Program-made: the position numbers and the translations under genes
Part shown: positions 1-64,000 of the stretch, one piece after another
Position numbering within the stretch: the stretch's first letter is position 1
How the letters are laid out: every line of letters starts with the position of its first letter
Virus record (IMG/VR): IMGVR_UViG_3300031857_013798
Coordinates: 124,001-188,000 of that record
DNA from: a virus
Length of the DNA: 64,000 nucleotides
Direction: 5' to 3' (one strand)
Notes under the pieces: model-generated
The model's input: only the letters and a program-made list of their open reading frames with translations
Databases searched by the model: none
Told to the model about the DNA's origin: nothing

Positions 1-219
1 GTCGAAACTGTTGATGCACTTATTGACATTTTGGTTGTTACTATTGGTGCATTACACAGTATGGGCGCAGATGCCGAAGGTGCTTGGAAAGAAGTCATGA
101 AAACTAACTTTGCCAAGATTGATCGAGACACCGGCAAGGTTCGCAAGCGCGAAGATGGTAAGGTACTCAAACCTGTAGGCTGGACGCCACCTGATCTCAA
201 CCCATATCTTAAAAAATGA
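1..219 (+). CDS. MazG-like nucleotide pyrophosphohydrolase, C-terminal part
   Basis: The reading frame is open from base 1, so the gene begins before the window. The visible 72 residues contain GALHSMG, then AWKEVMKTNFAKID and a tail with REDGKVLKP and PPDLNPYL. This tail is typical of phage MazG/PRA-PH-like all-alpha pyrophosphohydrolases, which hydrolyse nucleoside triphosphates to monophosphates. The metal-binding glutamates would lie upstream and cannot be checked. The stop overlaps the next start (ATGA), so the two genes are probably translationally coupled. The family call is from motif recognition only. Confidence 0.7.
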   Translation, partial: VETVDALIDILVVTIGALHSMGADAEGAWKEVMKTNFAKIDRDTGKVRKREDGKVLKPVGWTPPDLNPYLKK

Positions 220-431
220 GTTTACACATACACCGATTTGTTGATTCTATCAAGGCGCATGAGTCACGCAACCAACGTGATTTTATCATGACACTTCGTG
301 ACGCTAAGGATCTGCATGCAGACATTACCAAGCTATTGGTAACTTTGGAAGAACTACGGTCAAACACTGCTACAAATTCCAATGAAGTGATTACGGTAGA
401 ACTCGCAGGCGGAAGCTTCAAAAACACCTAG
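216..431 (+). CDS. hypothetical small protein, 71 aa
   Basis: The start codon overlaps the stop of the MazG-like gene as ATGA. The protein is soluble, mostly helical by composition (KAHESRNQRDFIMTLRDAKDLHADITKLL) only in part quotable here, and has no motif I recognise. It is probably expressed from the same transcript as the pyrophosphohydrolase. No function is proposed. Confidence 0.7.
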   Translation: MSLHIHRFVDSIKAHESRNQRDFIMTLRDAKDLHADITKLLVTLEELRSNTATNSNEVITVELAGGSFKNT

Positions 432-461
432 TTTATTAGATAAATAAACTTGGGAGAAAAT

Positions 462-758
462 ATGAGTAGACCCAAACCGCTAGTTCTAATTGAGCACACT
501 GAGAAACAAACCTATAAGACCGAACAAGTATTGGCCTCTGAAGGTGTGTGGGCGGTCTTTTACGATCAAAAGCCAATCAATCTCAAGACTGGTAACATGC
601 TTACGCAATACCCCGGACCCAAGTACAAAAAAGTCAGTTTCTCAAATCCAGGGCATGCTAAAAATTTGGCAAAAAAATTAAATGCACAGTTCAAGACTGA
701 CAAATTCACAGTCATGCTGTTAACACAAGGGGAACAAGTGTACCCCAATGTTAACTAA
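462..758 (+). CDS. hypothetical protein, 98 aa
   Basis: I chose the ATG at 462 because GGGAG lies 5-10 bases upstream; a TTG four codons earlier has no such site. A TAAATA late-type motif lies at 442-447, so this may open a new transcription unit. The protein is basic (many Lys) with alternating hydrophobic stretches and no recognised motif. Its end overlaps the next gene by 11 bp. Confidence 0.72.
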   Translation: MSRPKPLVLIEHTEKQTYKTEQVLASEGVWAVFYDQKPINLKTGNMLTQYPGPKYKKVSFSNPGHAKNLAKKLNAQFKTDKFTVMLLTQGEQVYPNVN

Positions 759-1113
759 ACAACAGATTACCGAACGCATACTGACAGGTCTTCCGTCGGA
801 AGACCAACTGACCTACGACGAAGCCTGCAAGTCATGGTGGATGAACTTTAGAGATGGCGGCGGATTCAGACTGACCAATGCTGGATATACAGCAATTGGT
901 ACTTGTGACTTAGAAACATACGCATTTGATGCTCCTTCTGACTTGGTTGCTAAACCCAAACATTTACTGACCTTGGATAAAAAGTTAGATTGCCCTTACT
1001 ACATTAAAATTGGCAAGCATCCGCAAATTGTTTTGTTTGGCAGTCAGCAGGCAGTGATGTTGGCCATGTACGGCGATCTAGAAAAGTGGTTGAAGTTTTT
1101 AAATCGCACTTAG
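748..1113 (+). CDS. hypothetical protein, 121 aa
   Basis: The start lies inside the end of the preceding gene, and the C-terminus overlaps the convergent gene on the other strand by 15 bp. The sequence has aromatic-rich patches (KSWWMNFRDGGGFRLTNAGY) and a C-terminal segment QAVMLAMYGDLEKWLKFL. The pattern resembles small phage proteins annotated only as hypothetical. No function is proposed. Confidence 0.7.
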   Translation: MLTKQQITERILTGLPSEDQLTYDEACKSWWMNFRDGGGFRLTNAGYTAIGTCDLETYAFDAPSDLVAKPKHLLTLDKKLDCPYYIKIGKHPQIVLFGSQQAVMLAMYGDLEKWLKFLNRT

Positions 1114-2058
1114 TTTTTTAGCCAACTGTTCAACGTCTTGAATGTACCGTTGTTGTGTGCCAGTTATAAATTCATCAAGCAAAAAACTTCTTTGTTTTTG
1201 CAGTCGCTCTTGGTATGGCGCAAGGTTAATTTTTCCCAGTATGAGATCTTGATTTTTCATTATGGCTTGTTCGACTCGAACGTCATTGGACATGCTATCA
1301 TAGCTGGTGTCCACCAGGTCGTCAAACATGTCAAACCCAAGCTCTCTACAGTCTTGCACAATACCTTGGTGACCAATCACAATGGGTACCTGCTGTGCAA
1401 TCATCGCCATCAATGTTTTTTCGCTCACAATGCCTGGCGGCTCATCATACTGTGTTTCAGTCACAATGTTCACTTGACATTTTGCATATACCGGCAACAG
1501 TCGCATGAAGTTATCTTCGTTTTCTGTGCCGCGATAGGTGTCATAAGCCCAAGCATCAAGTGGAATGTCGTTGCCGTAACTTAACACACCATTAGGCCAA
1601 TGTTGCAAGATGTCCACAGCACGTCGACGATGCAAGCACATGCGACCATTGAGGCATTGCCATGCTGAAGTTTTTGCATTTATTGAATTGGTCCATTGTG
1701 ACTCACGAGCTTGGATAGCAGTCACAGTGGCCATGTTGTGATTGCTGAATTCGATAAGGTTCACTGGTCCTTGATAGTATTTTTGTAAATTATGACTCCA
1801 ATAAGTTACCAGCACACGATGTGCATTGGCGCCATAGTGGCGTTCTACTTGTTCCAGTTCAAGTATGCGACCCTGACATGGTGTTATGAAATCTTGAAAA
1901 TGCAACAACAGCAGTGTGTTGTGTTTGAATTCAATGTTGGGCAACTTTAACGGCCAACCAGTTTCTGGACGATATGGCGGATCAAAGCAGTTGTAAACTG
2001 CATGCAGATCAAACCCCAAGCCAGAGAGTGTGTTGGCAAACAAAGATGTATAGTCCAT
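1099..2058 (-). CDS. glycosyltransferase-like protein of the EKT/DESYD family (copy 1)
   Basis: This 319-residue protein carries the C-terminal signature shared by seven proteins in the window: SEKTLMAMIAQQVPIVIG, then GFDMFDDLVDTSYD. The order (S/T)EK, a hydrophobic PF-like stretch, a glycine turn and GFxxFxxxxDxSYD resembles the donor-binding end of GT-B glycosyltransferases, but I cannot assign a CAZy family. A TAAATA motif (minus strand, 2063-2068) ends 4 nt before the start, so the mRNA may be leaderless. The gene is divergent from the ParB-like gene, and their promoters interleave. Confidence 0.65.
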   Translation of the reverse strand: MDYTSLFANTLSGLGFDLHAVYNCFDPPYRPETGWPLKLPNIEFKHNTLLLLHFQDFITPCQGRILELEQVERHYGANAHRVLVTYWSHNLQKYYQGPVNLIEFSNHNMATVTAIQARESQWTNSINAKTSAWQCLNGRMCLHRRRAVDILQHWPNGVLSYGNDIPLDAWAYDTYRGTENEDNFMRLLPVYAKCQVNIVTETQYDEPPGIVSEKTLMAMIAQQVPIVIGHQGIVQDCRELGFDMFDDLVDTSYDSMSNDVRVEQAIMKNQDLILGKINLAPYQERLQKQRSFLLDEFITGTQQRYIQDVEQLAKKLSAI

Positions 2059-2062
2059 GACC

Positions 2063-2068
2063 TATTTA
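2063..2068 (-). promoter_or_regulatory. candidate late promoter (TAAATA)
   Basis: TAAATA on the minus strand ends 4 nt before the start codon at 2058. It matches the T4-type late -10 pattern found at many starts here. Confidence 0.5.
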
Positions 2069-2069
2069 C

Positions 2070-2075
2070 TAAGTA
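2070..2075 (+). promoter_or_regulatory. candidate late promoter (TAAGTA)
   Basis: TAAGTA ends 5 nt before the ATG at 2081, with no Shine-Dalgarno sequence. It lies back-to-back with the motif at 2063-2068 serving the opposite strand. Confidence 0.5.
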
Positions 2076-2080
2076 GATCT

Positions 2081-2773
2081 ATGTATTGGAATAATCCTCT
2101 TGTGGAATTTCACTGGCCCAGCAAACAAGATCCCATTCAGATCAGTTCAAATCAAGGCATGCATTGCTTGTTCTGGAATCCCAGTTGCGAATTTCGACAC
2201 TTTTCAACCAACCAACGACTGAATGATCTTTGCGAATGGGCCAATCAGTGGCTAGATCATGATGGGCCAGCAGGGTTTCTAGCTGAGCCGCGCAATCACT
2301 ATGACATTGCCAATCTTGTCAAGCTCAACATGTGGATACGAGACATACGAGCACAGGGCATTATAAAACCATTTTTGGTGTTAGATCAGGGTGATGGCAC
2401 ATATCTTGCTGGCAATGGAGATTCACGATTGCGATGTCTAGAACGATTGCCCGAAATACAAACTGTGCCAGGATTTATTACCACACATCACAGTCGAGCA
2501 CACTTGTATTCAGACTTTGAACCAATCACAACTTTTGATAGATTTGCCAAACTGTGCGGAGCAGATCCCGGACAGTTGTTTACTTTTAGATTTACAGATT
2601 CTCAGGCACCATACGGGTTGTACTGGTATGAATTCAACAGTTCTCGCACTAGGTCAGTGACTCCTAGCGAATCACAATGCTTGGATTGGGTTGAAAAATA
2701 TTTCAAGCAACATCCGCATGTGCGGATAAGTCCTGAGTGGTTTGATCAAGATATTGATTGGCATAATATCTAA
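2081..2773 (+). CDS. ParB/sulfiredoxin-fold-like protein
   Basis: The start at 2081 is preferred over an in-frame ATG at 2057 because a TAAGTA late motif sits 5 nt upstream of it. Around residues 90-125 the protein reads IIKPFLVLDQGDG, then YLAGNGDSRLRCLE, which fits the ParB nuclease-fold core (a strand, then a G-x-R helix start). Outside this core nothing is recognised. It may bind nucleic acid or be a partner of the adjacent asparagine synthetase; the two genes converge and overlap by 71 bp. The fold assignment is tentative. Confidence 0.55.
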   Translation: MYWNNPLVEFHWPSKQDPIQISSNQGMHCLFWNPSCEFRHFSTNQRLNDLCEWANQWLDHDGPAGFLAEPRNHYDIANLVKLNMWIRDIRAQGIIKPFLVLDQGDGTYLAGNGDSRLRCLERLPEIQTVPGFITTHHSRAHLYSDFEPITTFDRFAKLCGADPGQLFTFRFTDSQAPYGLYWYEFNSSRTRSVTPSESQCLDWVEKYFKQHPHVRISPEWFDQDIDWHNI

Positions 2774-4244
2774 ATCCAGTTTTGACAATTTGCTTCCACT
2801 GTGGTGCCCGAGCCTGATCTGGCACAGTGAATTTCATCCAAGGCAATGAATCATTGCAATGTCCAGTGAATCCTTTTTTGGGAAGTATCATTTCTTCAGG
2901 CCAGGAGGCCAAAAACTGTCGACGAATCAAAGGTTTGCCGCGCCTCAGGTGCATGGGAAGGCCAAGTGCAAACCGAATGATCTTAGGATGCACAAATGGC
3001 GAGCGTGGTTCAATGCCATGTGCCATGGTACAAACGTCAATGCCACGCATGTCTATTGCACAAATTTGAGTGATATAATCCATCAACAGAGTGGCTGGCT
3101 CTGCTTGACCTTGATGTGCATGCAAACATTGTTGCCACAGTTGTTGAGCGTGAGTGTCATTGCCAAATGAACTGTAAGGACTTGCACTTGTTTGTGTGGT
3201 GTATTCAAGCTGTGAGTAAACGCCATAGCCACCAAACAGTTCATCAGCGCCTACACCAGTAAACAACACACGTTCTTTGCAGTGTTGAGCAATTATCCAC
3301 TGGCCAACAAAACTGTAGCTTTGAACTGGCATCAGTGTGCGACGACACACTTGCTCAAATGCATCGGCCCATTGCTGTTCTGTAACACCAATGTTGATGA
3401 TTTTGTCTCGTTGACTGCCTTCCAACATACGTTGAGATTGTTCACTCACTGGGTCTTTGCCCAGCATGTTGGTGGTATAATAGTGCTGACTTTGTGGAAG
3501 ACTTTTTGCAACCACGCCAGAATCAAGCCCACCACTGAATGTGCAGGCATAAGATGTTTCTGGCCGCATGTCAGTGATTACCCGTTCCCACAAGGGTTGA
3601 TATTCTTCCCAGGCCTGGTCCAATGTTTGAATACTACTGGGTTTGGCCCATGAAAAGATACTGTCAATCACTGTGGTGTTGCCCGACTGATCATACATCA
3701 CACCTGGCACACATCGTTCAATTCCTTGCCAAGGCGTGTTTTGCCAAATTGGATAGTGTTTGGTTGTGTAATCAATGTCTTGTAATTTTGGTCGGATGTA
3801 TACCAAAATAGCTGCCACCTCAGAACTCACAATCAGTATGTTGTTGTCTTGATATCTGTACAGGCATCTTTCGCCTTGTGGATCAGTGGCATATATCACT
3901 TGGTCGCCTTGAGCATACACCCACGCCCACGGTCCTTCAAAGTATTTGAGTTTTTTTACTGGTGCGTCTTTTACAGCACGATACATCAGCTCAGTGTCGT
4001 TGCTGTAGGAACCAAACCAGCGATAGTTGTAGATTTCGCCATTGAATGCAAAAAAATCATCTGACTGTCGATTGTAAAATTGTGTGTTGCCAGTGATGTG
4101 CAGAACTGTTTGCGCACAGAACACACGACCATGATGTTGGTAACAGGTAAAATCTGGACCGCGATCTTTTAAAATTTCTAGAGCTTGGTTGTGCTTTTCT
4201 AGCGGTATATCAGTGGTGCTTTTTACGTATAGAACACCACACAT
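2703..4244 (-). CDS. asnB: asparagine synthetase (glutamine-hydrolysing), AsnB-type
   Basis: This 513-residue protein begins MCG, giving the N-terminal Cys2 nucleophile of class II glutamine amidotransferases, followed by RGPD and FNGEIYN. The ATP-pyrophosphatase half carries the PP-loop FSGGLDSG near residue 240. Length and domain order match bacterial AsnB. The reaction would be ATP-dependent amidation of a carboxylate with glutamine nitrogen; in accessory clusters such enzymes often amidate something other than free aspartate. The stop lies 1 bp from the next glycosyltransferase-like gene's end, consistent with one minus-strand operon. Confidence 0.9.
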   Translation of the reverse strand: MCGVLYVKSTTDIPLEKHNQALEILKDRGPDFTCYQHHGRVFCAQTVLHITGNTQFYNRQSDDFFAFNGEIYNYRWFGSYSNDTELMYRAVKDAPVKKLKYFEGPWAWVYAQGDQVIYATDPQGERCLYRYQDNNILIVSSEVAAILVYIRPKLQDIDYTTKHYPIWQNTPWQGIERCVPGVMYDQSGNTTVIDSIFSWAKPSSIQTLDQAWEEYQPLWERVITDMRPETSYACTFSGGLDSGVVAKSLPQSQHYYTTNMLGKDPVSEQSQRMLEGSQRDKIINIGVTEQQWADAFEQVCRRTLMPVQSYSFVGQWIIAQHCKERVLFTGVGADELFGGYGVYSQLEYTTQTSASPYSSFGNDTHAQQLWQQCLHAHQGQAEPATLLMDYITQICAIDMRGIDVCTMAHGIEPRSPFVHPKIIRFALGLPMHLRRGKPLIRRQFLASWPEEMILPKKGFTGHCNDSLPWMKFTVPDQARAPQWKQIVKTGFRYYANQYLDQTTQDLSAHADVA

Positions 4245-4245
4245 G

Positions 4246-5319
4246 TTATTTGATATGGTCTATAACAGCCGGCAACCAAGCGGCAAACTCTGCAGGCCAA
4301 CGAGCACTCATGTCTTTGAGCACCTTTTGATTTTGTCTGCTGGCAGTAAGGCAACGATGTCGCAGTTCTGTGCGATCCATAGCACTGAGTTTGGTAAATG
4401 TATCTGCGCCAGCAAAGATGTATTCAACCAGTTTGTCACCATAGGCAGCAGTTTTGTTTTCCATCATGACATCGTAACTGTGATTGACAATGTCTTTGAG
4501 TGTGTCAAATCCTAGACTTTCCAGATAGGCCACTGCATGGCGGCCAGCATACACTTGCCAGGGTGCCGGAGTGACCAATGCACGGAATATCTTCTCGCTG
4601 AGAGCAATTGAACTGTCACTGGAGTAGGTTTCAATTACCATGTTCACATAAGCACTGAGGTGTGCCTGCTCAACTGACATGTCATGATTTTTAAATGGCA
4701 TGGTTTGAGCAATGCGTTCAAAAGTGTCACCATACACTGCTTTGTATTGTGGCTCTAGTTTTTCGTAGGCATCTCTGAAATTTTGATTGCATCCTTCAGC
4801 TGTGGAATTGTCACCTTCCCAACTCCAGCAGTTGAAATTGATAAAGTCCAACGTTTCAGCATCTGGATACTTTTCACAACGCAACGCAATTTCCAGCATG
4901 GTCAACATGCGTTTGGAATCAATGCGATTGACTGAAAAATTAAATCTGCGTGTGGGATTGAAATTGGTCAGCTTGGGTTCATAATGATAGATGCCAAAGA
5001 AACTGGATGGCAGTTGAAACACCTTGTACAAGGTTGGACTGGTAACATAGTTGTCTGTGATCACTGTGGTATTGCGATCAAATCGATATGCCACTGGTGT
5101 GTCATAGTCGTATGTGGTAGAGATGTAGTCGTCTACCAGACACAGCACCACAGTACGGTCTCCACGGCGCCATGTTTTGTGTCCATCTTGCACAGGCTCA
5201 TATCCCAGTTTGATCAACAAACTGTGAAAGAAATTCATGGTATTATTTTCGTGCCATATGCATTGGCTGGTGTCAAAAATTTCGCTAGTGTAAATGTCGT
5301 GGTAAAGATCAGTGTCCAT
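4246..5319 (-). CDS. EKT/DESYD-family glycosyltransferase-like protein (copy 2, divergent)
   Basis: The start at 5319 has a TAAGTA late motif ending 5 nt upstream; a TTG-started extension to 5361 is less likely. The protein (357 aa) contains SEKIFRALVTPAPWQVYAG, then SLGFDTLKDIVNHSYD, a degenerate version of the family signature in which the first Asp is Asn. Near residues 35-60 there is HDIYTSEIFD-type N-terminal sequence shared with no other copy. It precedes asparagine synthetase on the same strand, so the two are probably co-expressed. Confidence 0.65.
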   Translation of the reverse strand: MDTDLYHDIYTSEIFDTSQCIWHENNTMNFFHSLLIKLGYEPVQDGHKTWRRGDRTVVLCLVDDYISTTYDYDTPVAYRFDRNTTVITDNYVTSPTLYKVFQLPSSFFGIYHYEPKLTNFNPTRRFNFSVNRIDSKRMLTMLEIALRCEKYPDAETLDFINFNCWSWEGDNSTAEGCNQNFRDAYEKLEPQYKAVYGDTFERIAQTMPFKNHDMSVEQAHLSAYVNMVIETYSSDSSIALSEKIFRALVTPAPWQVYAGRHAVAYLESLGFDTLKDIVNHSYDVMMENKTAAYGDKLVEYIFAGADTFTKLSAMDRTELRHRCLTASRQNQKVLKDMSARWPAEFAAWLPAVIDHIK

Positions 5320-5324
5320 GCTGT

Positions 5325-5330
5325 TACTTA
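5325..5330 (-). promoter_or_regulatory. candidate late promoter (TAAGTA)
   Basis: TAAGTA on the minus strand ends 5 nt before the ATG at 5319, with no Shine-Dalgarno sequence between. Confidence 0.5.
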
Positions 5331-5372
5331 TAGCCCACACTTTGGTTGACCAAATATTCAATTTTTGCTGAA

Positions 5373-5411
5373 AAAAGTACTACTTTTAGGGCTAAAAAAA
5401 GTAGTACTTTT
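5373..5411. repeat. perfect 15-bp inverted repeat between divergent genes
   Basis: The arms AAAAGTACTACTTTT (5373-5387) and AAAAGTAGTACTTTT (5397-5411) are exact reverse complements around a 9-nt spacer. It lies between a minus-strand start (5319) and the sigma70 promoter at 5439. It could be an operator or a hairpin; A- and T-rich ends on both sides also allow a bidirectional terminator. Confidence 0.7.
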
Positions 5412-5438
5412 GTTGTATTTTTGCAACAGGCATTTCGG

Positions 5439-5467
5439 TTGACCAAAAATGCCCAAAATGCTATAAT
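5439..5467 (+). promoter_or_regulatory. sigma70-type promoter, extended -10
   Basis: TTGACC, exactly 17 nt, then TATAAT preceded by TGC. It drives the GIY-YIG gene, whose ATG lies 7 nt after the -10 box. Confidence 0.85.
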
Positions 5468-5473
5468 ACACAC

Positions 5474-5803
5474 ATGATGAGAAAGAAACGTACTGATCGC
5501 AGCCACATAGTGTACATGATCCAAATTGGATTTGAGTACTACATTGGTATTACCGCAAAAACCCAGCGCACAATCAACATGTCGCTCCGTAGCCGTGTGA
5601 ACAAGCACATCTACCGTAGCCGCACAGAAGACAAAGGCTGGAACTTGTACGAAGCAATTCGCGCAAACGGTACTGAAGCAATGAACGTGGCTATCGTGGA
5701 CATTGTGCGTGGCAAAGATGCCGCACATAAGTTGGAGCGCGAGTTAATACAAAAGTATGCACCTGCGCTGAACACGGACGTTCGCGTGAAGCAAAACGGT
5801 TGA
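5474..5803 (+). CDS. GIY-YIG domain protein
   Basis: The 109-residue protein has [17 protein letters not shown] at residues 11-27, a variant of the GIY-YIG core, then an Arg-containing helix (LRSRVNKHI) and a late Glu (ERELIQKY) where the family places its catalytic Glu. ALNTD at the end matches the usual C-terminus. This suggests a small nuclease like those in phage DNA degradation or repair, or a freestanding homing-type enzyme. The ATG sits at the expected transcription start, so the mRNA appears leaderless. Its TGA stop lies within the -35 box of the next promoter. Confidence 0.8.
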
Positions 5804-5828
5804 CACCAAATCACCGTTTTGCTATAAT
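5800..5828 (+). promoter_or_regulatory. sigma70-type promoter overlapping a stop codon
   Basis: TTGACA-17 nt-TATAAT with TGC before the -10. The preceding gene's TGA stop (5801-5803) is inside the -35 hexamer. Confidence 0.85.
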
Positions 5829-5855
5829 ACACACATAGACAACAGAGGAGCCACC

Positions 5856-6056
5856 ATGCACAAGATGATTCGCGGCAAATATGACTCGCTGTGGAAATGG
5901 AAGCTCAATCCGGTAGGATTAGCTCGCAAAACACATCGTCAGCGTGGCAAATTTGCCACAGCCATGCAGTATGCCTGCAGGGTTAAAGGTGGTGTTAAGG
6001 CAATACAATACATTCGCGATCAGCCCTGGGAAACCTGGACTGCTCTGCACGGTTGA
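5856..6056 (+). CDS. small basic hypothetical protein, 66 aa
   Basis: A GAGGAG site stands 6-7 bases before the ATG, downstream of the promoter at 5800. The protein is strongly basic with several Trp residues (SLWKWKLNP, QPWETWTAL), which could suit nucleic-acid or ribosome binding, but no family is recognised. Its TGA stop is embedded in the next -35 box. Confidence 0.75.
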   Translation: MHKMIRGKYDSLWKWKLNPVGLARKTHRQRGKFATAMQYACRVKGGVKAIQYIRDQPWETWTALHG

Positions 6057-6081
6057 CCAAAAATTCCCAATTTGCTATAAT
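6053..6081 (+). promoter_or_regulatory. sigma70-type promoter overlapping a stop codon
   Basis: TTGACC-17 nt-TATAAT with TGC before the -10; the TGA stop of the upstream gene (6054-6056) lies in the -35. Confidence 0.85.
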
Positions 6082-6108
6082 ACACACATAGACACTAAGG
6101 AGCTTGAG

Positions 6109-6309
6109 ATGACCACTATAACTGTAGCACAAATGATTGAGGCACTCCGTGCCCTGCCCGCTGATGCTCGCTTGGTAGTGACCGAGTCTGGTTATTACTC
6201 CTACGGTGAGTTTGCGGATATCATGTTGCCGGAAGTGTATACTCCGGAAAATGATTTGACGCCAGGCGCACCCGTGTATCGTATCGGACATTCACATCAA
6301 TCTTATTAA
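6109..6309 (+). CDS. hypothetical acidic protein, 66 aa
   Basis: AAGGAG 7 bases upstream fixes the start at 6109; an upstream in-frame extension would run back through the promoter. The sequence begins MTTITVAQMIEALRALPADA, typical of small phage proteins with an N-terminal helix-loop, and ends in a beta-rich stretch. No function recognised. Confidence 0.75.
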   Translation: MTTITVAQMIEALRALPADARLVVTESGYYSYGEFADIMLPEVYTPENDLTPGAPVYRIGHSHQSY

Positions 6310-6319
6310 GGAGCCCAAC

Positions 6320-6712
6320 ATGACCAACTGGACTGACCCTATCATACACTGGAATCAACTGCCCGGCACTGAAGTTCGCCGACTACTGGCCACATGGGGC
6401 ATGGATGAAAAAGCCATTGCCAAGTATGATAAGAAACATGGCTTTGAGCATCGTCCGCTTGCAGTGCCTGCACCTGCAAAGGCAGTGACAGCAAAGCCTG
6501 TGGTGGCCGCAGTGCCTAAAGCACCTGCAAAAAAGGCAGTGCCTGCAAAGCCAGCGGCTCGTCAAAAGCATACTGGTGCTGACGGTGAAGTGAAGTTTGT
6601 GGAGCACCGCAGTCTGTATGTGGGCTTCTGGGGTGGCCGGGTGGTAGTGACCAAGCGCACCGAGGCCGCATGTGTGGAGTTTTTGAAAGCCCTGCAGACA
6701 CAAGGAGAGTAA
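6320..6712 (+). CDS. hypothetical protein with Ala/Pro/Lys linker, 130 aa
   Basis: AAGGAG precedes the start. Residues 1-45 form a helical module (EVRRLLATWGMDEKAIAKYD), residues 48-85 a low-complexity Ala-Pro-Lys-Val linker with repeated PAK/PAKA units, and residues 90-130 a small beta-like domain (YVGFWGGRVVVTKR). The layout of two small domains joined by a flexible linker suggests a DNA- or protein-binding accessory protein; nothing more can be said. Confidence 0.7.
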   Translation: MTNWTDPIIHWNQLPGTEVRRLLATWGMDEKAIAKYDKKHGFEHRPLAVPAPAKAVTAKPVVAAVPKAPAKKAVPAKPAARQKHTGADGEVKFVEHRSLYVGFWGGRVVVTKRTEAACVEFLKALQTQGE

Positions 6713-6713
6713 C

Positions 6714-7127
6714 ATGCCCTGTAGAGATTATGCATCAGACAGTTATTCCAGCCCCACTGACAGTTGGCAGTATCGCGATCTCAAAGACCGTGCTGACATG
6801 CTGGCTCGCATTGCCTGCAAGGCCATGACTGAACTGGAAAACAACAAGATTGAAGATCTGTTGTTGCTCCGTGATGACGAGGTGCGTGAATGGTGGGCTA
6901 AACACAAAGAAGCAGACCGCAAGGCCCGCGAAAAGGAAGAACGCAAACAAGAGCGTCTGCGCCTGCGGCGTGCGGCCCTGCGTAAACTCACAGCAGAAGA
7001 AAAGGTTGCACTAGGACTCAAAAAGAGCACTGACCCAGACACTGCGGAAGATGTCACGCAAGCCCTGTCGGCAGTGATTGACCCAACAACTTTCAAACGC
7101 AAAACAAAAAAGGAATGGCAAATATGA
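6714..7127 (+). CDS. coiled-coil hypothetical protein, 137 aa
   Basis: The start follows AAGGAGAGT, one base after the previous stop. Residues 60-105 are a highly charged, Arg/Lys/Glu-rich helix (REKEERKQERLRLRRAALRK) predicted as coiled coil, followed by LTAEEKVALGLK. Overlaps the next gene's start by 4 bp. Function unknown. Confidence 0.75.
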   Translation: MPCRDYASDSYSSPTDSWQYRDLKDRADMLARIACKAMTELENNKIEDLLLLRDDEVREWWAKHKEADRKAREKEERKQERLRLRRAALRKLTAEEKVALGLKKSTDPDTAEDVTQALSAVIDPTTFKRKTKKEWQI

Positions 7128-7393
7128 GTAAAGAAATTGAACTGGTGCCTGGTGGTGGCCGTTACTACCGTGCCATGACATTTCATTGGGTGGTTGTGGC
7201 TGTGCTGATTGTGCCTGTGGCGGCAGCACTGATTGTGGCCATTGTGAATCCCTTGTGGTTCCGCAGTGCCATGTTTGACTGGGTCGAGCGTGGTGTGAAC
7301 CGACTGAGCCAGTGGCGCAATTATCAAAAGTATCGCATCTACTTGGGCACCGATCCCAAAATGTGGCACACCCTGCGTGGCGATTTGAAATGA
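7124..7393 (+). CDS. single-pass membrane protein, 89 aa
   Basis: I place the start at 7124, 9 bases after AAAGGA; an ATG at 7115 is too close to that site. Residues about 23-47 form one hydrophobic segment (VVVAVLIVPVAAALIVAIV) with a short N-terminal soluble part and a basic C-terminal tail. Overlaps its neighbours at both ends, so it belongs to one operon. Function unknown. Confidence 0.72.
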   Translation: MSKEIELVPGGGRYYRAMTFHWVVVAVLIVPVAAALIVAIVNPLWFRSAMFDWVERGVNRLSQWRNYQKYRIYLGTDPKMWHTLRGDLK

Positions 7394-7500
7394 AGAAATA
7401 CCCATCATACTGTTGCCAAAATTGCGGTGAACTGATTGGATGGCTTGGTCGTATTATGCCATTTCACAAATGTAAAAAACATTTTGGAGTTAAAGAATGA
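7390..7500 (+). CDS. zinc-ribbon-like microprotein, 36 aa
   Basis: It begins at the ATGA overlap with the membrane protein. It has CCQNC near the N-terminus and HKC near residue 28, a plausible Cys/His metal site. It ends KKHFGVKE, a C-terminal motif shared with two other small proteins nearby. Function unknown. Confidence 0.65.
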   Translation: MKKYPSYCCQNCGELIGWLGRIMPFHKCKKHFGVKE

Positions 7501-7604
7501 TTGAAATTGTTATTGTTATTGCAGTCGTTGTTATTATTGGCATAAATGTGCTAACAACAGTATCAACAAGATTCCGCCGATGGTTATATAAGGATGTAAA
7601 ATGA
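7497..7604 (+). CDS. single-TM microprotein, 35 aa
   Basis: A tiny gene with ATGA overlaps at both ends. After MIEIVIVI it is almost entirely hydrophobic (IAVVVIIGINVL), then a basic tail (RFRRWLYKDVK). The overlap pattern and positive-inside tail support a real membrane microprotein. Confidence 0.6.
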   Translation: MIEIVIVIAVVVIIGINVLTTVSTRFRRWLYKDVK

Positions 7605-7894
7605 ACGAACAAATTAAACTACTTGCGGTTGAGGCTGGCGCAGTATACAGCAATGACCATGCTGTTTCATTGTTAGATGACGAAATTGAAAAGTTCGCCG
7701 AGTTGATTGTGCGGGAATGTTGCATAGCATTGAATCCCATGTTGCGTGACATGATCAGTCGCGGTCAGGGAGTAGATTTGATTAAATTGCATTTTGGAAT
7801 GAATCCCAAAGAAATCACAACTGCTATGCTTGACGCCTCCATTGCTCAATGCGAACAAGAATTAGCGAAAAAGAAATTTGGAGTTGAAGAATGA
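7601..7894 (+). CDS. small phage protein of the FAELIVREC family, 97 aa
   Basis: It starts MNEQIKLLAVEAG, contains KFAELIVREC at residues 27-36 and ends KKKFGVEE. The gene at 8261 has the same architecture, so the two are paralogues. The FAELIVREC...FGVE pattern is familiar from many tailed-phage small proteins of unknown function. Confidence 0.78.
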   Translation: MNEQIKLLAVEAGAVYSNDHAVSLLDDEIEKFAELIVRECCIALNPMLRDMISRGQGVDLIKLHFGMNPKEITTAMLDASIAQCEQELAKKKFGVEE

Positions 7895-8058
7895 AAGTCT
7901 ACGGCTATGCTGTTCAAACATTTGACAAAGACAGTGAAGTGCCCGATGTGAGTGTCCGTGTGTTTGCATCCAGGAACAATTTAGAATACGCACTAGAAAG
8001 TCTGGATCTGACAGAAGATCAAGAAATTTCTACTTTTGAAACAGAGGTTGAAGAATGA
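7891..8058 (+). CDS. hypothetical protein, 55 aa
   Basis: ATGA overlaps on both sides make this a likely gene in the same polycistron. It is an acidic, beta-rich small protein (MKVYGYAVQTFDKDSEVPDV) with a Glu-rich C-terminus. No family recognised. Confidence 0.65.
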   Translation: MKVYGYAVQTFDKDSEVPDVSVRVFASRNNLEYALESLDLTEDQEISTFETEVEE

Positions 8059-8264
8059 ACAAGCGTAAAATCACTACACGGGTTATCTTTGATGGTGCTG
8101 TGGATAAAACCTATACACAGATGCGACAAGTGTATACTGATGACAAGGGTGAGTATGTAAATTGCAACCGCAATCGGTATCACATTGAGAATGATAGTTT
8201 TGATATTGTTTATACTACAGGTCAGGCGATATCGGTTAAAAAATTGTTTGAGGGTATGATATGA
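8055..8264 (+). CDS. hypothetical protein, 69 aa
   Basis: ATGA overlaps link it to both neighbours. The N-terminus is basic (MNKRKITTRVIFDGAVDK) and the rest is Tyr- and Asn-rich. No motif recognised. Confidence 0.65.
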   Translation: MNKRKITTRVIFDGAVDKTYTQMRQVYTDDKGEYVNCNRNRYHIENDSFDIVYTTGQAISVKKLFEGMI

Positions 8265-8488
8265 ACGAACGAATTCGACAACTTGCTGAACAGGCTGGCT
8301 ACGAAAAAGATATGTTTGGCATTGGACACTGGGATATGCCAGAGTGTAAAAAATTCGCCGAGTTGATTGTGAGAGAATGTATTGAACAAGCAAGCATTGG
8401 TAACGGGCACGGTAATAATCAATGGGATAGAGCGTTGACCTTTTCTGCAAAGAATATCAAAGAACATTTTGGAGTTGAAAGTGCCTAA
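8261..8488 (+). CDS. small phage protein of the FAELIVREC family, 75 aa (paralogue)
   Basis: MNERIRQLAEQAG, KFAELIVREC and a terminal KEHFGVE match the gene at 7601, indicating duplication within this operon. It overlaps the kinase-like gene that follows. Confidence 0.78.
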   Translation: MNERIRQLAEQAGYEKDMFGIGHWDMPECKKFAELIVRECIEQASIGNGHGNNQWDRALTFSAKNIKEHFGVESA

Positions 8489-8942
8489 ATTGTACATGTT
8501 GGTAGGAGTGCCAGGATCAGGCAAAAGCACCTGGATCAAAGACCAGGTCTGGGCCTTGGGCTTGAGTGTGGTCAGCACAGACCCCTGGGTGGAAGATTAT
8601 GCCCGGAGCCAAGGCAAGACCTATTCAGAAGTGTTTGAAGAATACATGCCTATTGCTGTTCGCCTGATGACCAACCATGCGTTGACTGCACAGGCTAACA
8701 ACAACGACATCATCTGGGATCAGACCAGCACCACACGGGCAAGCCGGGCCAAAAAGTTTCGCATGTTGCCGGAATACTCGGCCATTGCTGTGGTATTTCG
8801 AACGCCCGAGCCTGAAGAATTGGCTAGACGATTGGCCGGCCGTCCGGGCAAAACAATCCCATCTGAGGTGATTGCTCGCATGATTCGGGACTGGGAAGAG
8901 CCAGACTTGTCGGAAGGTTTTGAAGAAATTTGGAGAGTGTGA
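8481..8942 (+). CDS. P-loop polynucleotide kinase-like protein
   Basis: The GTG at 8481 is preferred as start: GGAG lies 6 bases upstream and the P-loop follows at once. Residues 6-16 give GVPGSGKSTW (Walker A), and the second half has the lid-like run ELARRLAGRPGKTIP and IARMIRDWEEP. This matches the kinase half of T4 PseT-like enzymes, which phosphorylate nucleic-acid 5' ends, often for RNA repair. The phosphatase and ligase halves are absent here. With so many tRNA genes in the window, a role in tRNA repair is possible but unproven. Confidence 0.82.
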   Translation: MPKLYMLVGVPGSGKSTWIKDQVWALGLSVVSTDPWVEDYARSQGKTYSEVFEEYMPIAVRLMTNHALTAQANNNDIIWDQTSTTRASRAKKFRMLPEYSAIAVVFRTPEPEELARRLAGRPGKTIPSEVIARMIRDWEEPDLSEGFEEIWRV

Positions 8943-9118
8943 TGATTAGAATCCTATTGGCTTTTGTTGTTGTGTTTGGCATGTTCTTTTTCGGCATTCA
9001 GTACCTACGGAACATGTCCGGAAAAGAATCGTGGAGTTTGGTAAAACTCTTGACTTACAGTGCATTTTGTGCTATACTTACTTTTGGTAGTCTACTTGCC
9101 CTTGTGGTACTTTTTTAA
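8942..9118 (+). CDS. small membrane protein, 58 aa
   Basis: The start codon shares a base with the kinase stop (TGATG) and follows GGAG. Two hydrophobic stretches, residues 2-18 and about 36-57, flank a short polar loop (RNMSGKESWS). Function unknown; it precedes the SPFH lipoprotein. Confidence 0.7.
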   Translation: MIRILLAFVVVFGMFFFGIQYLRNMSGKESWSLVKLLTYSAFCAILTFGSLLALVVLF

Positions 9119-9127
9119 GGAAATAAA

Positions 9128-9922
9128 ATGAAACGTATTTTGACTCTCTCCGTTCTTGCCGCGGCTGTGCTGGCAACAGGTTGTACTCGTATCGAAACAG
9201 GTGAAGTTGGTGTACGTGTTGGCTTTGATAAACAAGTCCAGCAAGGTGAATTAATGCCTGGCTCGTTTAATCAAACCTTTTGGGGTGATGTTCTTACATT
9301 CCCAATCAAGGACGTTAATGTCAAACTGGAGGACATGACACCTGTTGCTAAAGATAACTCAACAATGAAAGACTTTGATGCAGTGGTTATCTATAACATC
9401 AATCAAGCACAGGTAGCCGAGTTGTATAGCCAAAAGAGTCAAGCATTCCATGCTCGGCACAACGGCGACATCTACTTGATGTACAACTATATGGTTCAAA
9501 CCACTCGTAATGCCATCTACAAAGAAGCCCGAAAGTACGAGGCACTAGACATGGCTGATAATCGCCAAGTGATGGAACAAGCAATTAAAGAACAAATTCA
9601 AAAGAGTTTGGCTGATGAAAAACTTGATGGTAGTTTGGTTGTTGGTCAAGTGTTGATTCGGAATATTGTACCTGCAGATTCTGTGGTTGCGAGTGCAAAT
9701 GAGTTGGTTCGTGCCAAGAATGAATTGAAACAAAAAGAAGTTGAAGTTAAGACTGCTAAGATGGAAGCAGAACGTATGCAAGCATTGAGTAATCAAGGTG
9801 CTCAGTCAATTGCTTACATGCAAGCGCAGGCTATGATGAATATCTCAGAAGGTATCAAGAACGGTCGTGTGCAAACAATTGTTGTTCCTGCAAACTTCAA
9901 TGCGCTGATGATGCAAAAATGA
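9128..9922 (+). CDS. SPFH/prohibitin-family lipoprotein
   Basis: AAGGAAATAAA precedes the ATG. The N-terminus is a lipoprotein signal with the lipobox LATGC at residues 15-19, so the mature protein would be a lipid-anchored periplasmic or membrane-surface protein. It then shows the SPFH/band-7 pattern: GEVGVRVGFDKQV, a variable beta region, and a long C-terminal helix (ELVRAKNELKQKEVEVKTAK) predicted to coil. Prohibitin-like proteins occur in several large phages and may act on membrane proteases. The lipobox is unusual, since most SPFH proteins use a TM helix. Confidence 0.85.
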   Translation: MKRILTLSVLAAAVLATGCTRIETGEVGVRVGFDKQVQQGELMPGSFNQTFWGDVLTFPIKDVNVKLEDMTPVAKDNSTMKDFDAVVIYNINQAQVAELYSQKSQAFHARHNGDIYLMYNYMVQTTRNAIYKEARKYEALDMADNRQVMEQAIKEQIQKSLADEKLDGSLVVGQVLIRNIVPADSVVASANELVRAKNELKQKEVEVKTAKMEAERMQALSNQGAQSIAYMQAQAMMNISEGIKNGRVQTIVVPANFNALMMQK

Positions 9923-10215
9923 ACCGATTTAGACCACAAGATATATCTAAAAAGTATATCATGCAAGAACGCCGAATGGGTGTCTGGGTAAACTACAATT
10001 GGCAAACTCGCGACAAATGGTATCCTGCAGGCTGGAAGCCCAATCACATCAGCATTGGGCGCAGATTTGGCCACTTGCATTATCTTGCTTGCCATGCGCC
10101 AGCACCTGTCCAAAAGCGTTGGCGTGCGGCATACCAACGGTTCTGTAATCAGCACATTCCCAGCCGTGCCAGCATGCGATATCTTGCTGCCTTCACTTAT
10201 GATTCCAGGCTATGA
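9919..10215 (+). CDS. basic hypothetical protein, 98 aa
   Basis: An ATGA overlap follows the SPFH gene. It is very basic and aromatic (MGVWVNYNWQTRDKWYPAGW), with His and Cys residues in the middle (GHLHYLACHAP). No family recognised. Confidence 0.7.
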   Translation: MNRFRPQDISKKYIMQERRMGVWVNYNWQTRDKWYPAGWKPNHISIGRRFGHLHYLACHAPAPVQKRWRAAYQRFCNQHIPSRASMRYLAAFTYDSRL

Positions 10216-10370
10216 ATACTGAACTTGAACGCCTGGTGCGGGCCGCTGGCGCACCCGAAGAAGCGATGGACCAACTTTGGTTTGCTATCTTCTGTCAGCA
10301 ATTTGCTGACCTGCTGATTACCGAAATGGAAATGGATCAAGAGGCTGACCTACTGCAAGTAGATGCATAA
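10212..10370 (+). CDS. acidic hypothetical microprotein, 52 aa
   Basis: It starts at an ATGA overlap and ends just before the desaturase; its stop codon lies in that gene's TAAGTA late motif. Composition is acidic and helical (ELERLVRAAGAPEEAMDQLW). No function recognised. Confidence 0.65.
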   Translation: MNTELERLVRAAGAPEEAMDQLWFAIFCQQFADLLITEMEMDQEADLLQVDA

Positions 10371-10373
10371 GTA
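10368..10373 (+). promoter_or_regulatory. candidate late promoter (TAAGTA)
   Basis: TAAGTA ends 5 nt before the ATG at 10379 and contains the TAA stop of the upstream gene; no Shine-Dalgarno sequence. Confidence 0.55.
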
Positions 10374-10378
10374 TCTGC

Positions 10379-11143
10379 ATGAAAAAGAAAAACTGGTTTG
10401 TGCCTTCGCACAACGAAATGATTGCATACAGTGCCTGTCTACATGTGATCCTGGTCTACTTTATCTTCAACAGTGAAGCATGGCAGTGGGCAATATGTCT
10501 GTTGGTCTACTATATCAAGATGGTAGTCGGAACTGTAACAGTTCATCGGCTGATCACCCATCGTTCTTTTCAAGCACCAAAATGGTTTGAATATCTAGGA
10601 ACATTGATTGCTATTCCTGGCACAACTTTACCAATGTTGTATTGGGTAGCAATACATCGAGCGCATCATAGACACTCTGACACAAAAGATGATCCGCACT
10701 CACCTGCGGTATACGGTTATCTAGCCGTGCAATTTAGACTCACACCTGCTACTCCAAAATTAAGTTATGCTCCAGAGATTGTGAAATCCAAATTTCACAT
10801 GCACATGTACTACAATCATTGGTTGTACACTATCTTGGTCGGGGTGGCAGTTTACATGATAGATCCTTATGCAGTAGTGTATGCTTATTTGGTTCCGTCA
10901 CTATTGTTGCAACATGCCAGTTCACTGACCAACTCTCTCACTCACAGTCCATCAGGATATAGAAATTTTGACACACGTGATCAAAGTTCAAATAACCTGC
11001 TGGTAGGATATTTGACTGGTGGAGAGGGCTGGCACAACAATCATCACGCCGCTGCCGCAGATCCACAGTTTGGCAAAAAATGGTGGGAATTTGATCCTGG
11101 ATACCGCTTAATTCAATTGGTAAGAACTGACAAAGACCGTTGA
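10379..11143 (+). CDS. delta-9-type fatty acid desaturase (copy 1)
   Basis: All three histidine boxes of membrane desaturases are present: HRLITHRSF, HRAHHRHSD and EGWHNNHH, separated by hydrophobic segments in the usual order. Length (254 aa) fits the acyl-CoA/acyl-lipid delta-9 family, which inserts a double bond using a di-iron centre in the membrane. Two more copies lie at 28854 and 30376. The start has a TAAGTA late motif and no ribosome-binding site. Its TGA stop is in the next -35 box. Confidence 0.92.
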   Translation: MKKKNWFVPSHNEMIAYSACLHVILVYFIFNSEAWQWAICLLVYYIKMVVGTVTVHRLITHRSFQAPKWFEYLGTLIAIPGTTLPMLYWVAIHRAHHRHSDTKDDPHSPAVYGYLAVQFRLTPATPKLSYAPEIVKSKFHMHMYYNHWLYTILVGVAVYMIDPYAVVYAYLVPSLLLQHASSLTNSLTHSPSGYRNFDTRDQSSNNLLVGYLTGGEGWHNNHHAAAADPQFGKKWWEFDPGYRLIQLVRTDKDR

Positions 11144-11168
11144 CAAACACTTAGCATTTTTGTATAAT
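11140..11168 (+). promoter_or_regulatory. sigma70-type promoter overlapping a stop codon
   Basis: TTGACA-17 nt-TATAAT; the desaturase TGA (11141-11143) is inside the -35 box. Confidence 0.85.
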
Positions 11169-11197
11169 AATTCTATACAAAATAGAAAGGGTATGCT

Positions 11198-11578
11198 ATG
11201 GAATTTCTTCCAGTATTAGAACTAATTGATCGACTCTGCATTGCCAGAGTAAAACATGCACGAACCAAAGGCGCCAACCAAGTTGAACTTGATTGGTACG
11301 AGGACAAGTTTCGACAACTACCACAAAGCGCAGAACTAGATGAGGACATTCAAGCAATGACCGACATCCATCATGCTATCTGGGATCTAGAATGGCAGCT
11401 CAAATCAGGCGTGGAGCAAATGTTGAGCCTTCAGGAGATTGGTCGCCGAGCCATTGCCATTAGAGATCATAACAACAAACGTATTGCTTACAAAAATTCT
11501 GTTGCCAGCATTTTAGGGCATCCTGTAAAAGAAATCAAACATGACCACCTGGCCGACGGAACAGTTGACACTAAATAG
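11198..11578 (+). CDS. hypothetical helical protein, 126 aa
   Basis: GAAAGGG lies upstream of the ATG. The protein is mostly helical and charged (VELDWYEDKFRQLPQSAELD). The first tRNA promoter lies in its C-terminal codons. No motif recognised. Confidence 0.75.
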   Translation: MEFLPVLELIDRLCIARVKHARTKGANQVELDWYEDKFRQLPQSAELDEDIQAMTDIHHAIWDLEWQLKSGVEQMLSLQEIGRRAIAIRDHNNKRIAYKNSVASILGHPVKEIKHDHLADGTVDTK

Positions 11579-11593
11579 TTTTCCTGCTACAAT
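11565..11593 (+). promoter_or_regulatory. sigma70-type promoter for the first tRNA cluster
   Basis: TTGACA-17 nt-TACAAT with TGC before the -10, ending 9 bases before the first tRNA. Confidence 0.8.
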
Positions 11594-11601
11594 GTAGCAC
11601 A

Positions 11602-11676
11602 GGGCCAATAGCTTAATGGTAAAGCAACCGACTCATAATCGGTCGAGTCTTGGTTCAATTCCAAGTTGGCCCACCA
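11602..11676 (+). tRNA. tRNA with CAT anticodon, probably Ile2
   Basis: GGGCCAA pairs with TTGGCCC; the anticodon loop is CTCATAA in a CCGA/TCGG stem; CCA is encoded. The CGACTCATAATCG arm matches bacterial tRNA-Ile2, which reads AUA once its C34 becomes lysidine. Elongator Met is the alternative. Confidence 0.85.
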
Positions 11677-11681
11677 AACAT

Positions 11682-11756
11682 CTGGCGTTCGTTCAACGGA
11701 TAGGACATGATTCTTCTAAAGTCATTATAGAGGTTCGATTCCTCTACGCCGGACCA
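11682..11756 (+). tRNA. tRNA-Arg (TCT)
   Basis: Acceptor CTGGCGT/ACGCCGG, anticodon loop CTTCTAA, T loop TTCGATT, encoded CCA. Confidence 0.88.
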
Positions 11757-11774
11757 TGTATTAAATAACGCAAA

Positions 11775-11860
11775 GCCAGAGTGGTGGAATGGTATACACA
11801 GCAGACTTAAAATCTGCCGCTTGCAAGGGCATACGGGTTCGAGTCCCGTCTCTGGTACCA
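11775..11860 (+). tRNA. tRNA-Leu (TAA)
   Basis: GCCAGAG/CTCTGGT acceptor, anticodon loop CTTAAAA, long variable arm, T loop TTCGAGT, encoded CCA: a normal class II leucine tRNA. Confidence 0.92.
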
Positions 11861-11866
11861 AACATT

Positions 11867-12400
11867 ATGAACAAAAGTCCTACTCGCGGAACCTTTCACA
11901 GTCAATGCAGAATTGAAGATGTCATTGCGGAAGGAGGAGATCCTGCCACTGACGAAGATGTTCAACGAGCTTTAGATCTTGAACGCATGATCAACGAACA
12001 TCAGGCTCAACGCGAAGCCGACGAACGGTGGCGAGAAAACAATCTTGAATATGATTTGCGTAGCACCAAGTGGGTTTGCGACAAAGCCAAGGCCAGCGAT
12101 ACCTACGCTCAAAACATCTACGCAGCCTTGTGCAATCAAGACTGGCAACGCAACGAAGTATGGCCTTTGCTAAAGGGAGAGACCTACAGTTGTTCGTGGC
12201 GCTATGCCGGGGGTATTGTTGCCGACATGCGTGAACAAGGTGACTATATTGATTGGTACTGTTCGGGCATAGGCGATGGACTGGGCAATGGTGATGCTGA
12301 CGGTGTTAAAAGATATGTACCCGAAGGACATGTCACAGAAGAAATCCAGGAAGACTTTTTTAAGTTGGGCTGGATCCCAGTAGATAGCGGGGATGAATAA
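11867..12400 (+). CDS. hypothetical protein, 177 aa
   Basis: The start at 11867 falls just after tRNA-Leu; an in-frame extension into the tRNA is rejected. The N-terminal half is charged and helical (LERMINEHQAQREADERWR), the C-terminal half has aromatic and Gly residues (GIGDGLGNGDADGVKRYVPEG). No domain recognised. Confidence 0.7.
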   Translation: MNKSPTRGTFHSQCRIEDVIAEGGDPATDEDVQRALDLERMINEHQAQREADERWRENNLEYDLRSTKWVCDKAKASDTYAQNIYAALCNQDWQRNEVWPLLKGETYSCSWRYAGGIVADMREQGDYIDWYCSGIGDGLGNGDADGVKRYVPEGHVTEEIQEDFFKLGWIPVDSGDE

Positions 12401-12403
12401 ATA
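12398..12403 (+). promoter_or_regulatory. candidate late promoter (TAAATA)
   Basis: TAAATA ends 5 nt before the GTG at 12409 and overlaps the previous stop codon. Confidence 0.5.
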
Positions 12404-12408
12404 GGTAT

Positions 12409-12570
12409 GTGCTCAATCCCATAAAAAAACTACAAGAAAATCTAGCCCGAGACTTGGTCAGTCTGGAGGACACAGACTTGGTGTCGGAACAACAACTAGA
12501 CAAAATTACTGATGCATACGCACAAGTGTATGACATCATCTCCAAAGCAGTTGACAAGCCCAAAGAATAA
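12409..12570 (+). CDS. hypothetical protein, 53 aa, GTG start
   Basis: The frame is open from a GTG placed exactly where the late motif predicts a start; the nearby ATG at 12407 leads to an early stop. The peptide is acidic and helical (KKLQENLARDLVSLEDTDL). Support is moderate: open frame, motif spacing and a helical amphipathic pattern. Confidence 0.5.
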   Translation: MLNPIKKLQENLARDLVSLEDTDLVSEQQLDKITDAYAQVYDIISKAVDKPKE

Positions 12571-12573
12571 ATA
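12568..12573 (+). promoter_or_regulatory. candidate late promoter before the tmRNA acceptor piece
   Basis: AATAAATA overlaps the preceding stop codon; a start of transcription would fall near 12580, close to the predicted 5' end of the tmRNA acceptor piece. Confidence 0.4.
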
Positions 12574-12579
12574 TATACT

Positions 12580-12650
12580 GCGAGTTATTGCTGTATGAAG
12601 CCGAGAGAAAAGTGTTCTGGACGGGGGTGCGAATCCCCCCAGGTCCACCA
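12580..12650 (+). ncRNA. ssrA: tmRNA, acceptor piece of a split, permuted ssrA
   Basis: This piece ends GGGGG-TGCGAAT-CCCCC (T arm, 12623-12639), CAGGTCC (12640-12646), A, CCA. CAGGTCC pairs over 7 bp with GGGCCTG at 12866-12872, including a third-position G-U pair, the alanine-tRNA-synthetase identity element also present in tmRNA. The acceptor half therefore comes before the coding half, as in the two-piece tmRNAs of alphaproteobacteria, cyanobacteria and some betaproteobacteria. The 5' end at about 12580 is a guess. Together the pieces would rescue stalled ribosomes with SmpB. Confidence 0.8.
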
Positions 12651-12662
12651 TAAGGAAGTTTA

Positions 12663-12773
12663 ATGATAGGTTATGTTTTATTTTTGTTATTTTGGTTAGT
12701 GTTTGGTGTATTTTATTTTACACGTGATACCACATTGGACGAAGAGAAAATAAAAAACTGTGAGTTATGGTAA
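12663..12773 (+). CDS. membrane microprotein between the two tmRNA pieces, 36 aa
   Basis: AAGGA lies 7 bases before the ATG. The first 20 residues are hydrophobic (VLFLLFWLVFGVFYF), followed by a charged tail (DTTLDEEKIKNCELW). It lies wholly inside the 215-nt gap between tmRNA pieces, so any continuous precursor would also be an mRNA. Confidence 0.55.
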   Translation: MIGYVLFLLFWLVFGVFYFTRDTTLDEEKIKNCELW

Positions 12774-12774
12774 T

Positions 12775-12852
12775 ATGGAAAATTTAGCAAAATTTTTATT
12801 AATTGTTTTTCCAATATTATGCTTGTTGTTAACAACATTAAGCGTAGATTAA
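12775..12852 (+). CDS. membrane microprotein, 25 aa
   Basis: It starts 2 nt after the preceding stop. After MENLAKF it is a single hydrophobic segment (LLIVFPILCLLLTTL). Length makes it uncertain, but the tandem arrangement with another membrane microprotein supports it. Confidence 0.4.
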   Translation: MENLAKFLLIVFPILCLLLTTLSVD

Positions 12853-12865
12853 GTTTCTTTATGAT

Positions 12866-13051
12866 GGGCCTGACCTAGATTCGACAGGGCAAAGAGTAAC
12901 AGAGTGGACAGCACGGTAGGCGATGACCGTAAATCAAGCAAAACTTTTATCTGCAAATGATGAAAAATTCTTGATGGCCGCTTAAGGTCGTCTAGGGTAG
13001 GAAATACCTCGTAACAGAAACCACCAAAATGGCTGCGAAAGTAGCCATTTT
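12866..13051 (+). ncRNA. ssrA: tmRNA, coding piece of a split, permuted ssrA
   Basis: GGGCCTGACCTAGATTCGAC at 12866-12885 matches the conserved tmRNA 5' end. The tag frame 12953-12985 encodes ANDEKFLMAA and a TAA stop, ending in the protease signal LMAA-like tail and close to the betaproteobacterial ANDE-type tags. No CCA end follows; instead a 9-bp hairpin (13026-13051) and a T run close the piece. Its acceptor strand pairs with the piece at 12640-12646. Confidence 0.85.
13026..13051 (+). terminator. hairpin ending the tmRNA coding piece
   Basis: AAAATGGCT (13026-13034) and AGCCATTTT (13043-13051) pair perfectly around an 8-nt loop. It may be a terminator or the 3' processing structure. Confidence 0.55.
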
Positions 13052-13053
13052 CT

Positions 13054-13083
13054 TTGACATTCTCAGTGTTTGTGCTATATAAT
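13054..13083 (+). promoter_or_regulatory. sigma70-type promoter of the porin
   Basis: TTGACA, 18 nt, TATAAT, directly after the tmRNA hairpin. Confidence 0.75.
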
Positions 13084-13131
13084 ACTCTATGATCGACATT
13101 TGATCATTTCATTAACAAGGAAAAATTACTT

Positions 13132-14022
13132 ATGAAGAAAGTTCTAATTGCGTTGACCCTGGCAGTTGCTGGTGTTGCAAGCGCACAAGTTGGTATCTAT
13201 GGTCGTGTTGGCACTTACCTTGACAACACCAAAACTGGTGCTTCCACCGTGCAAGGCATGGCCAATGACTTGAGTCACTTTGGCATTCGTGCTACTGAAA
13301 ACTTAGGTGGCGGATTAACAGCTCGTGCCACATACGAGACCGGCATCCAAGCCAACAGCCCAGACACTGGTACTGACACTAGACTTGGCGATCGCCAAAG
13401 CACCGTGGGTATTGCTCACAAAATGGGTAGCGTTGATCTTGGTCGCAATGTTCACACTCACTTCTTGGCCATCAGCGACAATGATCCATTTGGCACATTG
13501 ATTGGTAGCTCAGCTGCCGACGTGCATAACCTGCGTGGTTTGCGTTTGAGCAATGCCGCTTTCACTTCTGTGAACTTTGGCAATGTCTCTGCTAACTTTG
13601 ATCGTAGCACTGGTGCTGTTGGCACTGCCGCTGATCCTTATGCCGCATCCGTGATTGCCGCAGTTGGACCTGCTGTGTTGACTTATGCTCGTTACGAAGC
13701 TGGCGCAGAAACCAGTGACGTGTTGGCTGCTCGTGCTAAATTTGGTGCAACCACTGTGTTTGCCAGCGCAAGCGACAACAAAGGCGTTGCTGCCAACACC
13801 AACCGTGCTCAGTTGGTCGGCGTGGCACACAAACTTGGTGGACCAGTCACAGTGAAGGCCAGCTATGGTCGCATTGAAAATGGCATCAAGAGTTACAACG
13901 TAGGTGCTGAGTATGCTTTCAGCAAAAAGACCTATGCACAAGTTTTGTATCGTACAGTTGAGGGAACCTCAGCAGCCACTGATGTCAAACAAGTAGCAGG
14001 CGGGTTGGTCGTACAGTTCTAA
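13132..14022 (+). CDS. betaproteobacterial-type outer membrane porin
   Basis: The 296-residue protein starts with a signal peptide (MKKVLIALTLAVAGVASAQ, cleavage after ASA) and continues VGIYGRVGTYLD, the typical first strand of Gram-negative porins of betaproteobacteria. Alternating polar and aromatic residues run throughout, and it ends in a terminal Phe (VVQF), the outer-membrane insertion signal. AAGGA precedes the ATG, and a strong terminator follows. A porin is rare in a phage: it could change host permeability, block receptors against rival phages, or be a captured host gene. Confidence 0.9.
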   Translation: MKKVLIALTLAVAGVASAQVGIYGRVGTYLDNTKTGASTVQGMANDLSHFGIRATENLGGGLTARATYETGIQANSPDTGTDTRLGDRQSTVGIAHKMGSVDLGRNVHTHFLAISDNDPFGTLIGSSAADVHNLRGLRLSNAAFTSVNFGNVSANFDRSTGAVGTAADPYAASVIAAVGPAVLTYARYEAGAETSDVLAARAKFGATTVFASASDNKGVAANTNRAQLVGVAHKLGGPVTVKASYGRIENGIKSYNVGAEYAFSKKTYAQVLYRTVEGTSAATDVKQVAGGLVVQF

Positions 14023-14041
14023 AACAGAAGTAGTACAAACC

Positions 14042-14070
14042 AAAAAACCCGCCAAGTAGGCGGGTTTTTT
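14042..14070 (+). terminator. rho-independent terminator of the porin
   Basis: AACCCGCC/GGCGGGTT stem with a 5-nt loop and a run of T. Confidence 0.92.
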
Positions 14071-14078
14071 TATGGCAG

Positions 14079-14107
14079 TAGACCAATAATTGGATTGGTG
14101 CTATACT
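14079..14107 (+). promoter_or_regulatory. sigma70-type promoter for a short RNA
   Basis: TAGACC-17 nt-TATACT with an extended -10 (GTGC before it). The start region resembles that of the promoter at 14177 (tandem GCTATACTAGA). Confidence 0.6.
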
Positions 14108-14176
14108 AGACACAAGTTAGAAAAACAGCGAAGTTTGTAAAGACCCTGCAACAAGGCGGGGCATTTACAAAACAAG
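14108..14176 (+). ncRNA. short structured RNA
   Basis: GTTTGTAAA and TTTACAAAAC form a stem around a small CCCTGC/GCGGGG hairpin. It follows its own promoter and has no open reading frame. Function unknown. Confidence 0.4.
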
Positions 14177-14205
14177 TTGACCAGTAAAGCAGGAGATGCT
14201 ATACT
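14177..14205 (+). promoter_or_regulatory. sigma70-type promoter for a structured-RNA unit
   Basis: TTGACC-17 nt-TATACT with TGC before the -10. The sequence after the -10 repeats that of the promoter at 14079. Confidence 0.75.
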
Positions 14206-14273
14206 AGAGACTAGTTAGAAAACAAAGGCAGTTGATCGAAACTACTTTGAAGTTCGTTAAAAATTTAATTTTG

Positions 14274-14306
14274 TATAGTGCCCCAGATTAAGTTCTGGGC
14301 ACTATA
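14274..14306 (+). repeat. strong hairpin upstream of a structured RNA
   Basis: TATAGTGCCCCAGA pairs with TCTGGGCACTATA with one bulged C, around a 6-nt loop. It may end the RNA started at about 14212. Confidence 0.65.
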
Positions 14307-14309
14307 TGT

Positions 14310-14524
14310 AAACACATTAGGGTTACCTAGTCCGTTAGGGGTGAACAAAGGCTGATTCGAGCCGGATACCCATGAAGCAGGAGGGCCTAAGAGTAGCGCG
14401 AGACACCATCGAGCGTGAGGGATAAGGCTACACCAAACTCCAGGAAGGCGGCGGAACTACTGGGCCTGTAATGAGGTCTTGATGCAAGTTGGTGATGCGT
14501 GTCAAGAACTTCCCTAATGTGTTT
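14310..14524 (+). ncRNA. structured RNA of about 215 nt, unassigned
   Basis: A 13-bp perfect stem, AAACACATTAGGG (14310-14322) with CCCTAATGTGTTT (14512-14524), closes a region full of short complementary segments and without an open frame. An inner hairpin TCTTGA/TCAAGA lies near the 3' end. No known RNA family was recognised. It sits immediately before tRNA-Glu, so it may be processed from the tRNA precursor. Confidence 0.6.
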
Positions 14525-14540
14525 TCATATAGTGAACTAT

Positions 14541-14615
14541 GGAGCGTTCGTCTATCGGTTAGGACACAAGCCTTTCACGCCTGTAAGAGGGGTTCGATTC
14601 CCCTACGCTCTACCA
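14541..14615 (+). tRNA. tRNA-Glu (TTC)
   Basis: GGAGCGT/ACGCTCT acceptor, anticodon loop CTTTCAC, T loop TTCGATT, encoded CCA; one A-C mismatch in the anticodon stem. Confidence 0.9.
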
Positions 14616-14818
14616 AATCCCGTTACTACTTTCGTTAAAGTAGCGTTTGATTAGCGATAGAGATCCGGTGGCAGAAGACCGTAAGCGTAAGGATGGAGAC
14701 TACCCTTACAGACTCTGATAGGCAGAATCTCACTGCACACAGACTTTGAATAAATGAGATGGACAGAGTAACTGCTCAATTAAGGGCTGGCGTGGAACCC
14801 AGTAGCTTATCCTAATTT
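14616..14818 (+). ncRNA. structured RNA spacer of about 200 nt, unassigned
   Basis: No open frame. A CTACTTT/AAAGTAG hairpin (14626-14643) opens it, followed by GC-rich pairs such as GGATGGAG... and CCGGTGGCAG with nearby complements. It separates tRNA-Glu and tRNA-Asp and may be a spacer RNA or an independent ncRNA. Confidence 0.4.
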
Positions 14819-14893
14819 GGTCTCAAGGTGTTCATGGACGCACACAGCACTGTCACTGCTGAGGAGGGGGATCGTTACCCCCTGGGACCGCCA
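14819..14893 (+). tRNA. tRNA-Asp (GTC) with atypical T loop
   Basis: GGTCTCA/TGGGACC acceptor, anticodon stem CAGCA/TGCTG with loop CTGTCAC, discriminator G as in tRNA-Asp, encoded CCA. The T loop is ATCGTTA instead of TTCRANY, so the 54-58 pair is A-U rather than U-A. The same loop occurs in tRNA-Thr(GGT). Confidence 0.8.
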
Positions 14894-14900
14894 AGTTTAT

Positions 14901-14991
14901 GGACATGATGTGTCAATTACCTGAGGCTGGTATGAAACTTCGTAATAGCATACGAGGAAGAAGTGGGTTAGATTCCCATTGTTGTCCACCA
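14901..14991 (+). ncRNA. tRNA-like element
   Basis: GGACA and TGTCC can pair as ends of an acceptor stem, and CCA is encoded after A. A TGGG-TTAGATT-CCCA arm stands where a T arm would be, and GTATG/CATAC encloses an over-long loop of 14 nt. No clear anticodon. It lies between two tRNA-like units separated by the same CCAAGTTTATGG spacer. Confidence 0.45.
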
Positions 14992-14998
14992 AGTTTAT

Positions 14999-15089
14999 GG
15001 CGTCATAGGATGTAACGGAGTGTGGTTTGCTTCAACCTTGAATGATCATCAAGGTTTTCTTGCGTGGGTTCGAATCCCACATGATGCCT
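14999..15089 (+). tRNA. tRNA-like gene, possibly Ile (GAT), atypical
   Basis: GGCGTCA/TGATGCC acceptor and a canonical T arm (GTGGG-TTCGAAT-CCCAC). A loop ATGATCA holds GAT but sits on an 8-bp stem (AACCTTGA/TCAAGGTT), and no CCA is encoded. It may be a degenerate tRNA or a tRNA-like RNA; a standard tRNA-Ile(GAT) exists at 20844. Confidence 0.4.
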
Positions 15090-15538
15090 CAAGTTTGAAG
15101 CCACATCGCCTGGACACTTCCTCGCAAGAGCACTAGGTCCTGCAACCGTGGCTTCTCCCCGACGTTCCGCTTGGTTAGCGGATACTGTGACCCGCAGGAT
15201 AAGAAGTGAGGTGACTCTCAAGGGTGGTAGTCTTCTTACCGAAAGGCCGTTAGCAACACGATAGCGGTCCCTGTCGGGAAGCGGGTGGAAGGTGTGTGAG
15301 AATTGCGGGGCAACCCAAGAGATGATGCACTACAATTACCGCCGGGGGATGCAGAGCAACTAATTTTCCTGATGCTGGGCAGGACAAGGCCCAGCAGTCC
15401 TATCCCAAGGATCACCTGAGCCAGAACTCAGGGCCGATGAGCATCGCAAGCCCTACCACGGGTGCCGATGGACGATAAATTGGGAAGCAGTAGTTAGCAG
15501 TGGGAGGATTTGATTTTCAAATCCGAACTTTTAGTTTT
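15090..15538 (+). ncRNA. large structured RNA, unassigned
   Basis: About 450 nt, GC-richer than the coding DNA around it, with no long open frame. Nested stems can be seen: GAAGCCAC (15097-15104) with GTGGCTTC (15148-15155), CCCGAC (15158-15163) with GTCGGG (15273-15278), and a terminal GGATTTGA/TCAAATCC hairpin followed by T-rich sequence. Size and place beside phage tRNAs recall the ROOL and GOLLD classes, but I cannot match a consensus. With the next element it forms a unit of about 600 nt. Confidence 0.6.
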
Positions 15539-15688
15539 TATAGTCAAGCACCGATAAAGGTATCGTGTAAGGACGCTTACGCTATTCGGGTCCAACCGGC
15601 CGGGAACGGATCCTAATATAACTGCTATCGGCTATTGCACTCTTAGCGGAGGACGCATAAATTGAGCATCTCTCGGTGCTTGACTATA
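15539..15688 (+). ncRNA. RNA domain closed by a perfect 16-bp stem
   Basis: TATAGTCAAGCACCGA (15539-15554) is the exact reverse complement of 15673-15688. The interior has further hairpins (GATA/TATC and GGACGC... near 15570). It may be the 3' domain of the RNA starting at 15090 or a separate molecule; it ends 5 bp before the ketoacyl synthase stop codon on the other strand. Confidence 0.65.
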
Positions 15689-15692
15689 GAAT

Positions 15693-16664
15693 CTATTCAA
15701 TGTCAATTTGGCAAAAACTGTTTTTGCCGCCAAATCCAAAATTGGCCTTGAGTATGCGTTTGCCCGGAAACGGCACAGCATCTACGATGATCCTTGAATC
15801 TTTGACTATGAGATCACCAGCTAACACATTGGGTCTTAGGGTTTTTGCACGGTAATCGTCAAAACTCATGCACATTTCAATGGCGCCGCTGGCTGAGATA
15901 CAGTGCCCTATGCGGCTTTTGTAGCTGACAATAGGTATGTCTTTGTGAACTAAAGAATTAAAAACATTGTACTCAAATTGATCTCCCACTGGAGTGCCTG
16001 TTGCATGTGCATTCCAAAAATCAATGGTGTCAAAATTGATGCCAGAAATATCTCTGGCCAATTGGTGCGCATCACCTGGATTGGCTATGAGTGTGGGGTT
16101 GGTACGAAAGATATAATTGCTGATTGTGGCAAATGCACTCATGTTGAATTTTACACTTGGATGTTTTATCAACATTGCAGCCATGCCTCTACCCATTCGA
16201 AATCCAGTACTGGTTGAGTCAAATGCTCTTCCTGAGGATTGATCCAATGCACCCATACTGGCAAATCGCCACATGTGAAGTTCGTCATCAACTAAATTAT
16301 CAGCACAAAAAACAATCACTGGTAATTGGTGTTGCAAGCTCACCATGGATGCAGTGTACAAGGCATGCATGCTTCCACTGCATTCTGCTACCACATTCGT
16401 AACAAATCCGTTGAGATGCAATTTTGTTGCCACAAGACTGACCAAGGCGTCAATGGTACTGTTCCTAAGTTCAGTAGGACGTCCTCGTTTTTTATTGAGC
16501 TCAAAAAAGTCTCGGCTGGGTTTATTTGTTGGTATCAATCCTCCTTTGGAAGAAGTTACCATTGGCCAGTGTGGCTGAACAATGTTTGCTAGACATGTGC
16601 TATCAACGAATTGTTCAATGTTCCAGTCGAGACTGTGGTGATAGGTTAAGATTTCAGTGATCAT
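15693..16664 (-). CDS. beta-ketoacyl synthase family protein
   Basis: The 323-residue protein carries a Cys-containing nucleophile elbow AECSGSMHAL (residues 89-98), the first His in NAHATGTPVGD and the second in SRIGHCISASG, the Cys-His-His triad of KAS enzymes. GFGGKNSF near the end matches the C-terminal glycine motif. It is shorter than typical FabF (about 410 aa), mainly at the N-terminus. Such enzymes perform decarboxylative Claisen condensation in fatty-acid or polyketide assembly. No carrier protein or malonyl transferase is visible. The start follows a TAAGTA late motif. Confidence 0.85.
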   Translation of the reverse strand: MITEILTYHHSLDWNIEQFVDSTCLANIVQPHWPMVTSSKGGLIPTNKPSRDFFELNKKRGRPTELRNSTIDALVSLVATKLHLNGFVTNVVAECSGSMHALYTASMVSLQHQLPVIVFCADNLVDDELHMWRFASMGALDQSSGRAFDSTSTGFRMGRGMAAMLIKHPSVKFNMSAFATISNYIFRTNPTLIANPGDAHQLARDISGINFDTIDFWNAHATGTPVGDQFEYNVFNSLVHKDIPIVSYKSRIGHCISASGAIEMCMSFDDYRAKTLRPNVLAGDLIVKDSRIIVDAVPFPGKRILKANFGFGGKNSFCQIDIE

Positions 16665-16670
16665 GTGGGG

Positions 16671-16676
16671 TACTTA
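16671..16676 (-). promoter_or_regulatory. candidate late promoter (TAAGTA)
   Basis: TAAGTA on the minus strand ends 6 nt before the ATG at 16664. Confidence 0.5.
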
Positions 16677-16755
16677 TTTGCCCACTGTAACACGACTGCA
16701 GAAAACTGTTACAGACTATTTTGGATAGATAAACAACAAATTTATCCAAAACTGT

Positions 16756-16784
16756 TTGACAACAAAAGACGTTTGTCTTACAAT
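16756..16784 (+). promoter_or_regulatory. strong sigma70-type promoter of a large RNA
   Basis: TTGACA-17 nt-TACAAT. Transcription would start near 16791, with no credible reading frame downstream. Confidence 0.85.
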
Positions 16785-16790
16785 AGATAC

Positions 16791-17698
16791 ATAGGGCAGT
16801 TTATTGTCCTGTGCAGTATGGTTCGCCCAGCTGTACGAAGAATAACTGGGGTGACCCAGCCAAAGGATGTATGCCTACATAAGTCCGCCAGCAATGGTTC
16901 ATGTAAACAAGCCTGCTCAGGTCCGTGAGGATCCGATCACTGATAAGACCGGTGGTTGTAACAATGACGCTGGGAGTATAGGAAAGAGCTGTAACTTACC
17001 GGCCCGCAAGGGTAACCGGAGTTGCAGAAAAGTAACAGGTGGTGCTGACTTCTATACAAAACCAGCCCAGTTAATTGGTATGAGAAAGGGTAGCGTATCG
17101 GTCCGAGGGGTTGCACCCAAGGGCTCGTATGCAGTTTGAGTGGTTGGTGGAGGTACGCGAAAGCCGAGACCCGACACTGATCGCAAAAGACGTCTGAGTA
17201 GTTCGCAAGACAAAAGGAACGTGGTGTGTTGTATTTTGTATTCCAAAAGAGTATGAAGCAACTGAGTCAGCACATCGCAGTAGGTTGATATAGCTCATCG
17301 TAGAGCAATTCCCTGTTAAGGAATAGGCTGTGGCTTCAAAACCACTATCTAACATAAAAGCAAAGACTGACTCGGTCATGTGTGAAAAGTATCTAATGCT
17401 GTAGCCGCAAGGCAATACAGTCAGACGTAACTCGCAAGGTGAAATCTGTTTATACTGGAAGTTTCGTAACTGTTTAGCGACAGTGAATGGCTCTAAAGGT
17501 CAACGGGATAGATGGTGTAGAGTAGCATGTGATGACAAGACTACTGCCTGTCTTTAAAAACGGCGATACTGGTAACAGACTGTGATACATAGCAATATGG
17601 TTGCAGTGGAAATCGGAAGAAAGCAGACTCGCAAGGTTTGTAATAATGTCCGAGGTGTTACTGGGTTAGGATGTATTCTCAGTCCGCCACTTTATATA
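16791..17698 (+). ncRNA. large structured RNA of about 900 nt, GOLLD-like candidate, with embedded tRNA-like domain
   Basis: Nine hundred bases with a dedicated promoter, dense short complementary runs and no convincing open frame. At 17284-17353 it contains a tRNA-like module: D arm GCTC/GAGC, anticodon arm ATTCC-CTGTTAA-GGAAT (GTT, Asn) and a GTGG/CCAC arm, with an imperfect acceptor and no CCA. GOLLD RNAs are about 800-900 nt, occur beside tRNAs in phages and lake metagenomes, and can include a tRNA, so the resemblance in size and setting is strong. I cannot confirm the family by consensus. The 3' end at about 17698 is approximate. Confidence 0.65.
17284..17353 (+). tRNA. tRNA-like domain (GTT, Asn-like) inside the large RNA
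   Basis: D, anticodon and T arms can be drawn; GTTGATA pairs with TATC-T-AAC with one bulge. No CCA is encoded. A separate normal tRNA-Asn exists at 18572, so this is probably a structural domain. Confidence 0.4.
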
Positions 17699-17699
17699 C

Positions 17700-17767
17700 A
17701 AACGCACTCCGTACCCGTTGGTGGTTGCTCAATTCAATGAATTGTTCCCCAAGCATAGAGTGTGTTT
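17700..17767 (+). ncRNA. small hairpin RNA of the GAGTGTGTT family (a)
   Basis: AAACGCACTC and GAGTGTGTTT pair over 10 bp (one G-T), with an inner AATTCAATGAATT hairpin. The same closing strand recurs at 18262 and 20485. Confidence 0.5.
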
Positions 17768-17772
17768 CTATA

Positions 17773-17778
17773 TAAATA
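17773..17778 (+). promoter_or_regulatory. consensus late promoter before tRNA-fMet
   Basis: TATAAATA at 17771-17778 is the exact T4 late -10 consensus; 7 nt separate it from the tRNA 5' end. Confidence 0.6.
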
Positions 17779-17785
17779 ATTCAAT

Positions 17786-17860
17786 CGCGGGGTACGTCAG
17801 CGGTAGACCACCAGGCTCATAACCTGGGAGACGGAGGTTCGATTCCTTCCCCCGCAACCA
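17786..17860 (+). tRNA. initiator tRNA-fMet (CAT)
   Basis: CGCGGGG faces CCCCGCA, leaving the C1-A72 mismatch that marks initiators, and it ends AACCA. The anticodon stem is CCAGG/CCTGG around CTCATAA, so one of the three conserved initiator G-C pairs (29-41) is A-T. Confidence 0.92.
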
Positions 17861-17896
17861 ATTCAGCCGAAAGGCTAAATAACTTTAACACAGTGG

Positions 17897-17925
17897 TTGA
17901 CCTCAAAAGGTAAATACTGTACAAT
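17897..17925 (+). promoter_or_regulatory. sigma70-type promoter of a microprotein
   Basis: TTGACC-17 nt-TACAAT. The first ATG is 7 nt after the -10 box. Confidence 0.8.
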
Positions 17926-17932
17926 AGGACTT

Positions 17933-18040
17933 ATGATGAAAACACAATATTGTTCACTGCTACCCAAGTTTGCCCAGACACCAGTTTGGTCACACGCCTA
18001 TGGTCGCATGAATAGCATTCCAGGAGGCAGAGGGTCCTAA
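17933..18040 (+). CDS. leaderless microprotein, 35 aa
   Basis: ATG-ATG lies at the predicted transcription start of its own sigma70 promoter. The peptide starts MMKTQYCSLLPKFAQT and ends GGRGS. A GGGTCC/GGACCC stem and then a rho-independent terminator follow, so this is a complete tiny transcription unit. It could instead be a small regulatory RNA. Confidence 0.5.
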   Translation: MMKTQYCSLLPKFAQTPVWSHAYGRMNSIPGGRGS

Positions 18041-18068
18041 GTAGTATACAACCGTATCTTACCCAAGG

Positions 18069-18096
18069 ACCCAGGCGTAAAAACCCTGGGTTTTTT
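18069..18096 (+). terminator. rho-independent terminator
   Basis: ACCCAGG/CCTGGGT stem with a 9-nt loop followed by six T. Confidence 0.88.
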
Positions 18097-18124
18097 CATT
18101 TAGTGCAACGGCAACGCGAGCCTG

Positions 18125-18245
18125 TATCACTCTAAACTACAAATGGGCGGCCTCGGGGATGGCTTATGTTCTTGTACATAAAAAAATCCGAGCGTATTAA
18201 AACATTCTTTACAAACAGGCAGCCTAAGTAGTTTAGAATGTTTTA
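18125..18245 (+). ncRNA. structured RNA of about 120 nt, unassigned
   Basis: CTAAACTAC near 18132 pairs with GTAGTTTAG near 18228. The interior has GGGCGGCCTCGGGG and CAGGCAGCC segments that can pair. No reading frame on the plus strand. Confidence 0.45.
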
Positions 18246-18249
18246 ATAC

Positions 18250-18269
18250 ACACATTCGCAAGAGTGTGT
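18250..18269 (+). repeat. short hairpin of the GAGTGTGTT family (b)
   Basis: ACACATTC and GAGTGTGT pair around a GCAA tetraloop just before tRNA-Trp. Confidence 0.6.
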
Positions 18270-18278
18270 TAAAATTAT

Positions 18279-18352
18279 GTCTCGGTGGTGTAATGGCAGC
18301 ATGACGGTCTCCAAAACCGTTCGTGGGGGTTCGAGTCCCTCCCGGGATGCCA
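18279..18352 (+). tRNA. tRNA-Trp (CCA)
   Basis: GTCTCGG/CCGGGAT acceptor with G-T pairs, anticodon loop CTCCAAA, discriminator G, encoded CCA. Confidence 0.9.
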
Positions 18353-18358
18353 AAATTT

Positions 18359-18433
18359 GGGCTGGTAGTGATAATGGGAGCACAGGGGCTTTGCAAGCCT
18401 TTAGTCGGGGTTCGATCCCCCGCCGGTCCACCA
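18359..18433 (+). tRNA. tRNA-Ala (TGC)
   Basis: GGGCTGG/CCGGTCC acceptor with the G3-U70 alanine identity pair, anticodon loop TTTGCAA, encoded CCA. Confidence 0.92.
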
Positions 18434-18438
18434 AATAT

Positions 18439-18531
18439 GGAGCAATTGATGCTATGGCGTGTGCATCGGCGGACTGTAAATCCGTCCCCTCGTGGTAAAC
18501 ATTCTTGGTTCGACTCCAAGTTGCTCCACCA
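18439..18531 (+). tRNA. tRNA-Tyr (GTA)
   Basis: GGAGCAA/TTGCTCC acceptor, anticodon loop CTGTAAA, long variable arm, encoded CCA; the D arm is a long GATGC/GCATC hairpin. Confidence 0.9.
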
Positions 18532-18571
18532 TATTTTTGTAGTAGGCTCGAGTGCCTACTAAGTAGATTAT

Positions 18572-18647
18572 TCCCTAGTAGCACAGCGGTAGTTGCACTT
18601 GACTGTTAATCAAGGTGTCCGTGGTTCGATCCCACGCTGGGGAGCCA
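18572..18647 (+). tRNA. tRNA-Asn (GTT)
   Basis: TCCCTAG/CTGGGGA acceptor, anticodon loop CTGTTAA, T loop TTCGATC, discriminator G, encoded CCA. Confidence 0.92.
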
Positions 18648-18652
18648 AGTCA

Positions 18653-18742
18653 GGAAGACGGGCAGGACGGTAATGCAGCAGATTGCTAATCTGTAGATTC
18701 TAGTAATAGGGTCATAGGGTTCGACTCCCTAGTCTTCCACCA
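18653..18742 (+). tRNA. tRNA-Ser (GCT)
   Basis: GGAAGAC/GTCTTCC acceptor, anticodon loop TTGCTAA, long variable arm, encoded CCA. The discriminator is A, whereas serine tRNAs usually have G73. Confidence 0.88.
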
Positions 18743-18748
18743 CAATTC

Positions 18749-18822
18749 GCCCTACTAGTACAATGGTAGTACACTGGTTTTGTAATCCTGTGATGGCAGT
18801 TCGATTCTGTCGTGGGGCACCA
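18749..18822 (+). tRNA. tRNA-Thr (TGT)
   Basis: GCCCTAC/GTGGGGC acceptor, loop TTTGTAA, encoded CCA; two weak positions in the anticodon stem. Confidence 0.85.
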
Positions 18823-19033
18823 AGTTTTGAGAGTGTCAGCAAGAGAAAGACACGCTAGGAAGATTCTTCGAAGGTCAACCTAGTGTAAAGCACGGGCGGC
18901 GTGATTCCGTACACAACTAAGTAATCAATCTGTGTGTTAAGTATTCCAAGTGACGTATCACCCTCCCGGCCGGCTTTATTACACGGGTCAATGGTAGCAA
19001 TAACAGTGATGCTACTACTCTCAAATTCAATAC
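18823..19033 (+). ncRNA. structured spacer RNA, unassigned
   Basis: About 210 nt without a gene. Visible stems include GTGTC/GACAC near 18834-18853 and GTAGCA/TGCTAC near 18986-19009. Probably part of the tRNA precursor. Confidence 0.35.
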
Positions 19034-19111
19034 ACCACCTTAGCTCATTTGGATTAGAGCACTGTGCTACGAACGCAGGGGCGGGGAGTTCGAATCTCTC
19101 AGGTGGTACCA
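19034..19111 (+). tRNA. tRNA-Arg (ACG)
   Basis: ACCACCT/AGGTGGT acceptor, D arm GCTC/GAGC, anticodon loop CTACGAA, T loop TTCGAAT, encoded CCA. ACG would become ICG if a tRNA adenosine deaminase acts. Confidence 0.9.
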
Positions 19112-19151
19112 ACACATAGCCATACTCTCCCTTGACGAGTTAGGTCCCTGG

Positions 19152-20276
19152 CTATTGTATAACTTCTTGCGCTAAATTTTCTAGCACACCAAACACTGAG
19201 TTGATTGTGTGTTGTGTGATGTTGCGCAGTCGAATCAGCTGGCTTGTTCGAGACACAAACTGTTCTCGTTGAGCAGGTGAGTGCTGTATTGTTTCTAGCA
19301 TACTACATGTATCAGTCATTAACTGTTTTTGTGTTTTGGTAAGTTTTGCAACTGTTAGTTGTTTTTGTATAACTGCAATCAACTGCTGACGTTCGAGAGT
19401 GGTAAGCACTTCTGACTGTAGCCAAACAGGATAAGATAAAGGGATCACATTAAATGGCAGTCGACGGACATTGGCGTATTCAAACAGTTCAATGATATTT
19501 TGCAAATTTAAAAATTGCAACACTGCCGACAAATGTATCTTTGCTCCGGGCAATGCCTGTTGTAGTGCAACAATGTTTGATTGCACAACTGACCATTGTG
19601 CCGGATAGCGTAAAAATTCAAATGTTGGCCCAGTACCGTCTACACTAACCATCACATCAAGGTCAGATATTTTTTGTAACCGCTCAAGATGTTTTTTGGT
19701 TAGTTGAGTGGCATTGGTAATAATTCGTGTTTTAAGATTTTTTTCAATAACCGCATCGAGCAATTCAATATTGTGTTTGGTTACAAAAAATTCGCCGCCA
19801 ATAAAACCTATTGATTTAAGGTCTGGCAACTGTTTAATAACTTCAAGTGCATGATCTTCGTGATTGATCACTATTGATTGTTTAATCCATCCAAGTTTGG
19901 CATATTCCTGACCTGATTTGGTACTATGAGAAGGATTGCACGACAAGCAACTGAGATTACATGCGTTGCCAGGGAAAATTTCCAAGTCAACAATTTTAGT
20001 TTTGGTTTCATGCTCAAACACTTTAATATACTTGTTTCGGATACTAGGCAAGTTATTATCTTCGTCTACTTTGCATGCCTTGCATCCATCTGGCAATGAT
20101 TCTTTTGTAAGCAAATGTTGCTGAAGAGACGCTAGTTCAGATGATTGCAAATAATCATTAATCGTTGCGTACTGCTTGATAGGTTTGTAATTGCAACAAG
20201 GCCTAACAGTTGGATTGAGATCTTTATCAGTATACATATGAATACTAACAAATGGTTTTGGACAATATTTGTTCAT
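19152..20276 (-). CDS. radical SAM protein, type A with Cys-rich N-terminus
   Basis: The cluster motif CNLSCLSC lies around residues 107-114. Upstream, TVRPCCNYKP and DGCKACK match the N-terminal Cys-rich segment of the SPASM/twitch-like radical SAM proteins at 52900, 55179 and 56393, placing this 374-residue copy in the same family though it lies 33 kb away. IGGEFF and SVDGTGPTFEFLR match the later conserved strands. Such enzymes cleave SAM to start radical chemistry on peptides, sugars or other substrates. The start has a TAAGTA late motif. Confidence 0.88.
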   Translation of the reverse strand: MNKYCPKPFVSIHMYTDKDLNPTVRPCCNYKPIKQYATINDYLQSSELASLQQHLLTKESLPDGCKACKVDEDNNLPSIRNKYIKVFEHETKTKIVDLEIFPGNACNLSCLSCNPSHSTKSGQEYAKLGWIKQSIVINHEDHALEVIKQLPDLKSIGFIGGEFFVTKHNIELLDAVIEKNLKTRIITNATQLTKKHLERLQKISDLDVMVSVDGTGPTFEFLRYPAQWSVVQSNIVALQQALPGAKIHLSAVLQFLNLQNIIELFEYANVRRLPFNVIPLSYPVWLQSEVLTTLERQQLIAVIQKQLTVAKLTKTQKQLMTDTCSMLETIQHSPAQREQFVSRTSQLIRLRNITQHTINSVFGVLENLAQEVIQ

Positions 20277-20281
20277 TCAAA

Positions 20282-20287
20282 TACTTA
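20282..20287 (-). promoter_or_regulatory. candidate late promoter (TAAGTA)
   Basis: TAAGTA on the minus strand ends 5 nt before the ATG at 20276. Confidence 0.55.
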
Positions 20288-20337
20288 TTTTAAAAAGGAG
20301 AGTCTGTCATGAATAGTGACAAGAGTGACAAGATACC

Positions 20338-20412
20338 GGGGGTGTGGTGAAACGGTATCACAGCAGACTTTTAATCTGCCAATTTCGGGTTCGAATCCCG
20401 GCGCCCCTACCA
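20338..20412 (+). tRNA. tRNA-Lys (TTT)
   Basis: GGGGGTG/CGCCCCT acceptor, anticodon loop CTTTTAA, T loop TTCGAAT, encoded CCA. Confidence 0.92.
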
Positions 20413-20418
20413 TATAAA

Positions 20419-20493
20419 AACACATTCAACTAATGACACGGGTGGTAGCCGTGTATCTTAGTGGGCTAACGAACTACTACGCCTGAGTGTGTT
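20419..20493 (+). ncRNA. small hairpin RNA of the GAGTGTGTT family (c)
   Basis: AACACATTC (20419-20427) pairs with GAGTGTGTT (20485-20493); inner ACACGG/CCGTGT and TAGTGGGC... stems fill the loop. Sits between tRNA-Lys and tRNA-His. Confidence 0.5.
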
Positions 20494-20500
20494 CCTATAT

Positions 20501-20575
20501 GGTGACGTTAGTTTAGTGGCAAAACCGCGGGTTGTGATTCCGCTGTCATGAGTTCGATTCTCATACGACACCCCA
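20501..20575 (+). tRNA. tRNA-His (GTG)
   Basis: The extra G-1 faces C73, as required for HisRS. GTGACGT/ACGACAC acceptor with one A-A mismatch, anticodon loop TTGTGAT, encoded CCA. Confidence 0.9.
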
Positions 20576-20580
20576 GACAT

Positions 20581-20672
20581 GCCCCTATAGTTTAATGGTA
20601 AAACGGCGGATTTATATCCCGTAAGCAACAGATAATTGGTTCATCTGGGTTCGACTCCCGGTGGGGGTACCA
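20581..20672 (+). tRNA. class II tRNA with TAT anticodon (AUA), identity unclear
   Basis: GCCCCTA/TGGGGGT acceptor, T arm CTGGG-TTCGACT-CCCGG, encoded CCA. The anticodon loop TTTATAT gives TAT, but the variable arm is about 22 nt with an AAC/GTT stem, the shape of Leu, Ser or Tyr tRNAs. A73 fits leucine. A-C mismatch at the base of the anticodon loop. It could read AUA as Ile or be charged with Leu. Confidence 0.7.
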
Positions 20673-20676
20673 ACAT

Positions 20677-20751
20677 GGATGTATAGCATAATGGTAGTGC
20701 GCCTCCTTCATACGGAGTCAAGTGGTAGTTCGACTCTACTTACATCCACCA
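20677..20751 (+). tRNA. tRNA-Met (CAT), probable elongator
   Basis: GGATGTA/TACATCC acceptor, anticodon loop TTCATAC, encoded CCA. Lacks the C1-A72 initiator mismatch; the other CAT tRNA at 11602 looks like Ile2. Confidence 0.85.
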
Positions 20752-20763
20752 AATAGTTTTTGT

Positions 20764-20837
20764 TCGGGTATAGTGTAATGGTAACACTACAGACTTTGAC
20801 TCTGTCATTCTAGGTTCGAGCCCTAGTACCCGTGCCA
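20764..20837 (+). tRNA. tRNA-Gln (TTG)
   Basis: TCGGGTA/TACCCGT acceptor with an open U1-U72 pair, as GlnRS prefers weak first pairs; anticodon loop CTTTGAC, discriminator G, encoded CCA. Confidence 0.9.
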
Positions 20838-20843
20838 AGTTTT

Positions 20844-20918
20844 TGCCGTGTAGCTCAGAGGAAGAGCAATCGCTTGATAAGCGATAGGTCGACATTTCGA
20901 AACTGTCCATGGCAACCA
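20844..20918 (+). tRNA. tRNA-Ile (GAT)
   Basis: TGCCGTG/CATGGCA acceptor, anticodon loop TTGATAA, T loop around TTCGAAA, encoded CCA. Confidence 0.9.
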
Positions 20919-20925
20919 AATGATC

Positions 20926-20954
20926 TTTACAACAGTGTCTGAGTGTTGTATAAT
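20926..20954 (+). promoter_or_regulatory. sigma70-type promoter before tRNA-Gly
   Basis: TTTACA-17 nt-TATAAT, 12 bases before the tRNA. Confidence 0.75.
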
Positions 20955-20966
20955 AAGTATTTTAAC

Positions 20967-21040
20967 GCAGGGTTCGTATAGTGGTAATACCTTAGCCTTC
21001 CAAGCTAAAGCGAGGGGTTCGATTCCCCTACCCTGCTCCA
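20967..21040 (+). tRNA. tRNA-Gly (TCC)
   Basis: GCAGGGT/ACCCTGC acceptor, anticodon loop CTTCCAA, discriminator T, encoded CCA. Confidence 0.92.
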
Positions 21041-21053
21041 CAAGGAACAAACA

Positions 21054-21272
21054 ATGGACATGGATCAAGCGGCTGTATTCTTAGCTGGTAGTATTTTGAC
21101 AGCAATAGGATTTGTAGTGATTGTGGCGGCGGCTGTTGCTGTCAACAACATCATAAGTCGTTACTGGAAGCCTGTAAAAATTTTCACAGCAGACAGTTGG
21201 AATCTGGGCCACGGCACAAGATTTGCTGAACCCCATGAACTTGACAAAAGTCAAGAACCCAAAGTAAAATAA
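21054..21272 (+). CDS. single-pass membrane protein, 72 aa
   Basis: AAGGA stands upstream of the ATG. Residues 6-34 form one long hydrophobic segment (GSILTAIGFVVIVAAAVAV), followed by a soluble tail with aromatic residues. It is the only protein gene within this stretch of tRNAs. Function unknown. Confidence 0.7.
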   Translation: MDMDQAAVFLAGSILTAIGFVVIVAAAVAVNNIISRYWKPVKIFTADSWNLGHGTRFAEPHELDKSQEPKVK

Positions 21273-21278
21273 AATACA

Positions 21279-21355
21279 CGGAGTATAGCACAGCCTGGTA
21301 GTGCGCCTGGTTTGGGACCAGGAGGTCCGAGGTTCGAACCCTCGTACTCCGACCA
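21279..21355 (+). tRNA. tRNA-Pro (TGG)
   Basis: CGGAGTA/TACTCCG acceptor, anticodon loop TTTGGGA, encoded CCA. Confidence 0.92.
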
Positions 21356-21361
21356 ATAGAT

Positions 21362-21437
21362 GTAGGTGTGTGCCGAATGGCTAGGCGCCGGATTGCAAAT
21401 CCGTATAATGCAGGTTCGAGTCCTGTCACCTACTCCA
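21362..21437 (+). tRNA. tRNA-Cys (GCA)
   Basis: GTAGGTG/CACCTAC acceptor, anticodon loop TTGCAAA, discriminator T as in tRNA-Cys, encoded CCA. Confidence 0.92.
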
Positions 21438-21631
21438 AGTTTAGAAAAGATGTGTGAAAAACTCATTGACTATGGGCCCAACTGCTAGGGACCTTAACGT
21501 TATCCAGGTGCCGCTGGGATTAAGTTCCAGACTGCTAGTCACAGTCGAACCATGTGCCAGGAAGGATGTGAGCTACCCGAAAGGATGTTCAGTACCTTTA
21601 AACGCAAAGCAGTATCTTTTTTAATTTTTTA
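21438..21631 (+). ncRNA. structured RNA of about 170 nt, unassigned
   Basis: GACTATG near 21470 faces a CACAGTC near 21540; GGGACCTTAA and TTAAGTTCC, and CTGCTAG repeated twice, form inner stems. TTTTTTAATTTTTT near the end could terminate it. No reading frame. Confidence 0.5.
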
Positions 21632-21722
21632 GGAAGTGTGGCAGAGTTGGTTGATTGCAGCAGTCTTGAAAACTGCCGGCTCCGAAAGGGGTCCGTGAGT
21701 TCGAATCTCACCACTTCCACCA
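21632..21722 (+). tRNA. tRNA-Ser (TGA)
   Basis: GGAAGTG/CACTTCC acceptor, anticodon loop CTTGAAA, long variable arm, encoded CCA; A73 again, unlike usual serine tRNAs. Confidence 0.9.
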
Positions 21723-21727
21723 TATAC

Positions 21728-21802
21728 GGGTGATTAGCTCAGCGGTAGAGTCGCTGCCTTACACGCAGTTTGTCGGGAGTTCGATCCTCTCATCACCCAC
21801 CA
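21728..21802 (+). tRNA. tRNA-Val (TAC)
   Basis: GGGTGAT/ATCACCC acceptor, anticodon loop CTTACAC, encoded CCA. Confidence 0.92.
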
Positions 21803-21807
21803 TTCAT

Positions 21808-21883
<76 letters not shown>

Positions 21884-21884
21884 G

Positions 21885-22088
21885 TTAGATTTTAGGTGTA
21901 AGATGTTTGATGCGTTGATTCACCACATGCTCGACTGAATTGTCGTTGTAGGCCATAGCAGCCAGCAAGCCTGTTAGATATCCGCGCTCGTAGGCCAACT
22001 GTTGTTGTTTGGTCACAAACGTTTTGCCCAATGTTTCCATTGCAAGCAAACGCTCTATTTTTTTGATGGAGTCTTGTTTGGTTTGCAT
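21885..22088 (-). CDS. hypothetical protein, 67 aa
   Basis: The start at 22088 is chosen because a longer frame would run back through tRNA-Leu and because a TAAATA late motif ends 4 nt before it. The protein is helical and basic (QDSIKKIERLLAMETLGK), with LAYERGYLTGLLAAM in the middle. It is transcribed against the tRNAs. Function unknown. Confidence 0.6.
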   Translation of the reverse strand: MQTKQDSIKKIERLLAMETLGKTFVTKQQQLAYERGYLTGLLAAMAYNDNSVEHVVNQRIKHLTPKI

Positions 22089-22092
22089 GATG

Positions 22093-22098
22093 TATTTA
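22093..22098 (-). promoter_or_regulatory. candidate late promoter (TAAATA)
   Basis: TAAATA on the minus strand ends 4 nt before the ATG at 22088. Confidence 0.45.
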
Positions 22099-22099
22099 A

Positions 22100-22176
22100 G
22101 CCCCGGTGACGGAATTGGTATACGTGTTGGTCTTAGAAGCCAAATTTTAGGAGTTCGAGTCTCCTCTGGGGCACCA
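22100..22176 (+). tRNA. tRNA-Leu (TAG) with short variable loop
   Basis: GCCCCGG/CTGGGGC acceptor, anticodon loop CTTAGAA, encoded CCA. The variable region is only 5 nt (ATTTT), although leucine tRNAs are normally class II. It shares its acceptor and D arm with the tRNA at 23379. Confidence 0.85.
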
Positions 22177-22202
22177 AATTTAATGTAGCTTGCACAGACT
22201 TT

Positions 22203-22208
22203 TAAATA
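22203..22208 (+). promoter_or_regulatory. candidate late promoter (TAAATA)
   Basis: TAAATA ends 6 nt before the ATG at 22215. Confidence 0.5.
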
Positions 22209-22214
22209 CACTGT

Positions 22215-22988
22215 ATGGCTACAATTACTCAAATAGAACAGTACTGGGATCAACAACCTTGTAATATAAAGCATGGGTTGGCACCAGAAGGCACAGAAGA
22301 ATTTTGGAACAACATCAATCGTCGTAGATGGTTTGTTGGGCCGCATTTGTGGCAGTTGGCCGACTTTGAAAACTGCAAGGGACGGCGGGTGCTAGAACTA
22401 GGATGCGGCATTGGATCTGATGCTGAACAATTTGTACGGCATGGTGCTGAATACGTTGGGATTGATCTTAGCAGTCGTAGCATAGAACTTTGTGAGCAGA
22501 GATTTACTGTTATGGGATTAGATGCTGAATTCTATCACATGGACGCAGGCGACAGTCAGCGTGTTGCAGGGCTAGGACAATTTGATATGGTGTATGCTTG
22601 TGGTGTATTGCATCACTATCCCAATGTAGAACAAGTGGTCAGCAATGCTTACGCAAGTCTAGCATCTGATGGGGAGTTTCGTTTCCTAGTGTATGCTCGC
22701 AACAGTTGGAAATGGGCAATGATTCAGTCTGGGCTGGACCAGTTTGAAGCGCAAGACAACTGCCCATATGCCAGAGTTTACAGTCAAGGAGAAATACAAA
22801 AACTGCTGGACGTACACTTTGATATCAAAAGCATCAAGCAAGATTACTGTTTTATGTACAATGTAGAGCAGTACAAACAAGGAAATTATGTGTTGGAACC
22901 ATGGTTTGCTGCCATGAGCGATGCACAACGCCAGGCTGTCAATCAACAGCTAGGTTGGCATTTAAGCGTGATTGCCGCAAAGCAATAA
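22215..22988 (+). CDS. class I SAM-dependent methyltransferase
   Basis: The 257-residue protein has motif I VLELGCGIGSDAEQ (near residue 58), motif II YVGIDLSSRSIEL and the post-motif FDMVYACGVLHHYPN, the usual class I Rossmann order. The HH-x-PN loop resembles small-molecule methyltransferases of the UbiE type. It ends with an extended helical region. No substrate can be named; it stands next to an uncharacterised 99-aa protein. Start follows a TAAATA late motif. Confidence 0.88.
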   Translation: MATITQIEQYWDQQPCNIKHGLAPEGTEEFWNNINRRRWFVGPHLWQLADFENCKGRRVLELGCGIGSDAEQFVRHGAEYVGIDLSSRSIELCEQRFTVMGLDAEFYHMDAGDSQRVAGLGQFDMVYACGVLHHYPNVEQVVSNAYASLASDGEFRFLVYARNSWKWAMIQSGLDQFEAQDNCPYARVYSQGEIQKLLDVHFDIKSIKQDYCFMYNVEQYKQGNYVLEPWFAAMSDAQRQAVNQQLGWHLSVIAAKQ

Positions 22989-23007
22989 ATACAAAAAGGA
23001 GATTATT

Positions 23008-23307
23008 ATGGCTATAGTTGCTAAAACTGTGTTGGTGTATGCGTCTGTAGAAGATCGAGAAACAGCAAGAACTATTATCCCTTGGAGTAATTATTTACAA
23101 ATTGTTGGAGACGGTGGGCATGATGACTTTACTGTGGTTGGTACCGCAGGTCTCGACCCGTCAGAACTAGGTCCCACCCATTTAACTGTAACTCGAAAAT
23201 GGGAAAACAAAAAAAATGCAGAAGACTTTGTTGAATGGATGACTGCACAACTTTCAACTTTTAGTGTTGTTCCTGTGTCATTTACTGTAGAAGATTATAC
23301 AGAATAA
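23008..23307 (+). CDS. hypothetical protein, 99 aa
   Basis: AAGGAG 8 bases upstream fixes the start; a late motif TAAATA lies further upstream at 22986-22991. The protein is beta-rich (AKTVLVYASVEDRETART) with Asp/Glu-rich loops and may be a small virion or capsid-decoration protein, but there is no evidence for this beyond composition. Confidence 0.7.
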   Translation: MAIVAKTVLVYASVEDRETARTIIPWSNYLQIVGDGGHDDFTVVGTAGLDPSELGPTHLTVTRKWENKKNAEDFVEWMTAQLSTFSVVPVSFTVEDYTE

Positions 23308-23340
23308 CGCATGATCAGATTGTCTGACACAAGTTATAAA

Positions 23341-23372
23341 AACAGTAGGCCAGTCCTACTGTTTTTTTTTTT
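23341..23372 (+). terminator. rho-independent terminator
   Basis: AACAGTAGG/CCTACTGTT stem with a 5-nt loop and a run of 12 T. Confidence 0.95.
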
Positions 23373-23378
23373 GCAAAT

Positions 23379-23455
23379 GCCCCGGTGACGGAACTGGAAT
23401 ACGTGTCTCTCTCAAAAGGAGAATTCTGAGGGTTCGAATCCCTCCTGGGGTACCA
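23379..23455 (+). tRNA. tRNA-Leu (CAA) with short variable loop
   Basis: GCCCCGG/CTGGGGT acceptor, anticodon loop CTCAAAA, T loop TTCGAAT, encoded CCA. The variable loop is 5 nt; it is a close paralogue of tRNA-Leu(TAG) at 22100. Confidence 0.85.
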
Positions 23456-23484
23456 CTATCAATAAATATTTTTGAAAGTTGAAA

Positions 23485-23955
23485 ATGAAAAAGCTCGATA
23501 TAGCATCAGTAGCAGAATTTATCCAGAAACAAACGCCCGAAACTCGCATCTACCTTGGCTGCGACTCTGAACGAATCAAAATTGACGGTACCTGGTATGC
23601 CGACTATGTGTTGGCCATTGTGGTACACATCAACGGCAACAACGGCTGCAAACTGTTTGGCGAAGTTCAACGCGAGCGTGTGTGGGACGTGAAACCAGGC
23701 AAACCTGCCATGCGTTTGATGACCGAAGTGTACAAGGTTTCAGAACTGTATTTGAAACTGGCTGACGTACTAGAAGGCCGTCAAGTTGAAGTTCACTTGG
23801 ACATCAACCCAGACGAACAATACGGTTCAAGTTGTGTGATCTCGCAAGCTGTGGGCTACATCAAAGGAACATGCAATGTGATTCCGTTTGTGAAGCCAGA
23901 AGCATTTGCAGCATCATACGCGGCAGATAGATTTAAGAGTTTACGAGCTGCCTAA
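23485..23955 (+). CDS. YkuK-like RNase H-fold protein (DUF458)
   Basis: The ATG at 23485 is chosen; an in-frame TTG two codons earlier is less likely. A TAAATA motif lies at 23462-23467. The 156-residue protein contains RIYLGCDSERI at residues 21-31, with the Asp-Ser of the RNase H-like first strand, and VHLDINPDEQYGSS, typical of the YkuK/DUF458 family. No biochemical role is established for the family; nuclease activity is a possibility. Confidence 0.75.
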   Translation: MKKLDIASVAEFIQKQTPETRIYLGCDSERIKIDGTWYADYVLAIVVHINGNNGCKLFGEVQRERVWDVKPGKPAMRLMTEVYKVSELYLKLADVLEGRQVEVHLDINPDEQYGSSCVISQAVGYIKGTCNVIPFVKPEAFAASYAADRFKSLRAA

Positions 23956-23968
23956 TAAGTAACGGAAT

Positions 23969-24042
23969 GCAGGATTAGTTTAGGGGTAAAATAGAACCTT
24001 GCCAAGGTCCAGTCACCAGTTCGATTCTGGTATCCTGCTCCA
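23969..24042 (+). tRNA. tRNA-Gly (GCC)
   Basis: GCAGGAT/ATCCTGC acceptor, anticodon loop TTGCCAA, encoded CCA; one mismatch in the anticodon stem. Confidence 0.9.
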
Positions 24043-24046
24043 CTTA

Positions 24047-24120
24047 GCTCTCATAGTATAAAGGCATTACACTACATTGGTAATGTAGAAACACTGGATC
24101 GTTACCAGTTGGGAGCACCA
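24047..24120 (+). tRNA. tRNA-Thr (GGT) with atypical T loop
   Basis: GCTCTCA/TGGGAGC acceptor, anticodon stem CTACA/TGTAG with loop TTGGTAA, encoded CCA. T loop ATCGTTA, as in tRNA-Asp at 14819. Confidence 0.85.
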
Positions 24121-24125
24121 ATTCT

Positions 24126-24200
24126 CGGCCCTTGGTGAAATGGATATCATGCTTGTCTTCGAAACAAGCGGTGGGAGTTCGATCCTCTCAGGGCCGGCCA
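24126..24200 (+). tRNA. tRNA-Arg (TCG)
   Basis: CGGCCCT/AGGGCCG acceptor, anticodon loop CTTCGAA, discriminator G, encoded CCA. Confidence 0.9.
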
Positions 24201-24248
24201 ATAAAAAACCTCAAACTCCGTCATAGAAAAATACAATAGCAAAATGCC

Positions 24249-24278
24249 TTGACTTAGGTATGTTCTATACTATATACT
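24249..24278 (+). promoter_or_regulatory. sigma70-type promoter of rubrerythrin
   Basis: TTGACT, 18 nt, TATACT. Confidence 0.65.
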
Positions 24279-24302
24279 AGTGATGTCACTATAGGAGGAA
24301 AC

Positions 24303-24740
24303 ATGACACAATCTGTAAAAGGTACCCGTACCGAAGAAAACTTGAAGGCGGCATTTGCCGGAGAATCGCAAGCCAATCGTCGATACTTGTATTTCGCAAA
24401 CATGGCCGACGTAGCAGGCGACAATGACGTTGCTGCCTTGTTCCGTTCAACTGCCGAAGGCGAAACTGGACATGCACACGGTCATATGGAATACTTGATC
24501 GAAGGTGGTGCTGGAGATCCCGCCACTGGCATGAGTGCCAAATCTGTTGAGCAGGCTCTGGAAAGTGCTATTCATGGCGAAACACATGAATACACTGACA
24601 TGTATCCTGGCATGGCCAAAACTGCCAGAGACGAAGGCTTAGACGAGATTGCTGACTGGTTTGAAACACTGGCCAAAGCCGAACGCTCACATGCCAATCG
24701 TTTCACCAAAGCCCTGGCTGCTCACAAAGAAGCACAATAA
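24303..24740 (+). CDS. rubrerythrin (di-iron domain)
   Basis: AGGAGG precedes the ATG. The 145-residue four-helix bundle has the expected iron ligands: [32 protein letters not shown] and [10 protein letters not shown] (E and ExxH motifs in order). It lacks the C-terminal rubredoxin domain, which is instead encoded by the next gene. Rubrerythrins reduce hydrogen peroxide; in a phage this could protect against oxidative stress during infection. Confidence 0.93.
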
Positions 24741-24750
24741 GGAGACGGAA

Positions 24751-24879
24751 ATGGAATACGTATGCACTGTATGTGGCCATGTCCACAATGAAGAGACAGA
24801 TGGTAAATTTGACGATTTGCCAAAATACTATAACTGTCCAGAGTGTGGTTGCGGTAAGGAAGAATTCCAGGCAATGTAA
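24751..24879 (+). CDS. rubredoxin-like protein, 42 aa
   Basis: GGAG lies 9 bases upstream. MEYVCTVCGHVHNEE and YNCPECGCGKEEF give the two CxxC pairs of a rubredoxin iron site, in the arrangement found at the C-terminus of fused rubrerythrins. It is likely the electron donor for the preceding di-iron protein, supplied as a separate chain. Confidence 0.88.
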   Translation: MEYVCTVCGHVHNEETDGKFDDLPKYYNCPECGCGKEEFQAM

Positions 24880-24880
24880 C

Positions 24881-24909
24881 TTGACAACAATGTAGAACTG
24901 TGTTATACT
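24881..24909 (+). promoter_or_regulatory. sigma70-type promoter inside an inverted repeat
   Basis: TTGACA-17 nt-TATACT. The arms AACAATGTAGAAC (24886-24898) and GTTCTACATTGTT (24911-24923) are perfect reverse complements enclosing the -10 box, which suggests an operator. Confidence 0.75.
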
Positions 24910-24922
24910 GGTTCTACATTGT

Positions 24923-24928
24923 TAAATA
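24923..24928 (+). promoter_or_regulatory. candidate late promoter (TAAATA)
   Basis: TAAATA ends 5 nt before the ATG at 24934. It stands directly after the sigma70 promoter, so this gene may have early and late starts. Confidence 0.5.
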
Positions 24929-24933
24929 GTTAT

Positions 24934-25107
24934 ATGAACGATCCAAAATCTTCCAAACTCACTGACGCTGTGCGAGAGGCTCTTGCCAAAAAGCATGAGG
25001 CTGCTCGACCCACAGTAAAAACCAAAACTACCAAGACCAAACAAAACTACGGCGCACCAATGATCAAAGGAGCACCTGTTAGAAAAGCCAGCGGAAGAGG
25101 TGGCTGA
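24934..25107 (+). CDS. basic hypothetical protein, 57 aa
   Basis: The start is set by the late motif. The protein is Lys/Thr/Ala-rich (KTKTTKTKQNYGAPM) and probably unstructured, ending GRGG. It may bind nucleic acid. Stop and next start overlap as TGATGG. Confidence 0.65.
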   Translation: MNDPKSSKLTDAVREALAKKHEAARPTVKTKTTKTKQNYGAPMIKGAPVRKASGRGG

Positions 25108-25412
25108 TGGCTAACGACTTTGCTAAATTCAAAAACTCAGCTCGCCGTCATAAAACAGATGTTGCAATTGCTAGACAAGTCAAAATTGCCAAAAGTCATA
25201 GCACCTACAACTTACGAAGCATTAGGCAAACACATCGCCTGGCCAAACATCATGCCATGGACTGCGGCAATCCTGCATGTTACTTGTGTGGCAATCCACG
25301 TAAGACACATAAAGACAAACTTACAGCCCAAGAGAAAAAACTATTTCAAGATTTAGATTCCCTCAACCACCATCACTCAAACGGAAACAACAATGAAAAT
25401 TATTCACAGTAA
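25107..25412 (+). CDS. hypothetical protein with Cys-x2-Cys-like cluster, 101 aa
   Basis: A basic protein whose middle reads MDCGNPACYLCGNPRKTHK: three Cys plus nearby His residues that could bind zinc. It overlaps the omega-like gene by 20 bp. No family recognised. Confidence 0.68.
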   Translation: MANDFAKFKNSARRHKTDVAIARQVKIAKSHSTYNLRSIRQTHRLAKHHAMDCGNPACYLCGNPRKTHKDKLTAQEKKLFQDLDSLNHHHSNGNNNENYSQ

Positions 25413-25662
25413 CGACAGAACAGCCGGGTTGACCAGCGAAGCCGCAGTAGCCGCAATTGGCAATCGCTATGACTTGGTGCTAGTGGCTTCTCGACGATTG
25501 CGCGAACTCAATCGCGGCGACATGCGAAAAGTTGCAAGTAAAAACAGCAACTCAGTGGCAGTACTTGAAGAAATTGAACAAGGCAAAATCACAAGAGACT
25601 ATCTCTATCGCGAACAAGATTTAGAACCCCGACGTAGACGTAGAACCAATGGATCTATCTAA
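25393..25662 (+). CDS. rpoZ: RNA polymerase omega subunit-like protein
   Basis: The 89-residue protein has AAVAAIGNRYDLVLVASRRL, RELNRG and VAVLEEIEQGKIT in the order and spacing of bacterial RpoZ conserved regions (NRYdLVLvAs-R-R and aleEI--gki). Bacterial omega folds around the beta' C-terminus to assist assembly. A phage copy could replace the host subunit or help a phage-modified polymerase. No other RNA polymerase gene is in view. Confidence 0.8.
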   Translation: MKIIHSNDRTAGLTSEAAVAAIGNRYDLVLVASRRLRELNRGDMRKVASKNSNSVAVLEEIEQGKITRDYLYREQDLEPRRRRRTNGSI

Positions 25663-26074
25663 AGAAGACGGAGATAGAAGAAACAGTCTGCCTTACCCAA
25701 TGGAGTTGGGCAGTCCTGCGTTTGCCCCTGTTCCTGTTGAACGAGAAAAAGATGTCATACTCAATGTAGGGCGAATGCATGCTCAACAAGAATATGACAG
25801 GATCATGCAACAAGTTGAAGTGTTAAAACAACAGGCCGACGCACTTCAACAACGCCTGCATGTTAGTGAGATCATGCACGGCGTCAAGTACGGCTTACAA
25901 CCTCGACATGGTAAAACTTACTATGTGTATTTTAACTCAATAAAAAACGAGCATTGGTTGAGTATGAATCATCCGCATCACTGGTGCGCTGGCCCTGGAG
26001 AACAGCACACCTACGTGATGGCAGTTAAAATGCTCGGCGACTCGACCTGGCAAGAAGTGCAATTAGACACATGA
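25649..26074 (+). CDS. DUF2452-like phage protein
   Basis: The 141-residue protein has LPYPMELGSPAFAPV near the N-terminus, a coiled-coil helix (QQVEVLKQQADALQQRL) and a C-terminal GKTYYVYFN with WLSMNHPHHW. This order matches proteins annotated DUF2452 in tailed phages. Its role is unknown. It overlaps both neighbours. Confidence 0.65.
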   Translation: MDLSKEDGDRRNSLPYPMELGSPAFAPVPVEREKDVILNVGRMHAQQEYDRIMQQVEVLKQQADALQQRLHVSEIMHGVKYGLQPRHGKTYYVYFNSIKNEHWLSMNHPHHWCAGPGEQHTYVMAVKMLGDSTWQEVQLDT

Positions 26075-26940
26075 AAATACAACTACACGAAAATGGTTGG
26101 ACTTCAATCATTACTGATATTGATTTACGTTCTGCTTCACAGCAAGAGATGAATACCATTGCTTGGCTTGCTGCCAAAGACACCGTGGTTGTGATACGCG
26201 ATCAACACCTTTTGCCCGGAGACGAAGTTGACATCTGTGAAAAAATTGGTGCATGTGAGCAAGTGGCGCCGGCTAATACGCCAACACCGGGCACAAAATT
26301 AGTACAAGGCGGGCGTGGTAAAATTGTCAGAGTAGGTGGCGGTGGTCACCATCATGGACAACCAGGTGTGTTTGAACATGTGAGTGATCTAGATTGGCAC
26401 TGCAATAGAACCGGTAGTGAAGACCGAGATCCGTTGATTTGGTTGTATTCAGTAAAAGATTCTGTTGGCAGCCGAACCAGTTGGATCAACAACATTTTGA
26501 GTTATCAAGATCTTGACCAAGAACTCAAAGAACAAATCAAAGATTTAAAACTGGTCATGGGGTTTGATGCTAGGGTGATCTCTGAAGACACTTACACAAT
26601 CACCAGTCGAGATTCAAATGCCATCAACCACAATTGGTATCCAAGTTTGTTACACACCAACCAGGCTGGTGTCACAGGCATGTTTTTTTCGTTTTTACAA
26701 ATTCATCAGATACTGGGTTTTGACAAAGACAAAAGCGATGCCCTAATTCAAAAATTACGACAACATGTGGAGCAAGAAAAATACACATATCACCACGATT
26801 GGCAAGACGGTGACATTGTGTTAAGTGAACAATGGTTAAGTATTCACAAAAGATGGCGCTGTGAAAACATTCAGAATCGAGTGGTGCATCGCATTGCTCT
26901 TAACTTTGATCACTGCAACATTTCTAATACTTTAGTGTGA
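26071..26940 (+). CDS. TauD/TfdA-like Fe(II)/2-oxoglutarate oxygenase homologue (copy 1)
   Basis: The 289-residue protein has DLDWHCNRTG (around residue 107), where family members have WHxD, and DGDIVLSEQWLSIHKR with a distal His, followed by NRVVHRIAL. The jelly-roll pattern fits, but the facial-triad Asp appears to be Asn (WHCN). The copy at 27981 has the same change, so it is conserved, and activity may be altered or lost. A glycine-rich insert GGGGHHHGQ precedes the site. Substrate unknown. Confidence 0.7.
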   Translation: MKIQLHENGWTSIITDIDLRSASQQEMNTIAWLAAKDTVVVIRDQHLLPGDEVDICEKIGACEQVAPANTPTPGTKLVQGGRGKIVRVGGGGHHHGQPGVFEHVSDLDWHCNRTGSEDRDPLIWLYSVKDSVGSRTSWINNILSYQDLDQELKEQIKDLKLVMGFDARVISEDTYTITSRDSNAINHNWYPSLLHTNQAGVTGMFFSFLQIHQILGFDKDKSDALIQKLRQHVEQEKYTYHHDWQDGDIVLSEQWLSIHKRWRCENIQNRVVHRIALNFDHCNISNTLV

Positions 26941-26969
26941 TTGACCAAAAATTCCTGATCTGCTATAAT
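26941..26969 (+). promoter_or_regulatory. sigma70-type promoter directly after a stop codon
   Basis: TTGACC-17 nt-TATAAT with TGC before the -10; the upstream TGA ends one base before it. Confidence 0.85.
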
Positions 26970-26995
26970 TACACATTAACAGAAAGGAGTGCAAA

Positions 26996-27229
26996 ATGAG
27001 AATTGAAACTGTAAACGGTCGCAACCTTGTTTGTGGCCACTTCTTCCCGGCCGACGAGCTTGCAAGCGGTCAACGCTGGGCACCTGCCGACGGCAGTAAC
27101 CGCGAAGTCAAAATTGTCACAGTAGACGGTGACTGGATTGAATACGAATGGCAAGACAATGGTGAGAGAAAAACTCATCAAAAATTAGCATTTGCATTTC
27201 AGTGCCGTTATTGTAAAGTAGTAGAATAA
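26996..27229 (+). CDS. hypothetical protein, 77 aa
   Basis: AAAGGAG precedes the ATG. A beta-rich protein (REVKIVTVDGDWIEYEW) with a terminal CRYC pair and an early VCGHFF, which could together bind zinc. No family recognised. Confidence 0.72.
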   Translation: MRIETVNGRNLVCGHFFPADELASGQRWAPADGSNREVKIVTVDGDWIEYEWQDNGERKTHQKLAFAFQCRYCKVVE

Positions 27230-27243
27230 AAAGGAGGCACATG

Positions 27244-27861
27244 ATGCCAGCAACATTTTTGGTAAGCGACACGCATTTTGGTCATGTTGGCGTGTGCAAG
27301 TTTACACACCCAGATGATGACACTGTGAAATTGCGTCCGTGGGATGATCCTGCAGAGATGGATGAGGAAATGATCCGCCGTTGGAACGACCGTGTTCGTC
27401 CATCAGACAAGGTCTACCATTTGGGTGACGTGGTTATTAACCGCAAGGCATTGCCTACGTTACATCGCTTGAACGGCGACAAGGTATTGATCCGCGGCAA
27501 CCATGATATCTTCCGTGATGATGAGTACCGCAGGTACTTTCGTGAATTGCGAGCATATCATGTGTTGAACGGAATGATCTTGAGTCACATTCCTGTGCAT
27601 GAATCTAGCTTGGGTCGCTTTGGTGTAAACATCCACGGACACTTGCACGCCACTCGAGTTAAGAAAGCTCGTGGTGTTGATGCCCGTACAGGAGAGATCT
27701 TGTATGGCACAGAACTGGATGTGCGGTATCATTGCGTATGTGTGGAGCAGACTGATTTTGCGCCTATCTTGTTGGAAGATGTGTACAAACGCATTGAAGC
27801 AGAAGGTGGACGGATTGGCTTGCAAAACGGCAATTTCAAAACTGAGCATCATGTAGATTAA
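27244..27861 (+). CDS. calcineurin-like metallophosphoesterase
   Basis: AGGAGG is 7 bases before the ATG at 27244 (an ATG at 27241 is too close). Motifs in order are DTHFGH, LGDVV, RGNHD and HGHLH, the five-block metal-binding set of this superfamily. The 205-residue length fits small bacterial and phage phosphoesterases acting on nucleotides or RNA 2',3'-cyclic ends. Substrate cannot be inferred. Confidence 0.9.
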   Translation: MPATFLVSDTHFGHVGVCKFTHPDDDTVKLRPWDDPAEMDEEMIRRWNDRVRPSDKVYHLGDVVINRKALPTLHRLNGDKVLIRGNHDIFRDDEYRRYFRELRAYHVLNGMILSHIPVHESSLGRFGVNIHGHLHATRVKKARGVDARTGEILYGTELDVRYHCVCVEQTDFAPILLEDVYKRIEAEGGRIGLQNGNFKTEHHVD

Positions 27862-27980
27862 AGGCGGCTTTCTGCCTAGCCCTCTGCTTGTGAAAGTATG
27901 GTGAAGTGATAGGGTACAGATCAGAACGGCTGACACCATAGTTCAGCACCGGAGTCGTAACCGGTAATTTTATTACAATT

Positions 27981-28892
27981 ATGAAATTAACTTTAGATCC
28001 AAACGGCTGGGTAGTGCATGTAGATCAACTAAACGTGCTAGATGTAAACAGCACCGAACGCGATCAATTAAGAACGCTACCTTATACCAACTTGCTGGTT
28101 GTAATCCATAACACGCAACCGTTAACCATTGATCAATATCATCAATTTACTTCTGGTGTGTTTGATGATCTCAATAACGATCTTCCAGCCAAAGAAAAAA
28201 TATTTGTCGAACAAACCAACAAAGAAATTATCAGAGTCACTGGTAAGAAAGATGTCCACGGTGAAATCACTGGATTATTTGGCATGCCAGATGATTTGCC
28301 TTGGCACTGCAACGAACCAGGAAGAACTGCCGCAGAACGTCCCGATGCTTTGTGTTTGTACGGGGTAGAACATACTGAAGGCAGCATCACAGGATTTACC
28401 AACAGCATACAAGCATTAAACGATCTTAGGCAAGCAACCGATACACCAGTTGGACTATTAAGAAGTCTGGATCAGCTCATGTGTTATTACAATTACTCAG
28501 GCAGTACAGATAACGGGCCTATGGCTGCAGACGTTAACTATCAAGGCAGAACAGGATTTAACAAATTTGTTACTCAAAACAAATCAGGGGCCACGGGCAT
28601 CCATTGGTCACCCATGCAAAATCCAATATTCTATATTGGCAAAACACCAGTTCCAAACGCTGGACAACAAGCATGGTTCAGTTATCTGTACAAATTTCTA
28701 ACTCAGCCCAAGTACCAGTACGCTCATCATTGGCAAGACTATGAAATAATTATCAATTGCCAGTGGTTGAGCATGCATGCTCGTCCTGCATTTGAAAATA
28801 TTGAAAACCGTCTGTTGTGGAGAGCCATGGGCTATGTTAGCCCATTTGATGGGTCAGCGATTGATACTGGCCAGCTTGAATTGCGCCAGTAG
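27981..28892 (+). CDS. TauD/TfdA-like Fe(II)/2-oxoglutarate oxygenase homologue (copy 2)
   Basis: The 303-residue protein is a paralogue of the gene at 26071: LPWHCNEPGRT for the first metal-binding segment, QWLSMHARPAFENIENR for the distal His region. It likewise has HCN instead of HxD. Its 3' end overlaps a convergent desaturase by 39 bp. Upstream (27862-27980) there is a GC-rich hairpin but no clear ribosome-binding site. Confidence 0.7.
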   Translation: MKLTLDPNGWVVHVDQLNVLDVNSTERDQLRTLPYTNLLVVIHNTQPLTIDQYHQFTSGVFDDLNNDLPAKEKIFVEQTNKEIIRVTGKKDVHGEITGLFGMPDDLPWHCNEPGRTAAERPDALCLYGVEHTEGSITGFTNSIQALNDLRQATDTPVGLLRSLDQLMCYYNYSGSTDNGPMAADVNYQGRTGFNKFVTQNKSGATGIHWSPMQNPIFYIGKTPVPNAGQQAWFSYLYKFLTQPKYQYAHHWQDYEIIINCQWLSMHARPAFENIENRLLWRAMGYVSPFDGSAIDTGQLELRQ

Positions 28893-29636
28893 TTCAATTA
28901 TTCTGGCAGGTGGGTCAATTTCATACCAGCGTTGACTGAATCTATAGTTGGCTGCATTTTGATGATGGTTCTTGTGCCAAGCTTCGCCATTGTTGATGTT
29001 TAATAACACCATCAGCACACTGTTACTGCTGGTGTCATCATTGTGTATAGGTAGCAAGAACCAAGGTGTGCGATGACACAATGAATTGATTGTGTGAAGT
29101 TTGAACACTGTGAGTCCAATTACTGCTATCCATAATCCTACCAGGGCAGGATCAATTGCAAATAACAATGCAAACCAAACTATGTTGAGGGCCCAGTACC
29201 AATGATAAAACCAAAGATGGCGAGAATCTCTACCAAGGTCCACAATGTATTTGGTTTTGACTTGATTGAAATAGCTCAAAAATTGAATAGCCCACCGACT
29301 CTTATGATATGGAGAATGTGGATCACGGTCAGTGTCACAATGTGCATGATGTTCGCGATGAATTCCCACCCATCCAATGCTGTTGCCTACTAGGCACAAG
29401 GTAAATACAACAAGTCCATACAAATCAACTACTGAACTAGGTTTCCAGGCGCGATGACACCAGGCGCGATGCGCAAACATAGTGATGTGAATTCCCATAA
29501 ACCAACTGGTCAATAGCACAACAAAAAATGTAGTCCATGACCAGTTTATTGTCAACCAGATCACTGTCCAAATTGGAAATAACATGCCAACGGAACTGAG
29601 TGCCACTGGGTCGATCAAGGAGCGAGAGATTTTCAT
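28854..29636 (-). CDS. delta-9-type fatty acid desaturase (copy 2)
   Basis: The histidine boxes are HRAWCHRAW, HREHHAHCD and GEAWHKNHH, with four hydrophobic segments between them. At 260 aa it is the most divergent of the three desaturases. It is on the opposite strand to the other two. A TAAATA late motif ends 6 nt before the start, divergent to the acyltransferase promoter 19 bp away. Confidence 0.92.
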   Translation of the reverse strand: MKISRSLIDPVALSSVGMLFPIWTVIWLTINWSWTTFFVVLLTSWFMGIHITMFAHRAWCHRAWKPSSVVDLYGLVVFTLCLVGNSIGWVGIHREHHAHCDTDRDPHSPYHKSRWAIQFLSYFNQVKTKYIVDLGRDSRHLWFYHWYWALNIVWFALLFAIDPALVGLWIAVIGLTVFKLHTINSLCHRTPWFLLPIHNDDTSSNSVLMVLLNINNGEAWHKNHHQNAANYRFSQRWYEIDPPARIIELLAQFKLASINR

Positions 29637-29642
29637 ATGAAA

Positions 29643-29648
29643 TATTTA
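29643..29648 (-). promoter_or_regulatory. candidate late promoter (TAAATA)
   Basis: TAAATA on the minus strand ends 6 nt before the ATG at 29636. Confidence 0.5.
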
Positions 29649-29666
29649 TTTGCTCGCACACTAACT

Positions 29667-29672
29667 TAAATA
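29667..29672 (+). promoter_or_regulatory. candidate late promoter (TAAATA)
   Basis: TAAATA ends 5 nt before the ATG at 29678. Confidence 0.55.
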
Positions 29673-29677
29673 ATCGC

Positions 29678-30379
29678 ATGCACAAACCAATTGTTTTTTT
29701 AGGCACCAGTACAAACTTAGAAATTTTTATAAGAGTGTGTACTCTTCGTAACATACCCGTTGCAGGTATTGTTGACAGTGATTATTACAGGAACACTGAT
29801 ACTAAAAATGGATTGCCTGTGATTGGAAGCGAAGACTCGTTTGATTTTGAGGCTGCTCGAGACCAGTATGATTTTTTTGTTGGAATGTCTTGGTCAAGTC
29901 TTGATCTAAGATCGAAATCCAAAAGACTTGCGTATATTGATCTGATTGATCAACATAAACTCAACTGTGCAACGCTGATACATCCAGCCAGTGAGGTGTA
30001 TGACGAAGCAGAAATTGGCCCAGGGTGCTATATTGGATTCAACGCCGGAGTAGCACATTATACAAAGATTGGTGCTCACAGCCGAATACATAATTCTACT
30101 ACTGTTGCGCATCATACCACTATTGGAAAAAATTGCATCCTACATGAATTTGTAAAAATTTGTAGTAGAGTAACATTAGGTGACAATGTGTTAATTCACC
30201 CTGACACTGCAATTGTAGGGTACGGCAAATTTAACAATGAGCGCGGACCAAATATTGGTAGTAATGCTGAACTACATCCTCGAATCACTGTTACTAGAGA
30301 TGTAGAACCGGGAGAGATTGTTTCTTTGGCTGGTGGCAACAACACTAGAAGAATCTATGGCGAGGTAGTAAGATCATGA
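29678..30379 (+). CDS. PglD/NeuD-like sugar acyltransferase (left-handed beta-helix)
   Basis: The start at 29678 is set by the late motif. Residues 1-30 (KPIVFLGTSTNLEIFIRVC) form the small Rossmann-like N-domain of PglD-type enzymes, and from residue 100 hexapeptide repeats (AEIGPGCYIG, TTIGKNCILHE, VTLGDNVLI) form the beta-helix. HHTTIG holds the likely catalytic His. These enzymes acetylate amino sugars. That fits the aminotransferase and epimerase in the cluster at 39-41 kb. Confidence 0.85.
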   Translation: MHKPIVFLGTSTNLEIFIRVCTLRNIPVAGIVDSDYYRNTDTKNGLPVIGSEDSFDFEAARDQYDFFVGMSWSSLDLRSKSKRLAYIDLIDQHKLNCATLIHPASEVYDEAEIGPGCYIGFNAGVAHYTKIGAHSRIHNSTTVAHHTTIGKNCILHEFVKICSRVTLGDNVLIHPDTAIVGYGKFNNERGPNIGSNAELHPRITVTRDVEPGEIVSLAGGNNTRRIYGEVVRS

Positions 30380-31107
30380 AACGCATAAACTGGTTGTTTG
30401 TTTTTCAAACCATGTGCATAGCTGCCTTGGTGTGCCTAATGGTGAATGGTGAATGGTGGCAATGGGCCGTAGCGTTTGGCGTATACGTTGTAACTGGCAG
30501 TATTGGTGCCAGTGCAACTTTTCACAGACTATTGAGTCATAGAAGTTATAAAGCACCTGCTTGGTGGGAATACCTTGGCACCATAATTGGCACTCTCGGT
30601 GGAGTGGGCTCTAGTATTGCTTGGGTTGCCATACATCGTGAACATCATAAATTTGTGGATACCGAACGCGATCCCCACAGTCCCTTGCACAAAGGATTCT
30701 TCCGTGTGCAATTTTTAATCATGTTCAATCAGCCCAGTCTTAGAATGGTTACTGATCTCATGCGCAGTAGATTTCATGCATTCATGCACAATTACTATTG
30801 GGCCATACACGGTGCGTATGCTGTGATACTGTATGCTATAGATCCAATGGCTGTGGTCTATGCTCACTTGGTGCCTGCTTTGTTTTTATTCCATGCAGGC
30901 GGTTTGATCAACAACATTGGTCACACCATAGGCTGGCAAGATTATCCTGGCAAAGATACCAGTGTTAACAATCCTATTTTAGGTGTACTTGTGTGGGGCG
31001 AAGGATGGCACAACAATCATCATGCCAATCCCAGTGACTGGCGCTTTGGACTAAAGTGGTGGCAAATTGATGTTGCTGGATATTTAATTAGACTGGTCAA
31101 ACAATGA
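30376..31107 (+). CDS. delta-9-type fatty acid desaturase (copy 3)
   Basis: Histidine boxes HRLLSHRSY, HREHHKFVD and GEGWHNNHH. It is closest to the copy at 10379. The start overlaps the acyltransferase stop as ATGA, so both are made from one message. 243 aa, four predicted membrane segments. Confidence 0.92.
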   Translation: MKRINWLFVFQTMCIAALVCLMVNGEWWQWAVAFGVYVVTGSIGASATFHRLLSHRSYKAPAWWEYLGTIIGTLGGVGSSIAWVAIHREHHKFVDTERDPHSPLHKGFFRVQFLIMFNQPSLRMVTDLMRSRFHAFMHNYYWAIHGAYAVILYAIDPMAVVYAHLVPALFLFHAGGLINNIGHTIGWQDYPGKDTSVNNPILGVLVWGEGWHNNHHANPSDWRFGLKWWQIDVAGYLIRLVKQ

Positions 31108-31835
31108 AAACACGAAAACAACTTCCAGCGTTTGGCTATCTGAACAATTTTCACATAGACACACCACAATTGATCAAACACTTGAAAGACAACAGTCTCC
31201 TAGACTGGGATCACTATGTTGATGTCAAGGCCAGTACTGATGGTGCATTCACTCCATTCATCAAAGCCAACCAATGGACCTTGGATAATTTGTTTAAAGA
31301 AGCAGATGCACCCAGTTTGGAAAGTGAAAAATTTAGACAGATACAACTTACTGAGTTTGACAAATCAAAAAGCCGTGGGCCTGTGGAAGTTAAAGCCACA
31401 ACCATGATAGAACGAGTCAAGCGTCAGGATCCCAATGATCCTCGGTATGTGCCCGAAGCTGACGATCTCAACTACGGAGTACGCACCAACATGGTGACTG
31501 GTGAGATTGAACGGATTTTTGACATGTTTACCAGTCGAATTACTAGAGCAAGACTGGCATACCTAGGAGCAGGTCACGAAATCAAACCGCACTTTGATTA
31601 TGACCCCAGTTATGTCACAAGGTTTCACATTCCTGTGCTGACTCACCCTGACGTCAGTATGTTTATGCTAACCAAACAAGGCATACAAGAACAGCACCTA
31701 CCAGCAGACGGTCGTGTTTATTTTTTCAACGCAGGTCTAAAGCACTGGGTAAAAAATAACAGCCCACATCCAAGACTGCACTTTATCATTGATGTGCATG
31801 GGCAAAGCGAGCTGGAGCATTTGATCCCAATGTAA
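31104..31835 (+). CDS. AspH/proline-hydroxylase-like 2-oxoglutarate oxygenase
   Basis: In this 243-residue protein the core reads IKPHFDYDPSYVTRFHIPVL (HxD with the following R), then VYFFNAGLKHWVKNN and RLHFIIDVHG, the order seen in aspartyl/asparaginyl beta-hydroxylase-like and free-amino-acid hydroxylase enzymes. The metal-binding His-x-Asp and distal His are intact, unlike the TauD-like pair. Starts at an ATGA overlap. Substrate unknown. Confidence 0.85.
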   Translation: MKTRKQLPAFGYLNNFHIDTPQLIKHLKDNSLLDWDHYVDVKASTDGAFTPFIKANQWTLDNLFKEADAPSLESEKFRQIQLTEFDKSKSRGPVEVKATTMIERVKRQDPNDPRYVPEADDLNYGVRTNMVTGEIERIFDMFTSRITRARLAYLGAGHEIKPHFDYDPSYVTRFHIPVLTHPDVSMFMLTKQGIQEQHLPADGRVYFFNAGLKHWVKNNSPHPRLHFIIDVHGQSELEHLIPM

Positions 31836-31880
31836 TACTAGAGTACTACATTTCAAAAGGTAATACTCAAGTGTTACAAT

Positions 31881-31909
31881 AGCCCTACAACATGTAGGGC
31901 TTTTTTTTT
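31881..31909 (+). terminator. rho-independent terminator
   Basis: AGCCCTACA/TGTAGGGCT stem, 3-nt loop, run of nine T. Confidence 0.94.
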
Positions 31910-31912
31910 GGT

Positions 31913-31941
31913 TTGACCAATAAATCCCTATCTGCTACAAT
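31913..31941 (+). promoter_or_regulatory. sigma70-type promoter
   Basis: TTGACC-17 nt-TACAAT with TGC before the -10, directly after the terminator. Confidence 0.85.
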
Positions 31942-31971
31942 AGTGGCATACAAAGCAAAAAGGAGCCTGGA

Positions 31972-32235
31972 ATGAAGCAACTAAATGAAAGTCAAAAACG
32001 CGATATCCACATGTATGGCATGACCGAAGCAGAATTGCGCGAAGAAGTTGAGCAAGACCTGATCTATCGTTATTCTAGTCCTGCTACGTTGGTAGCCAGT
32101 TTGATGAGTGATGCCCAGGAAATGATCGACTCGGAATATGGTAAGGTTAACGCCAAGCGTGCCGACTATGCTCGTCAATTTTTGAACCGCGCCAAGTGGG
32201 TTTTGTTTGAATATTGCATGAAGGAGACTGCATAA
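31972..32235 (+). CDS. hypothetical helical protein, 87 aa
   Basis: AAGGAG precedes the ATG. Charged helical protein (MTEAELREEVEQDLIYRYSS); ends with a TAATG overlap. No motif recognised. Confidence 0.75.
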   Translation: MKQLNESQKRDIHMYGMTEAELREEVEQDLIYRYSSPATLVASLMSDAQEMIDSEYGKVNAKRADYARQFLNRAKWVLFEYCMKETA

Positions 32236-32516
32236 TGAGTAATTTTTCTGAACTAAGAGATTTCTACGTGGAGCTGGTCACACAGACGCATTTTTACGAT
32301 CCTTACACTCGCCTTGTCAAGGTGTTTAATCCAGCCGCTGTCACATACGAAGATTATAAAAATACTCTGCTTGCCAAATCACCCAGTGGACACCATATTT
32401 GTTATTACATGACACTGTCTGACTCTAGAAAAGACATTGACAGCTGGCTGTTGTGGACCGAAAAAGATTTCCGTCAAGCCAAACGAATTCAACCTTACCT
32501 TGAAGGAACTGTATAA
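32235..32516 (+). CDS. hypothetical protein, 93 aa
   Basis: The TAATG overlap with the preceding stop and AAGGAG at 32221 fix the start. Aromatic-rich sequence (HICYYMTLSDSRKDIDSWLL). No family recognised. Confidence 0.72.
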   Translation: MSNFSELRDFYVELVTQTHFYDPYTRLVKVFNPAAVTYEDYKNTLLAKSPSGHHICYYMTLSDSRKDIDSWLLWTEKDFRQAKRIQPYLEGTV

Positions 32517-32692
32517 TGAGTAGAATGAGCGAACTTAGCATTGACATCCAATCCATGCTGGAAGAAGGCCACGAACCTCGTGCCATTGCACGATATCTTG
32601 AGATCCCTGTGGAGTGGGTCTACGAACAACTGTCGCAAGAAAGCGACAATCACGAAGAATTGTTTAGTCCTTTTGAGACTTGCAATAGTTGA
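32516..32692 (+). CDS. small helix-turn-helix-like protein, 58 aa
   Basis: Starts at a TAATG overlap. EPRAIARYLEIPVEWVYEQL at residues 20-39 has the spacing of a helix-turn-helix. It may be a small regulator for the MoxR/VWA operon that follows. Its TGA stop lies in the next -35 box. Confidence 0.65.
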   Translation: MSRMSELSIDIQSMLEEGHEPRAIARYLEIPVEWVYEQLSQESDNHEELFSPFETCNS

Positions 32693-32717
32693 CCAATAAA
32701 TCAACTTCAGTTATACT
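32689..32717 (+). promoter_or_regulatory. sigma70-type promoter overlapping a stop codon
   Basis: TTGACC-17 nt-TATACT; TGA (32690-32692) lies in the -35 box. Confidence 0.8.
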
Positions 32718-32751
32718 AACGGCTTACTAACACATTTTAAGGACACAGCCC

Positions 32752-33837
32752 ATGTCAGATACCCGCACCGTCAATTCCGTCCAGGCACGTAAAAGCCTGC
32801 TCAAAGCATTTAAAGTTCAGCGTCCGTTGTTCCTGTGGGGTCCTCCCGGCATCGGCAAGTCAGAGCTGGTTGAGGGCATTACTAAAGAACTTGACGGACT
32901 CATGATTGACCTCCGCTTGGGTCAGATGGAGCCCACAGACATCCGTGGCATTCCCTATTACAACAAAGACAAAGGTGTCATGGATTGGGCACCTCCTGTG
33001 GAATTGCCTGATGAGGCTACTGCCAGCCAGTATCCCATTGTGGTACTGTTCTTGGACGAGCTCAACTCTGCGGCTCCGTCAGTGCAGAGTGCCGCATACC
33101 AGTTGATTCTGAATCGACGCATTGGCAAGTACCACTTGCCCAAGAACGTTGTGATGGTTGCCGCAGGTAACCGTGAGTCGGACAAGGGTGTTACCTACCG
33201 CATGCCTACTCCGCTTGCAAACCGTTTCCTGCACCAGGAAATGAAAGTGGACTTTGCCAGCTACCAAGACTGGGCTGTTAAAAACAAAATCCACAAGGAC
33301 GTGGTGGGTTACTTGAGTTTTGCCAAGCAGGACTTGTACGACTTTGATGCCAAGAGTTCTAGCCGTGCCTTTGCTACTCCACGTACCTGGACCTTTGTGA
33401 GCCAGCTGTTGGAGGACGAGGATGGAGACAATGATACCCTTACCAACTTGATTGCTGGTACTGTGGGCGAAGGTCTTGCAGTTAAGTTCATGGCCCACCG
33501 CAAGGTGTCCAGCAAGATGCCCAACCCTGCAGATGTGTTGGCAGGCAAGGTCAAGGACTTGAACGTGAAAGAGGTCAGTGCCATGTACTCACTGGTTATC
33601 TCCATGTGCTATGAGCTCAAGGATGCAGTGGAGAAGAAGGTTGAGGACAAGAAGTTCCATGAGATGGCGGATAACTTCCTGGGTTTCATGATGAAGAACT
33701 TTGAGACTGAGCTCACTGTGATGGGTGCTCGTATTGCACTTACCACATACGACTTGCCGTTCTTGCCCACCAAGCTCAAGAACTTTGACGAGTTCCACAG
33801 CAAATACGGCAAGTACATCTTGCAGGCATCAGCCTAA
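32752..33837 (+). CDS. MoxR-family AAA+ ATPase
   Basis: The 361-residue protein has Walker A GPPGIGKSE (residues 27-36), Walker B VVLFLDELN and sensor 1 VVMVAAGNRESD, with RFLHQEM in the arginine-finger region. This is the MoxR-type pattern. MoxR ATPases work as chaperones with VWA-domain partners to insert metals or remodel complexes; a metallopeptidase/VWA gene follows at 34263. Such pairs occur in tailed phages but their role there is unknown. Confidence 0.9.
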   Translation: MSDTRTVNSVQARKSLLKAFKVQRPLFLWGPPGIGKSELVEGITKELDGLMIDLRLGQMEPTDIRGIPYYNKDKGVMDWAPPVELPDEATASQYPIVVLFLDELNSAAPSVQSAAYQLILNRRIGKYHLPKNVVMVAAGNRESDKGVTYRMPTPLANRFLHQEMKVDFASYQDWAVKNKIHKDVVGYLSFAKQDLYDFDAKSSSRAFATPRTWTFVSQLLEDEDGDNDTLTNLIAGTVGEGLAVKFMAHRKVSSKMPNPADVLAGKVKDLNVKEVSAMYSLVISMCYELKDAVEKKVEDKKFHEMADNFLGFMMKNFETELTVMGARIALTTYDLPFLPTKLKNFDEFHSKYGKYILQASA

Positions 33838-33840
33838 TAT

Positions 33841-33899
33841 AAGAGAGGGCTGTGTAGATTAAATACACGGGCTGTGGACTACACGGCTCTCTCTTTTTA
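33841..33899 (+). terminator. long hairpin terminator
   Basis: AGAGAGGGCTGTGTAG pairs with CTACACGGCTCTCTCT, followed by five T. It separates the ATPase from the next transcript and may be bidirectional. Confidence 0.75.
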
Positions 33900-33903
33900 G
33901 AGT

Positions 33904-34212
33904 ATGTCCAAAGTAACTGTCAAAAAGAACTTGATCATCTTTCACAACCCCGGAGAGTGGTCGGACATCTATGCCATGATTCTTCGAGACTTTGGCATGA
34001 AAATGGCACTGCGGACTCAGCTTCGAAAAGAGATGGGTTTCACGTATCGGCACCATCGTGGCTTGGTTGCAAACGAGCATCCATACAAAGACGGTCCCAG
34101 CATGCACTACGAACAGCAAGTGCATGTTGACTTCTTTAGCGAAGCCGCACAAAGTTGGTTCCAGCTCAAATACCTGAACAGACCCACAACTAATACTGAA
34201 GTCGTAAGTTGA
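33904..34212 (+). CDS. hypothetical protein, 102 aa
   Basis: It begins just after the terminator hairpin, with no clear ribosome-binding site. Basic protein with aromatic and His residues (EMGFTYRHHRGLVANEHPYK). The TGA stop is in the next -35 box. No family recognised. Confidence 0.68.
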   Translation: MSKVTVKKNLIIFHNPGEWSDIYAMILRDFGMKMALRTQLRKEMGFTYRHHRGLVANEHPYKDGPSMHYEQQVHVDFFSEAAQSWFQLKYLNRPTTNTEVVS

Positions 34213-34237
34213 CGAATAAATCATCTTTTGCTATAAT
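34209..34237 (+). promoter_or_regulatory. sigma70-type promoter overlapping a stop codon
   Basis: TTGACG-17 nt-TATAAT with TGC before the -10; TGA (34210-34212) is in the -35. Confidence 0.85.
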
Positions 34238-34262
34238 ATACACATCAACTAAGGAACAGCCC

Positions 34263-35573
34263 ATGCAATATTTCAATCCAGACATGTTATATGCCAAAGC
34301 AGGCACCACTGCTGACTCCAAAGAAGCAGACAAGTTTAAAAATCTATTGGGCAAGATGGATCCCAAACTGGATCGCGAGGTGCGTGAACAATTGATTACT
34401 GCCCGTGTGGGTTTGTTGCTTAAGGCCAGTTTCTTTGGCAATCTTGCTACTCGTTTGAAGTTGGTGAACGCTGACGAATGGTGTCCTACTGCCGCAACGG
34501 ATGGACGCAATTTCTACTATAACTGCAAGTTCATTAAATTGCTCAAGCCCAAAGAAGTTGAATTCTTGTTTGGACATGAGGTGTTGCATTGTGTGTATGA
34601 CCACTTTGGACGCCGTGGCGAGCGGGACCCGCAGATTTGGAACGTTGCCAATGACTTCTGTGTTAACGCAGACTTGAAAAAGCACAATGTGGGTGAGTTC
34701 ATTACTTCCGTGCCTTGCCTGTATGACAAGAAGTATGAGGGTATGAGTTCGGAGGAAGTGTATGATGACTTGATGAAGAACGCCAAGAAAATTAACTTGA
34801 GCGACCTTGTTGACAAGTTGTTGGACGACCATCTGGACGGTGATGGCGATCCCGCAGATGGTGACGGAGACGGAGACGAGGAAGGCAAAGGCAAGGGTCG
34901 CCCCAAACTCACACCCGAAGAGCGTCAAGCAATTAAGGACGAGATCAAGGAAGCCATGTTAGCGGCTGCCGCTACAGTGGATGGAGCAGGTAACTTGCCC
35001 GCAGGTGTCAAACGTCTGATTCAGGACTTGACCGAGCCCAAGATGAACTGGCGCGAATTGCTCCGTATGCAATTGGAGTCAACCATCAAGTCAGACTACA
35101 CATGGATGCGAGCCAGCCGCAAAGGTTGGCACATGGATGCTGTGATGCCAGGCATGAAGCTGGATCCTATGATTGATATTGCAGTGGCGTTGGATGCAAG
35201 TGGATCCATTAGCGAGAGCATGCTCAAGGACTTCTTAAGCGAAATCCAAGGCATCATGGAATCGTTCCCTGCATACCGAATCCATGTGGTTACCTTTGAT
35301 ACCGAGTGTTATAACCCTGCACAATACGACTCGGACAATTTGGACGGTATTTGTGATTACGAAGTCGCAGGTGGCGGCGGAACAGACTTTGATGCTATCT
35401 TCCGCTATCTCAAAGAAAATGAAATTGAGCCCAAGCGTCTGGTTGTGTTTACAGACGGCTACCCGTTTGGTTCGTGGGGTGATGAGAATTATGCAGACAC
35501 TGTATGGATACTGCATGGCACCGACAGCATTGTTCCGCCCTGGGGTCAATACGCCTACTACGAGGAAAAGTAA
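34263..35573 (+). CDS. metallopeptidase-like/VWA protein, partner of the MoxR ATPase
   Basis: The ATG at 34263 follows AAGGAACAG; the earlier in-frame extension lies within the promoter. Residues about 100-115 contain FGHEVLHCVYDH, an HExxH zinc motif; after an acidic Gly/Asp linker (GDGDPADGDGDGDEEGKGKG) a VWA domain begins with IAVALDASGSIS, the MIDAS DxSxS, and has GGTDFDAIF and VFTDGYP later. This order is that of the DUF2201-type VWA-metallopeptidase proteins that pair with MoxR ATPases. Confidence 0.88.
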   Translation: MQYFNPDMLYAKAGTTADSKEADKFKNLLGKMDPKLDREVREQLITARVGLLLKASFFGNLATRLKLVNADEWCPTAATDGRNFYYNCKFIKLLKPKEVEFLFGHEVLHCVYDHFGRRGERDPQIWNVANDFCVNADLKKHNVGEFITSVPCLYDKKYEGMSSEEVYDDLMKNAKKINLSDLVDKLLDDHLDGDGDPADGDGDGDEEGKGKGRPKLTPEERQAIKDEIKEAMLAAAATVDGAGNLPAGVKRLIQDLTEPKMNWRELLRMQLESTIKSDYTWMRASRKGWHMDAVMPGMKLDPMIDIAVALDASGSISESMLKDFLSEIQGIMESFPAYRIHVVTFDTECYNPAQYDSDNLDGICDYEVAGGGGTDFDAIFRYLKENEIEPKRLVVFTDGYPFGSWGDENYADTVWILHGTDSIVPPWGQYAYYEEK

Positions 35574-35574
35574 G

Positions 35575-35799
35575 ATGACACAATCTGCAAACGGCGTGGA
35601 AGGGCATTTGATCTACAGTGCATTACTTGACACCTATTTGTTTAGAGTATACAATAGCAGTGGAGACTTTGTTGACTACGACATCGCTCACAGTGATTTG
35701 TGTGTGACCATAACAGATCCAGATGCGCATTTTTATCGCCGCGATGATCAAGATGTGTTGGATCATGCTCCTGCAACATTAGGAATTGAAGATGTATAG
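35575..35799 (+). CDS. hypothetical protein, 74 aa
   Basis: Starts 1 nt after the VWA stop. Beta-rich small protein with tyrosines and acidic ends (LFRVYNSSGDFVDYDIAHSD). It overlaps the next gene by 8 bp. No motif. Confidence 0.65.
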   Translation: MTQSANGVEGHLIYSALLDTYLFRVYNSSGDFVDYDIAHSDLCVTITDPDAHFYRRDDQDVLDHAPATLGIEDV

Positions 35800-36019
35800 A
35801 ACTATTACCACAGAAGTAGAAGTAGATGTTGATCTTGGTGACTTTGATACTGAAGATCTCTTAGAAGAACTAGAGTCTAGAGCCGAGTTGCCTGTTGACA
35901 GTTCGCATGGTGCCAAAGATTTGTTGAACGCTATTTGGCTTAAACGCAGAATGGGTCGTACAGATTATCAAACAGAGCTGGATCAACTTATCTATGCAGG
36001 ACTAGGACAAATTGTATGA
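35792..36019 (+). CDS. acidic hypothetical protein, 75 aa
   Basis: The ATG at 35792 is chosen over an in-frame TTG two codons upstream. Very acidic start (TTEVEVDVDLGDFDTEDLLE), helical tail. Overlaps both neighbours. Confidence 0.65.
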   Translation: MYRTITTEVEVDVDLGDFDTEDLLEELESRAELPVDSSHGAKDLLNAIWLKRRMGRTDYQTELDQLIYAGLGQIV

Positions 36020-36159
36020 TGGATTTATGGGAAGCCGTAAAGTGGTTGCTGTATGGATTTATTGCGGGCTTTTTCTTTATTCCTGTGGTGACCATGCTCC
36101 GCCGAGTGTATGCAGAGTTCAAACTGGCACGTGATGAATGGAGTCAGCCCCGTGGGTAA
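36016..36159 (+). CDS. membrane microprotein, 47 aa
   Basis: ATGA overlap upstream. Residues 9-28 are hydrophobic (WLLYGFIAGFFFIPVVTML), followed by a basic tail. The next gene starts within its end. Confidence 0.6.
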   Translation: MMDLWEAVKWLLYGFIAGFFFIPVVTMLRRVYAEFKLARDEWSQPRG

Positions 36160-36391
36160 TCAAACTGATTATTTTAATCGTGTGGGATATAAGCCAACTT
36201 GGTTTATAGGAGACCGTGTGCAAGGCACTTGGAACAAAATTCCATTCCGAGGCACTGTAGGCAATGACACGCAGATAAACTTAGTAGAAGGTCCGCGTGT
36301 GAGTGTGCATTTGGATTTGCCTATCAAGCTGGATGGCCGAGTGCATAATTTTATTTTTGTGAAACCCAAAGAACTAAAGGAGTTCAAATGA
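36134..36391 (+). CDS. hypothetical protein, 85 aa
   Basis: The ATG at 36134 is chosen over a TTG-like extension upstream; overlap with the preceding microprotein is 26 bp. SH3-like beta pattern with VGYKPTWFIGDRVQGTW and RGTVGND, then a Lys-rich tail. Function unknown. Confidence 0.62.
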   Translation: MNGVSPVGNQTDYFNRVGYKPTWFIGDRVQGTWNKIPFRGTVGNDTQINLVEGPRVSVHLDLPIKLDGRVHNFIFVKPKELKEFK

Positions 36392-36576
36392 GTGACCGTT
36401 TTGATTTTGAGCAAGAAATTATGGAGTGCTGGAAGATCACGAATGATTTGCAAATGTACATTGATCAAGGTGCCAGCATTGAAGACACCAAGGTCCTGAT
36501 TGACTACTACGAACGCAAGTTCCAAAAAGTCTGGGATACCTTTGAAACACTGATCCACGAGCGTAAGATCCTGTGA
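36388..36576 (+). CDS. helical hypothetical protein, 62 aa
   Basis: ATGA overlap with the previous stop and AAAGGAG upstream. All-helical charged protein (FDFEQEIMECWKITNDLQMY). No family recognised. Confidence 0.7.
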   Translation: MSDRFDFEQEIMECWKITNDLQMYIDQGASIEDTKVLIDYYERKFQKVWDTFETLIHERKIL

Positions 36577-36779
36577 GCGATCATCTTGACGTAATTGATC
36601 GAGCACGCCGCATGCAGGACTTTGAAGTGCAGGTGGAAGTGCCAGAAGATTTTTGTTTTACTGGTAGCATACCTTACGACATGGAGATAGTGAGCAACCA
36701 GGCATTTGTGATAGTGCCTGCGCTGACCATTGAAGAGGCTGTCCAAAAGGCCAACAAATTCTTCCAAAATACCCCATAA
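36573..36779 (+). CDS. hypothetical protein, 68 aa, GTG start
   Basis: GTGA overlap with the upstream stop. The sequence has a beta strand core (FEVQVEVPEDFCFTGSIPYD) and a C-terminal helix EEAVQKANKFF. No family recognised. Confidence 0.65.
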   Translation: MSDHLDVIDRARRMQDFEVQVEVPEDFCFTGSIPYDMEIVSNQAFVIVPALTIEEAVQKANKFFQNTP

Positions 36780-36806
36780 AAACATTTCCGTCAGATGTTT
36801 ATATAT

Positions 36807-36812
36807 TAAATA
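36807..36812 (+). promoter_or_regulatory. candidate late promoter (TAAATA)
   Basis: TAAATA ends 5 nt before the ATG at 36818. Confidence 0.55.
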
Positions 36813-36817
36813 TCTGT

Positions 36818-37012
36818 ATGGAAAATGTACAACTTACCCTAGCCGATATGGCTTCAATGAAGTCGCTTCTCGAAGCGGCTTGCAATCGGGGTGCATTCAA
36901 AGCAGCCGAAATGAGCACTGTTGGTGGACTCTATGACAAACTGTCTAAGTTTCTCGACCATAGTCAAGCTCAACTACAAGCACAACAAGCACAAGGAGAT
37001 CAAAATGCTTAA
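36818..37012 (+). CDS. hypothetical protein, 64 aa
   Basis: The late motif and a helical, Gln-rich C-terminus (AQLQAQQAQGDQN) are its main features. Its stop overlaps the next gene's start. Probably first gene of a late operon reaching to ThyX. Confidence 0.68.
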   Translation: MENVQLTLADMASMKSLLEAACNRGAFKAAEMSTVGGLYDKLSKFLDHSQAQLQAQQAQGDQNA

Positions 37013-37733
37013 ACACGTAGGACGTCACGGCGATCGAAAGGTCGCAATTATATTCAGAGAGATACCTGGCGAAGATCACATGTGCCTTGTAATTTATCCA
37101 GATGTGTTGCCCACACACATTCATGATACCGTAATGAGAGTGTTAGAAAGTCCAACAGGACAACAAGAAACTTCATTAGCCAATGCATTACATCGTAGCT
37201 TGCTGCCTGATGGTCGTGCAATCCTTGAAGCATTGCACAAAGAAGGCATGCTTAAAAAGATTCCTACCAATCAAGTTATTGTTACTCCTACCACAACCAG
37301 TTCAGTCAAGCTAGACGAACTCAATCGACTGGTCAAAGAAATGGAATCAGGTCAAGATGCTGCCAAACGCATGGCTGATCTAGATTCAAATTCTGGCTTG
37401 GTTGATCCTGCGCAAAAGCGCCAGGCCGAGCAAGAGTTCAAACGTCAACGTTTAGAACAAGAAGCTGCTCAACAACGTGCCGGCATGCCAGTCATGCAAG
37501 CCGATGCCTCCAATGCACTGGATGACAAAACACTTGCATCAAATATGTTAACGCAAGCCAAGCGCATGGAAGCTGACGCACAGGGCTTGATCAACGAAGC
37601 TGCTAGAATGAAAAAAGAAGCTGAACGTATGTTTCCTGGAGTGGTTGTAAACAACACCGTGCAAGCACCTGTGGCTGCACCAGCAAAGAAACGTGGTCGA
37701 CCTGCCAAGGTAACCGCACATGCCGTTCAGTGA
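37005..37733 (+). CDS. hypothetical coiled-coil protein, 242 aa
   Basis: AAGGAG is 6 bases before the ATG at 37005. Residues 1-100 are a folded domain (KVAIIFREIPGEDHMCLVIY), 110-215 a long charged coiled coil (QEFKRQRLEQEAAQQRAG), and the tail PAKKRGRPAKV resembles a DNA-binding AT-hook (RGRPAK). Possibly a virion or DNA-binding protein. No family recognised. Confidence 0.72.
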   Translation: MLKHVGRHGDRKVAIIFREIPGEDHMCLVIYPDVLPTHIHDTVMRVLESPTGQQETSLANALHRSLLPDGRAILEALHKEGMLKKIPTNQVIVTPTTTSSVKLDELNRLVKEMESGQDAAKRMADLDSNSGLVDPAQKRQAEQEFKRQRLEQEAAQQRAGMPVMQADASNALDDKTLASNMLTQAKRMEADAQGLINEAARMKKEAERMFPGVVVNNTVQAPVAAPAKKRGRPAKVTAHAVQ

Positions 37734-38025
37734 CGAATTTCTAGCCAAGTGGGAGCACCTCATTGATGAGGTTACCAAAACACAAATTCCACTTGAATGT
37801 ATTAAAAAAGTGGTGATTCGGCAGAAAGGTGGCAAACAGAAAACCATCAATCTGCAGACACTGCGGCGCCAGGGTCTCGACAGTGAAGAACTAGAGATTG
37901 TTGTGGGCCGCACACTTAGTGAAATTGAAGCTGATCTTCATACCGTTAACTTTATTGTTGATGCCGCGGCTGTTGCCGAAATTGTACAACCCGAAACTGA
38001 TAAAATTCTTATCAAATTAAAATGA
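37720..38025 (+). CDS. hypothetical protein, 101 aa
   Basis: Overlaps the preceding gene by 14 bp and ThyX by 4 bp. Helical acidic protein with a basic patch (KKVVIRQKGGKQKTINLQTL). Function unknown. Confidence 0.7.
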   Translation: MPFSDEFLAKWEHLIDEVTKTQIPLECIKKVVIRQKGGKQKTINLQTLRRQGLDSEELEIVVGRTLSEIEADLHTVNFIVDAAAVAEIVQPETDKILIKLK

Positions 38026-38714
38026 ATGTTAAGCTACTTTCCTACAGTCAACCAACTGAATCATTTAGATCCCAAGGTGTTGATGACGCTCAGGAACTCA
38101 TTGCGTATTGCGCCCGTGTGTCCAACCCAGCCAATCAATTCAACACAGACACAAGCGAACGACTCATCAGATACCTTATCAAGCACCAGCACTGGAGCCC
38201 ACTCGAAATGGTCTCTGCCTGCATGGAAATTGTCACCACCCGTGACATTGCGCGACAGATTCTACGTCACAGAAGTTTCAGCTTTCAAGAGTTCTCCCAG
38301 CGATATGCTGATCCTACAGCTGAACTCGATGAGGCGTTTGTGTTACGTGAGGCACGATTCCAAGACACCCGGAATAGACAGAACAGCGTAGACTTGGACA
38401 TGGAGGATGAGGAGCAGAAGCTTCTTGCTTACGAGTGGGAACGTGCTCAAAAGCGTGTGTTGTATGCTGTGAAGAAAGAGTACAAGTGGGCTATTGACAA
38501 CGGTATTGCCAAAGAACAAGCTCGTGCAGTGTTGCCCGAAGGTCTCACTGTTAGCCGCATGTACATGAACGGTACATTGCGCTCGTGGATACATTACATC
38601 GAACTTCGTGCCAGCAATGGCACCCAAAAAGAACACATGGATATTGCCCGTGCTTGTGCCCAGGCCATTACTGCAATCTTTCCAATGGCTGCAGACTTGG
38701 TTGCACAATCATAG
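38022..38714 (+). CDS. thyX: flavin-dependent thymidylate synthase
   Basis: The ThyX signature RHRSFSFQEFSQRY (RHRxxSxxExSxRY) lies at residues 84-97, and Arg-rich catalytic segments (LPEGLTVSRMYMNGTLRSW) follow. The enzyme makes dTMP from dUMP with FAD, NADPH and methylene-tetrahydrofolate. Length 230 fits. It overlaps the preceding gene as ATGA. Large phages often carry ThyX for nucleotide supply. Confidence 0.96.
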   Translation: MNVKLLSYSQPTESFRSQGVDDAQELIAYCARVSNPANQFNTDTSERLIRYLIKHQHWSPLEMVSACMEIVTTRDIARQILRHRSFSFQEFSQRYADPTAELDEAFVLREARFQDTRNRQNSVDLDMEDEEQKLLAYEWERAQKRVLYAVKKEYKWAIDNGIAKEQARAVLPEGLTVSRMYMNGTLRSWIHYIELRASNGTQKEHMDIARACAQAITAIFPMAADLVAQS

Positions 38715-38729
38715 TCGGTGTGCTATACT
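38701..38729 (+). promoter_or_regulatory. sigma70-type promoter inside the thyX end
   Basis: TTGCAC-17 nt-TATACT with TGC before the -10; the next ATG is 6 nt downstream. Confidence 0.6.
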
Positions 38730-38734
38730 AGCAC

Positions 38735-39064
38735 ATGGGCATCACACAAGATCATACCAAACCCACTCACTGGCAACCATCTCAAACCAAATGGGTTGAT
38801 GGTAAATGGATCAGTTTCCGTGATGTTATAGTACACACCATCCGCATGGGCGATGTTGAAGATCCAGACCTGTTTGTGGCACAGCCCATTTACGAATGGC
38901 AAGAAAGTGATGCTGGTAAATTCGTCATGGAACATGCTGTGGAAAAACCTTACTGGCACAGAACTACTGACTATGCCAGTTACGGGCATCGTTATGATAT
39001 TGTGGCCAGACTCAGCGAACAGAATGAATGTTTCTGGAGGCTCAAATGGGGTGGCAACCAGTAA
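38735..39064 (+). CDS. leaderless hypothetical phage protein, 109 aa
   Basis: The ATG coincides with the predicted transcription start of the promoter at 38701. FRDVIVHTIRMGDVEDPDLF, QPIYEWQ and EKPYW form a pattern I have seen in hypothetical proteins of tailed phages. Function unknown. Confidence 0.75.
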   Translation: MGITQDHTKPTHWQPSQTKWVDGKWISFRDVIVHTIRMGDVEDPDLFVAQPIYEWQESDAGKFVMEHAVEKPYWHRTTDYASYGHRYDIVARLSEQNECFWRLKWGGNQ

Positions 39065-39327
39065 TAGAATATGCCGACGAGTCAGATATAGTTCTCCCAC
39101 CTCCGGTGCGCAAGCAGGTATGGGATGGTGAAAAGTTTGTGCCAATGACACTGTACAAACACAAAGGTGTGCATACTATAGAGCAAGAGCGTTGGTTGAT
39201 CGAAACTTATGGCTATCCAGGACAATATATCAATGGGCGTTTTTGGGACTACAGTAGAGCAGGCAACTTTACCATAATGGACGAACGAGTCTATATGTGG
39301 TATCAAATGAAGTGGAGAAACAAATGA
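39046..39327 (+). CDS. hypothetical protein, 93 aa
   Basis: GGAGG lies 6 bases before the ATG at 39046, within the end of the previous gene. Aromatic-rich protein (GYPGQYINGRFWDYSRAG). Ends in an ATGA overlap with the epimerase, so it joins the small-gene operon to the cluster. Confidence 0.7.
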   Translation: MGWQPVIEYADESDIVLPPPVRKQVWDGEKFVPMTLYKHKGVHTIEQERWLIETYGYPGQYINGRFWDYSRAGNFTIMDERVYMWYQMKWRNK

Positions 39328-40292
39328 AAATACTAACAACTGGTGGCTACGGCCTAATTGGACACAATGTGGTGCAAAGGCTCAAACGCCAGGGTCACAC
39401 AGTCAGCATCATTGACAACAAAACCAACTATGGCATTATTCCACAGGCCGAATTAGACTACTTGATGGAAGAACGAGCCGTCAAGATTGATCGGCATCCT
39501 TTGTATGCAGCCTCAATTGAAACTGCGGACACCATTGACTATGTGATCAGAGTTCAACAGCCTGAAGTGATTGTCCATATGGCCTCATTTCCACGTCAGA
39601 AAGTTGTCAACGCCAATCCTGCACACGGCGCTGATGTAATGATGCGTGGCCTGATCAACGTTCTTGAGAGTGCCAAAAGATACGGTGTTAGACGCTTTGT
39701 GTACATCTCAAGCTCAATGGTGTACGGAGACTTCGACGATCAGGTAACTGAGGATGCTCCGTGCAATCCAATTGGACAATACGGCATCATGAAACTTGCA
39801 GGAGAATGGCTGGTAAAAGATTATGCTCGTCGAACAGGAATGGAATATGTTATTATACGCCCCTCAGCGGTATACGGTCCGTTGGATGTTGAAGATCGTG
39901 TTGTGGCAAAATTTATGCTCCGAGCCATGCGTGGTCAAGTTCTCAATGTCAACGGAGCGGGAGAGACTCTTGACTTTACCTATGTTGATGACGCTGCGGA
40001 TGGCATTGTGGCGGCTGCATTGGAAGTGGGTGCTGCGAACGACACTTACAATATCACTAAATCTCATTCAGTCTCACTCCTCCAGGCCGCCCAAATGGTG
40101 GTTGACATTGTGGGCTCGGGCTCAATAGAAGTAAAAGACAAAGACGCAGACTTTCCCAGCCGTGGCGCACTAAATATCGACAAGGCCAGACAAGTATTAG
40201 GCTTTGATCCCCGGGTTGATGTTCAAGAAGGATTTGAAAATTACTACCACTGGCTTAACAATTCCGTTTACTGGTCTCCGCAAGCAGTATAA
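39324..40292 (+). CDS. NAD-dependent nucleotide-sugar epimerase/dehydratase
   Basis: The ATG at 39324 begins MKILTTGGYGLIGHNV, the GxxGxxG NAD-binding motif; SSSMVYGD and YGIMKLAGEW supply the Ser and the YxxxK catalytic pair of extended SDR enzymes. At 322 aa this is a typical UDP-sugar 4-epimerase or dehydratase homologue. The next gene is a sugar aminotransferase, so together they may make an amino sugar nucleotide. First gene of the 39-64 kb cluster. Confidence 0.92.
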   Translation: MKILTTGGYGLIGHNVVQRLKRQGHTVSIIDNKTNYGIIPQAELDYLMEERAVKIDRHPLYAASIETADTIDYVIRVQQPEVIVHMASFPRQKVVNANPAHGADVMMRGLINVLESAKRYGVRRFVYISSSMVYGDFDDQVTEDAPCNPIGQYGIMKLAGEWLVKDYARRTGMEYVIIRPSAVYGPLDVEDRVVAKFMLRAMRGQVLNVNGAGETLDFTYVDDAADGIVAAALEVGAANDTYNITKSHSVSLLQAAQMVVDIVGSGSIEVKDKDADFPSRGALNIDKARQVLGFDPRVDVQEGFENYYHWLNNSVYWSPQAV

Positions 40293-41319
40293 CAATCTCC
40301 GACAGGAAATCCTGGACGTGACTGATGAAGTGTTGCGTTCGGGACAACTGATGGATGGCAACTATACTGCTGAGTTTGCGCATTGGATCAGCAGAAAGAA
40401 CGGTGTCAAGTATGCTACCTTGTGTCACTCAGGCACACATGCCCTAGAGATCATTGCTGAATACTTTAGAAGCAAGATCGGCATCACACCACCCACAGTG
40501 GTCATACCTGCGCTGACCTATCCAGCCACTGCCAATGCTTGGATTCGAGCCGGCTGGAATATCTACATCTTGGACACAGACAACTATGGGCAAATGGACT
40601 ATAGAAAGTTGCCTCGAGACCTAAGTTATCAAGCAGTGTGCCTTGTTGGCCTGTATGGACAGAGTGTTCATCAGCACTGGCGCAATCACGGCGACATCAT
40701 TGTGGAAGATGCCGCACAGCACTGGTTGGCCGACAAATGCCATAGACATAGCGAATCAGCCGCTATAAGTTTTGACCCTACAAAAAACTTTGCCAACTAC
40801 GGCAACGGTGGTGCTGTAGTGACCAACAGGTATGAACTGCAAGAGTTTGCTAGAGACTATGTAAACAACGGCAAGTATCTCAAGCACAGCGAAATAGGCA
40901 CCAACTCACGCATGAGTGAGGTGGACTGTGCGCAAATGATGATCAAGACCCGGCACTTGGCTGCATGGCAAAGTCGTAGAAGTACTATTGCTGCCTATTG
41001 GATGAACCGCTTGGAAAAGTCACCCATACGATCATTGATTGACAAAAGCAATTTTGACAAACATTGCTATCACAAGTTTGTGATTGAAGTGGATCAACGT
41101 GACATTGTGCAACGCAATCTCTCTTTGCGCAAGATTGAAACCAAGATCCACTATGCCGAACCACTACAGGAACTGCCTGTATTCCAACAGTACCAAGGGC
41201 CAGACATGTTGAGTGCCAGTTATGCACTTAGCCGCAGATGTTTGAGTTTGCCTATCTACCCTGAGCTTACAGACTTAGAGGTAGAATACATTATTGATCA
41301 GTTGTTAGAGATCGTTTAA
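40219..41319 (+). CDS. DegT/DnrJ/EryC1-type PLP aminotransferase
   Basis: The core HSGTHALE, EDAAQHW and SFDPTKNFANYGNGG (with the Schiff-base Lys) matches sugar aminotransferases of this family. The start is uncertain: ATG 40219 overlaps the epimerase, whereas homologous sequence (IPFTGLRKQYNNLR) begins about 14 codons later with no standard start codon. It would transfer an amino group from glutamate to a keto sugar. Ends in a 29-bp convergent overlap with the repeat protein. Confidence 0.88.
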   Translation: MFKKDLKITTTGLTIPFTGLRKQYNNLRQEILDVTDEVLRSGQLMDGNYTAEFAHWISRKNGVKYATLCHSGTHALEIIAEYFRSKIGITPPTVVIPALTYPATANAWIRAGWNIYILDTDNYGQMDYRKLPRDLSYQAVCLVGLYGQSVHQHWRNHGDIIVEDAAQHWLADKCHRHSESAAISFDPTKNFANYGNGGAVVTNRYELQEFARDYVNNGKYLKHSEIGTNSRMSEVDCAQMMIKTRHLAAWQSRRSTIAAYWMNRLEKSPIRSLIDKSNFDKHCYHKFVIEVDQRDIVQRNLSLRKIETKIHYAEPLQELPVFQQYQGPDMLSASYALSRRCLSLPIYPELTDLEVEYIIDQLLEIV

Positions 41320-44300
41320 TAAACGCATAGCTAGCCAGCCAAGCCCAATCATAACTCTTTCGCAGTTCTGCAAAGTCTCCGTTGACTGAGTTGTAATATT
41401 CCTCAGCATCTTCTGCACCAAGTCGACTCCACTGCGGGTCCGCTTCGTCGCTGTTGATATCAAGCCATTTGTTCAAGCGGTATTCACTTTCCACATCAGG
41501 CAAAGTGGTCATCAGTTTAATTACTTCACGGAAAGCAGTACGCCAGGCCATCCACGGTGAGTCAGTGTACCATGCTGTGCCTGACAAGATGGGTACTACT
41601 TCGTGTGGCTGGTCTAGTGTGAAGTCTAGGCCCAGACCTTTGTTCTCTAGCACTAACTTCTTGTTGTATGCAATCATGGCCTGGTGTCCGTATACCAGTC
41701 CATTGAGAGGATTCTTGGCATGAAAGATATAGTGTTTGGCCTGTTGCATGCGGTCAGGTTGCCAGTTCCAGTCAAATTCTTTATTGACCTGCAACTTAGC
41801 AAATACTGCAAAGAACCAAGGTGTACCGCTGACCTGTGCGGCAGCATGATAAGCAGCCACACGTCCATTCACACCATCCACACGATGCAGTTTATTTTTT
41901 AAATTACAAGTCGCACTGGCTAGATGTTCAAAGTGTCGATTAGCGTTGATTTCACCATTGCTGATAAACACAATGTCTAATGGCTTGTCTTTCAACATTC
42001 GTTGTGTTTTGTCTATGTGCGGATAGTCATACAACTGTGTCTTGATAAAGGGCACAGCCACTTTAGGCACAACTACACTGCCAGCGCCTGAACTTACAGG
42101 CACAATAGTCTTGGTTTCTTGCCGCCACAAGGGCACTGTAACAAGGTCGCTAGGCACATAGTCATGATTGGTAAACATGGCCAATGGACCCACAAAGTCT
42201 TGTGACTTTACAGCATCAACTTGACTGTCGCCATCATGCACAATCACAGGCATAGGTCTGCGTGGCACTGCCCGTCGTGACACATAGTTTACCGAATACC
42301 ATTCTAACAACTGTTTCTTTTCTGCTCGTTCAGCAAAGGTAGGCACATGCATGTAGAATGTGTCCCCAAACTTTTGTTTGTTGCTAGGGAACACATGGAG
42401 CATGGTGCTTTGCCATGTTTCTGGATGCCATGAAAAATCAAAGTCAGTGTAATCGCATATACTGCTACACACCCACACATGCTCGTATTCGCCCACTAGA
42501 CTCTTGGCCAGACGTATTAGAGTGTCTCTATAGTTGTCAAAATATCGAATCTTTTTGACCACGTTAGGGATCTGACCAGCATTGCCGTCCATGTGATCAA
42601 TTTCAAAAATAGGCACAGCCTCACGTTTGACTTCGGCTCGCATCATATCCACATACTTGACTTCACTAGCACATGGCACCCGATATTGCGGGCCGCCTGT
42701 TTTTTGGTGCTGTGTGGCAAACTGATAGATGTAGGGCGGCTCACCTGGATCAGGTACCCAAGAGAAGTCCATGTCCGTGACATCAACATGATCAGGTATG
42801 TGCCAGTGTGTCAAGTCAGGTAGCAATTGTGCGGATATATCCACGTACTTGCGTTCTGTAGCGCCGGGCATGCGATATTCTACTGTGGGCATGATTTCAG
42901 CTGAGTGCCATTGATTGCCAAACACATAGATATATGGAGGATCTCCGGGATCCGGTACCCATGAATAATCCATGTCGCTCTCAACTACATTGTACCAAGG
43001 TCGATTGGGGTTTTCGGGTAGTTTAGCTTTTGGCTCGTCCATATACTTGAGTTCAGTAGCACCTGGCATGTTGTATTCAACTGTGGGCATGATTTCTGCG
43101 GCGTGCCATTGATTACCAAACACATACTTGTAAGGAGGCGATCCTGGTTCTGGTTCCCACGACCAATCAAACGCACAAGGATGTAACTTCACAAATAACT
43201 CTGGGTTGCCACGACGTTGAGCCCGTGGATGATCCATGTACTTGCGTTCTGTAGCACCTGGCACATGATACTCTAGTGCAGGTCGGACTTCTGCACTTAG
43301 CCATTGATTACCAAACACATAAATGTAAGGGGGATCTGTGGGATTTGGTCTCCAACTGTAGTCAAACTCTATCACATCGTCCAGCAGTGTCCAGGACTCA
43401 GGGTTTGGTGCCACTTGAGCAATTATGTTGTCTACATACTTGATTTCTGTGCCTCCAGTGCTGTATGTTACAGCGGGTTCTAGCACACCAGGATTCCACT
43501 GACTACCAAACACATAGGTCATTGGCGGATCTGTGGGATCAGGTTCCCAAGAGTAATCAAACTGCGTCACTGGAAGAACATTAGTAAAAAGATCAGGCTG
43601 CGGCAATCTTGTGGTGCGTCGATCCATATACTTGACTTCTGTAGCACCATCTACATGATACTTGATACTGGCTTTTAATTCTGGCGGATTCCATTGATTG
43701 CCAAACACATAGATATAGGGAGGGTCCTTGGGGTTGGGTACCCACGTCCAATCCCACTCACTGTCGTTGATATCTTCGCACCATTCCCAATTGCCCATGC
43801 AACTGCCCAACTCAGGTTGTGGTCCATCTACGTATTTGATATCTGTTGCACCAGGCATTGTATATGTTAAGGTGGGCATGATCTCGCCGGGCCAATGTTG
43901 ATTGCCCCATATGTAGATGTATGGTGGGTCTCCTGGATCCGGCACCCATGAATAGTCCCATCGTTTGATGTATTCGTGTATGGTCCAATTGGTTTTGTCA
44001 CTGAGTAATCTTGCAGTCATGTGCATGTACTTGCGCTCGGTAGCGCCTGGCACATGATATTCCACTGTGGGCATTTTTTCAGCAGGCCAATGTTGATTGC
44101 CAAAAACATAGATATAAGGTGGATCTCCTGGGTCTGGCACCCATGAATAATCCCATTCGCAATCATGCAAAGTGTGCCAGTGGTTAGTGTGACGTTCTGG
44201 TAACTGCACACGCAGATCCATGTATTTGCGTTCTGTGGCGCCAGGAACTCGATATTCCACAGTAGGCATGACTTCAGCTGGATACCATTGATTACCAAAC

Positions 44301-44890
44301 ACATAGATGTAAGGAGGATCTTCGGGACATGGGCGCCAACGATAGGCTTCGTCAGTCCAGTTAAACTCACAATGCTGAAACCAAGGCAATGGATTGTGCT
44401 GAGTTTTTGTTACAAAAGCGTTGACGTATTTGATTTCACTAGCACCAGGAACTCGATACTGTGGCCCACCAATTCTATCCCATCCCCACTCCACAGGAAA
44501 CTCGTAGATATAAGGTGGATCCATTGGGTCTGGACTCCATTGTGGATCTATGCTGGTAGCATCAATCCAGCCGGGAATGTGCCAGTAGTTTGCATCAACC
44601 CCGTGATGTATTGCAGGAGCAGAGTGATAATTGGTTTCTTGCCCATCCCAGTTTGCAGGCACAAGATATATGCCAGCGTCAGGTTGATGTTGGTTGGCCC
44701 AGGCGTGGCGTTGGTGACTTTGCCACGGTACAGGCTCCCAAGAAAAATCCCAGTGCTCGAGATCTGCTAAGTAGTGTATCCACCAAAAATATCGTGTGCG
44801 ACTCAACTGACGTGCATGATCAATCGATTCAGCTTCTTGTACTCCCACCACAACATTGGGTTTTTTCCCCGAATAAAAAACATCAAACAT
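41291..44890 (-). CDS. tandem-repeat protein with C-terminal glycosyltransferase-like domain, 1199 aa
   Basis: About ten full repeats of 67-75 residues occupy residues 80-800. Each reads W/F-D-Y-S-W-V-P-D-P, then DPPYIYVFGNQ, a variable PAEIMPT segment and Y-x-VPGATERKYMD. Degenerate units stand at both ends (DFDFSWHPETWQ and FDWNWQPDRMQ). The last 350 residues, including LDIVFISNGEINANRHFEHL, PWFFAVFAKLQVN and HYIFHAKNPLNGLVYG, look like a glycosyltransferase-like domain, and the repeats may be eroded copies of part of it. No signal peptide. The start codon overlaps the divergent gene's start as CATG. Confidence 0.8.
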   Translation of the reverse strand: MFDVFYSGKKPNVVVGVQEAESIDHARQLSRTRYFWWIHYLADLEHWDFSWEPVPWQSHQRHAWANQHQPDAGIYLVPANWDGQETNYHSAPAIHHGVDANYWHIPGWIDATSIDPQWSPDPMDPPYIYEFPVEWGWDRIGGPQYRVPGASEIKYVNAFVTKTQHNPLPWFQHCEFNWTDEAYRWRPCPEDPPYIYVFGNQWYPAEVMPTVEYRVPGATERKYMDLRVQLPERHTNHWHTLHDCEWDYSWVPDPGDPPYIYVFGNQHWPAEKMPTVEYHVPGATERKYMHMTARLLSDKTNWTIHEYIKRWDYSWVPDPGDPPYIYIWGNQHWPGEIMPTLTYTMPGATDIKYVDGPQPELGSCMGNWEWCEDINDSEWDWTWVPNPKDPPYIYVFGNQWNPPELKASIKYHVDGATEVKYMDRRTTRLPQPDLFTNVLPVTQFDYSWEPDPTDPPMTYVFGSQWNPGVLEPAVTYSTGGTEIKYVDNIIAQVAPNPESWTLLDDVIEFDYSWRPNPTDPPYIYVFGNQWLSAEVRPALEYHVPGATERKYMDHPRAQRRGNPELFVKLHPCAFDWSWEPEPGSPPYKYVFGNQWHAAEIMPTVEYNMPGATELKYMDEPKAKLPENPNRPWYNVVESDMDYSWVPDPGDPPYIYVFGNQWHSAEIMPTVEYRMPGATERKYVDISAQLLPDLTHWHIPDHVDVTDMDFSWVPDPGEPPYIYQFATQHQKTGGPQYRVPCASEVKYVDMMRAEVKREAVPIFEIDHMDGNAGQIPNVVKKIRYFDNYRDTLIRLAKSLVGEYEHVWVCSSICDYTDFDFSWHPETWQSTMLHVFPSNKQKFGDTFYMHVPTFAERAEKKQLLEWYSVNYVSRRAVPRRPMPVIVHDGDSQVDAVKSQDFVGPLAMFTNHDYVPSDLVTVPLWRQETKTIVPVSSGAGSVVVPKVAVPFIKTQLYDYPHIDKTQRMLKDKPLDIVFISNGEINANRHFEHLASATCNLKNKLHRVDGVNGRVAAYHAAAQVSGTPWFFAVFAKLQVNKEFDWNWQPDRMQQAKHYIFHAKNPLNGLVYGHQAMIAYNKKLVLENKGLGLDFTLDQPHEVVPILSGTAWYTDSPWMAWRTAFREVIKLMTTLPDVESEYRLNKWLDINSDEADPQWSRLGAEDAEEYYNSVNGDFAELRKSYDWAWLASYAFIKRSLTTDQ

Positions 44891-46085
44891 GATTAGAATA
44901 GACGAAATTTACAACAATACATTTTGGCCTTGGATCAAGCAAAATGTTCCTGGCACACGCATGTTCTTTTGTGATCCACCTGGTGATACCAGCCCCAACG
45001 CATTGTTGAATTTTGGGTATGATGGCATCGAGGAAGAAGATTATATATTTTTTCATGATCAAGAACCAGTTCATTTAGATGCACATGGAGGATTGTTTAA
45101 CGAAGTGTTAGATCGCATGGCTGATGTTGTGTACAGACTTAACGATCCTGACAGCAACTACATTAACATGGCTGATTTTTTAATTGCAAATTATACTGAT
45201 CTAAATTTAGCAAACATTATTAAAAACAAACAAATAAAAACATCACAAGGACATGTTATTGTTAGCGAGCATGGAGAACAAGTTGAACAGTTGTGTGATA
45301 TATATGGCTGGAAAAGTCATTACTATTTTTATCATGGATGGGCCTGTCAAGATTGGTTTCGTGGATACGATAAGTCTTTTTTGATTCCTAGAGCACGTGA
45401 TCGTGCTCCTACCAAAACGTTCATGAGTCCCAATCGGATTGTTGCTGGCAAACGTGATCATCGAGTGTTGTTTTTGTATCATGTGTTCAAACAGCAATTG
45501 GAACACAATCACATTTCAGCTCCACGAGTCTGTGTGTATGAAAATGTTGACATTGTTGACATTGCTAAGAAGTATAATAACATATATCCAGACATTGAGC
45601 AAGTGTTTCGAACTGCTGAATTGCCTAGACTGTTTGCTGGCGAAGAAACTCAACAGATGGCCAGCTGTTGGCTTACCAATTTTACAGAAGCGCAGGATTC
45701 TCTTGTGTATGTGCCAACTGAAACAGTTTATTTTGGACGTCGATTGCACATTACTGAAAAAACATTCAAGGCCATTGCATTAGAAATGCCGTTTGTGTTG
45801 ATGGCGCCTGCTGGCAGTTTGGAATACATGCGCAGTTATGGTTTCAAAACATTTGATTCTGTGTTTGACGAAAGTTACGACCAAGAAACCGATGATCAAC
45901 TGCGTGTGGAAAAGGTAGTAAAATTACTCAAGGACCTTGACAGTTTGTCGTTGAAAGAACGTGAGCAAATTCATCGTGCATGTGTGCCCTTAGTAGAACA
46001 CAACTTTCATCATTTTTACCAAGGCGGATTGACTAGCATACTTTGGCCTGAACTACAAAACATGTTGTATGAATTACAAACTTAA
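44889..46085 (+). CDS. EKT/DESYD-family glycosyltransferase-like protein (copy 3)
   Basis: The 398-residue protein has ITEKTFKAIALEMPFVLMAP, then YGFKTFDSVFDESYD near residues 300-345. The N-terminal half is a different domain (FFCDPPGDTSPNALL...), with EHGEQVEQL and FMSPNRIVAGKRDH in the middle. Its start codon overlaps that of the repeat protein on the other strand. The next paralogue begins 17 bp before its end. Confidence 0.72.
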   Translation: MIRIDEIYNNTFWPWIKQNVPGTRMFFCDPPGDTSPNALLNFGYDGIEEEDYIFFHDQEPVHLDAHGGLFNEVLDRMADVVYRLNDPDSNYINMADFLIANYTDLNLANIIKNKQIKTSQGHVIVSEHGEQVEQLCDIYGWKSHYYFYHGWACQDWFRGYDKSFLIPRARDRAPTKTFMSPNRIVAGKRDHRVLFLYHVFKQQLEHNHISAPRVCVYENVDIVDIAKKYNNIYPDIEQVFRTAELPRLFAGEETQQMASCWLTNFTEAQDSLVYVPTETVYFGRRLHITEKTFKAIALEMPFVLMAPAGSLEYMRSYGFKTFDSVFDESYDQETDDQLRVEKVVKLLKDLDSLSLKEREQIHRACVPLVEHNFHHFYQGGLTSILWPELQNMLYELQT

Positions 46086-47259
46086 TCTTGTTGCTGATCA
46101 AACCATCAAAGGTAAAATATATCCTGCCCTGGCACGGCACGAAGCTAGACCTTACACTCCCGGCTGGAGACAGTTTGGCGAGCACTGGCCATACACTACT
46201 CCTGTGCGAATACAAGAATACTGTGGTCAACATGGTATTGATTTAACAGTTCACAACATCGACCACAGCTTGCCAGCCAACACATACTATCCTGTTTGCT
46301 TGGGATTCTTTGACTTTGACATTGACTACTTTGAATTAATGACAGTTGCTGTAAGAAAAAAACTGCACCGCAGTGAGTTACGTGTGTTGTTCATGTACCA
46401 CGAAGGTGACAGTCCTAGACGAATCAAAAACAGACTGGACGCATTAGCCGAACAACACCTGTTGCCACCAGACTGTTATATATTTGTCAGCAGTAATACA
46501 TCCGCAGACCAGTTGCCCGGCTTTGTTACATTTCACGACTTTGAACTGTGGTATTATCAGCGCAACATCAACAGTGCGCCTTTAGAAATTCACAACTTGC
46601 CACGAGAACGAGATTTTACTTGTTTGAGCAGACTGCACAAATGGTGGCGGGCCACTGCCATGGCAGACCTGCATCGCTCTGGTATACTGAGCAACAGTTA
46701 TTGGAGTTATTGTGAAGAACCTTACGGTGAAGATACCGACTGCCCAATAGAAGTAGATATGATCAGTCAGCTGCGTTATGATCGCAAACGGTTCCTGGAT
46801 CAGGCACCTTACATCAGCGATGAACTAAGTGATAGCGATCGCAACAATCATTCTGTAATGGAACCAAAATATTTTGCAAACGCATACTGTAACATAGTGT
46901 TGGAAAGTCAATTTGATGTGGATCAGTCAAATGGTGCATTTGTTACAGAAAAAACATTCAAACCTATCAAACACGGGCAGTTGTTTTTTGTGGGCGGTGG
47001 TGCTGGTAGTTTGCAAGTGTTGCGTGATCTGGGCTATCGTGTGTTTGATGGCATACTGGATAACAGTTACGATAAAATTGCAAACCACACACAGCGTTGG
47101 GAGAGCTTGCGTGACAGCATAGCAGCCGCTCAACCCAGGTTACCGCAGTTGTTCGAAGCTGCCAGAGCAGACATAGAACACAACCAGCAATTATTTGTTG
47201 CCAACAAGAGCAAGCGTTTAAATAGCTTGATTGAGAAAATACATGAGCAATATCGTTAA
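46069..47259 (+). CDS. EKT/DESYD-family glycosyltransferase-like protein (copy 4)
   Basis: VTEKTFKPIKHGQLFFVGGG, then LGYRVFDGILDNSYD give the signature; the first DES is DNS here. FTCLSRLHKWWRATAMADL in the middle resembles a receptor-binding helix shared with exostosin-like enzymes. 396 aa, overlaps both neighbours, in the same plus-strand operon as the amidinotransferase. Confidence 0.72.
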   Translation: MNYKLNLVADQTIKGKIYPALARHEARPYTPGWRQFGEHWPYTTPVRIQEYCGQHGIDLTVHNIDHSLPANTYYPVCLGFFDFDIDYFELMTVAVRKKLHRSELRVLFMYHEGDSPRRIKNRLDALAEQHLLPPDCYIFVSSNTSADQLPGFVTFHDFELWYYQRNINSAPLEIHNLPRERDFTCLSRLHKWWRATAMADLHRSGILSNSYWSYCEEPYGEDTDCPIEVDMISQLRYDRKRFLDQAPYISDELSDSDRNNHSVMEPKYFANAYCNIVLESQFDVDQSNGAFVTEKTFKPIKHGQLFFVGGGAGSLQVLRDLGYRVFDGILDNSYDKIANHTQRWESLRDSIAAAQPRLPQLFEAARADIEHNQQLFVANKSKRLNSLIEKIHEQYR

Positions 47260-48271
47260 CTCCTACACCAGCTGGCAACCACTTGAAGAAGTAATTGTGG
47301 GTCGTGCTTACTCGCCTGACTACTTTGATTTCATAGACAATCCACAAGTGCGCAATCAACTGCAACAGATTCTCCATGAAACTGAAGAAGATCTTGCTAA
47401 CTTGTCCAAGACCATTGAGCAGTTTGGAGCTCAAGTTCGTCGTCCAGATCTACCTGCAAAAGATCAATTTGTATGGTTCCAAACTGAAGGAGGAGGTGCT
47501 CCGCTGCCGCCACTCACACCACGCGACTGGCAAATCACCTTGGGCGGCAAATTGTTGCGTGTGTTGGCCATGCCTGAACTGGATAACGTTTGCCGAGGCT
47601 ACGGAGATGCAGTCATTAACCCACACAAAAGCGCCTGGGATCCAGATTGCATACTAAATGGTGCAAGTGCAAGTTGTATTGTGCGTGTGGGGCGTGATGT
47701 GTTCTTTGACAACTCAGACTTTTTGCGTCCTGATCAAACTCGTTGGATTGTGGACAATTGCCTAGGTCCAGAGTATCGCATACACGAAGCTGTTACAGAT
47801 GGACACGGTGATGCTGTGTTTGCTATTCTCAAACCCGGTGTGTTACTGTCCAGCAAGCACGATGTTAACTTGGATCTAGCCAAAGACTTTCCTGGCTGGG
47901 ACGTATGTAAGATCTGGGACAGTTCAATCTGGGCCGCTATGGAAGTGGGCAAGTTCAAGTACGAACAATCACCTGGCGCATGGTATGTGCAAGGCCAAAC
48001 ACCCACACCTGAGTTCACAGACTTTGTGAACACTTATCTGACCAAATGGACTGGCTTTGTGGCCGAAACTGTGTTTGATGTCAACTGTCTTGTGTTAGAT
48101 GAATCGCACGTGATCTTTAGTGCGTACAACAAAGAAGTTTTTGATTACTGTAGGAAGCATGGGATTGAACCCATTATATGTGAGTTGCGTCACAGCTACT
48201 TCTGGGACGGCGGTATATCTTGTTGCACACAGGATATCCGCCGTCGTGGCGGTTTAGAAACTTATCTGTAA
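47243..48271 (+). CDS. glycine/inosamine amidinotransferase-like enzyme
   Basis: The ATG at 47243 is chosen over a TTG extension. NSYTSWQPLEEVIVGRA at the start, DGHGDAVF in the middle (catalytic His), and GGISCCTQDIRRRGGL near the end (catalytic Cys region) match the amidinotransferase family. Members move an amidino group from arginine to an amine, for example on glycine or aminocyclitols. Given the neighbouring sugar genes, an aminosugar or inosamine acceptor is plausible but not shown. Confidence 0.9.
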   Translation: MSNIVNSYTSWQPLEEVIVGRAYSPDYFDFIDNPQVRNQLQQILHETEEDLANLSKTIEQFGAQVRRPDLPAKDQFVWFQTEGGGAPLPPLTPRDWQITLGGKLLRVLAMPELDNVCRGYGDAVINPHKSAWDPDCILNGASASCIVRVGRDVFFDNSDFLRPDQTRWIVDNCLGPEYRIHEAVTDGHGDAVFAILKPGVLLSSKHDVNLDLAKDFPGWDVCKIWDSSIWAAMEVGKFKYEQSPGAWYVQGQTPTPEFTDFVNTYLTKWTGFVAETVFDVNCLVLDESHVIFSAYNKEVFDYCRKHGIEPIICELRHSYFWDGGISCCTQDIRRRGGLETYL

Positions 48272-48817
48272 TTACACTTTAGACCAGTGCATCATCATGG
48301 TAAAACGTATGATGTCTGGTGGTACGTCATTGTCACGCCCATGCATGACTCGACCACTGTCATCAAAGAACCATCCAAAGTTGTCACGATACGGCAACAA
48401 GCATAATATTTCTTTTTGATCGGTATAGATGGTAGTGCCGTTATTGGGCACTGGCTGTTTGGTAATATACAACTGACTGAGATTTTTACCGCCGGGTATT
48501 TCAACATGCGGTTGCAATATTCCAATGCCTTGAAACTCTGCCCATAACAACACTTCATCACATGTCACAGCATAGCCCAGTGCTTGAGTGAGTTCTGGGT
48601 TGGGAACTTTTAGATAGTCCACAACTGACTGCCATTCAGGTGAGCAGTTTTGATATATGTAACGATACGTGGTCCACTCAGGATGCTGCCAGGCCACAGA
48701 CTCTTTGCTGAAAGCCTCACATATTTCATGTATGCTGGCTAGATGACTTTGTGGGAAAAAGCTGTCAATTAAAAAACATCGAGCCTGATTGGGCAAATGA
48801 ATTGCATGCACATTCAT
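48272..48817 (-). CDS. 2-oxoglutarate oxygenase-like protein, 181 aa
   Basis: Cupin-like beta pattern: QGIGILQPHVEIPGG, then LLPYRDNFGWFFDDSGRVMHG and IIRFTMMMHW. The HxE and HG pairs could be metal ligands of a prolyl-4-hydroxylase-like or cupin fold; assignment is uncertain. It abuts the amidinotransferase end (1 bp apart, convergent) and follows a duplicated fragment of the carbamoyltransferase end. Confidence 0.55.
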   Translation of the reverse strand: MNVHAIHLPNQARCFLIDSFFPQSHLASIHEICEAFSKESVAWQHPEWTTYRYIYQNCSPEWQSVVDYLKVPNPELTQALGYAVTCDEVLLWAEFQGIGILQPHVEIPGGKNLSQLYITKQPVPNNGTTIYTDQKEILCLLPYRDNFGWFFDDSGRVMHGRDNDVPPDIIRFTMMMHWSKV

Positions 48818-48920
48818 GAACAGACCTTGACACCATACTCACGTTCAAATCTATCTGCATCTGCTCTATCGTTGACCATGGGCTCACCACGTATGTGCAA
48901 GGTCAAACTCCCACAAGAAT
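48814..48920 (-). pseudogene. duplicated 3' end of the carbamoyltransferase gene
   Basis: The minus-strand frame reads HIRGEPMVNDRADADRF, then EREYGVKVCS and TGA, nearly identical to the last 30 residues of the gene at 49642. It has no start or upstream coding part. The stop overlaps the start of the gene at 48272 (ATGA), copying the junction that the intact gene makes with the SGNH gene. Confidence 0.75.
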
Positions 48921-48958
48921 CAACTGATTGAATTAGCATTATATTAACACCAATGTTT

Positions 48959-49645
48959 TTAAAAAACATTTTCGTTGCCCGGTGACAAATAATCTCTTAG
49001 TAATCTGTGCGCTTGTCTTGAAGGATGGTCTGCCACTATTAGCCCACAAGATTCTAAGTACTTAACACTTTTTCTTTTGTCCAATGCAGTTTTGGCTATT
49101 TCTGTCCATTCATGTTTTAAATCAGGCCTATGCGCTGCAATATATGGTGCAAGCTCTTTAATTGTGTCATCTACAAAAATTGATGATGTATGAGTTGCAT
49201 TAAGCATTTTGCACCAACTTGGAACAACCACTTTTAAATGGCTGTAAGATATAGGTTCAAGATCACAGAGCCCTCCAATTAACCTAATGGTTATATTGCG
49301 ACTAGTTGCAATGAAATTAATATTTTTAAAAAACAAATTTAACAGTTCTTGTGCGGCAGATTCAATACTTGAAGCAGTTTCTAGTAACGTGCTAGGTACA
49401 ACATTTCTTAAAGGATCTGTAACTATCCAATAAAATTGATCATTGTCATCTGGTTTGAATTTTGCCAACAACCGTTCAAACTCCTGTTGTTGTTCAAAAT
49501 TATTAGCACCGCCCTGACTAAAATTTATTACTTTGCCATGCAAAGAAAACAATTGACCTATTCCCGGACCCGTTAAACAACAACTGCGATCTTTATCCGA
49601 TCCCCATTCTCCCACGCCCCAACTATCGCCCATAATTATAATCAT
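48959..49645 (-). CDS. SGNH-hydrolase-like protein (copy 1)
   Basis: The start at 49645 forms an ATGA overlap with the carbamoyltransferase stop, with AAAGG upstream. MGDSWGVGEWG supplies the GDS block, GGANN may be the Asn block, and ADHPSRQAH holds the DxxH pair. 228 aa. SGNH enzymes remove or add acyl groups. It stands between two copies of the carbamoyltransferase tail, so it may be a recent insertion. Confidence 0.75.
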   Translation of the reverse strand: MIIIMGDSWGVGEWGSDKDRSCCLTGPGIGQLFSLHGKVINFSQGGANNFEQQQEFERLLAKFKPDDNDQFYWIVTDPLRNVVPSTLLETASSIESAAQELLNLFFKNINFIATSRNITIRLIGGLCDLEPISYSHLKVVVPSWCKMLNATHTSSIFVDDTIKELAPYIAAHRPDLKHEWTEIAKTALDKRKSVKYLESCGLIVADHPSRQAHRLLRDYLSPGNENVF

Positions 49646-51132
49646 GAACATACCTTTACACCATACAGTGTTTCAAATCGGTCTGCGTCTGCTCTGTCGT
49701 TTACCATTGGCTCCCCACGTATGTTTAAACTTGTATTAAGCAACATAGGGCAACCTGTCTCGGCGTACCATGCTTCCAACAGCTTTCTTATGCCTGATCC
49801 GTCGCGGGGCACAGTCTGTACACGACTAGTGCCGTCAACATGAATAACAGCGGGAAATAAGTCAGGATGCCGGCAACGAGCGACAATTTGCATATACCTA
49901 CTGTCACTCCAGCAACGAGGCATATCAAAGTAATCGTCAGCCAACTCCTCCAGAATAACTGGGGCAAAAGGTCTAAATTTTTGTCTGCGTTTGATCGAAT
50001 TCACTTGGTCTTTTATGTCAGCGCCACGGGGGTCTGCTAGCAATGATCTATTGCCTAGGGCTCTGGGTCCGAATTCTGCTCGGCCCGATGCCACACCCAC
50101 AATACGATCAGTGAGAAGAGCAGCCATGGCATTGTAAACAGGGTAATCACCAGGTATATTATGGCCAAGACTAGCACTAGTCCACTGAACACAACCGCCG
50201 TGTGCAAGAGCGGCGGCGCCCAGGCTACTGCCAGCATCACCAGGACAAGGCATAATCCATATGTTATCAAAGTATTCACCTAACCTCCTATTGGCCAAAC
50301 AGTTTAGCGCCACTCCGCCCATGTAAACCAAGTTGTCACTCCACCCAAAGTTTTTGGCCTTGGTCATAACTTGGTGTATTAGATACTCTGTGAGTTGTTG
50401 TGCCGAAGCAGCAATATCTTCATTGGTTGCACAATCTAAAAAACTTGAATCAAGTCCTGTGTGTAAGTTTGATCTAAACCGCAGTTGTTCTGGATTGTCC
50501 ACGAGTACATCACGCATGACTTCGGTCCATCGAGGTGTTCCCCATCCGGCCATGCCCATGGTGATGTATTCTTCGTCTAGTGGGTGTAGGCCAATGCGCT
50601 TAGTAATAGCACTGTAGAATAATCCAATTGAATGTGGATAACTCTGCGACCAAAGTCGAGTATACGTTGCTTTAAGATTTTTATCATACATTGCTCCCCA
50701 GATTGACACTGTGTCCCATTCGCCCACAGCATCTATCACAACCACTGTGGCTATGGGATAAGGGCTTGTTTGAAAACCAGCAGCAGCATGACACAAATGA
50801 TGATTGTAGTTTTTAATGCGTTTGCCATTGACTTGGTCAGCGCCAAGCTGTTGCTCTAGTATTTGTCTTGTGGTTACTTTGTTCCACTCAATACCCTGTC
50901 CTGCATACCATTGACGCAGTTGTTTCATCCACGGACGTTCGTAGTACGCAATGGTACCTACCTGACTCATGTCAATTTCGTCAAGCATGGCTGATGAAAT
51001 ATCAGCATCATTTTTTTGCTTGCTGTAACGTTCTGAATGGCCGGCAAACACAATCTTGCCGTGCTGGTCTAACAAGGTCAAGGCAGCGTCATGAAAGCCT
51101 GCACTAATTCCCAATATGTTTTGCGATTTCAT
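49642..51132 (-). CDS. NodU/CmcH-family O-carbamoyltransferase
   Basis: The 496-residue protein opens ILGISAGFHDAALTLL, then HHLCHAAAGF and AVGEWDTVSIW in the N-terminal ASKHA-like domain, and MGGVALNC, FGPRALGNRSLLADPR and RPFAPV in the C-terminal YrdC-like half. This order and length match NodU and CmcH, which transfer carbamoyl from carbamoyl phosphate to a sugar or cephem hydroxyl. Expected product: a carbamoylated glycan or similar. Overlaps the next upstream gene by 29 bp. Confidence 0.93.
   Translation of the reverse strand: MKSQNILGISAGFHDAALTLLDQHGKIVFAGHSERYSKQKNDADISSAMLDEIDMSQVGTIAYYERPWMKQLRQWYAGQGIEWNKVTTRQILEQQLGADQVNGKRIKNYNHHLCHAAAGFQTSPYPIATVVVIDAVGEWDTVSIWGAMYDKNLKATYTRLWSQSYPHSIGLFYSAITKRIGLHPLDEEYITMGMAGWGTPRWTEVMRDVLVDNPEQLRFRSNLHTGLDSSFLDCATNEDIAASAQQLTEYLIHQVMTKAKNFGWSDNLVYMGGVALNCLANRRLGEYFDNIWIMPCPGDAGSSLGAAALAHGGCVQWTSASLGHNIPGDYPVYNAMAALLTDRIVGVASGRAEFGPRALGNRSLLADPRGADIKDQVNSIKRRQKFRPFAPVILEELADDYFDMPRCWSDSRYMQIVARCRHPDLFPAVIHVDGTSRVQTVPRDGSGIRKLLEAWYAETGCPMLLNTSLNIRGEPMVNDRADADRFETLYGVKVCS
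50055..50279 (-). CDS. possible overprinted membrane protein inside the carbamoyltransferase gene
   Basis: A second frame on the same strand gives 74 residues with three hydrophobic runs (LCLVLVMLAVAWA, AVVFSGLVLVLAIIYLVI, WLLFSLIVLWVW). AGGAGG stands 4 nt before its GTG start; in the main frame those bases are two AGG Arg codons. It could be chance, but length, site and TM pattern make it worth noting. Confidence 0.35.
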   Translation of the reverse strand: MNTLITYGLCLVLVMLAVAWAPPLLHTAVVFSGLVLVLAIIYLVITLFTMPWLLFSLIVLWVWHRAEQNSDPEP

Positions 51133-51751
51133 TTGCTATTCTCTCATGTCCTTGTTCTAGCGGATGATTTTGAGGACCTTTTGGTAAATCAGCCACTAGT
51201 TCTCTCATACCAAACTTTTGCCAACCTATAAATTTTGTTGTATCTATTTTTGCTTCTAACTTATCATGCATTTCTGATCCAACTTTTCTGTAGTAATTGT
51301 GCCATTGTACATCTAACATTCTATAATCAATGCTGTTGACTTGGCAAAACGATTGCAACAAAATTGTTTGTATCAGATACTGTTGGTATAGATAAGCAGA
51401 ATTGTGATGTTGACTTATAAAGTTTAAAAAATCAACTCTCCAAGGATGATCTTTAAAAAATTTAGTATCGTTGGGCACACCTGGCCATAAATCATACGCT
51501 ATGCCAATGTCATCTTTCCATTCAATTCTACCCGGATAAGTCCACCCTATAATAACTAAATCATAATGATTGGTCGCAAGTTCTTCTAATGTTCTACGCA
51601 AAATACTAGCGTTACTGCACCCTGACTGTCCAAGATTGTGGACTTCGTATCCTAGTTTGTCTGACAGACGATAGGGCCAGGCTTGATACACATCTGACAA
51701 TTCGTCACCATGTGTAAAGCTATCACCTATTGTGAGTAACTGATTTTTCAT
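51104..51751 (-). CDS. SGNH-hydrolase-like protein (copy 2)
   Basis: LLTIGDSFTHGDE gives the GDS block with the catalytic Ser, GQSGCSNASI the Gly/Asn oxyanion block, and QNHPLEQGHERIA stands where DxxH is usual, here with Asn in place of Asp. 215 aa. Start at an ATGA overlap with the preceding microprotein. Confidence 0.85.
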   Translation of the reverse strand: MKNQLLTIGDSFTHGDELSDVYQAWPYRLSDKLGYEVHNLGQSGCSNASILRRTLEELATNHYDLVIIGWTYPGRIEWKDDIGIAYDLWPGVPNDTKFFKDHPWRVDFLNFISQHHNSAYLYQQYLIQTILLQSFCQVNSIDYRMLDVQWHNYYRKVGSEMHDKLEAKIDTTKFIGWQKFGMRELVADLPKGPQNHPLEQGHERIANEIAKHIGN

Positions 51752-51849
51752 TTGTAGATAAAAGGATCTCTTTTGCGTAGCTCTTTTAGTTTTTTACGAT
51801 AACGATACTCTAGTGTAATTCTATCCCAAATTTGTCTAATCCAATTCAT
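51748..51849 (-). CDS. conserved basic microprotein, 33 aa
   Basis: AAGGAG lies 6 bases before the ATG; ATGA overlaps link it to both neighbours. The sequence starts MNWIRQIWDRITLEYRYRKK and ends KELRKRDPFIYK. I have seen this small-protein pattern beside similar genes in phages. A short hydrophobic-amphipathic helix with a basic tail may attach to the membrane. Confidence 0.75.
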   Translation of the reverse strand: MNWIRQIWDRITLEYRYRKKLKELRKRDPFIYK

Positions 51850-52907
51850 TTCAATCTCCTTATTTGCTGTTCATGATAGTCTGGATCGCTCCAGCGATAG
51901 TTGTATGTAGCTTCGCCCCACCCGGTACGTATGCTCAACACATCAAGATGTTGAGCCAACTGCGCCCAAATCTTTTCATAATCCGTTGTTCCAAATGTTC
52001 GCATCACGTCAACTTGTGCCACCTTTGGGTGACCAATGGTGAGACTTTTGTCCTCTGGATCAAACCCATTGTCCAATAGCCAGGCGCGGAATTCTTGTAA
52101 CTTTTTGATTTGCCAGTGATATGCTCCTGGGTCACGGGCCCATTCGATATCAAAGTCGCCAGCGGCTTCAGTTTGAGCACGCAGTCCTGTAGTAACAAGC
52201 TCGCCAACACGCGAATCCCTACCTTCATCATTGAACACCTCCCAGTGATGTTTGCCAACTGCTTTATTTACACCCAAATAAACACCGCCTAGAGTTCTGT
52301 TGATGGTTTCTACGCCAAACAATTCATAGTCCGCGGGTTCTAGTGCAAAACGCGGTGCATTAAGCCAACACATCAACTGTGAGGGTCTGCGCCATTCAGG
52401 GGCATGCACAGCCTTGCGCATGCTCAATACAAGACTTTCATATTCATGACACAGGAGATTTAGTTGACGTATGTGCCAGCGTGTAGCAGGATCTGCACGA
52501 GTATAATAATTTGAAATGCCACCTGACCACCCTTGTAGGTCTTCAAAATACCTGTGTAGATTGTTCATTTTTTCATGCACCACGCCACCGATGATTAGAT
52601 TGGTGCCAATGATTCCTGGCTCAATGGTATTCTCTACAGTATAAGCATCACAATCAATACAATAGCCAATACCACTTCGATTGATGTGATCAATACTAGC
52701 ATTAATTTGCTCACAAAGGTATTGTGCATTTCGTTCACTTTCAGTCCATCCCATCCAACAGTAATTCTTTTCCAAATGAAGATCAGTTCTAATGATGTCA
52801 TTTAGCGCGGTTAGCCATTTGCGACTTAGTGTGTTGTCCGCCACATCTATATGCACAGTTAGTAGGCTGTTTTGTCCGCGTAGGTCTATTTCAATGTGAT
52901 CAAGCAA
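51846..52907 (-). CDS. uncharacterised protein adjacent to radical SAM genes, 353 aa
   Basis: No family is recognised. It has Trp/Tyr/His-rich segments (GWSGGISNYYTRADPATRWH, KKLQEFRAWLLDNGFDPED) and ends in DPDYHEQQIRRLK. It starts inside the end of the radical SAM gene at 52900 and leads into the microprotein, so it is in the same operon and may serve the same modification pathway. Confidence 0.75.
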   Translation of the reverse strand: MLDHIEIDLRGQNSLLTVHIDVADNTLSRKWLTALNDIIRTDLHLEKNYCWMGWTESERNAQYLCEQINASIDHINRSGIGYCIDCDAYTVENTIEPGIIGTNLIIGGVVHEKMNNLHRYFEDLQGWSGGISNYYTRADPATRWHIRQLNLLCHEYESLVLSMRKAVHAPEWRRPSQLMCWLNAPRFALEPADYELFGVETINRTLGGVYLGVNKAVGKHHWEVFNDEGRDSRVGELVTTGLRAQTEAAGDFDIEWARDPGAYHWQIKKLQEFRAWLLDNGFDPEDKSLTIGHPKVAQVDVMRTFGTTDYEKIWAQLAQHLDVLSIRTGWGEATYNYRWSDPDYHEQQIRRLK

Positions 52908-54189
52908 TTTTATTCCACCATTCTAGCACTGCTGGTCTTTGAGCAAGTATTTCTGCCATAGTAATCTTCTGTGTGCGTATGCTTTCTAATTGTAACACAC
53001 GAGCTTTGCCTTTTGCAAGTCCTGCGCGATATGTATCCGGCCATTGTTCCTCAAAGCATGGACGGTTCTTTAATTGTAGCAGTACATCACGCATGTCACC
53101 TGCGGAGCGGCCTGCTAGTTCGTCAACCCATGGATCCAACAAGTGTCTGGGCAGCGCAAGTGGACTCATAACAATGTCTGGACTAAAGCTGAATATCACT
53201 TTGGCTAACAATTGTACCCCATACGTCTGTGATAACTTTTCCATTGCGCCAGTCTCGAACATGCCGGGCAGTGTGAGGGTAAAGTCAAGACGCATCTGTC
53301 TAGGGTTGGTAGCGTATTTGAGTCCGTGTTCAAAATTACGACAGAACTGTGCATAATCCAATCCTGTACGAATATATTCCCCGATCTGCTCAGTTCCATC
53401 CAGGGAAGCACATATTTGCCAATCGCGAATGTGCGCCAGGATATCATCAAATAGATCCACACCGCCGTAACGCACACGGCTGAGATTAGTATTATATCTA
53501 GCATAAACACGTGGTCCATCTCCTAGTTCAACAATTCTTTTCATGTGGCGCCAATGCTGTTCGTACATTAGCGGCTCTCCGCCCACCCAGTAGATTTCTT
53601 CTACACGATGTTGTTCAACGGCGGCAGCAAATTCGGCTTCAATTTGACTATCCTGAAATTGGGAGATGCTGTCACGTATACTGTCTCGCATCCAATTGTT
53701 TTTAGGATCAGCCCAGTTGACCATGTTGTTCTGTTTTTGTTCACTCTCCCAGGCACTTGAAAGCATATCTCCGCAGGTTCTGCATTTGAAGTTACATAAG
53801 TTTGAGAACCTATAATCCCATGAAACAGGTTCCATAGTCGTAGTGCCATCGGGCTGTGTGTTAGCGTATACTTCTGGCAGTTTGTGCTGAAATAAATGAT
53901 CGAAGTAGGTGCGGTAAACGCTAGTGTTAAGGAGTCGGTCATTGCATACTTCGCATTCAGGTAAAGTTTCTCCGGCCATCATTCTGCGACGCACTGATCG
54001 CATGTGATTTGAATTCCAATGTTCTTCAAGTGTGACAGGAATATACTGACCAGTACCTGACTCAGTGTCTATGTACTGCCGAAAATTCTGTGCAGGCTCG
54101 CGTGACGCACAGCACATGCGCCGTTCAGTTTGCGGGCTTAGATAGGTATGCACCCAAGGTGCCAGGCACATGGTATCAGGTTTATTCAT
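52900..54189 (-). CDS. radical SAM protein, type A (SPASM/twitch-like), copy 2
   Basis: FSNLCNFKCRTCGDMLSS holds the CX3CX2C cluster site (residues 131-148). N-terminal to it, CLAPWVHTYLSPQTERRMCC and LPECEVCNDR form a Cys-rich segment likely to bind an auxiliary FeS cluster. WVGGEPLM and SLDGTEQIGEYIRTG are the later conserved strands. In known SPASM proteins such enzymes crosslink or modify peptides or oxidise sulfatase sites. 429 aa. Confidence 0.9.
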   Translation of the reverse strand: MNKPDTMCLAPWVHTYLSPQTERRMCCASREPAQNFRQYIDTESGTGQYIPVTLEEHWNSNHMRSVRRRMMAGETLPECEVCNDRLLNTSVYRTYFDHLFQHKLPEVYANTQPDGTTTMEPVSWDYRFSNLCNFKCRTCGDMLSSAWESEQKQNNMVNWADPKNNWMRDSIRDSISQFQDSQIEAEFAAAVEQHRVEEIYWVGGEPLMYEQHWRHMKRIVELGDGPRVYARYNTNLSRVRYGGVDLFDDILAHIRDWQICASLDGTEQIGEYIRTGLDYAQFCRNFEHGLKYATNPRQMRLDFTLTLPGMFETGAMEKLSQTYGVQLLAKVIFSFSPDIVMSPLALPRHLLDPWVDELAGRSAGDMRDVLLQLKNRPCFEEQWPDTYRAGLAKGKARVLQLESIRTQKITMAEILAQRPAVLEWWNKIA

Positions 54190-55189
54190 TTAAAAATTCT
54201 AATATGGGATCCAACACCTGTTGCTGTAGCAATTGCTGTGTTACCGCAGGATCAAAAATCCTGTGCTGATTGTGTTGGAGTTTTTGTTGCACTACCAGCT
54301 GGTTTAATTGTGCTGTATCAAACTGTTGCACTTGTTGCATAATGACGTTTAATCGCTGACCAAAGTCCACAATTGAATCGTAGCTTTCGTCCCATAACTC
54401 TGGGAATGTTTCAAATCCAAAACTCTGTATCTCTGCTAGGGTACCCGGGGTTGCTACCACAATAAATGGATGTTGCATGGCCATGGGCTTTAGACTTTTT
54501 TCGCTCACAAACACACCTGACGGTGCAGTGACTGAAATTTCTCCAGAAACAGCACCAATTGAACTTTCGCACACCAAGCTCATTGCAGAAATATGAAACC
54601 AACGTGGATTTACCTGCCACAAGTGTCCATCACCTGTAACATCGTCGGGCATGCTGATCCCCTGGGACAAATAACTACGCATCACATCTGCCTCCATGGG
54701 ATTCAATGCTTGCCACACCAGGTCTCGCCAGGGTCGTGTGTAGTTGATCATACACAATGTTTTATACCGTGCAGTTGGAGTATATGCAATATTGTGATAG
54801 TTCAATTTTTCCCAATAGTCTCGGCAACGCAGCCATATCCAAGCAGGCACAGCCTGCACTCTGAGTCCAGGCAATGCGCCAGGCTGTGATCCCAAACTAA
54901 ACAAAAGGTGTTGTTGTGGATATTTTTGTAGCAGCTCAACAATCCACCATTGGTCAGTGGTAAACCAATGTTCATTTTTGTTGTCGTATATTACTCTGTA
55001 GCCAGCTTGCAGATGACTGTCAAGATGCTGTTTGACTGCAATTTCACTGAGATAATGATCATAAACAAAAACTGTGTTGCTGGGATATGTTTTGCCAGGA
55101 TCAAAAAACTCATAGTCCACAGGAAAATGCCTTGACAAATTGGCAGGAACCAGTCTGGTGTCGTGCATCAATACCAGATTACTGGTCAT
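54182..55189 (-). CDS. EKT/DESYD-family glycosyltransferase-like protein (copy 5)
   Basis: VSEKSLKPMAMQHPFIVVAT, then SFGFETFPELWDESYD. The ATG at 55189 is chosen among several in-frame starts; it begins in the stop region of the radical SAM gene at 55179. 335 aa, with a Gln-rich C-terminus. Lies directly between two radical SAM genes. Confidence 0.7.
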   Translation of the reverse strand: MTSNLVLMHDTRLVPANLSRHFPVDYEFFDPGKTYPSNTVFVYDHYLSEIAVKQHLDSHLQAGYRVIYDNKNEHWFTTDQWWIVELLQKYPQQHLLFSLGSQPGALPGLRVQAVPAWIWLRCRDYWEKLNYHNIAYTPTARYKTLCMINYTRPWRDLVWQALNPMEADVMRSYLSQGISMPDDVTGDGHLWQVNPRWFHISAMSLVCESSIGAVSGEISVTAPSGVFVSEKSLKPMAMQHPFIVVATPGTLAEIQSFGFETFPELWDESYDSIVDFGQRLNVIMQQVQQFDTAQLNQLVVQQKLQHNQHRIFDPAVTQQLLQQQVLDPILEFLNE

Positions 55190-56396
55190 AGTCATACCCA
55201 ATTATTTCAGCAAATTCTGGCGCTACATCACGTAAATTTTGTTTTCTTTTGCGATCTAAATCACGTACTTTCATTCGCAACATAAAGCCGTCCGTTGACG
55301 CACCCCCATTCATAAAGTCTGTGATTCTATCAAACTCCTCACGATATTGTGCGGGCACATCTGCTGAACGTAGGTGTTCTGTGACAGCAGCTTTGGCTGT
55401 GTCAGGCAGTGTGGCAATTGAAAAGTACCAGGCATCATGCATCATGTTCCAGTACACAAAGTCAAAGCGTTGCAGTGCTATCCAGTGTGCTAGTTGATCA
55501 ATGTACCGCACATTAAACACATTCACGGTACTACAGCATTGTAAACGCAGGTTGGGCAGTTGATCTCTAAGATATTGAAAACTTGTGATTGTGTCCAGCA
55601 CCAATGCCCAGTCTGCATTGGTGCGTTGATATTCAAAGCGTTCACCCACATCATCTATTGAGAACGCCACTTCTACTGTTTTAAAATGGCGCCAGATGTC
55701 CGGGCCGCGAGCAGGCCATTGTGTGCCATTTGTGTTGTAGTGTATTTCCACTTGATGTGCAATTCCGCGATCCACAATGCCCTGCAACATGTCAAAGTGC
55801 TGATCAATCATGAATGGCTCGCCACCTGTAAATTCAATGTAGCGTATGTCATTTAAACAGGCATCAATTTCTGTCCAAAATGATTGATTTTCCCTGGGCC
55901 ACGCACCTGCTCGCAGCATCTGATAGGGAAATGTCTTTTTCTTATCGTCATCTGGATGCATGTCATTTAATTCTTCTGTGGCAAATTGGCTTGATGACCA
56001 TGATCCGCATATACGACATTTTAAATTGCAGATGTTGCCCAGCTTCAAATCCAGGAACATCAGCGGCTTGGCGTCAGTGGTCCATTCTCCTGATATGCCC
56101 ATGTGTTTCATTCTGTCCAAGGTGTGCATGCGTTTTGATGTGCGGCCAGCACGTTCTTCCATCCAGCACTTGCGGCAGGTCTGTGGCTTTTCGCCTGCAA
56201 GAAACTGTTCACGCAGGCGTGTCATTGCACGTGAGTTTTGTATGTCAGCAAAGTTAGCATTCAATAGCGAGAACTTTGTGCCAGAGTCATCCGTCAGTTC
56301 ATCATCTGCCAGACAACATGGGCGTACAGTGCCAATGGGAGAGGCTTCTAAACTCACCCAGGGCAATACGCAAAATTGATCGTGTGGAATATTCAT
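55179..56396 (-). CDS. radical SAM protein, type A, copy 3
   Basis: LGNICNLKCRICGSWSS holds the cluster site. N-terminal Cys-rich region: VLPWVSLEASPIGTVRPCCL and CRKCWMEE. EFTGGEPFMIDQHF and FSIDDVGERFEYQRT follow. 405 aa; ATGA overlap with the next gene upstream in transcription. Closest relative in the window is the gene at 56393. Confidence 0.9.
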   Translation of the reverse strand: MNIPHDQFCVLPWVSLEASPIGTVRPCCLADDELTDDSGTKFSLLNANFADIQNSRAMTRLREQFLAGEKPQTCRKCWMEERAGRTSKRMHTLDRMKHMGISGEWTTDAKPLMFLDLKLGNICNLKCRICGSWSSSQFATEELNDMHPDDDKKKTFPYQMLRAGAWPRENQSFWTEIDACLNDIRYIEFTGGEPFMIDQHFDMLQGIVDRGIAHQVEIHYNTNGTQWPARGPDIWRHFKTVEVAFSIDDVGERFEYQRTNADWALVLDTITSFQYLRDQLPNLRLQCCSTVNVFNVRYIDQLAHWIALQRFDFVYWNMMHDAWYFSIATLPDTAKAAVTEHLRSADVPAQYREEFDRITDFMNGGASTDGFMLRMKVRDLDRKRKQNLRDVAPEFAEIIGYDYDQ

Positions 56397-57652
56397 TTTA
56401 GTGCCGCCAATTCTGGAATTATATCCAATATTGATTCATTTCTTATTGAATCTAGTTCATTTGTTTTGCGCCAGAATGTATCTATCAAGTGTGTGTTGTC
56501 TGTGGCCATCATAAAGGTAATGGCTGATTCAAAGCCTTGTGTGGCACGATTTAGCGGGTCCTGACCTTTAAGCCAATGGATATGATTTTGATACAGTGCT
56601 GTGAGTGAGTGTTTGTATTCGGCTGTGGCAATGTCTATTCTATAGTGCGCAGGATCTTGTAGGATATTTATATTTAAATCCTGTGCGCGGATCAGGCCTT
56701 TTTCCACCCAGTCACGGTGGAAATCAGGCAGGTGCCAGGCATTCATTATGCTCAAGGTAGGTGAAATGTAAAAATCCACTTCAGGGCACACACGCAACAT
56801 ATCACGTCTGTTCTGTTCTACTACGGCCCAGTCTGTGCCTTTTCTAATGTATTCCCCACGTGCGCCCGACGCATCCAGGCTGGCACCCACAGCAACTGAA
56901 TCGAACTGGCGCCAGTATTCAAATACTGAACGACCCTTGAGATCCGTGTGTGTGAAGTTGGTGTTGTATATGAGTCTAACGTCAAAGCGTTTTCTTCGCA
57001 CCAGCTCGTCTAGAATATTGTAGTGTTCCGCCATAAGCAAGGGTTCACCGCCAGCAAAGTAGATCTGTTCCACATAGTCCAAATGAGGCTTTAATTGTTC
57101 CCACATGTCAGTTTCAGTACGCCCTGCATAGTTTAGCACTGTGTTGCGGGCTTTCCAGTCGCCGCCAGCAAGTTTGGCTTGATCCTGATACCATTGTGAG
57201 CTGAATATGTATCCGCAGCTACGGCATTTTAGATTGCACAAGTTTGAGAAACGAATGTCCCAGTAGGTCATTTCAAAAGGATTTTGATCCAGCTTCTTTA
57301 TGTGATGTCCGTGATGTTTGTTGGCACTCTTACGGCCTGAAAAGAATCCTGATTCTTCCTGCTCATAACAACGTGTGCAGGCAGCGTGTGGCGTTTCGCT
57401 CAGCATGTCTGCACGTAGCTTCTGCATGGGTGCATCCTGCCATATTTCTTCTAAGGTATTTGTTCTACAGTTGCCTACTATGCCTGGCTTCATTTCAGCA
57501 TGACAGCAGGGATATGCCTCGCCTGTGGGATAGGCGTGCAAATGGATCCAGGGATAAATGCAAAATGTCTTTGAATCTTTTAGTAAGAATTCCTCACGCT
57601 CAGTTAATTCTGTGGGTCTTACTAGATCTGTAGAGTTGTAATTATATGACAT
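56393..57652 (-). CDS. radical SAM protein, type A, copy 4
   Basis: FSNLCNLKCRSCGYIFSS holds the cluster site; Cys-rich N-terminal part YPWIHLHAYPTGEAYPCCH and CTRCYEQEE. FAGGEPLLMAEH and SLDASGARGEYIRKG follow. 419 aa. Stops in an ATGA overlap with the gene at 55179. The preceding 20 bp hold a tandem ATTATAGTGA repeat. Confidence 0.9.
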   Translation of the reverse strand: MSYNYNSTDLVRPTELTEREEFLLKDSKTFCIYPWIHLHAYPTGEAYPCCHAEMKPGIVGNCRTNTLEEIWQDAPMQKLRADMLSETPHAACTRCYEQEESGFFSGRKSANKHHGHHIKKLDQNPFEMTYWDIRFSNLCNLKCRSCGYIFSSQWYQDQAKLAGGDWKARNTVLNYAGRTETDMWEQLKPHLDYVEQIYFAGGEPLLMAEHYNILDELVRRKRFDVRLIYNTNFTHTDLKGRSVFEYWRQFDSVAVGASLDASGARGEYIRKGTDWAVVEQNRRDMLRVCPEVDFYISPTLSIMNAWHLPDFHRDWVEKGLIRAQDLNINILQDPAHYRIDIATAEYKHSLTALYQNHIHWLKGQDPLNRATQGFESAITFMMATDNTHLIDTFWRKTNELDSIRNESILDIIPELAALK

Positions 57653-57661
57653 TATAGTGAA

Positions 57662-58993
57662 TTATAGTGAATTATACCAGGCCTGCAGATTTGGGAACGC
57701 TGTGCCAAAGTCTTTGTTGCGACGCTGGTCATACTGTGTGTGGAATTGTTTGAAATCATTCAATAGCTTGGGCATTTCAAATGTGTCTGAATGCGGTGTT
57801 TTCACCACATCCAGGTAATCAATCAATCTTTGTAAATGATTGATTTCGTGTTCGTGCAGGTATTCACTGTGGCTGTGATTTGTGAGCCAAGTTTCCAACA
57901 CTGTTTTGTAGTGTGTTTTCAACTCCGCAGGCAGTATCAACGGACTTTGAAAGCTGGGAAAACGCAAGATGTTTAGTGTGAATGATATAGCATCACGCCC
58001 ATACTCCAGCTTCCATTTCACTATGCACTCTAGCAATTGATCCAAGCTGTCTAGGCACAGGGCATTGATGGTACACATCACATGTATGCTACGGAACTGC
58101 TTGGAACTTAACAAGCGGTTGACATTGTTCATCCAGTCCGCCCAGACCAACCCGTCGCGTATGTACTCTGCTTGCACACCCACAGCTTCGTTTGAAGTGT
58201 ATATGTCAATTGCCATGTTTTGCGTTGCATCTAGCAAGCGGTCAATGTCTACGTCTGTGCCTAGGTTACTGTTGATAGCCAGGCGTGTTGAACTCTTGCC
58301 TGAATTTGTTCGAAACCAGTCAATGAGCTTCCATGTGTGACCAGACATGAGGGGCTCTCCTCCTGTGATACGGAGCTCTTGCAGTGTGCGATGCAGATCC
58401 GACTCCCACCACTTAAAAAATGCATCAATGTAAGGATTGTGTTCTCCATAATCCCAAAGTTGTGCGTTAGCATGATCATGGGTAAAATGGTTGCGACCAT
58501 CACTGACCAAGTTCTGGTAAGCTCCGTTGCGTCGGATGTCTTTAACCCATGTTGAACTGAAAGCTGGATTACAATAGCTACAAGCAAACTGACAAGTGCG
58601 ATCAAAAGCGATCTCAAGTGTACGGAGGTTGACGTCTTCAGTGTATGGTGTATTTCTAGCTTCATGTAATGCCTCTATGGGATATATCTTACTCTTATAC
58701 ACACGGTCTGAAATGGCATTGCGACCCATGTCTTCTATTTTCCAACAGTACTCACAGCCAGGGGGACGCTCCCCGTTGATCATTTGTTGGCGATCTGCCT
58801 TCTTTTGATCAGTATTGTGCAGTAGCCTAGGGTTGATGCTGACTTTATCTTTGTCGATCAAATGAGCTGGCGGGTGATGACAACTTGTGGTCTGTCCACT
58901 TCCTAACCAAATGGTTGCGTTATACCATTTTGCCGCACAAAAGCTGGCTGAGAGAGGGTCTAATACTTGCTGACGGAACTCAAGATCGTTCAT
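57662..58993 (-). CDS. radical SAM protein, type B, copy 1
   Basis: DRTCQFACSYCNPAFSS is the cluster site (residues 131-147). The N-terminal region differs from type A: AKWYNATIWLGSG, TSCHHPPAHLI and GCEYCWKIEDMG, a Cys/His arrangement shared only with the gene at 60067. ITGGEPLMSGHTW follows. 443 aa. The upstream glycosyltransferase-like gene overlaps its start by 14 bp, and its TATTTAG-like start region is a weak late-motif variant. Confidence 0.9.
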   Translation of the reverse strand: MNDLEFRQQVLDPLSASFCAAKWYNATIWLGSGQTTSCHHPPAHLIDKDKVSINPRLLHNTDQKKADRQQMINGERPPGCEYCWKIEDMGRNAISDRVYKSKIYPIEALHEARNTPYTEDVNLRTLEIAFDRTCQFACSYCNPAFSSTWVKDIRRNGAYQNLVSDGRNHFTHDHANAQLWDYGEHNPYIDAFFKWWESDLHRTLQELRITGGEPLMSGHTWKLIDWFRTNSGKSSTRLAINSNLGTDVDIDRLLDATQNMAIDIYTSNEAVGVQAEYIRDGLVWADWMNNVNRLLSSKQFRSIHVMCTINALCLDSLDQLLECIVKWKLEYGRDAISFTLNILRFPSFQSPLILPAELKTHYKTVLETWLTNHSHSEYLHEHEINHLQRLIDYLDVVKTPHSDTFEMPKLLNDFKQFHTQYDQRRNKDFGTAFPNLQAWYNSL

Positions 58994-60092
58994 CTAAATA
59001 CTTTTCTAAATTGATGGGGAGTTGGGCACGTTCCAATTGATTGTGCTCCACTAGGTGCTGTTGATTATATTTACAGATATCCTGGGCGGCTGTCCAGAAT
59101 TCAGCAGCACCGTTCTGACAGATCTCGCCAATTGTTGCTATTATACTATCTATTCGCTTGCTTGGACAATCAATTTGGTCGTAGGATTCGTCGATGTAGT
59201 TGTGGAACGTGCGGAATCCTGCGTTGCGCAAGTCTCGCAAGTAACCCCTGTTGGCAGCTGCCACAAATGGGTGTGCCATTAATATGGGCTTCCATATCTT
59301 TTCTGTTCTAAATGTGTGCGGGTAATCAAATATGGTTTCTGTTACCACTGAGAACCATGTGCTTGTGTAGCAAGCAGGATTAACAATGGCATCGCCCCAG
59401 GTATTGCCAAACAAATGATGCTTGCAAAAACTGTGTGCATACGCTGATTCCATGTTGGGTACAGCACGTTCAATTTCATATTCTGGGGGCAACAGTCTAA
59501 TAGGCTCAAGCTGATTGGTTTGCAGTGCAGAAGTAAATGCCATTTCAACAGAACTGCCCAGGTTGGTCCATAATGCATGATCCAACAGCTGATTTTCACG
59601 CAGGCCGTCTATCAGTGCTTTGCGATGTGGGCGCAGGCGGCCATTTAAAAAAAGAAAATCATATGGGCGATGCGCTTTTGAATCCATGTCAGCTTGTAGT
59701 TGCGCCGATTTGTTTTCTGTGTATTCCACTATGTTTGAAAAGTAACAGTCTGTTTTACAATAGCTCCACCCTGGTTCTAAATCCCCAGACGTCAACAGTC
59801 CTATGCGCCCGTCTTGGACCAAGTCAGCAATGCGCAGTCGCTTGAGCTGTAGCAGTATGGTTTCTGATCCTTCTGCAGGGTTGGAGAACACAATGCGTCC
59901 AGGGTGCTGAGTGGCCCAGTCAGTTATTGTCTGCCAGTTGTCTTTCAATATCACACGGCCAACAACATACACATTGGCAGGATCCAAGCTGGGCAACTGC
60001 CAAAAACTGCTGTCAGCATATGGCTTGAGCAAGTCCCAGACTTCGGCCCATTCGTCTACTATGAGCTTATGTGTTCCTAGCATGATATGCAC
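58980..60092 (-). CDS. EKT/DESYD-family glycosyltransferase-like protein (copy 6)
   Basis: RTEKIWKPILMAHPFVAAAN, then AGFRTFHNYIDESYD. The 370-residue protein sits between the two type-B radical SAM genes and overlaps both. YDFLFLNGRLRPHRKALIDG, with its RPHR, is a motif seen in several family members. Confidence 0.72.
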   Translation of the reverse strand: MHIMLGTHKLIVDEWAEVWDLLKPYADSSFWQLPSLDPANVYVVGRVILKDNWQTITDWATQHPGRIVFSNPAEGSETILLQLKRLRIADLVQDGRIGLLTSGDLEPGWSYCKTDCYFSNIVEYTENKSAQLQADMDSKAHRPYDFLFLNGRLRPHRKALIDGLRENQLLDHALWTNLGSSVEMAFTSALQTNQLEPIRLLPPEYEIERAVPNMESAYAHSFCKHHLFGNTWGDAIVNPACYTSTWFSVVTETIFDYPHTFRTEKIWKPILMAHPFVAAANRGYLRDLRNAGFRTFHNYIDESYDQIDCPSKRIDSIIATIGEICQNGAAEFWTAAQDICKYNQQHLVEHNQLERAQLPINLEKYLDERS

Positions 60093-61473
60093 ATTCTGCC
60101 CACCAGCTTTTCATTTCTGGAAAGGTCTTTAAAAAGTCAGTGCCTCTGCGGCGATCGTGTTCTCGAAAGAATCTATAAAAGTCTGCCTTTGCTGCGGAAT
60201 GATCTTGTCCTTGGCCTGCTCGCATCCATGCAATGTCTCTGTCCAGTCTAGCAAGTTCGTAGTCTTTGAATCCGTGGAATGGATCTTCGGCAGTTTCTGT
60301 CCAACGTATCATCCACGCCCAGAGATATTCCAGTCGTTCAGCATAGCTTTCTGGCAGTATTTGCAAACTCTGCCAAGCCGGTTCGCGTAGTACAGGTGTA
60401 TCAAACCACACACGTTGATAGGTTTTGCTATAGGTTTTACGCAGACCTAGAATGCCAGCAAACAGGTTTTCCAAGCTGGTTACTGATAGATTGTTCATGG
60501 TCACAATAAACGTTAGACTGTTGTAGCTGGGTACTTCTGTTAGAAATTGATTTACCCTGTCCCATAGTAAATTGAAGTCCATACCGTGACGCATGTATTC
60601 TGCTTGTGAGCCCCAGCCGTCTAAACTCACGTACTGCATGAAGTGTTCTATGCGCCCGTCGCACAACTGCTTGACATACCCCAAGTACTTCTGCCATGAC
60701 TTTTCATCCACTGAGAAGTTTGATGTTACATTCAAATGTAGTTTGGCAGATGGGTTCTCCAACACATGATCAAACACTCTGTATGTGTTCTTGTCTAACA
60801 AGGGTTCGCCCCCAGTCATGCGGAAATGCACCAGTTCTGGGTACAAAGTAGGCCACCACTCCCAGAATGCGTCTACATAAGGGTTATGCTCTCTAACTGG
60901 TATAACCCGGCGATCTCCACCAAAATGCCCAGGATCATTGTGAACACGAGCAGTAGGGTAGCCGCCTGATCGATCCACTTCTTGTTGCCAGCTGCTAGAG
61001 AATTGCGGACTGCAATAACTGCACATGAGATTACAAACATTATTAAAATTAACCTCAACGTAGCTAGGGATAACGTCACTTTCTTCTCCTGTTGAGTTCT
61101 GGATCTTTTCAAAGTCCACTGCGGCCCAAGGCTCGCCTGAACGATAGTGCCTGTCACTCAGTTTGTTTTCCGCTTCCATGTTCCAGCAGTACTCGCACTC
61201 TGCGGGCTTTTCGTTGCGTAGCATCATCACACGTTGCGCTTTCTTGTGCGGTGTGTTGTGCAAGGATCCTGGATTGGTAGCTAAGTTTTCTACGGGTATC
61301 TTGTGCAATGGCGGATGGTAACAACTATTGTTAAGTCCTGTGGGCAGGTGCAGGCTCACTTGCTTCCATTTGGCCAGGCACAGCGCAGGGCCTAGGTTCT
61401 CTGCCATTTTTTCAGCAGAGTTTAGGAACCGACTCTTGTTGTCTACTGTTTCATCGCCTTTGTTCATGGCCAT
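60067..61473 (-). CDS. radical SAM protein, type B, copy 2
   Basis: FNNVCNLMCSYCSPQFSS is the cluster site. N-terminal AKWKQVSLHLPTG, NNSCYHPPLHKIP and ECEYCWNMEAEN align with the gene at 57662. RMTGGEPLLDKNTYR and SLDGWGSQAEYMRHG follow. 468 aa, the longest radical SAM protein here. Overlaps both neighbours. Confidence 0.9.
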   Translation of the reverse strand: MAMNKGDETVDNKSRFLNSAEKMAENLGPALCLAKWKQVSLHLPTGLNNSCYHPPLHKIPVENLATNPGSLHNTPHKKAQRVMMLRNEKPAECEYCWNMEAENKLSDRHYRSGEPWAAVDFEKIQNSTGEESDVIPSYVEVNFNNVCNLMCSYCSPQFSSSWQQEVDRSGGYPTARVHNDPGHFGGDRRVIPVREHNPYVDAFWEWWPTLYPELVHFRMTGGEPLLDKNTYRVFDHVLENPSAKLHLNVTSNFSVDEKSWQKYLGYVKQLCDGRIEHFMQYVSLDGWGSQAEYMRHGMDFNLLWDRVNQFLTEVPSYNSLTFIVTMNNLSVTSLENLFAGILGLRKTYSKTYQRVWFDTPVLREPAWQSLQILPESYAERLEYLWAWMIRWTETAEDPFHGFKDYELARLDRDIAWMRAGQGQDHSAAKADFYRFFREHDRRRGTDFLKTFPEMKSWWAECAYHARNT

Positions 61474-62450
61474 ATTTTTACAAAGTCCGTTTCTTTTAAC
61501 TGCATGAAGTGTTGATAGTTATGTTCTAAAGTATCTTTCATGTCAATGTACATGCCTTCAAGCTCCTGTGTGCTGAGTATGCTCAAGCGTTGTTGTGTTT
61601 GTTGTATACACTTGATGGCTATTCGCCCATTGTCTAGGTCAGCATCTTGGTCGTAGCTTTCGTCCCACCACTGAGAGAATGTTCTAAATCCCAGCTTGTG
61701 TAAGTTTGCCAAAAAGCCACGTGGGCCCAGAGTCAAAAACGGTGTACGACATATAAACGGTCTCCAGGTTTTTTCCGTGGGGTAAAAGCTGTTGCCGCTT
61801 AGAAAAGTTTCGCATACTATTTCCACAAAAAAATCAGGATACAGTTTAGCAATAGCAAAGTGTGCTGGAGTTAGTATAGGATAGCTATCAACAGATTCGT
61901 TCTTGATGGGCAATTGTTGCATGAACTTGCCTGCTGTGTTAACTGCATTAGGCAATCCTATTTGATATGCTAGTTCATCAAAGCTCAAGTGTGTGCGATG
62001 ATAATCGACGCTACTATCGTAATGATAAGTCATGGAGGTTATGTCGCCGTAGTTGCTCCATGTGTGACTGGCCATCCACAATCGTTGCCAACTGCTACGT
62101 CCAACAAAAATTCCAAAGTGCTTGATTGCGTCCCAGCGTTTCTCAGGTAGCGTGTGCTGAGATGCAAACTGTTGCCCGCTGGGTATGTACAACGGCGGAT
62201 GTTTAATAATTTTATAGCAAGAATGGTGTTCTAATTGATTGCAAGTGTGTATGCTTATGGCGCCGGGTGTGTAACCTAAGTTACTGCATACTGCATCCAA
62301 TAGTTTATACAAGCCCAGCGTTTCACAATCACTGCCTTCGCCGTCAATGCCAATAGACACATTGCCGTGCTGTTGTAACTCTGACACAATTTCAATTGTT
62401 TTGAATTCAGGATTCCAAATCTTAAGATCAATGTGCGGAATATTAATCAT
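61464..62450 (-). CDS. EKT/DESYD-family glycosyltransferase-like protein (copy 7)
   Basis: PTEKTWRPFICRTPFLTLGP, then LGFRTFSQWWDESYDQD; 328 aa. Its start codon overlaps the stop of the SGNH gene at 62450 (TAATG), and its end overlaps the radical SAM gene at 60067. Confidence 0.72.
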   Translation of the reverse strand: MINIPHIDLKIWNPEFKTIEIVSELQQHGNVSIGIDGEGSDCETLGLYKLLDAVCSNLGYTPGAISIHTCNQLEHHSCYKIIKHPPLYIPSGQQFASQHTLPEKRWDAIKHFGIFVGRSSWQRLWMASHTWSNYGDITSMTYHYDSSVDYHRTHLSFDELAYQIGLPNAVNTAGKFMQQLPIKNESVDSYPILTPAHFAIAKLYPDFFVEIVCETFLSGNSFYPTEKTWRPFICRTPFLTLGPRGFLANLHKLGFRTFSQWWDESYDQDADLDNGRIAIKCIQQTQQRLSILSTQELEGMYIDMKDTLEHNYQHFMQLKETDFVKIWP

Positions 62451-63160
62451 TATGTAAGTATATGTCTTTGTTGAAGTTGAGCAATCATGTGTTTGGCAAA
62501 TTCTTGGTGTGCGGCCGGGCCAGGGTGTAGTTGATCAGCTTCCCAGCAATTGTCCCGGTAGGCCACGTGATGGGGAGTAAAATCATTGATTATACAATTC
62601 CAATCTAATAGATTGTACAAATGTTCGTAGCGTTTTAACAAAGGCAATGTGCGGGTGCCGCAAAATACATATTTTATTCCAAGATTTTTAAGTACGCCCT
62701 GGAGACTGATCATTTTGATAATACTGCTAAAGTATCGAGAGTCAATGTCAGTATGCTGGTAATACGAATCAAACAGTTCTACCAAACAAGGATCTTTGGT
62801 ATTGATGTATCCGCAACCAAACACCCAGTTGTCTTGCACATAGTCTTGGTCGTTAACAGGCTCTACTATCTTCTCTGGCCAATCATTCATGGCCTTTTGG
62901 AATTTGCTGGTGTAGATAGTATCATGAAAATAATCAATGTTTTTTACTTTGATATCTAGTCGTTGTTGATCTCCCCACATGATTGCCACTAGATCATAAG
63001 ATCGTTGTGCAAGTTCAGCCACGGTAGTTTCATGAATGTAAGTATTTCCAGCCCCTGCCTGACTCAAATTAACAAGGTCGGCGTTGTAGTGCTCTTGCAA
63101 CAAGTACGGCCAACTGCCAGGGCCTCGTGACACACTGGGTCCGTTCACTAGGATATTCAA
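62450..63160 (-). CDS. SGNH-hydrolase-like protein (copy 3)
   Basis: NGPSVSRGPGSW is the nucleophile block with GPS in place of GDS, SQAGAGN the Gly/Asn block, and QLHPGPAAHQEFA holds an LHPGPAxH variant of the DxxH pair. 236 aa. It overlaps the ligase gene by 4 bp. It could act on a group installed by the adjacent ligase. Confidence 0.78.
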   Translation of the reverse strand: MNILVNGPSVSRGPGSWPYLLQEHYNADLVNLSQAGAGNTYIHETTVAELAQRSYDLVAIMWGDQQRLDIKVKNIDYFHDTIYTSKFQKAMNDWPEKIVEPVNDQDYVQDNWVFGCGYINTKDPCLVELFDSYYQHTDIDSRYFSSIIKMISLQGVLKNLGIKYVFCGTRTLPLLKRYEHLYNLLDWNCIINDFTPHHVAYRDNCWEADQLHPGPAAHQEFAKHMIAQLQQRHILT

Positions 63161-64000
63161 TTGTAAATTTCCTTTAGCAGTGAACGTGATACTTTGCCTG
63201 CGGTATTTTTAGGTATGCTTTCAACTTGTTTAAGGAACTTGGGGTTACAGTGTGTGGAAATATCAGTTAATGCTTGTCGCACTTGATTGGGCAAAACATT
63301 GCCGGTGTACACACACATCATTTTGTTTTCGCCAAACACCACAACTTCATCCAGTTGTGGTATGTGATTGTACAGTTGATTTTCTATGCTCAATGGATTT
63401 AGTTTGATGCCATGCAAGGTCAGTCGATCTGATCTACGTCCTAGTATTTTGTAGTATCCTGCAGAGTCTTGCTCAGCCAAGTCTTCAGTATCAAACCAAT
63501 CTGATGTGTGACATTGTGGGCCGCGCAGCCATAAGCTACCGTTGCGTATGTCTGCGTCAATCCCGTCAGGAAGTCCAATGGTTCCTATACGTTGTTCACC
63601 ATACAACGGATTGGTAAAGCAATGGCTACAGGCTTCAGACATGCCAAACGATTCAATGATTGGGGTATTAAATGATCTTTTTAAATCATCAAACACTTGG
63701 TTGGGCAATGCAACACTGGCTGATCTAGCAAATCGCAAGTCGGGGAATTTTTGAGTGCGTGACATTACTCTAAGTATGTCAGGAATTGCAGACACCCAGG
63801 TTGGGCTGAATTCTATTTGTTTTTTCAAGTCAGGCGGTCGAACATGGTGTACTTGCATGCCAGCGGTTGCAACAACATAGTTTAGGATATGTCCGTGGCC
63901 ATGCCACAGTGGCATAACGCTCAAAAATCGATCATTGGCTGTTAATTCGTAGCTGGCAATTATGTTATCAACAACATGCTGTACCTGAGTGGTGGAATAA
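63157..64000 (-). CDS. AMP-dependent acyl/aryl-CoA synthetase-like ligase, C-terminal part
   Basis: The frame stays open to the right edge, so the N-terminus lies outside. Visible are FLSVMPLWHGHGHIL, ESFGMSEACSH (the adenylation core), GTIGLPDG, DWFDTEDLAEQDSAGYYKIL (hinge Asp) and a final KNTAGKVSRSLLKE with the catalytic Lys. The domain order fits the ANL superfamily. It activates a carboxylate as AMP-ester; with the ketoacyl synthase, desaturases and SGNH enzymes it suggests acyl chemistry. Confidence 0.88.
   Translation of the reverse strand, partial: YSTTQVQHVVDNIIASYELTANDRFLSVMPLWHGHGHILNYVVATAGMQVHHVRPPDLKKQIEFSPTWVSAIPDILRVMSRTQKFPDLRFARSASVALPNQVFDDLKRSFNTPIIESFGMSEACSHCFTNPLYGEQRIGTIGLPDGIDADIRNGSLWLRGPQCHTSDWFDTEDLAEQDSAGYYKILGRRSDRLTLHGIKLNPLSIENQLYNHIPQLDEVVVFGENKMMCVYTGNVLPNQVRQALTDISTHCNPKFLKQVESIPKNTAGKVSRSLLKEIYN

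Follow-up and report, generated by a model that had tools for sequence, protein, structure and literature searches.

A phage GOLLD RNA gene whose linker holds a predicted, exchangeable and probably non-translating tRNA mimic

Introduction

The GOLLD RNA family (Rfam RF02032) is already known, as are its cage and the occurrence of tRNAs in its linkers. Cryo-EM of GOLLD env-38 showed a closed, RNA-only cage made of 14 copies, with the linker inside, and the authors of that work noted that tRNAs are sometimes present in the linker (PMC12286853). ROOL is likewise a large phage RNA that occurs near tRNA islands and forms cages (PMC12286853). In Mycobacterium, a GOLLD encoded within a tRNA cluster contains a pseudo-tRNA; Northern analysis gave a signal for the GOLLD and none for the pseudo-tRNA within it (PMC6582537). 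Other phage RNAs with a tRNA fold have been linked to defence, phages having been proposed to answer tRNA-cleaving defences with tRNAs (PMC10264068). With the cage structure solved, and the function and cargo of GOLLD not known, any recurrent module in the linker offers a testable clue.

Here we describe a GOLLD locus in the window, by which we mean the whole 64,000-nt stretch of viral DNA analysed (IMG/VR record IMGVR_UViG_3300031857_013798). It shares with RF02032 and env-38 a 3′ domain matched at full length, a variable 5′ domain, a length of ~900 nt, a phage genome, a tRNA-island setting and a tRNA in the linker. It differs from RF02032 in that its 5′ domain is conserved among near relatives only and is absent from the Rfam model. 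In contrast to the env-38 report, in which linker tRNAs are found only sometimes, the module is nearly universal in the window's subfamily, where it is acceptor-truncated and exchanged between scaffolds. The Mycobacterium GOLLD is comparable in that tRNA genes surround it as a cluster and a pseudo-tRNA lies within it, and it is expressed; it belongs to an actinobacterial genome, and we liken it by description, not by sequence (PMC6582537).

Results

The locus is a GOLLD RNA gene within a tRNA array

The window contains an array of 30 tRNAs and a permuted tmRNA, as called by ARAGORN. The earlier note, made from the DNA letters, had placed in this array a GOLLD-like RNA of about 900 nt and named Infernal searches with the GOLLD and ROOL models as a check. 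The GOLLD model was matched over its full length (model positions 1–416 of 416) with 204.1 bits, well above the curated gathering cut-off of 150, while the ROOL model gave zero matches in 16700–17900, even at E up to 10. This was the one GOLLD in the whole 286,229-bp virus record containing the window; a Terminase_6N marker search of the same record found nothing. On the strength of the model match, the locus is almost certainly a phage member of the family.

The own sigma70 promoter proposed in the earlier note was recovered as a promoter-like sequence with 11 of 12 consensus matches (Table 1). Its position predicts a transcript start at about 16790–16794, close to the 16791 given there. In eight relatives (L102, L108, L112, L114, L126, L128, L139 and L146) a −10 element likewise lies some 425–444 nt before the 3′ domain, and a GGGNNG hairpin homologous to that predicted at the 5′ terminus occupied the same place in L102, L105, L108, L133, L134, L139, L140 and L146. 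From the promoter to the conserved 3′ end, at about 17685–17690, the predicted transcript measures ~895 nt and is structured across its 5′ and 3′ domains. No terminator was called between the GOLLD and the tRNA-Met downstream, and the GOLLD 3′ end is therefore probably made by processing. These data show a GOLLD RNA gene of ~900 nt, as a predicted transcript, within a tRNA array and behind its own promoter-like sequence.

Table 1. Features of the GOLLD locus, in window coordinates
Feature	Position	Strand	Remarks
sigma70-type promoter, TTGACA-17-TACAAT	16756-16784	+	11/12 consensus matches
5′-terminal hairpin (GGGCAG...)	16790-16813	+	predicted fold
GOLLD 5′ domain, beyond Rfam model	16840-17220	+	covariation in alignment A2
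GOLLD conserved 3′ domain, RF02032	17221-17685	+	204.1 bits, full model
Linker-closing helix, 5′ strand UGAGUCAG	17263-17270	+	pairs with 17367-17374
tRNA-like linker module	17284-17354	+	RF00005 50.6 bits; no CCA, bulged acceptor stem
Linker-closing helix, 3′ strand CUGACUCG	17367-17374	+	pairs with 17263-17270
tRNA-Met(CAU), nearest downstream feature	17786-17860	+	

The 5′ domain is structured and covaries

Between the promoter and the RF02032 match lie ~430 nt of 5′ domain. Searches by blastn with this part returned near relatives only, most other relatives being matched only from about 17185 on. Folding of the 912-nt stretch gave a z-score of −3.8, and none of 20 shuffled sequences was equally stable. 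An alignment of 22 sequences from near relatives (A2; 16840–17230, mean column identity 77%) was analysed with RNAalifold, which proposed 106 pairs, 65 of them with compensatory, two-sided changes. The structure was paired in 98.7% of cells, a percentage that is favoured by its derivation from the same alignment; slid partners gave ~40%, and 0 of 500 shuffles reached any of the measures. The number of two-sided changes, 65 as against 38 in shuffled A2, is the safer measure.

No frame was convincing, as the note had also judged. In most of 21 relatives a 90-aa open reading frame at 16867–17139 lacked its start and was interrupted by stops or frameshifts; a minus-strand frame was likewise not conserved. 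The dense stems of the earlier description are borne out by the fold and by the strong covariation of the 5′ domain. Together with the promoter position kept in several relatives, this covariation supports one RNA running from about 16790 to 17690.

Relatives of the locus are mainly phage-borne

Relatives were collected with DNA from the start of the GOLLD 3′ domain, outside the linker, so that they were not selected for linker content. This search pattern returned 61 viral contigs, 57 of which match RF02032; with DSS3_MAL1 included, the model was matched in 58 of 62 records, 56 of them above the cut-off. Clustering at 95% identity left 46 distinct RNAs, namely that of the window and 45 relatives. 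A second motif, AAAGGTGTAATCTCAG, was rejected as a GOLLD marker: it occurred in 38 viral contigs, none of them with GOLLD, and this noise served as a control.

One bacterial contig, from Achromobacter anxifer, carries a GOLLD of 165.3 bits with a permuted tmRNA and tRNAs. Within the order of this species, GOLLD was found in 1 of 399 genomes, that of Achromobacter anxifer itself. GOLLD of the window's type is therefore mainly phage-borne.

In the phage collection, DSS3_MAL1 was the single relative detectable at the DNA level. Going by its name, it is presumably a phage of Ruegeria pomeroyi DSS-3. Its GOLLD (MN602268; 160.5 bits) likewise has a tRNA-like linker module and an adjoining permuted tmRNA. 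It differs in that it comes from an isolated 150-kb phage, that its module has the anticodon UCU, and that GOLLD and tmRNA adjoin directly, whereas in the window they are ~4 kb apart. The annotated tRNA-Arg of this phage, MAL1_00018 (L002 6059–6134; MN602268.1 7479–7554), is the GOLLD linker module and so is probably no free tRNA gene. Phage tRNA annotations can thus be GOLLD linkers.

The tRNA fold of the linker is maintained by compensatory change

The alignment to the GOLLD model puts the tRNA-like part in the variable linker. In the window, its anticodon loop reads CUGUUAA, with an Asn-like GUU anticodon at 17315–17317. ARAGORN did not call this module as a tRNA in the window, but called a linker tRNA in 36 of the 46 distinct RNAs. 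The tRNA-like fold was present in 44 of the 46, the exceptions being L116, without a tRNA, and L150, with a truncated one.

Alignment of 42 modules gave 27 pairs with 96.5% of cells paired and two-sided changes in 23 pairs; 0 of 500 shuffles did as well, and slid partners gave 29–44%. The helix that closes the linker showed compensatory changes in seven of its eight pairs, with 98.8% of cells paired. In these modules the closing helix, inner acceptor, D, anticodon and T stems were paired in 95–99% of cells, and the anticodon arm and elbow are the parts that are kept. The fold is retained while linker sequences diverge to about 60% identity. Across the subfamily, then, the alignments show a predicted tRNA fold that has been maintained through compensatory change.

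The acceptor end is truncated

Closer to the acceptor end, the modules depart from array tRNAs. Positions 4–7 of the acceptor were paired in 98–100% of modules, and positions 1–3 in 45–60%, as against 94–99% of array tRNAs. Acceptor GC content was 27% in modules and 67% in array tRNAs. A CCA end was encoded in three of the 36 called modules, compared with 526 of the 540 tRNAs in the arrays of these loci, and all seven acceptor pairs were present in five modules. Compared with a functional tRNA(Asn), the window module has a cloverleaf recognised by the tRNA model but neither the 7-bp acceptor stem nor the CCA end. Its acceptor strands, GUUGAUA/UAUCUAA, form five of seven pairs without a bulge, a bulged U restoring the remainder, and its 3′ side reads ACAUAAAA. 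The Asn-like tRNA module of the earlier note is therefore present, as an acceptor-truncated mimic and not as an ordinary tRNA gene. By this comparison of predicted folds, features needed for translation (a 7-bp acceptor stem and a CCA end) are absent from most members of the subfamily, and the module very probably does not function as an elongator tRNA.

An origin of the modules as recent captures of array tRNAs was ruled out, since they are closer to each other (mean best identity 84%) than to any array tRNA (68%).

Modules are exchanged between scaffolds

Several pairs of RNAs share a scaffold and differ in the linker. In L124 and L148 the 3′-domain scaffold outside the linker is 100% identical and the 5′ domain nearly so, while the linkers are 62% identical and their anticodons differ, one being GUU and the other UUU (Asn to Lys). 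The window and L146 have scaffolds of 97.5% and linkers of 73% identity, and L118 and L120 resemble L124 and L148 in combining a similar scaffold with differing linkers. The reverse case also occurs, with scaffolds of 81% and linkers of 97% for the window and L134, and of 79% and 97% for L105 and L130; counting L108 and L148, such pairs have modules 91–97% alike in scaffolds of 72–81%. Trees of linker and scaffold were mutually rejected in AU tests. These comparisons of aligned sequences show that modules have been exchanged between scaffolds.

Exchange is not a property of the linker alone, an idea that was ruled out because mosaicism extends to the 5′ domain. Its blocks correlated with the rest of the RNA at 0.27–0.56, compared with 0.26 for the linker and 0.52–0.76 for the other 3′-domain blocks. 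The pattern is therefore modular recombination of the phage RNA, as read from these alignments, with the linker one clear module among others.

To our knowledge, and within the part of the earlier GOLLD literature that was covered, an acceptor-truncated, covarying and exchangeable module across a GOLLD subfamily has not been described.

A possible role for the tRNA mimic

The best overall explanation, to which we assign a probability of roughly 0.8, is that the locus is a GOLLD RNA gene with a non-translating, exchangeable tRNA mimic, which would be caged and act as ligand or bait. By homology with env-38, the window's RNA is likely to form an RNA-only cage of some 14 copies, whose lumen would contain the linker and hence the tRNA mimic. 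The mimic would supply no tRNA for decoding; it may instead recruit a partner that recognises tRNAs, either to the cage or into it. Such partners could be host tRNA-cleaving defence nucleases, which would be sequestered, or ribosomes and other tRNA-binding factors. The presence of a tRNA mimic in nearly every linker of the subfamily points to such a partner, although for a ligand or bait role of any kind we put the chances at about even.

A decoy for tRNA-targeting immunity in particular is a more doubtful proposition. Among the nucleases concerned, AriB of PARIS cleaves Lys-UUU, Thr-UGU and Asn-GUU (PMC12409363), and Cas13a cuts U-rich anticodons (PMC11042736). The window's clade has mostly Asn-GUU and Lys-UUU loops and in this may be likened to the defence-evading phage tRNAs; those, however, are working replacements (PMC10264068), whereas the linker module, tethered within a large RNA, has no acceptor end of the canonical kind. 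In raw counts, NUU anticodons occurred in 24 of 40 modules and 50 of 540 array tRNAs. The bias is bound to one clade (21 of 22 among the window's near relatives, 3 of 22 elsewhere), and its significance was lost once modules were clustered at 75–80% identity. NUU enrichment was accordingly dropped as proof of a decoy, and the decoy idea, like any link of the module to defence, is offered as a hypothesis, not a result.

In its broadest form the proposal would be one of modular display by the GOLLD cages of huge phages, in which a constant RNA shell holds a non-chargeable lumenal mimic that is swapped by recombination to match changing tRNA-recognising host factors. In its sharpest form, these factors would be tRNA-cleaving immune nucleases, baited and sequestered by the cage. 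We regard this proposal as speculative and rather unlikely. The natural pairs with the same scaffold and different modules could be used to compare partners.

Of the alternatives, docking on ribosomes or translation factors, for hibernation or tRNA sensing and not for defence, would survive best, and we hold it as a tentative possibility. Co-purification of GOLLD with ribosomes in pull-downs (cited in PMC12286853) and retention of the anticodon arm and elbow are consistent with it, but the anticodon loops are varied and even depart from 7 nt, which speaks against codon reading.

The module might otherwise play no part itself, being a passive spacer or a decayed tRNA caught in the linker. It is in the linker that GOLLD varies, and the cryo-EM structure showed this part as disordered (PMC12286853); L116 moreover has no tRNA, and L150 a truncated one. 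Decay or mere spacing is, however, at odds with a module in 44 of the 46 RNAs, with compensatory change in 16 of the 18 D, anticodon, T and inner acceptor pairs, and with a fold kept despite the divergence of its sequence. Covariation in the alignments already disfavours this reading, and we consider it unlikely.

Less probable again is a working tRNA-Asn freed by RNase P, which would make GOLLD partly a tRNA precursor and give the phage decoding capacity. The score of 50.6 bits, the ARAGORN calls in 36 of 46 RNAs and the five modules with complete acceptor pairing would fit this model. Against it, the CCA end is missing from 33 of the 36 called modules, outer acceptor positions are paired in only about half, and L127, L144 and L151 have anticodon loops that measure 6 or 8 nt. 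The window's array also has its own tRNA-Asn(GUU), at 18572–18647, and the linker's anticodon is already encoded by the array in 19 of 41 loci, the window included. The Mycobacterium pseudo-tRNA inside GOLLD, moreover, went undetected (PMC6582537).

The possibility that coding sequence or a degenerate tRNA array occupies this stretch, instead of a single RNA, can practically be dismissed: frames of 87 and 90 aa do overlap the 5′ part, but they are broken in relatives, the coding reading being ruled out by their lack of conservation, and GOLLD is matched over the full model and the whole 5′ domain covaries.

We favour the caged, non-translating mimic. Covariance support for the GOLLD reading, sought in the earlier note, was strong in both the linker module and the 5′ domain.

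Other features of the neighbourhood

A second structured RNA of ~200 nt was found in the tRNA array at 15157–15361 (+). It has no Rfam match. Its motif occurs in at least 119 IMG/VR loci and, among the matches listed, lies within 3 kb of tRNAs in 117 of 120; none was found in isolated phages or PLSDB plasmids. An alignment of 29 sequences (A3) gave 39 pairs, 17 with compensatory changes. The RNA, present in only 3 of the 46 GOLLD loci, probably represents a new family.

Two further stretches were recorded. One, at 14225–14540 (+), is unannotated and structured-looking, lies behind a promoter TTGACC-17-TATACT (14177–14205), and has 75% identity to DNA that precedes the GOLLD of L108–L110. The other, at 15541–15690 (+), is a domain of ~150 nt with a long perfect closing stem formed by TATAGTCAAGCACCGA with TCGGTGCTTGACTATA. 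Two virus contigs (149,596 and 364,404 bp) that are identical to the window here both stop at 15565, within this domain.

The permuted two-piece tmRNA lies at 12558–13076 (+) and matches RF04321 with 115 bits, its tag being ANDEKFLMAA (ARAGORN). A permuted tmRNA was also found near GOLLD in DSS3_MAL1, L130 and the Achromobacter contig (L162). A Gram-negative porin gene, an unusual phage cargo, lies in the window at 13132–14022 (+; Porin_4, E 2.8e-25) behind a perfect 12/12 sigma70 promoter at 13054–13083. Directly upstream of GOLLD, and divergent from it, is a beta-ketoacyl synthase-like gene at 15693–16664 (−). Elsewhere, the window carries radical SAM, Nol-like carbamoyltransferase and asparagine synthase-like genes.
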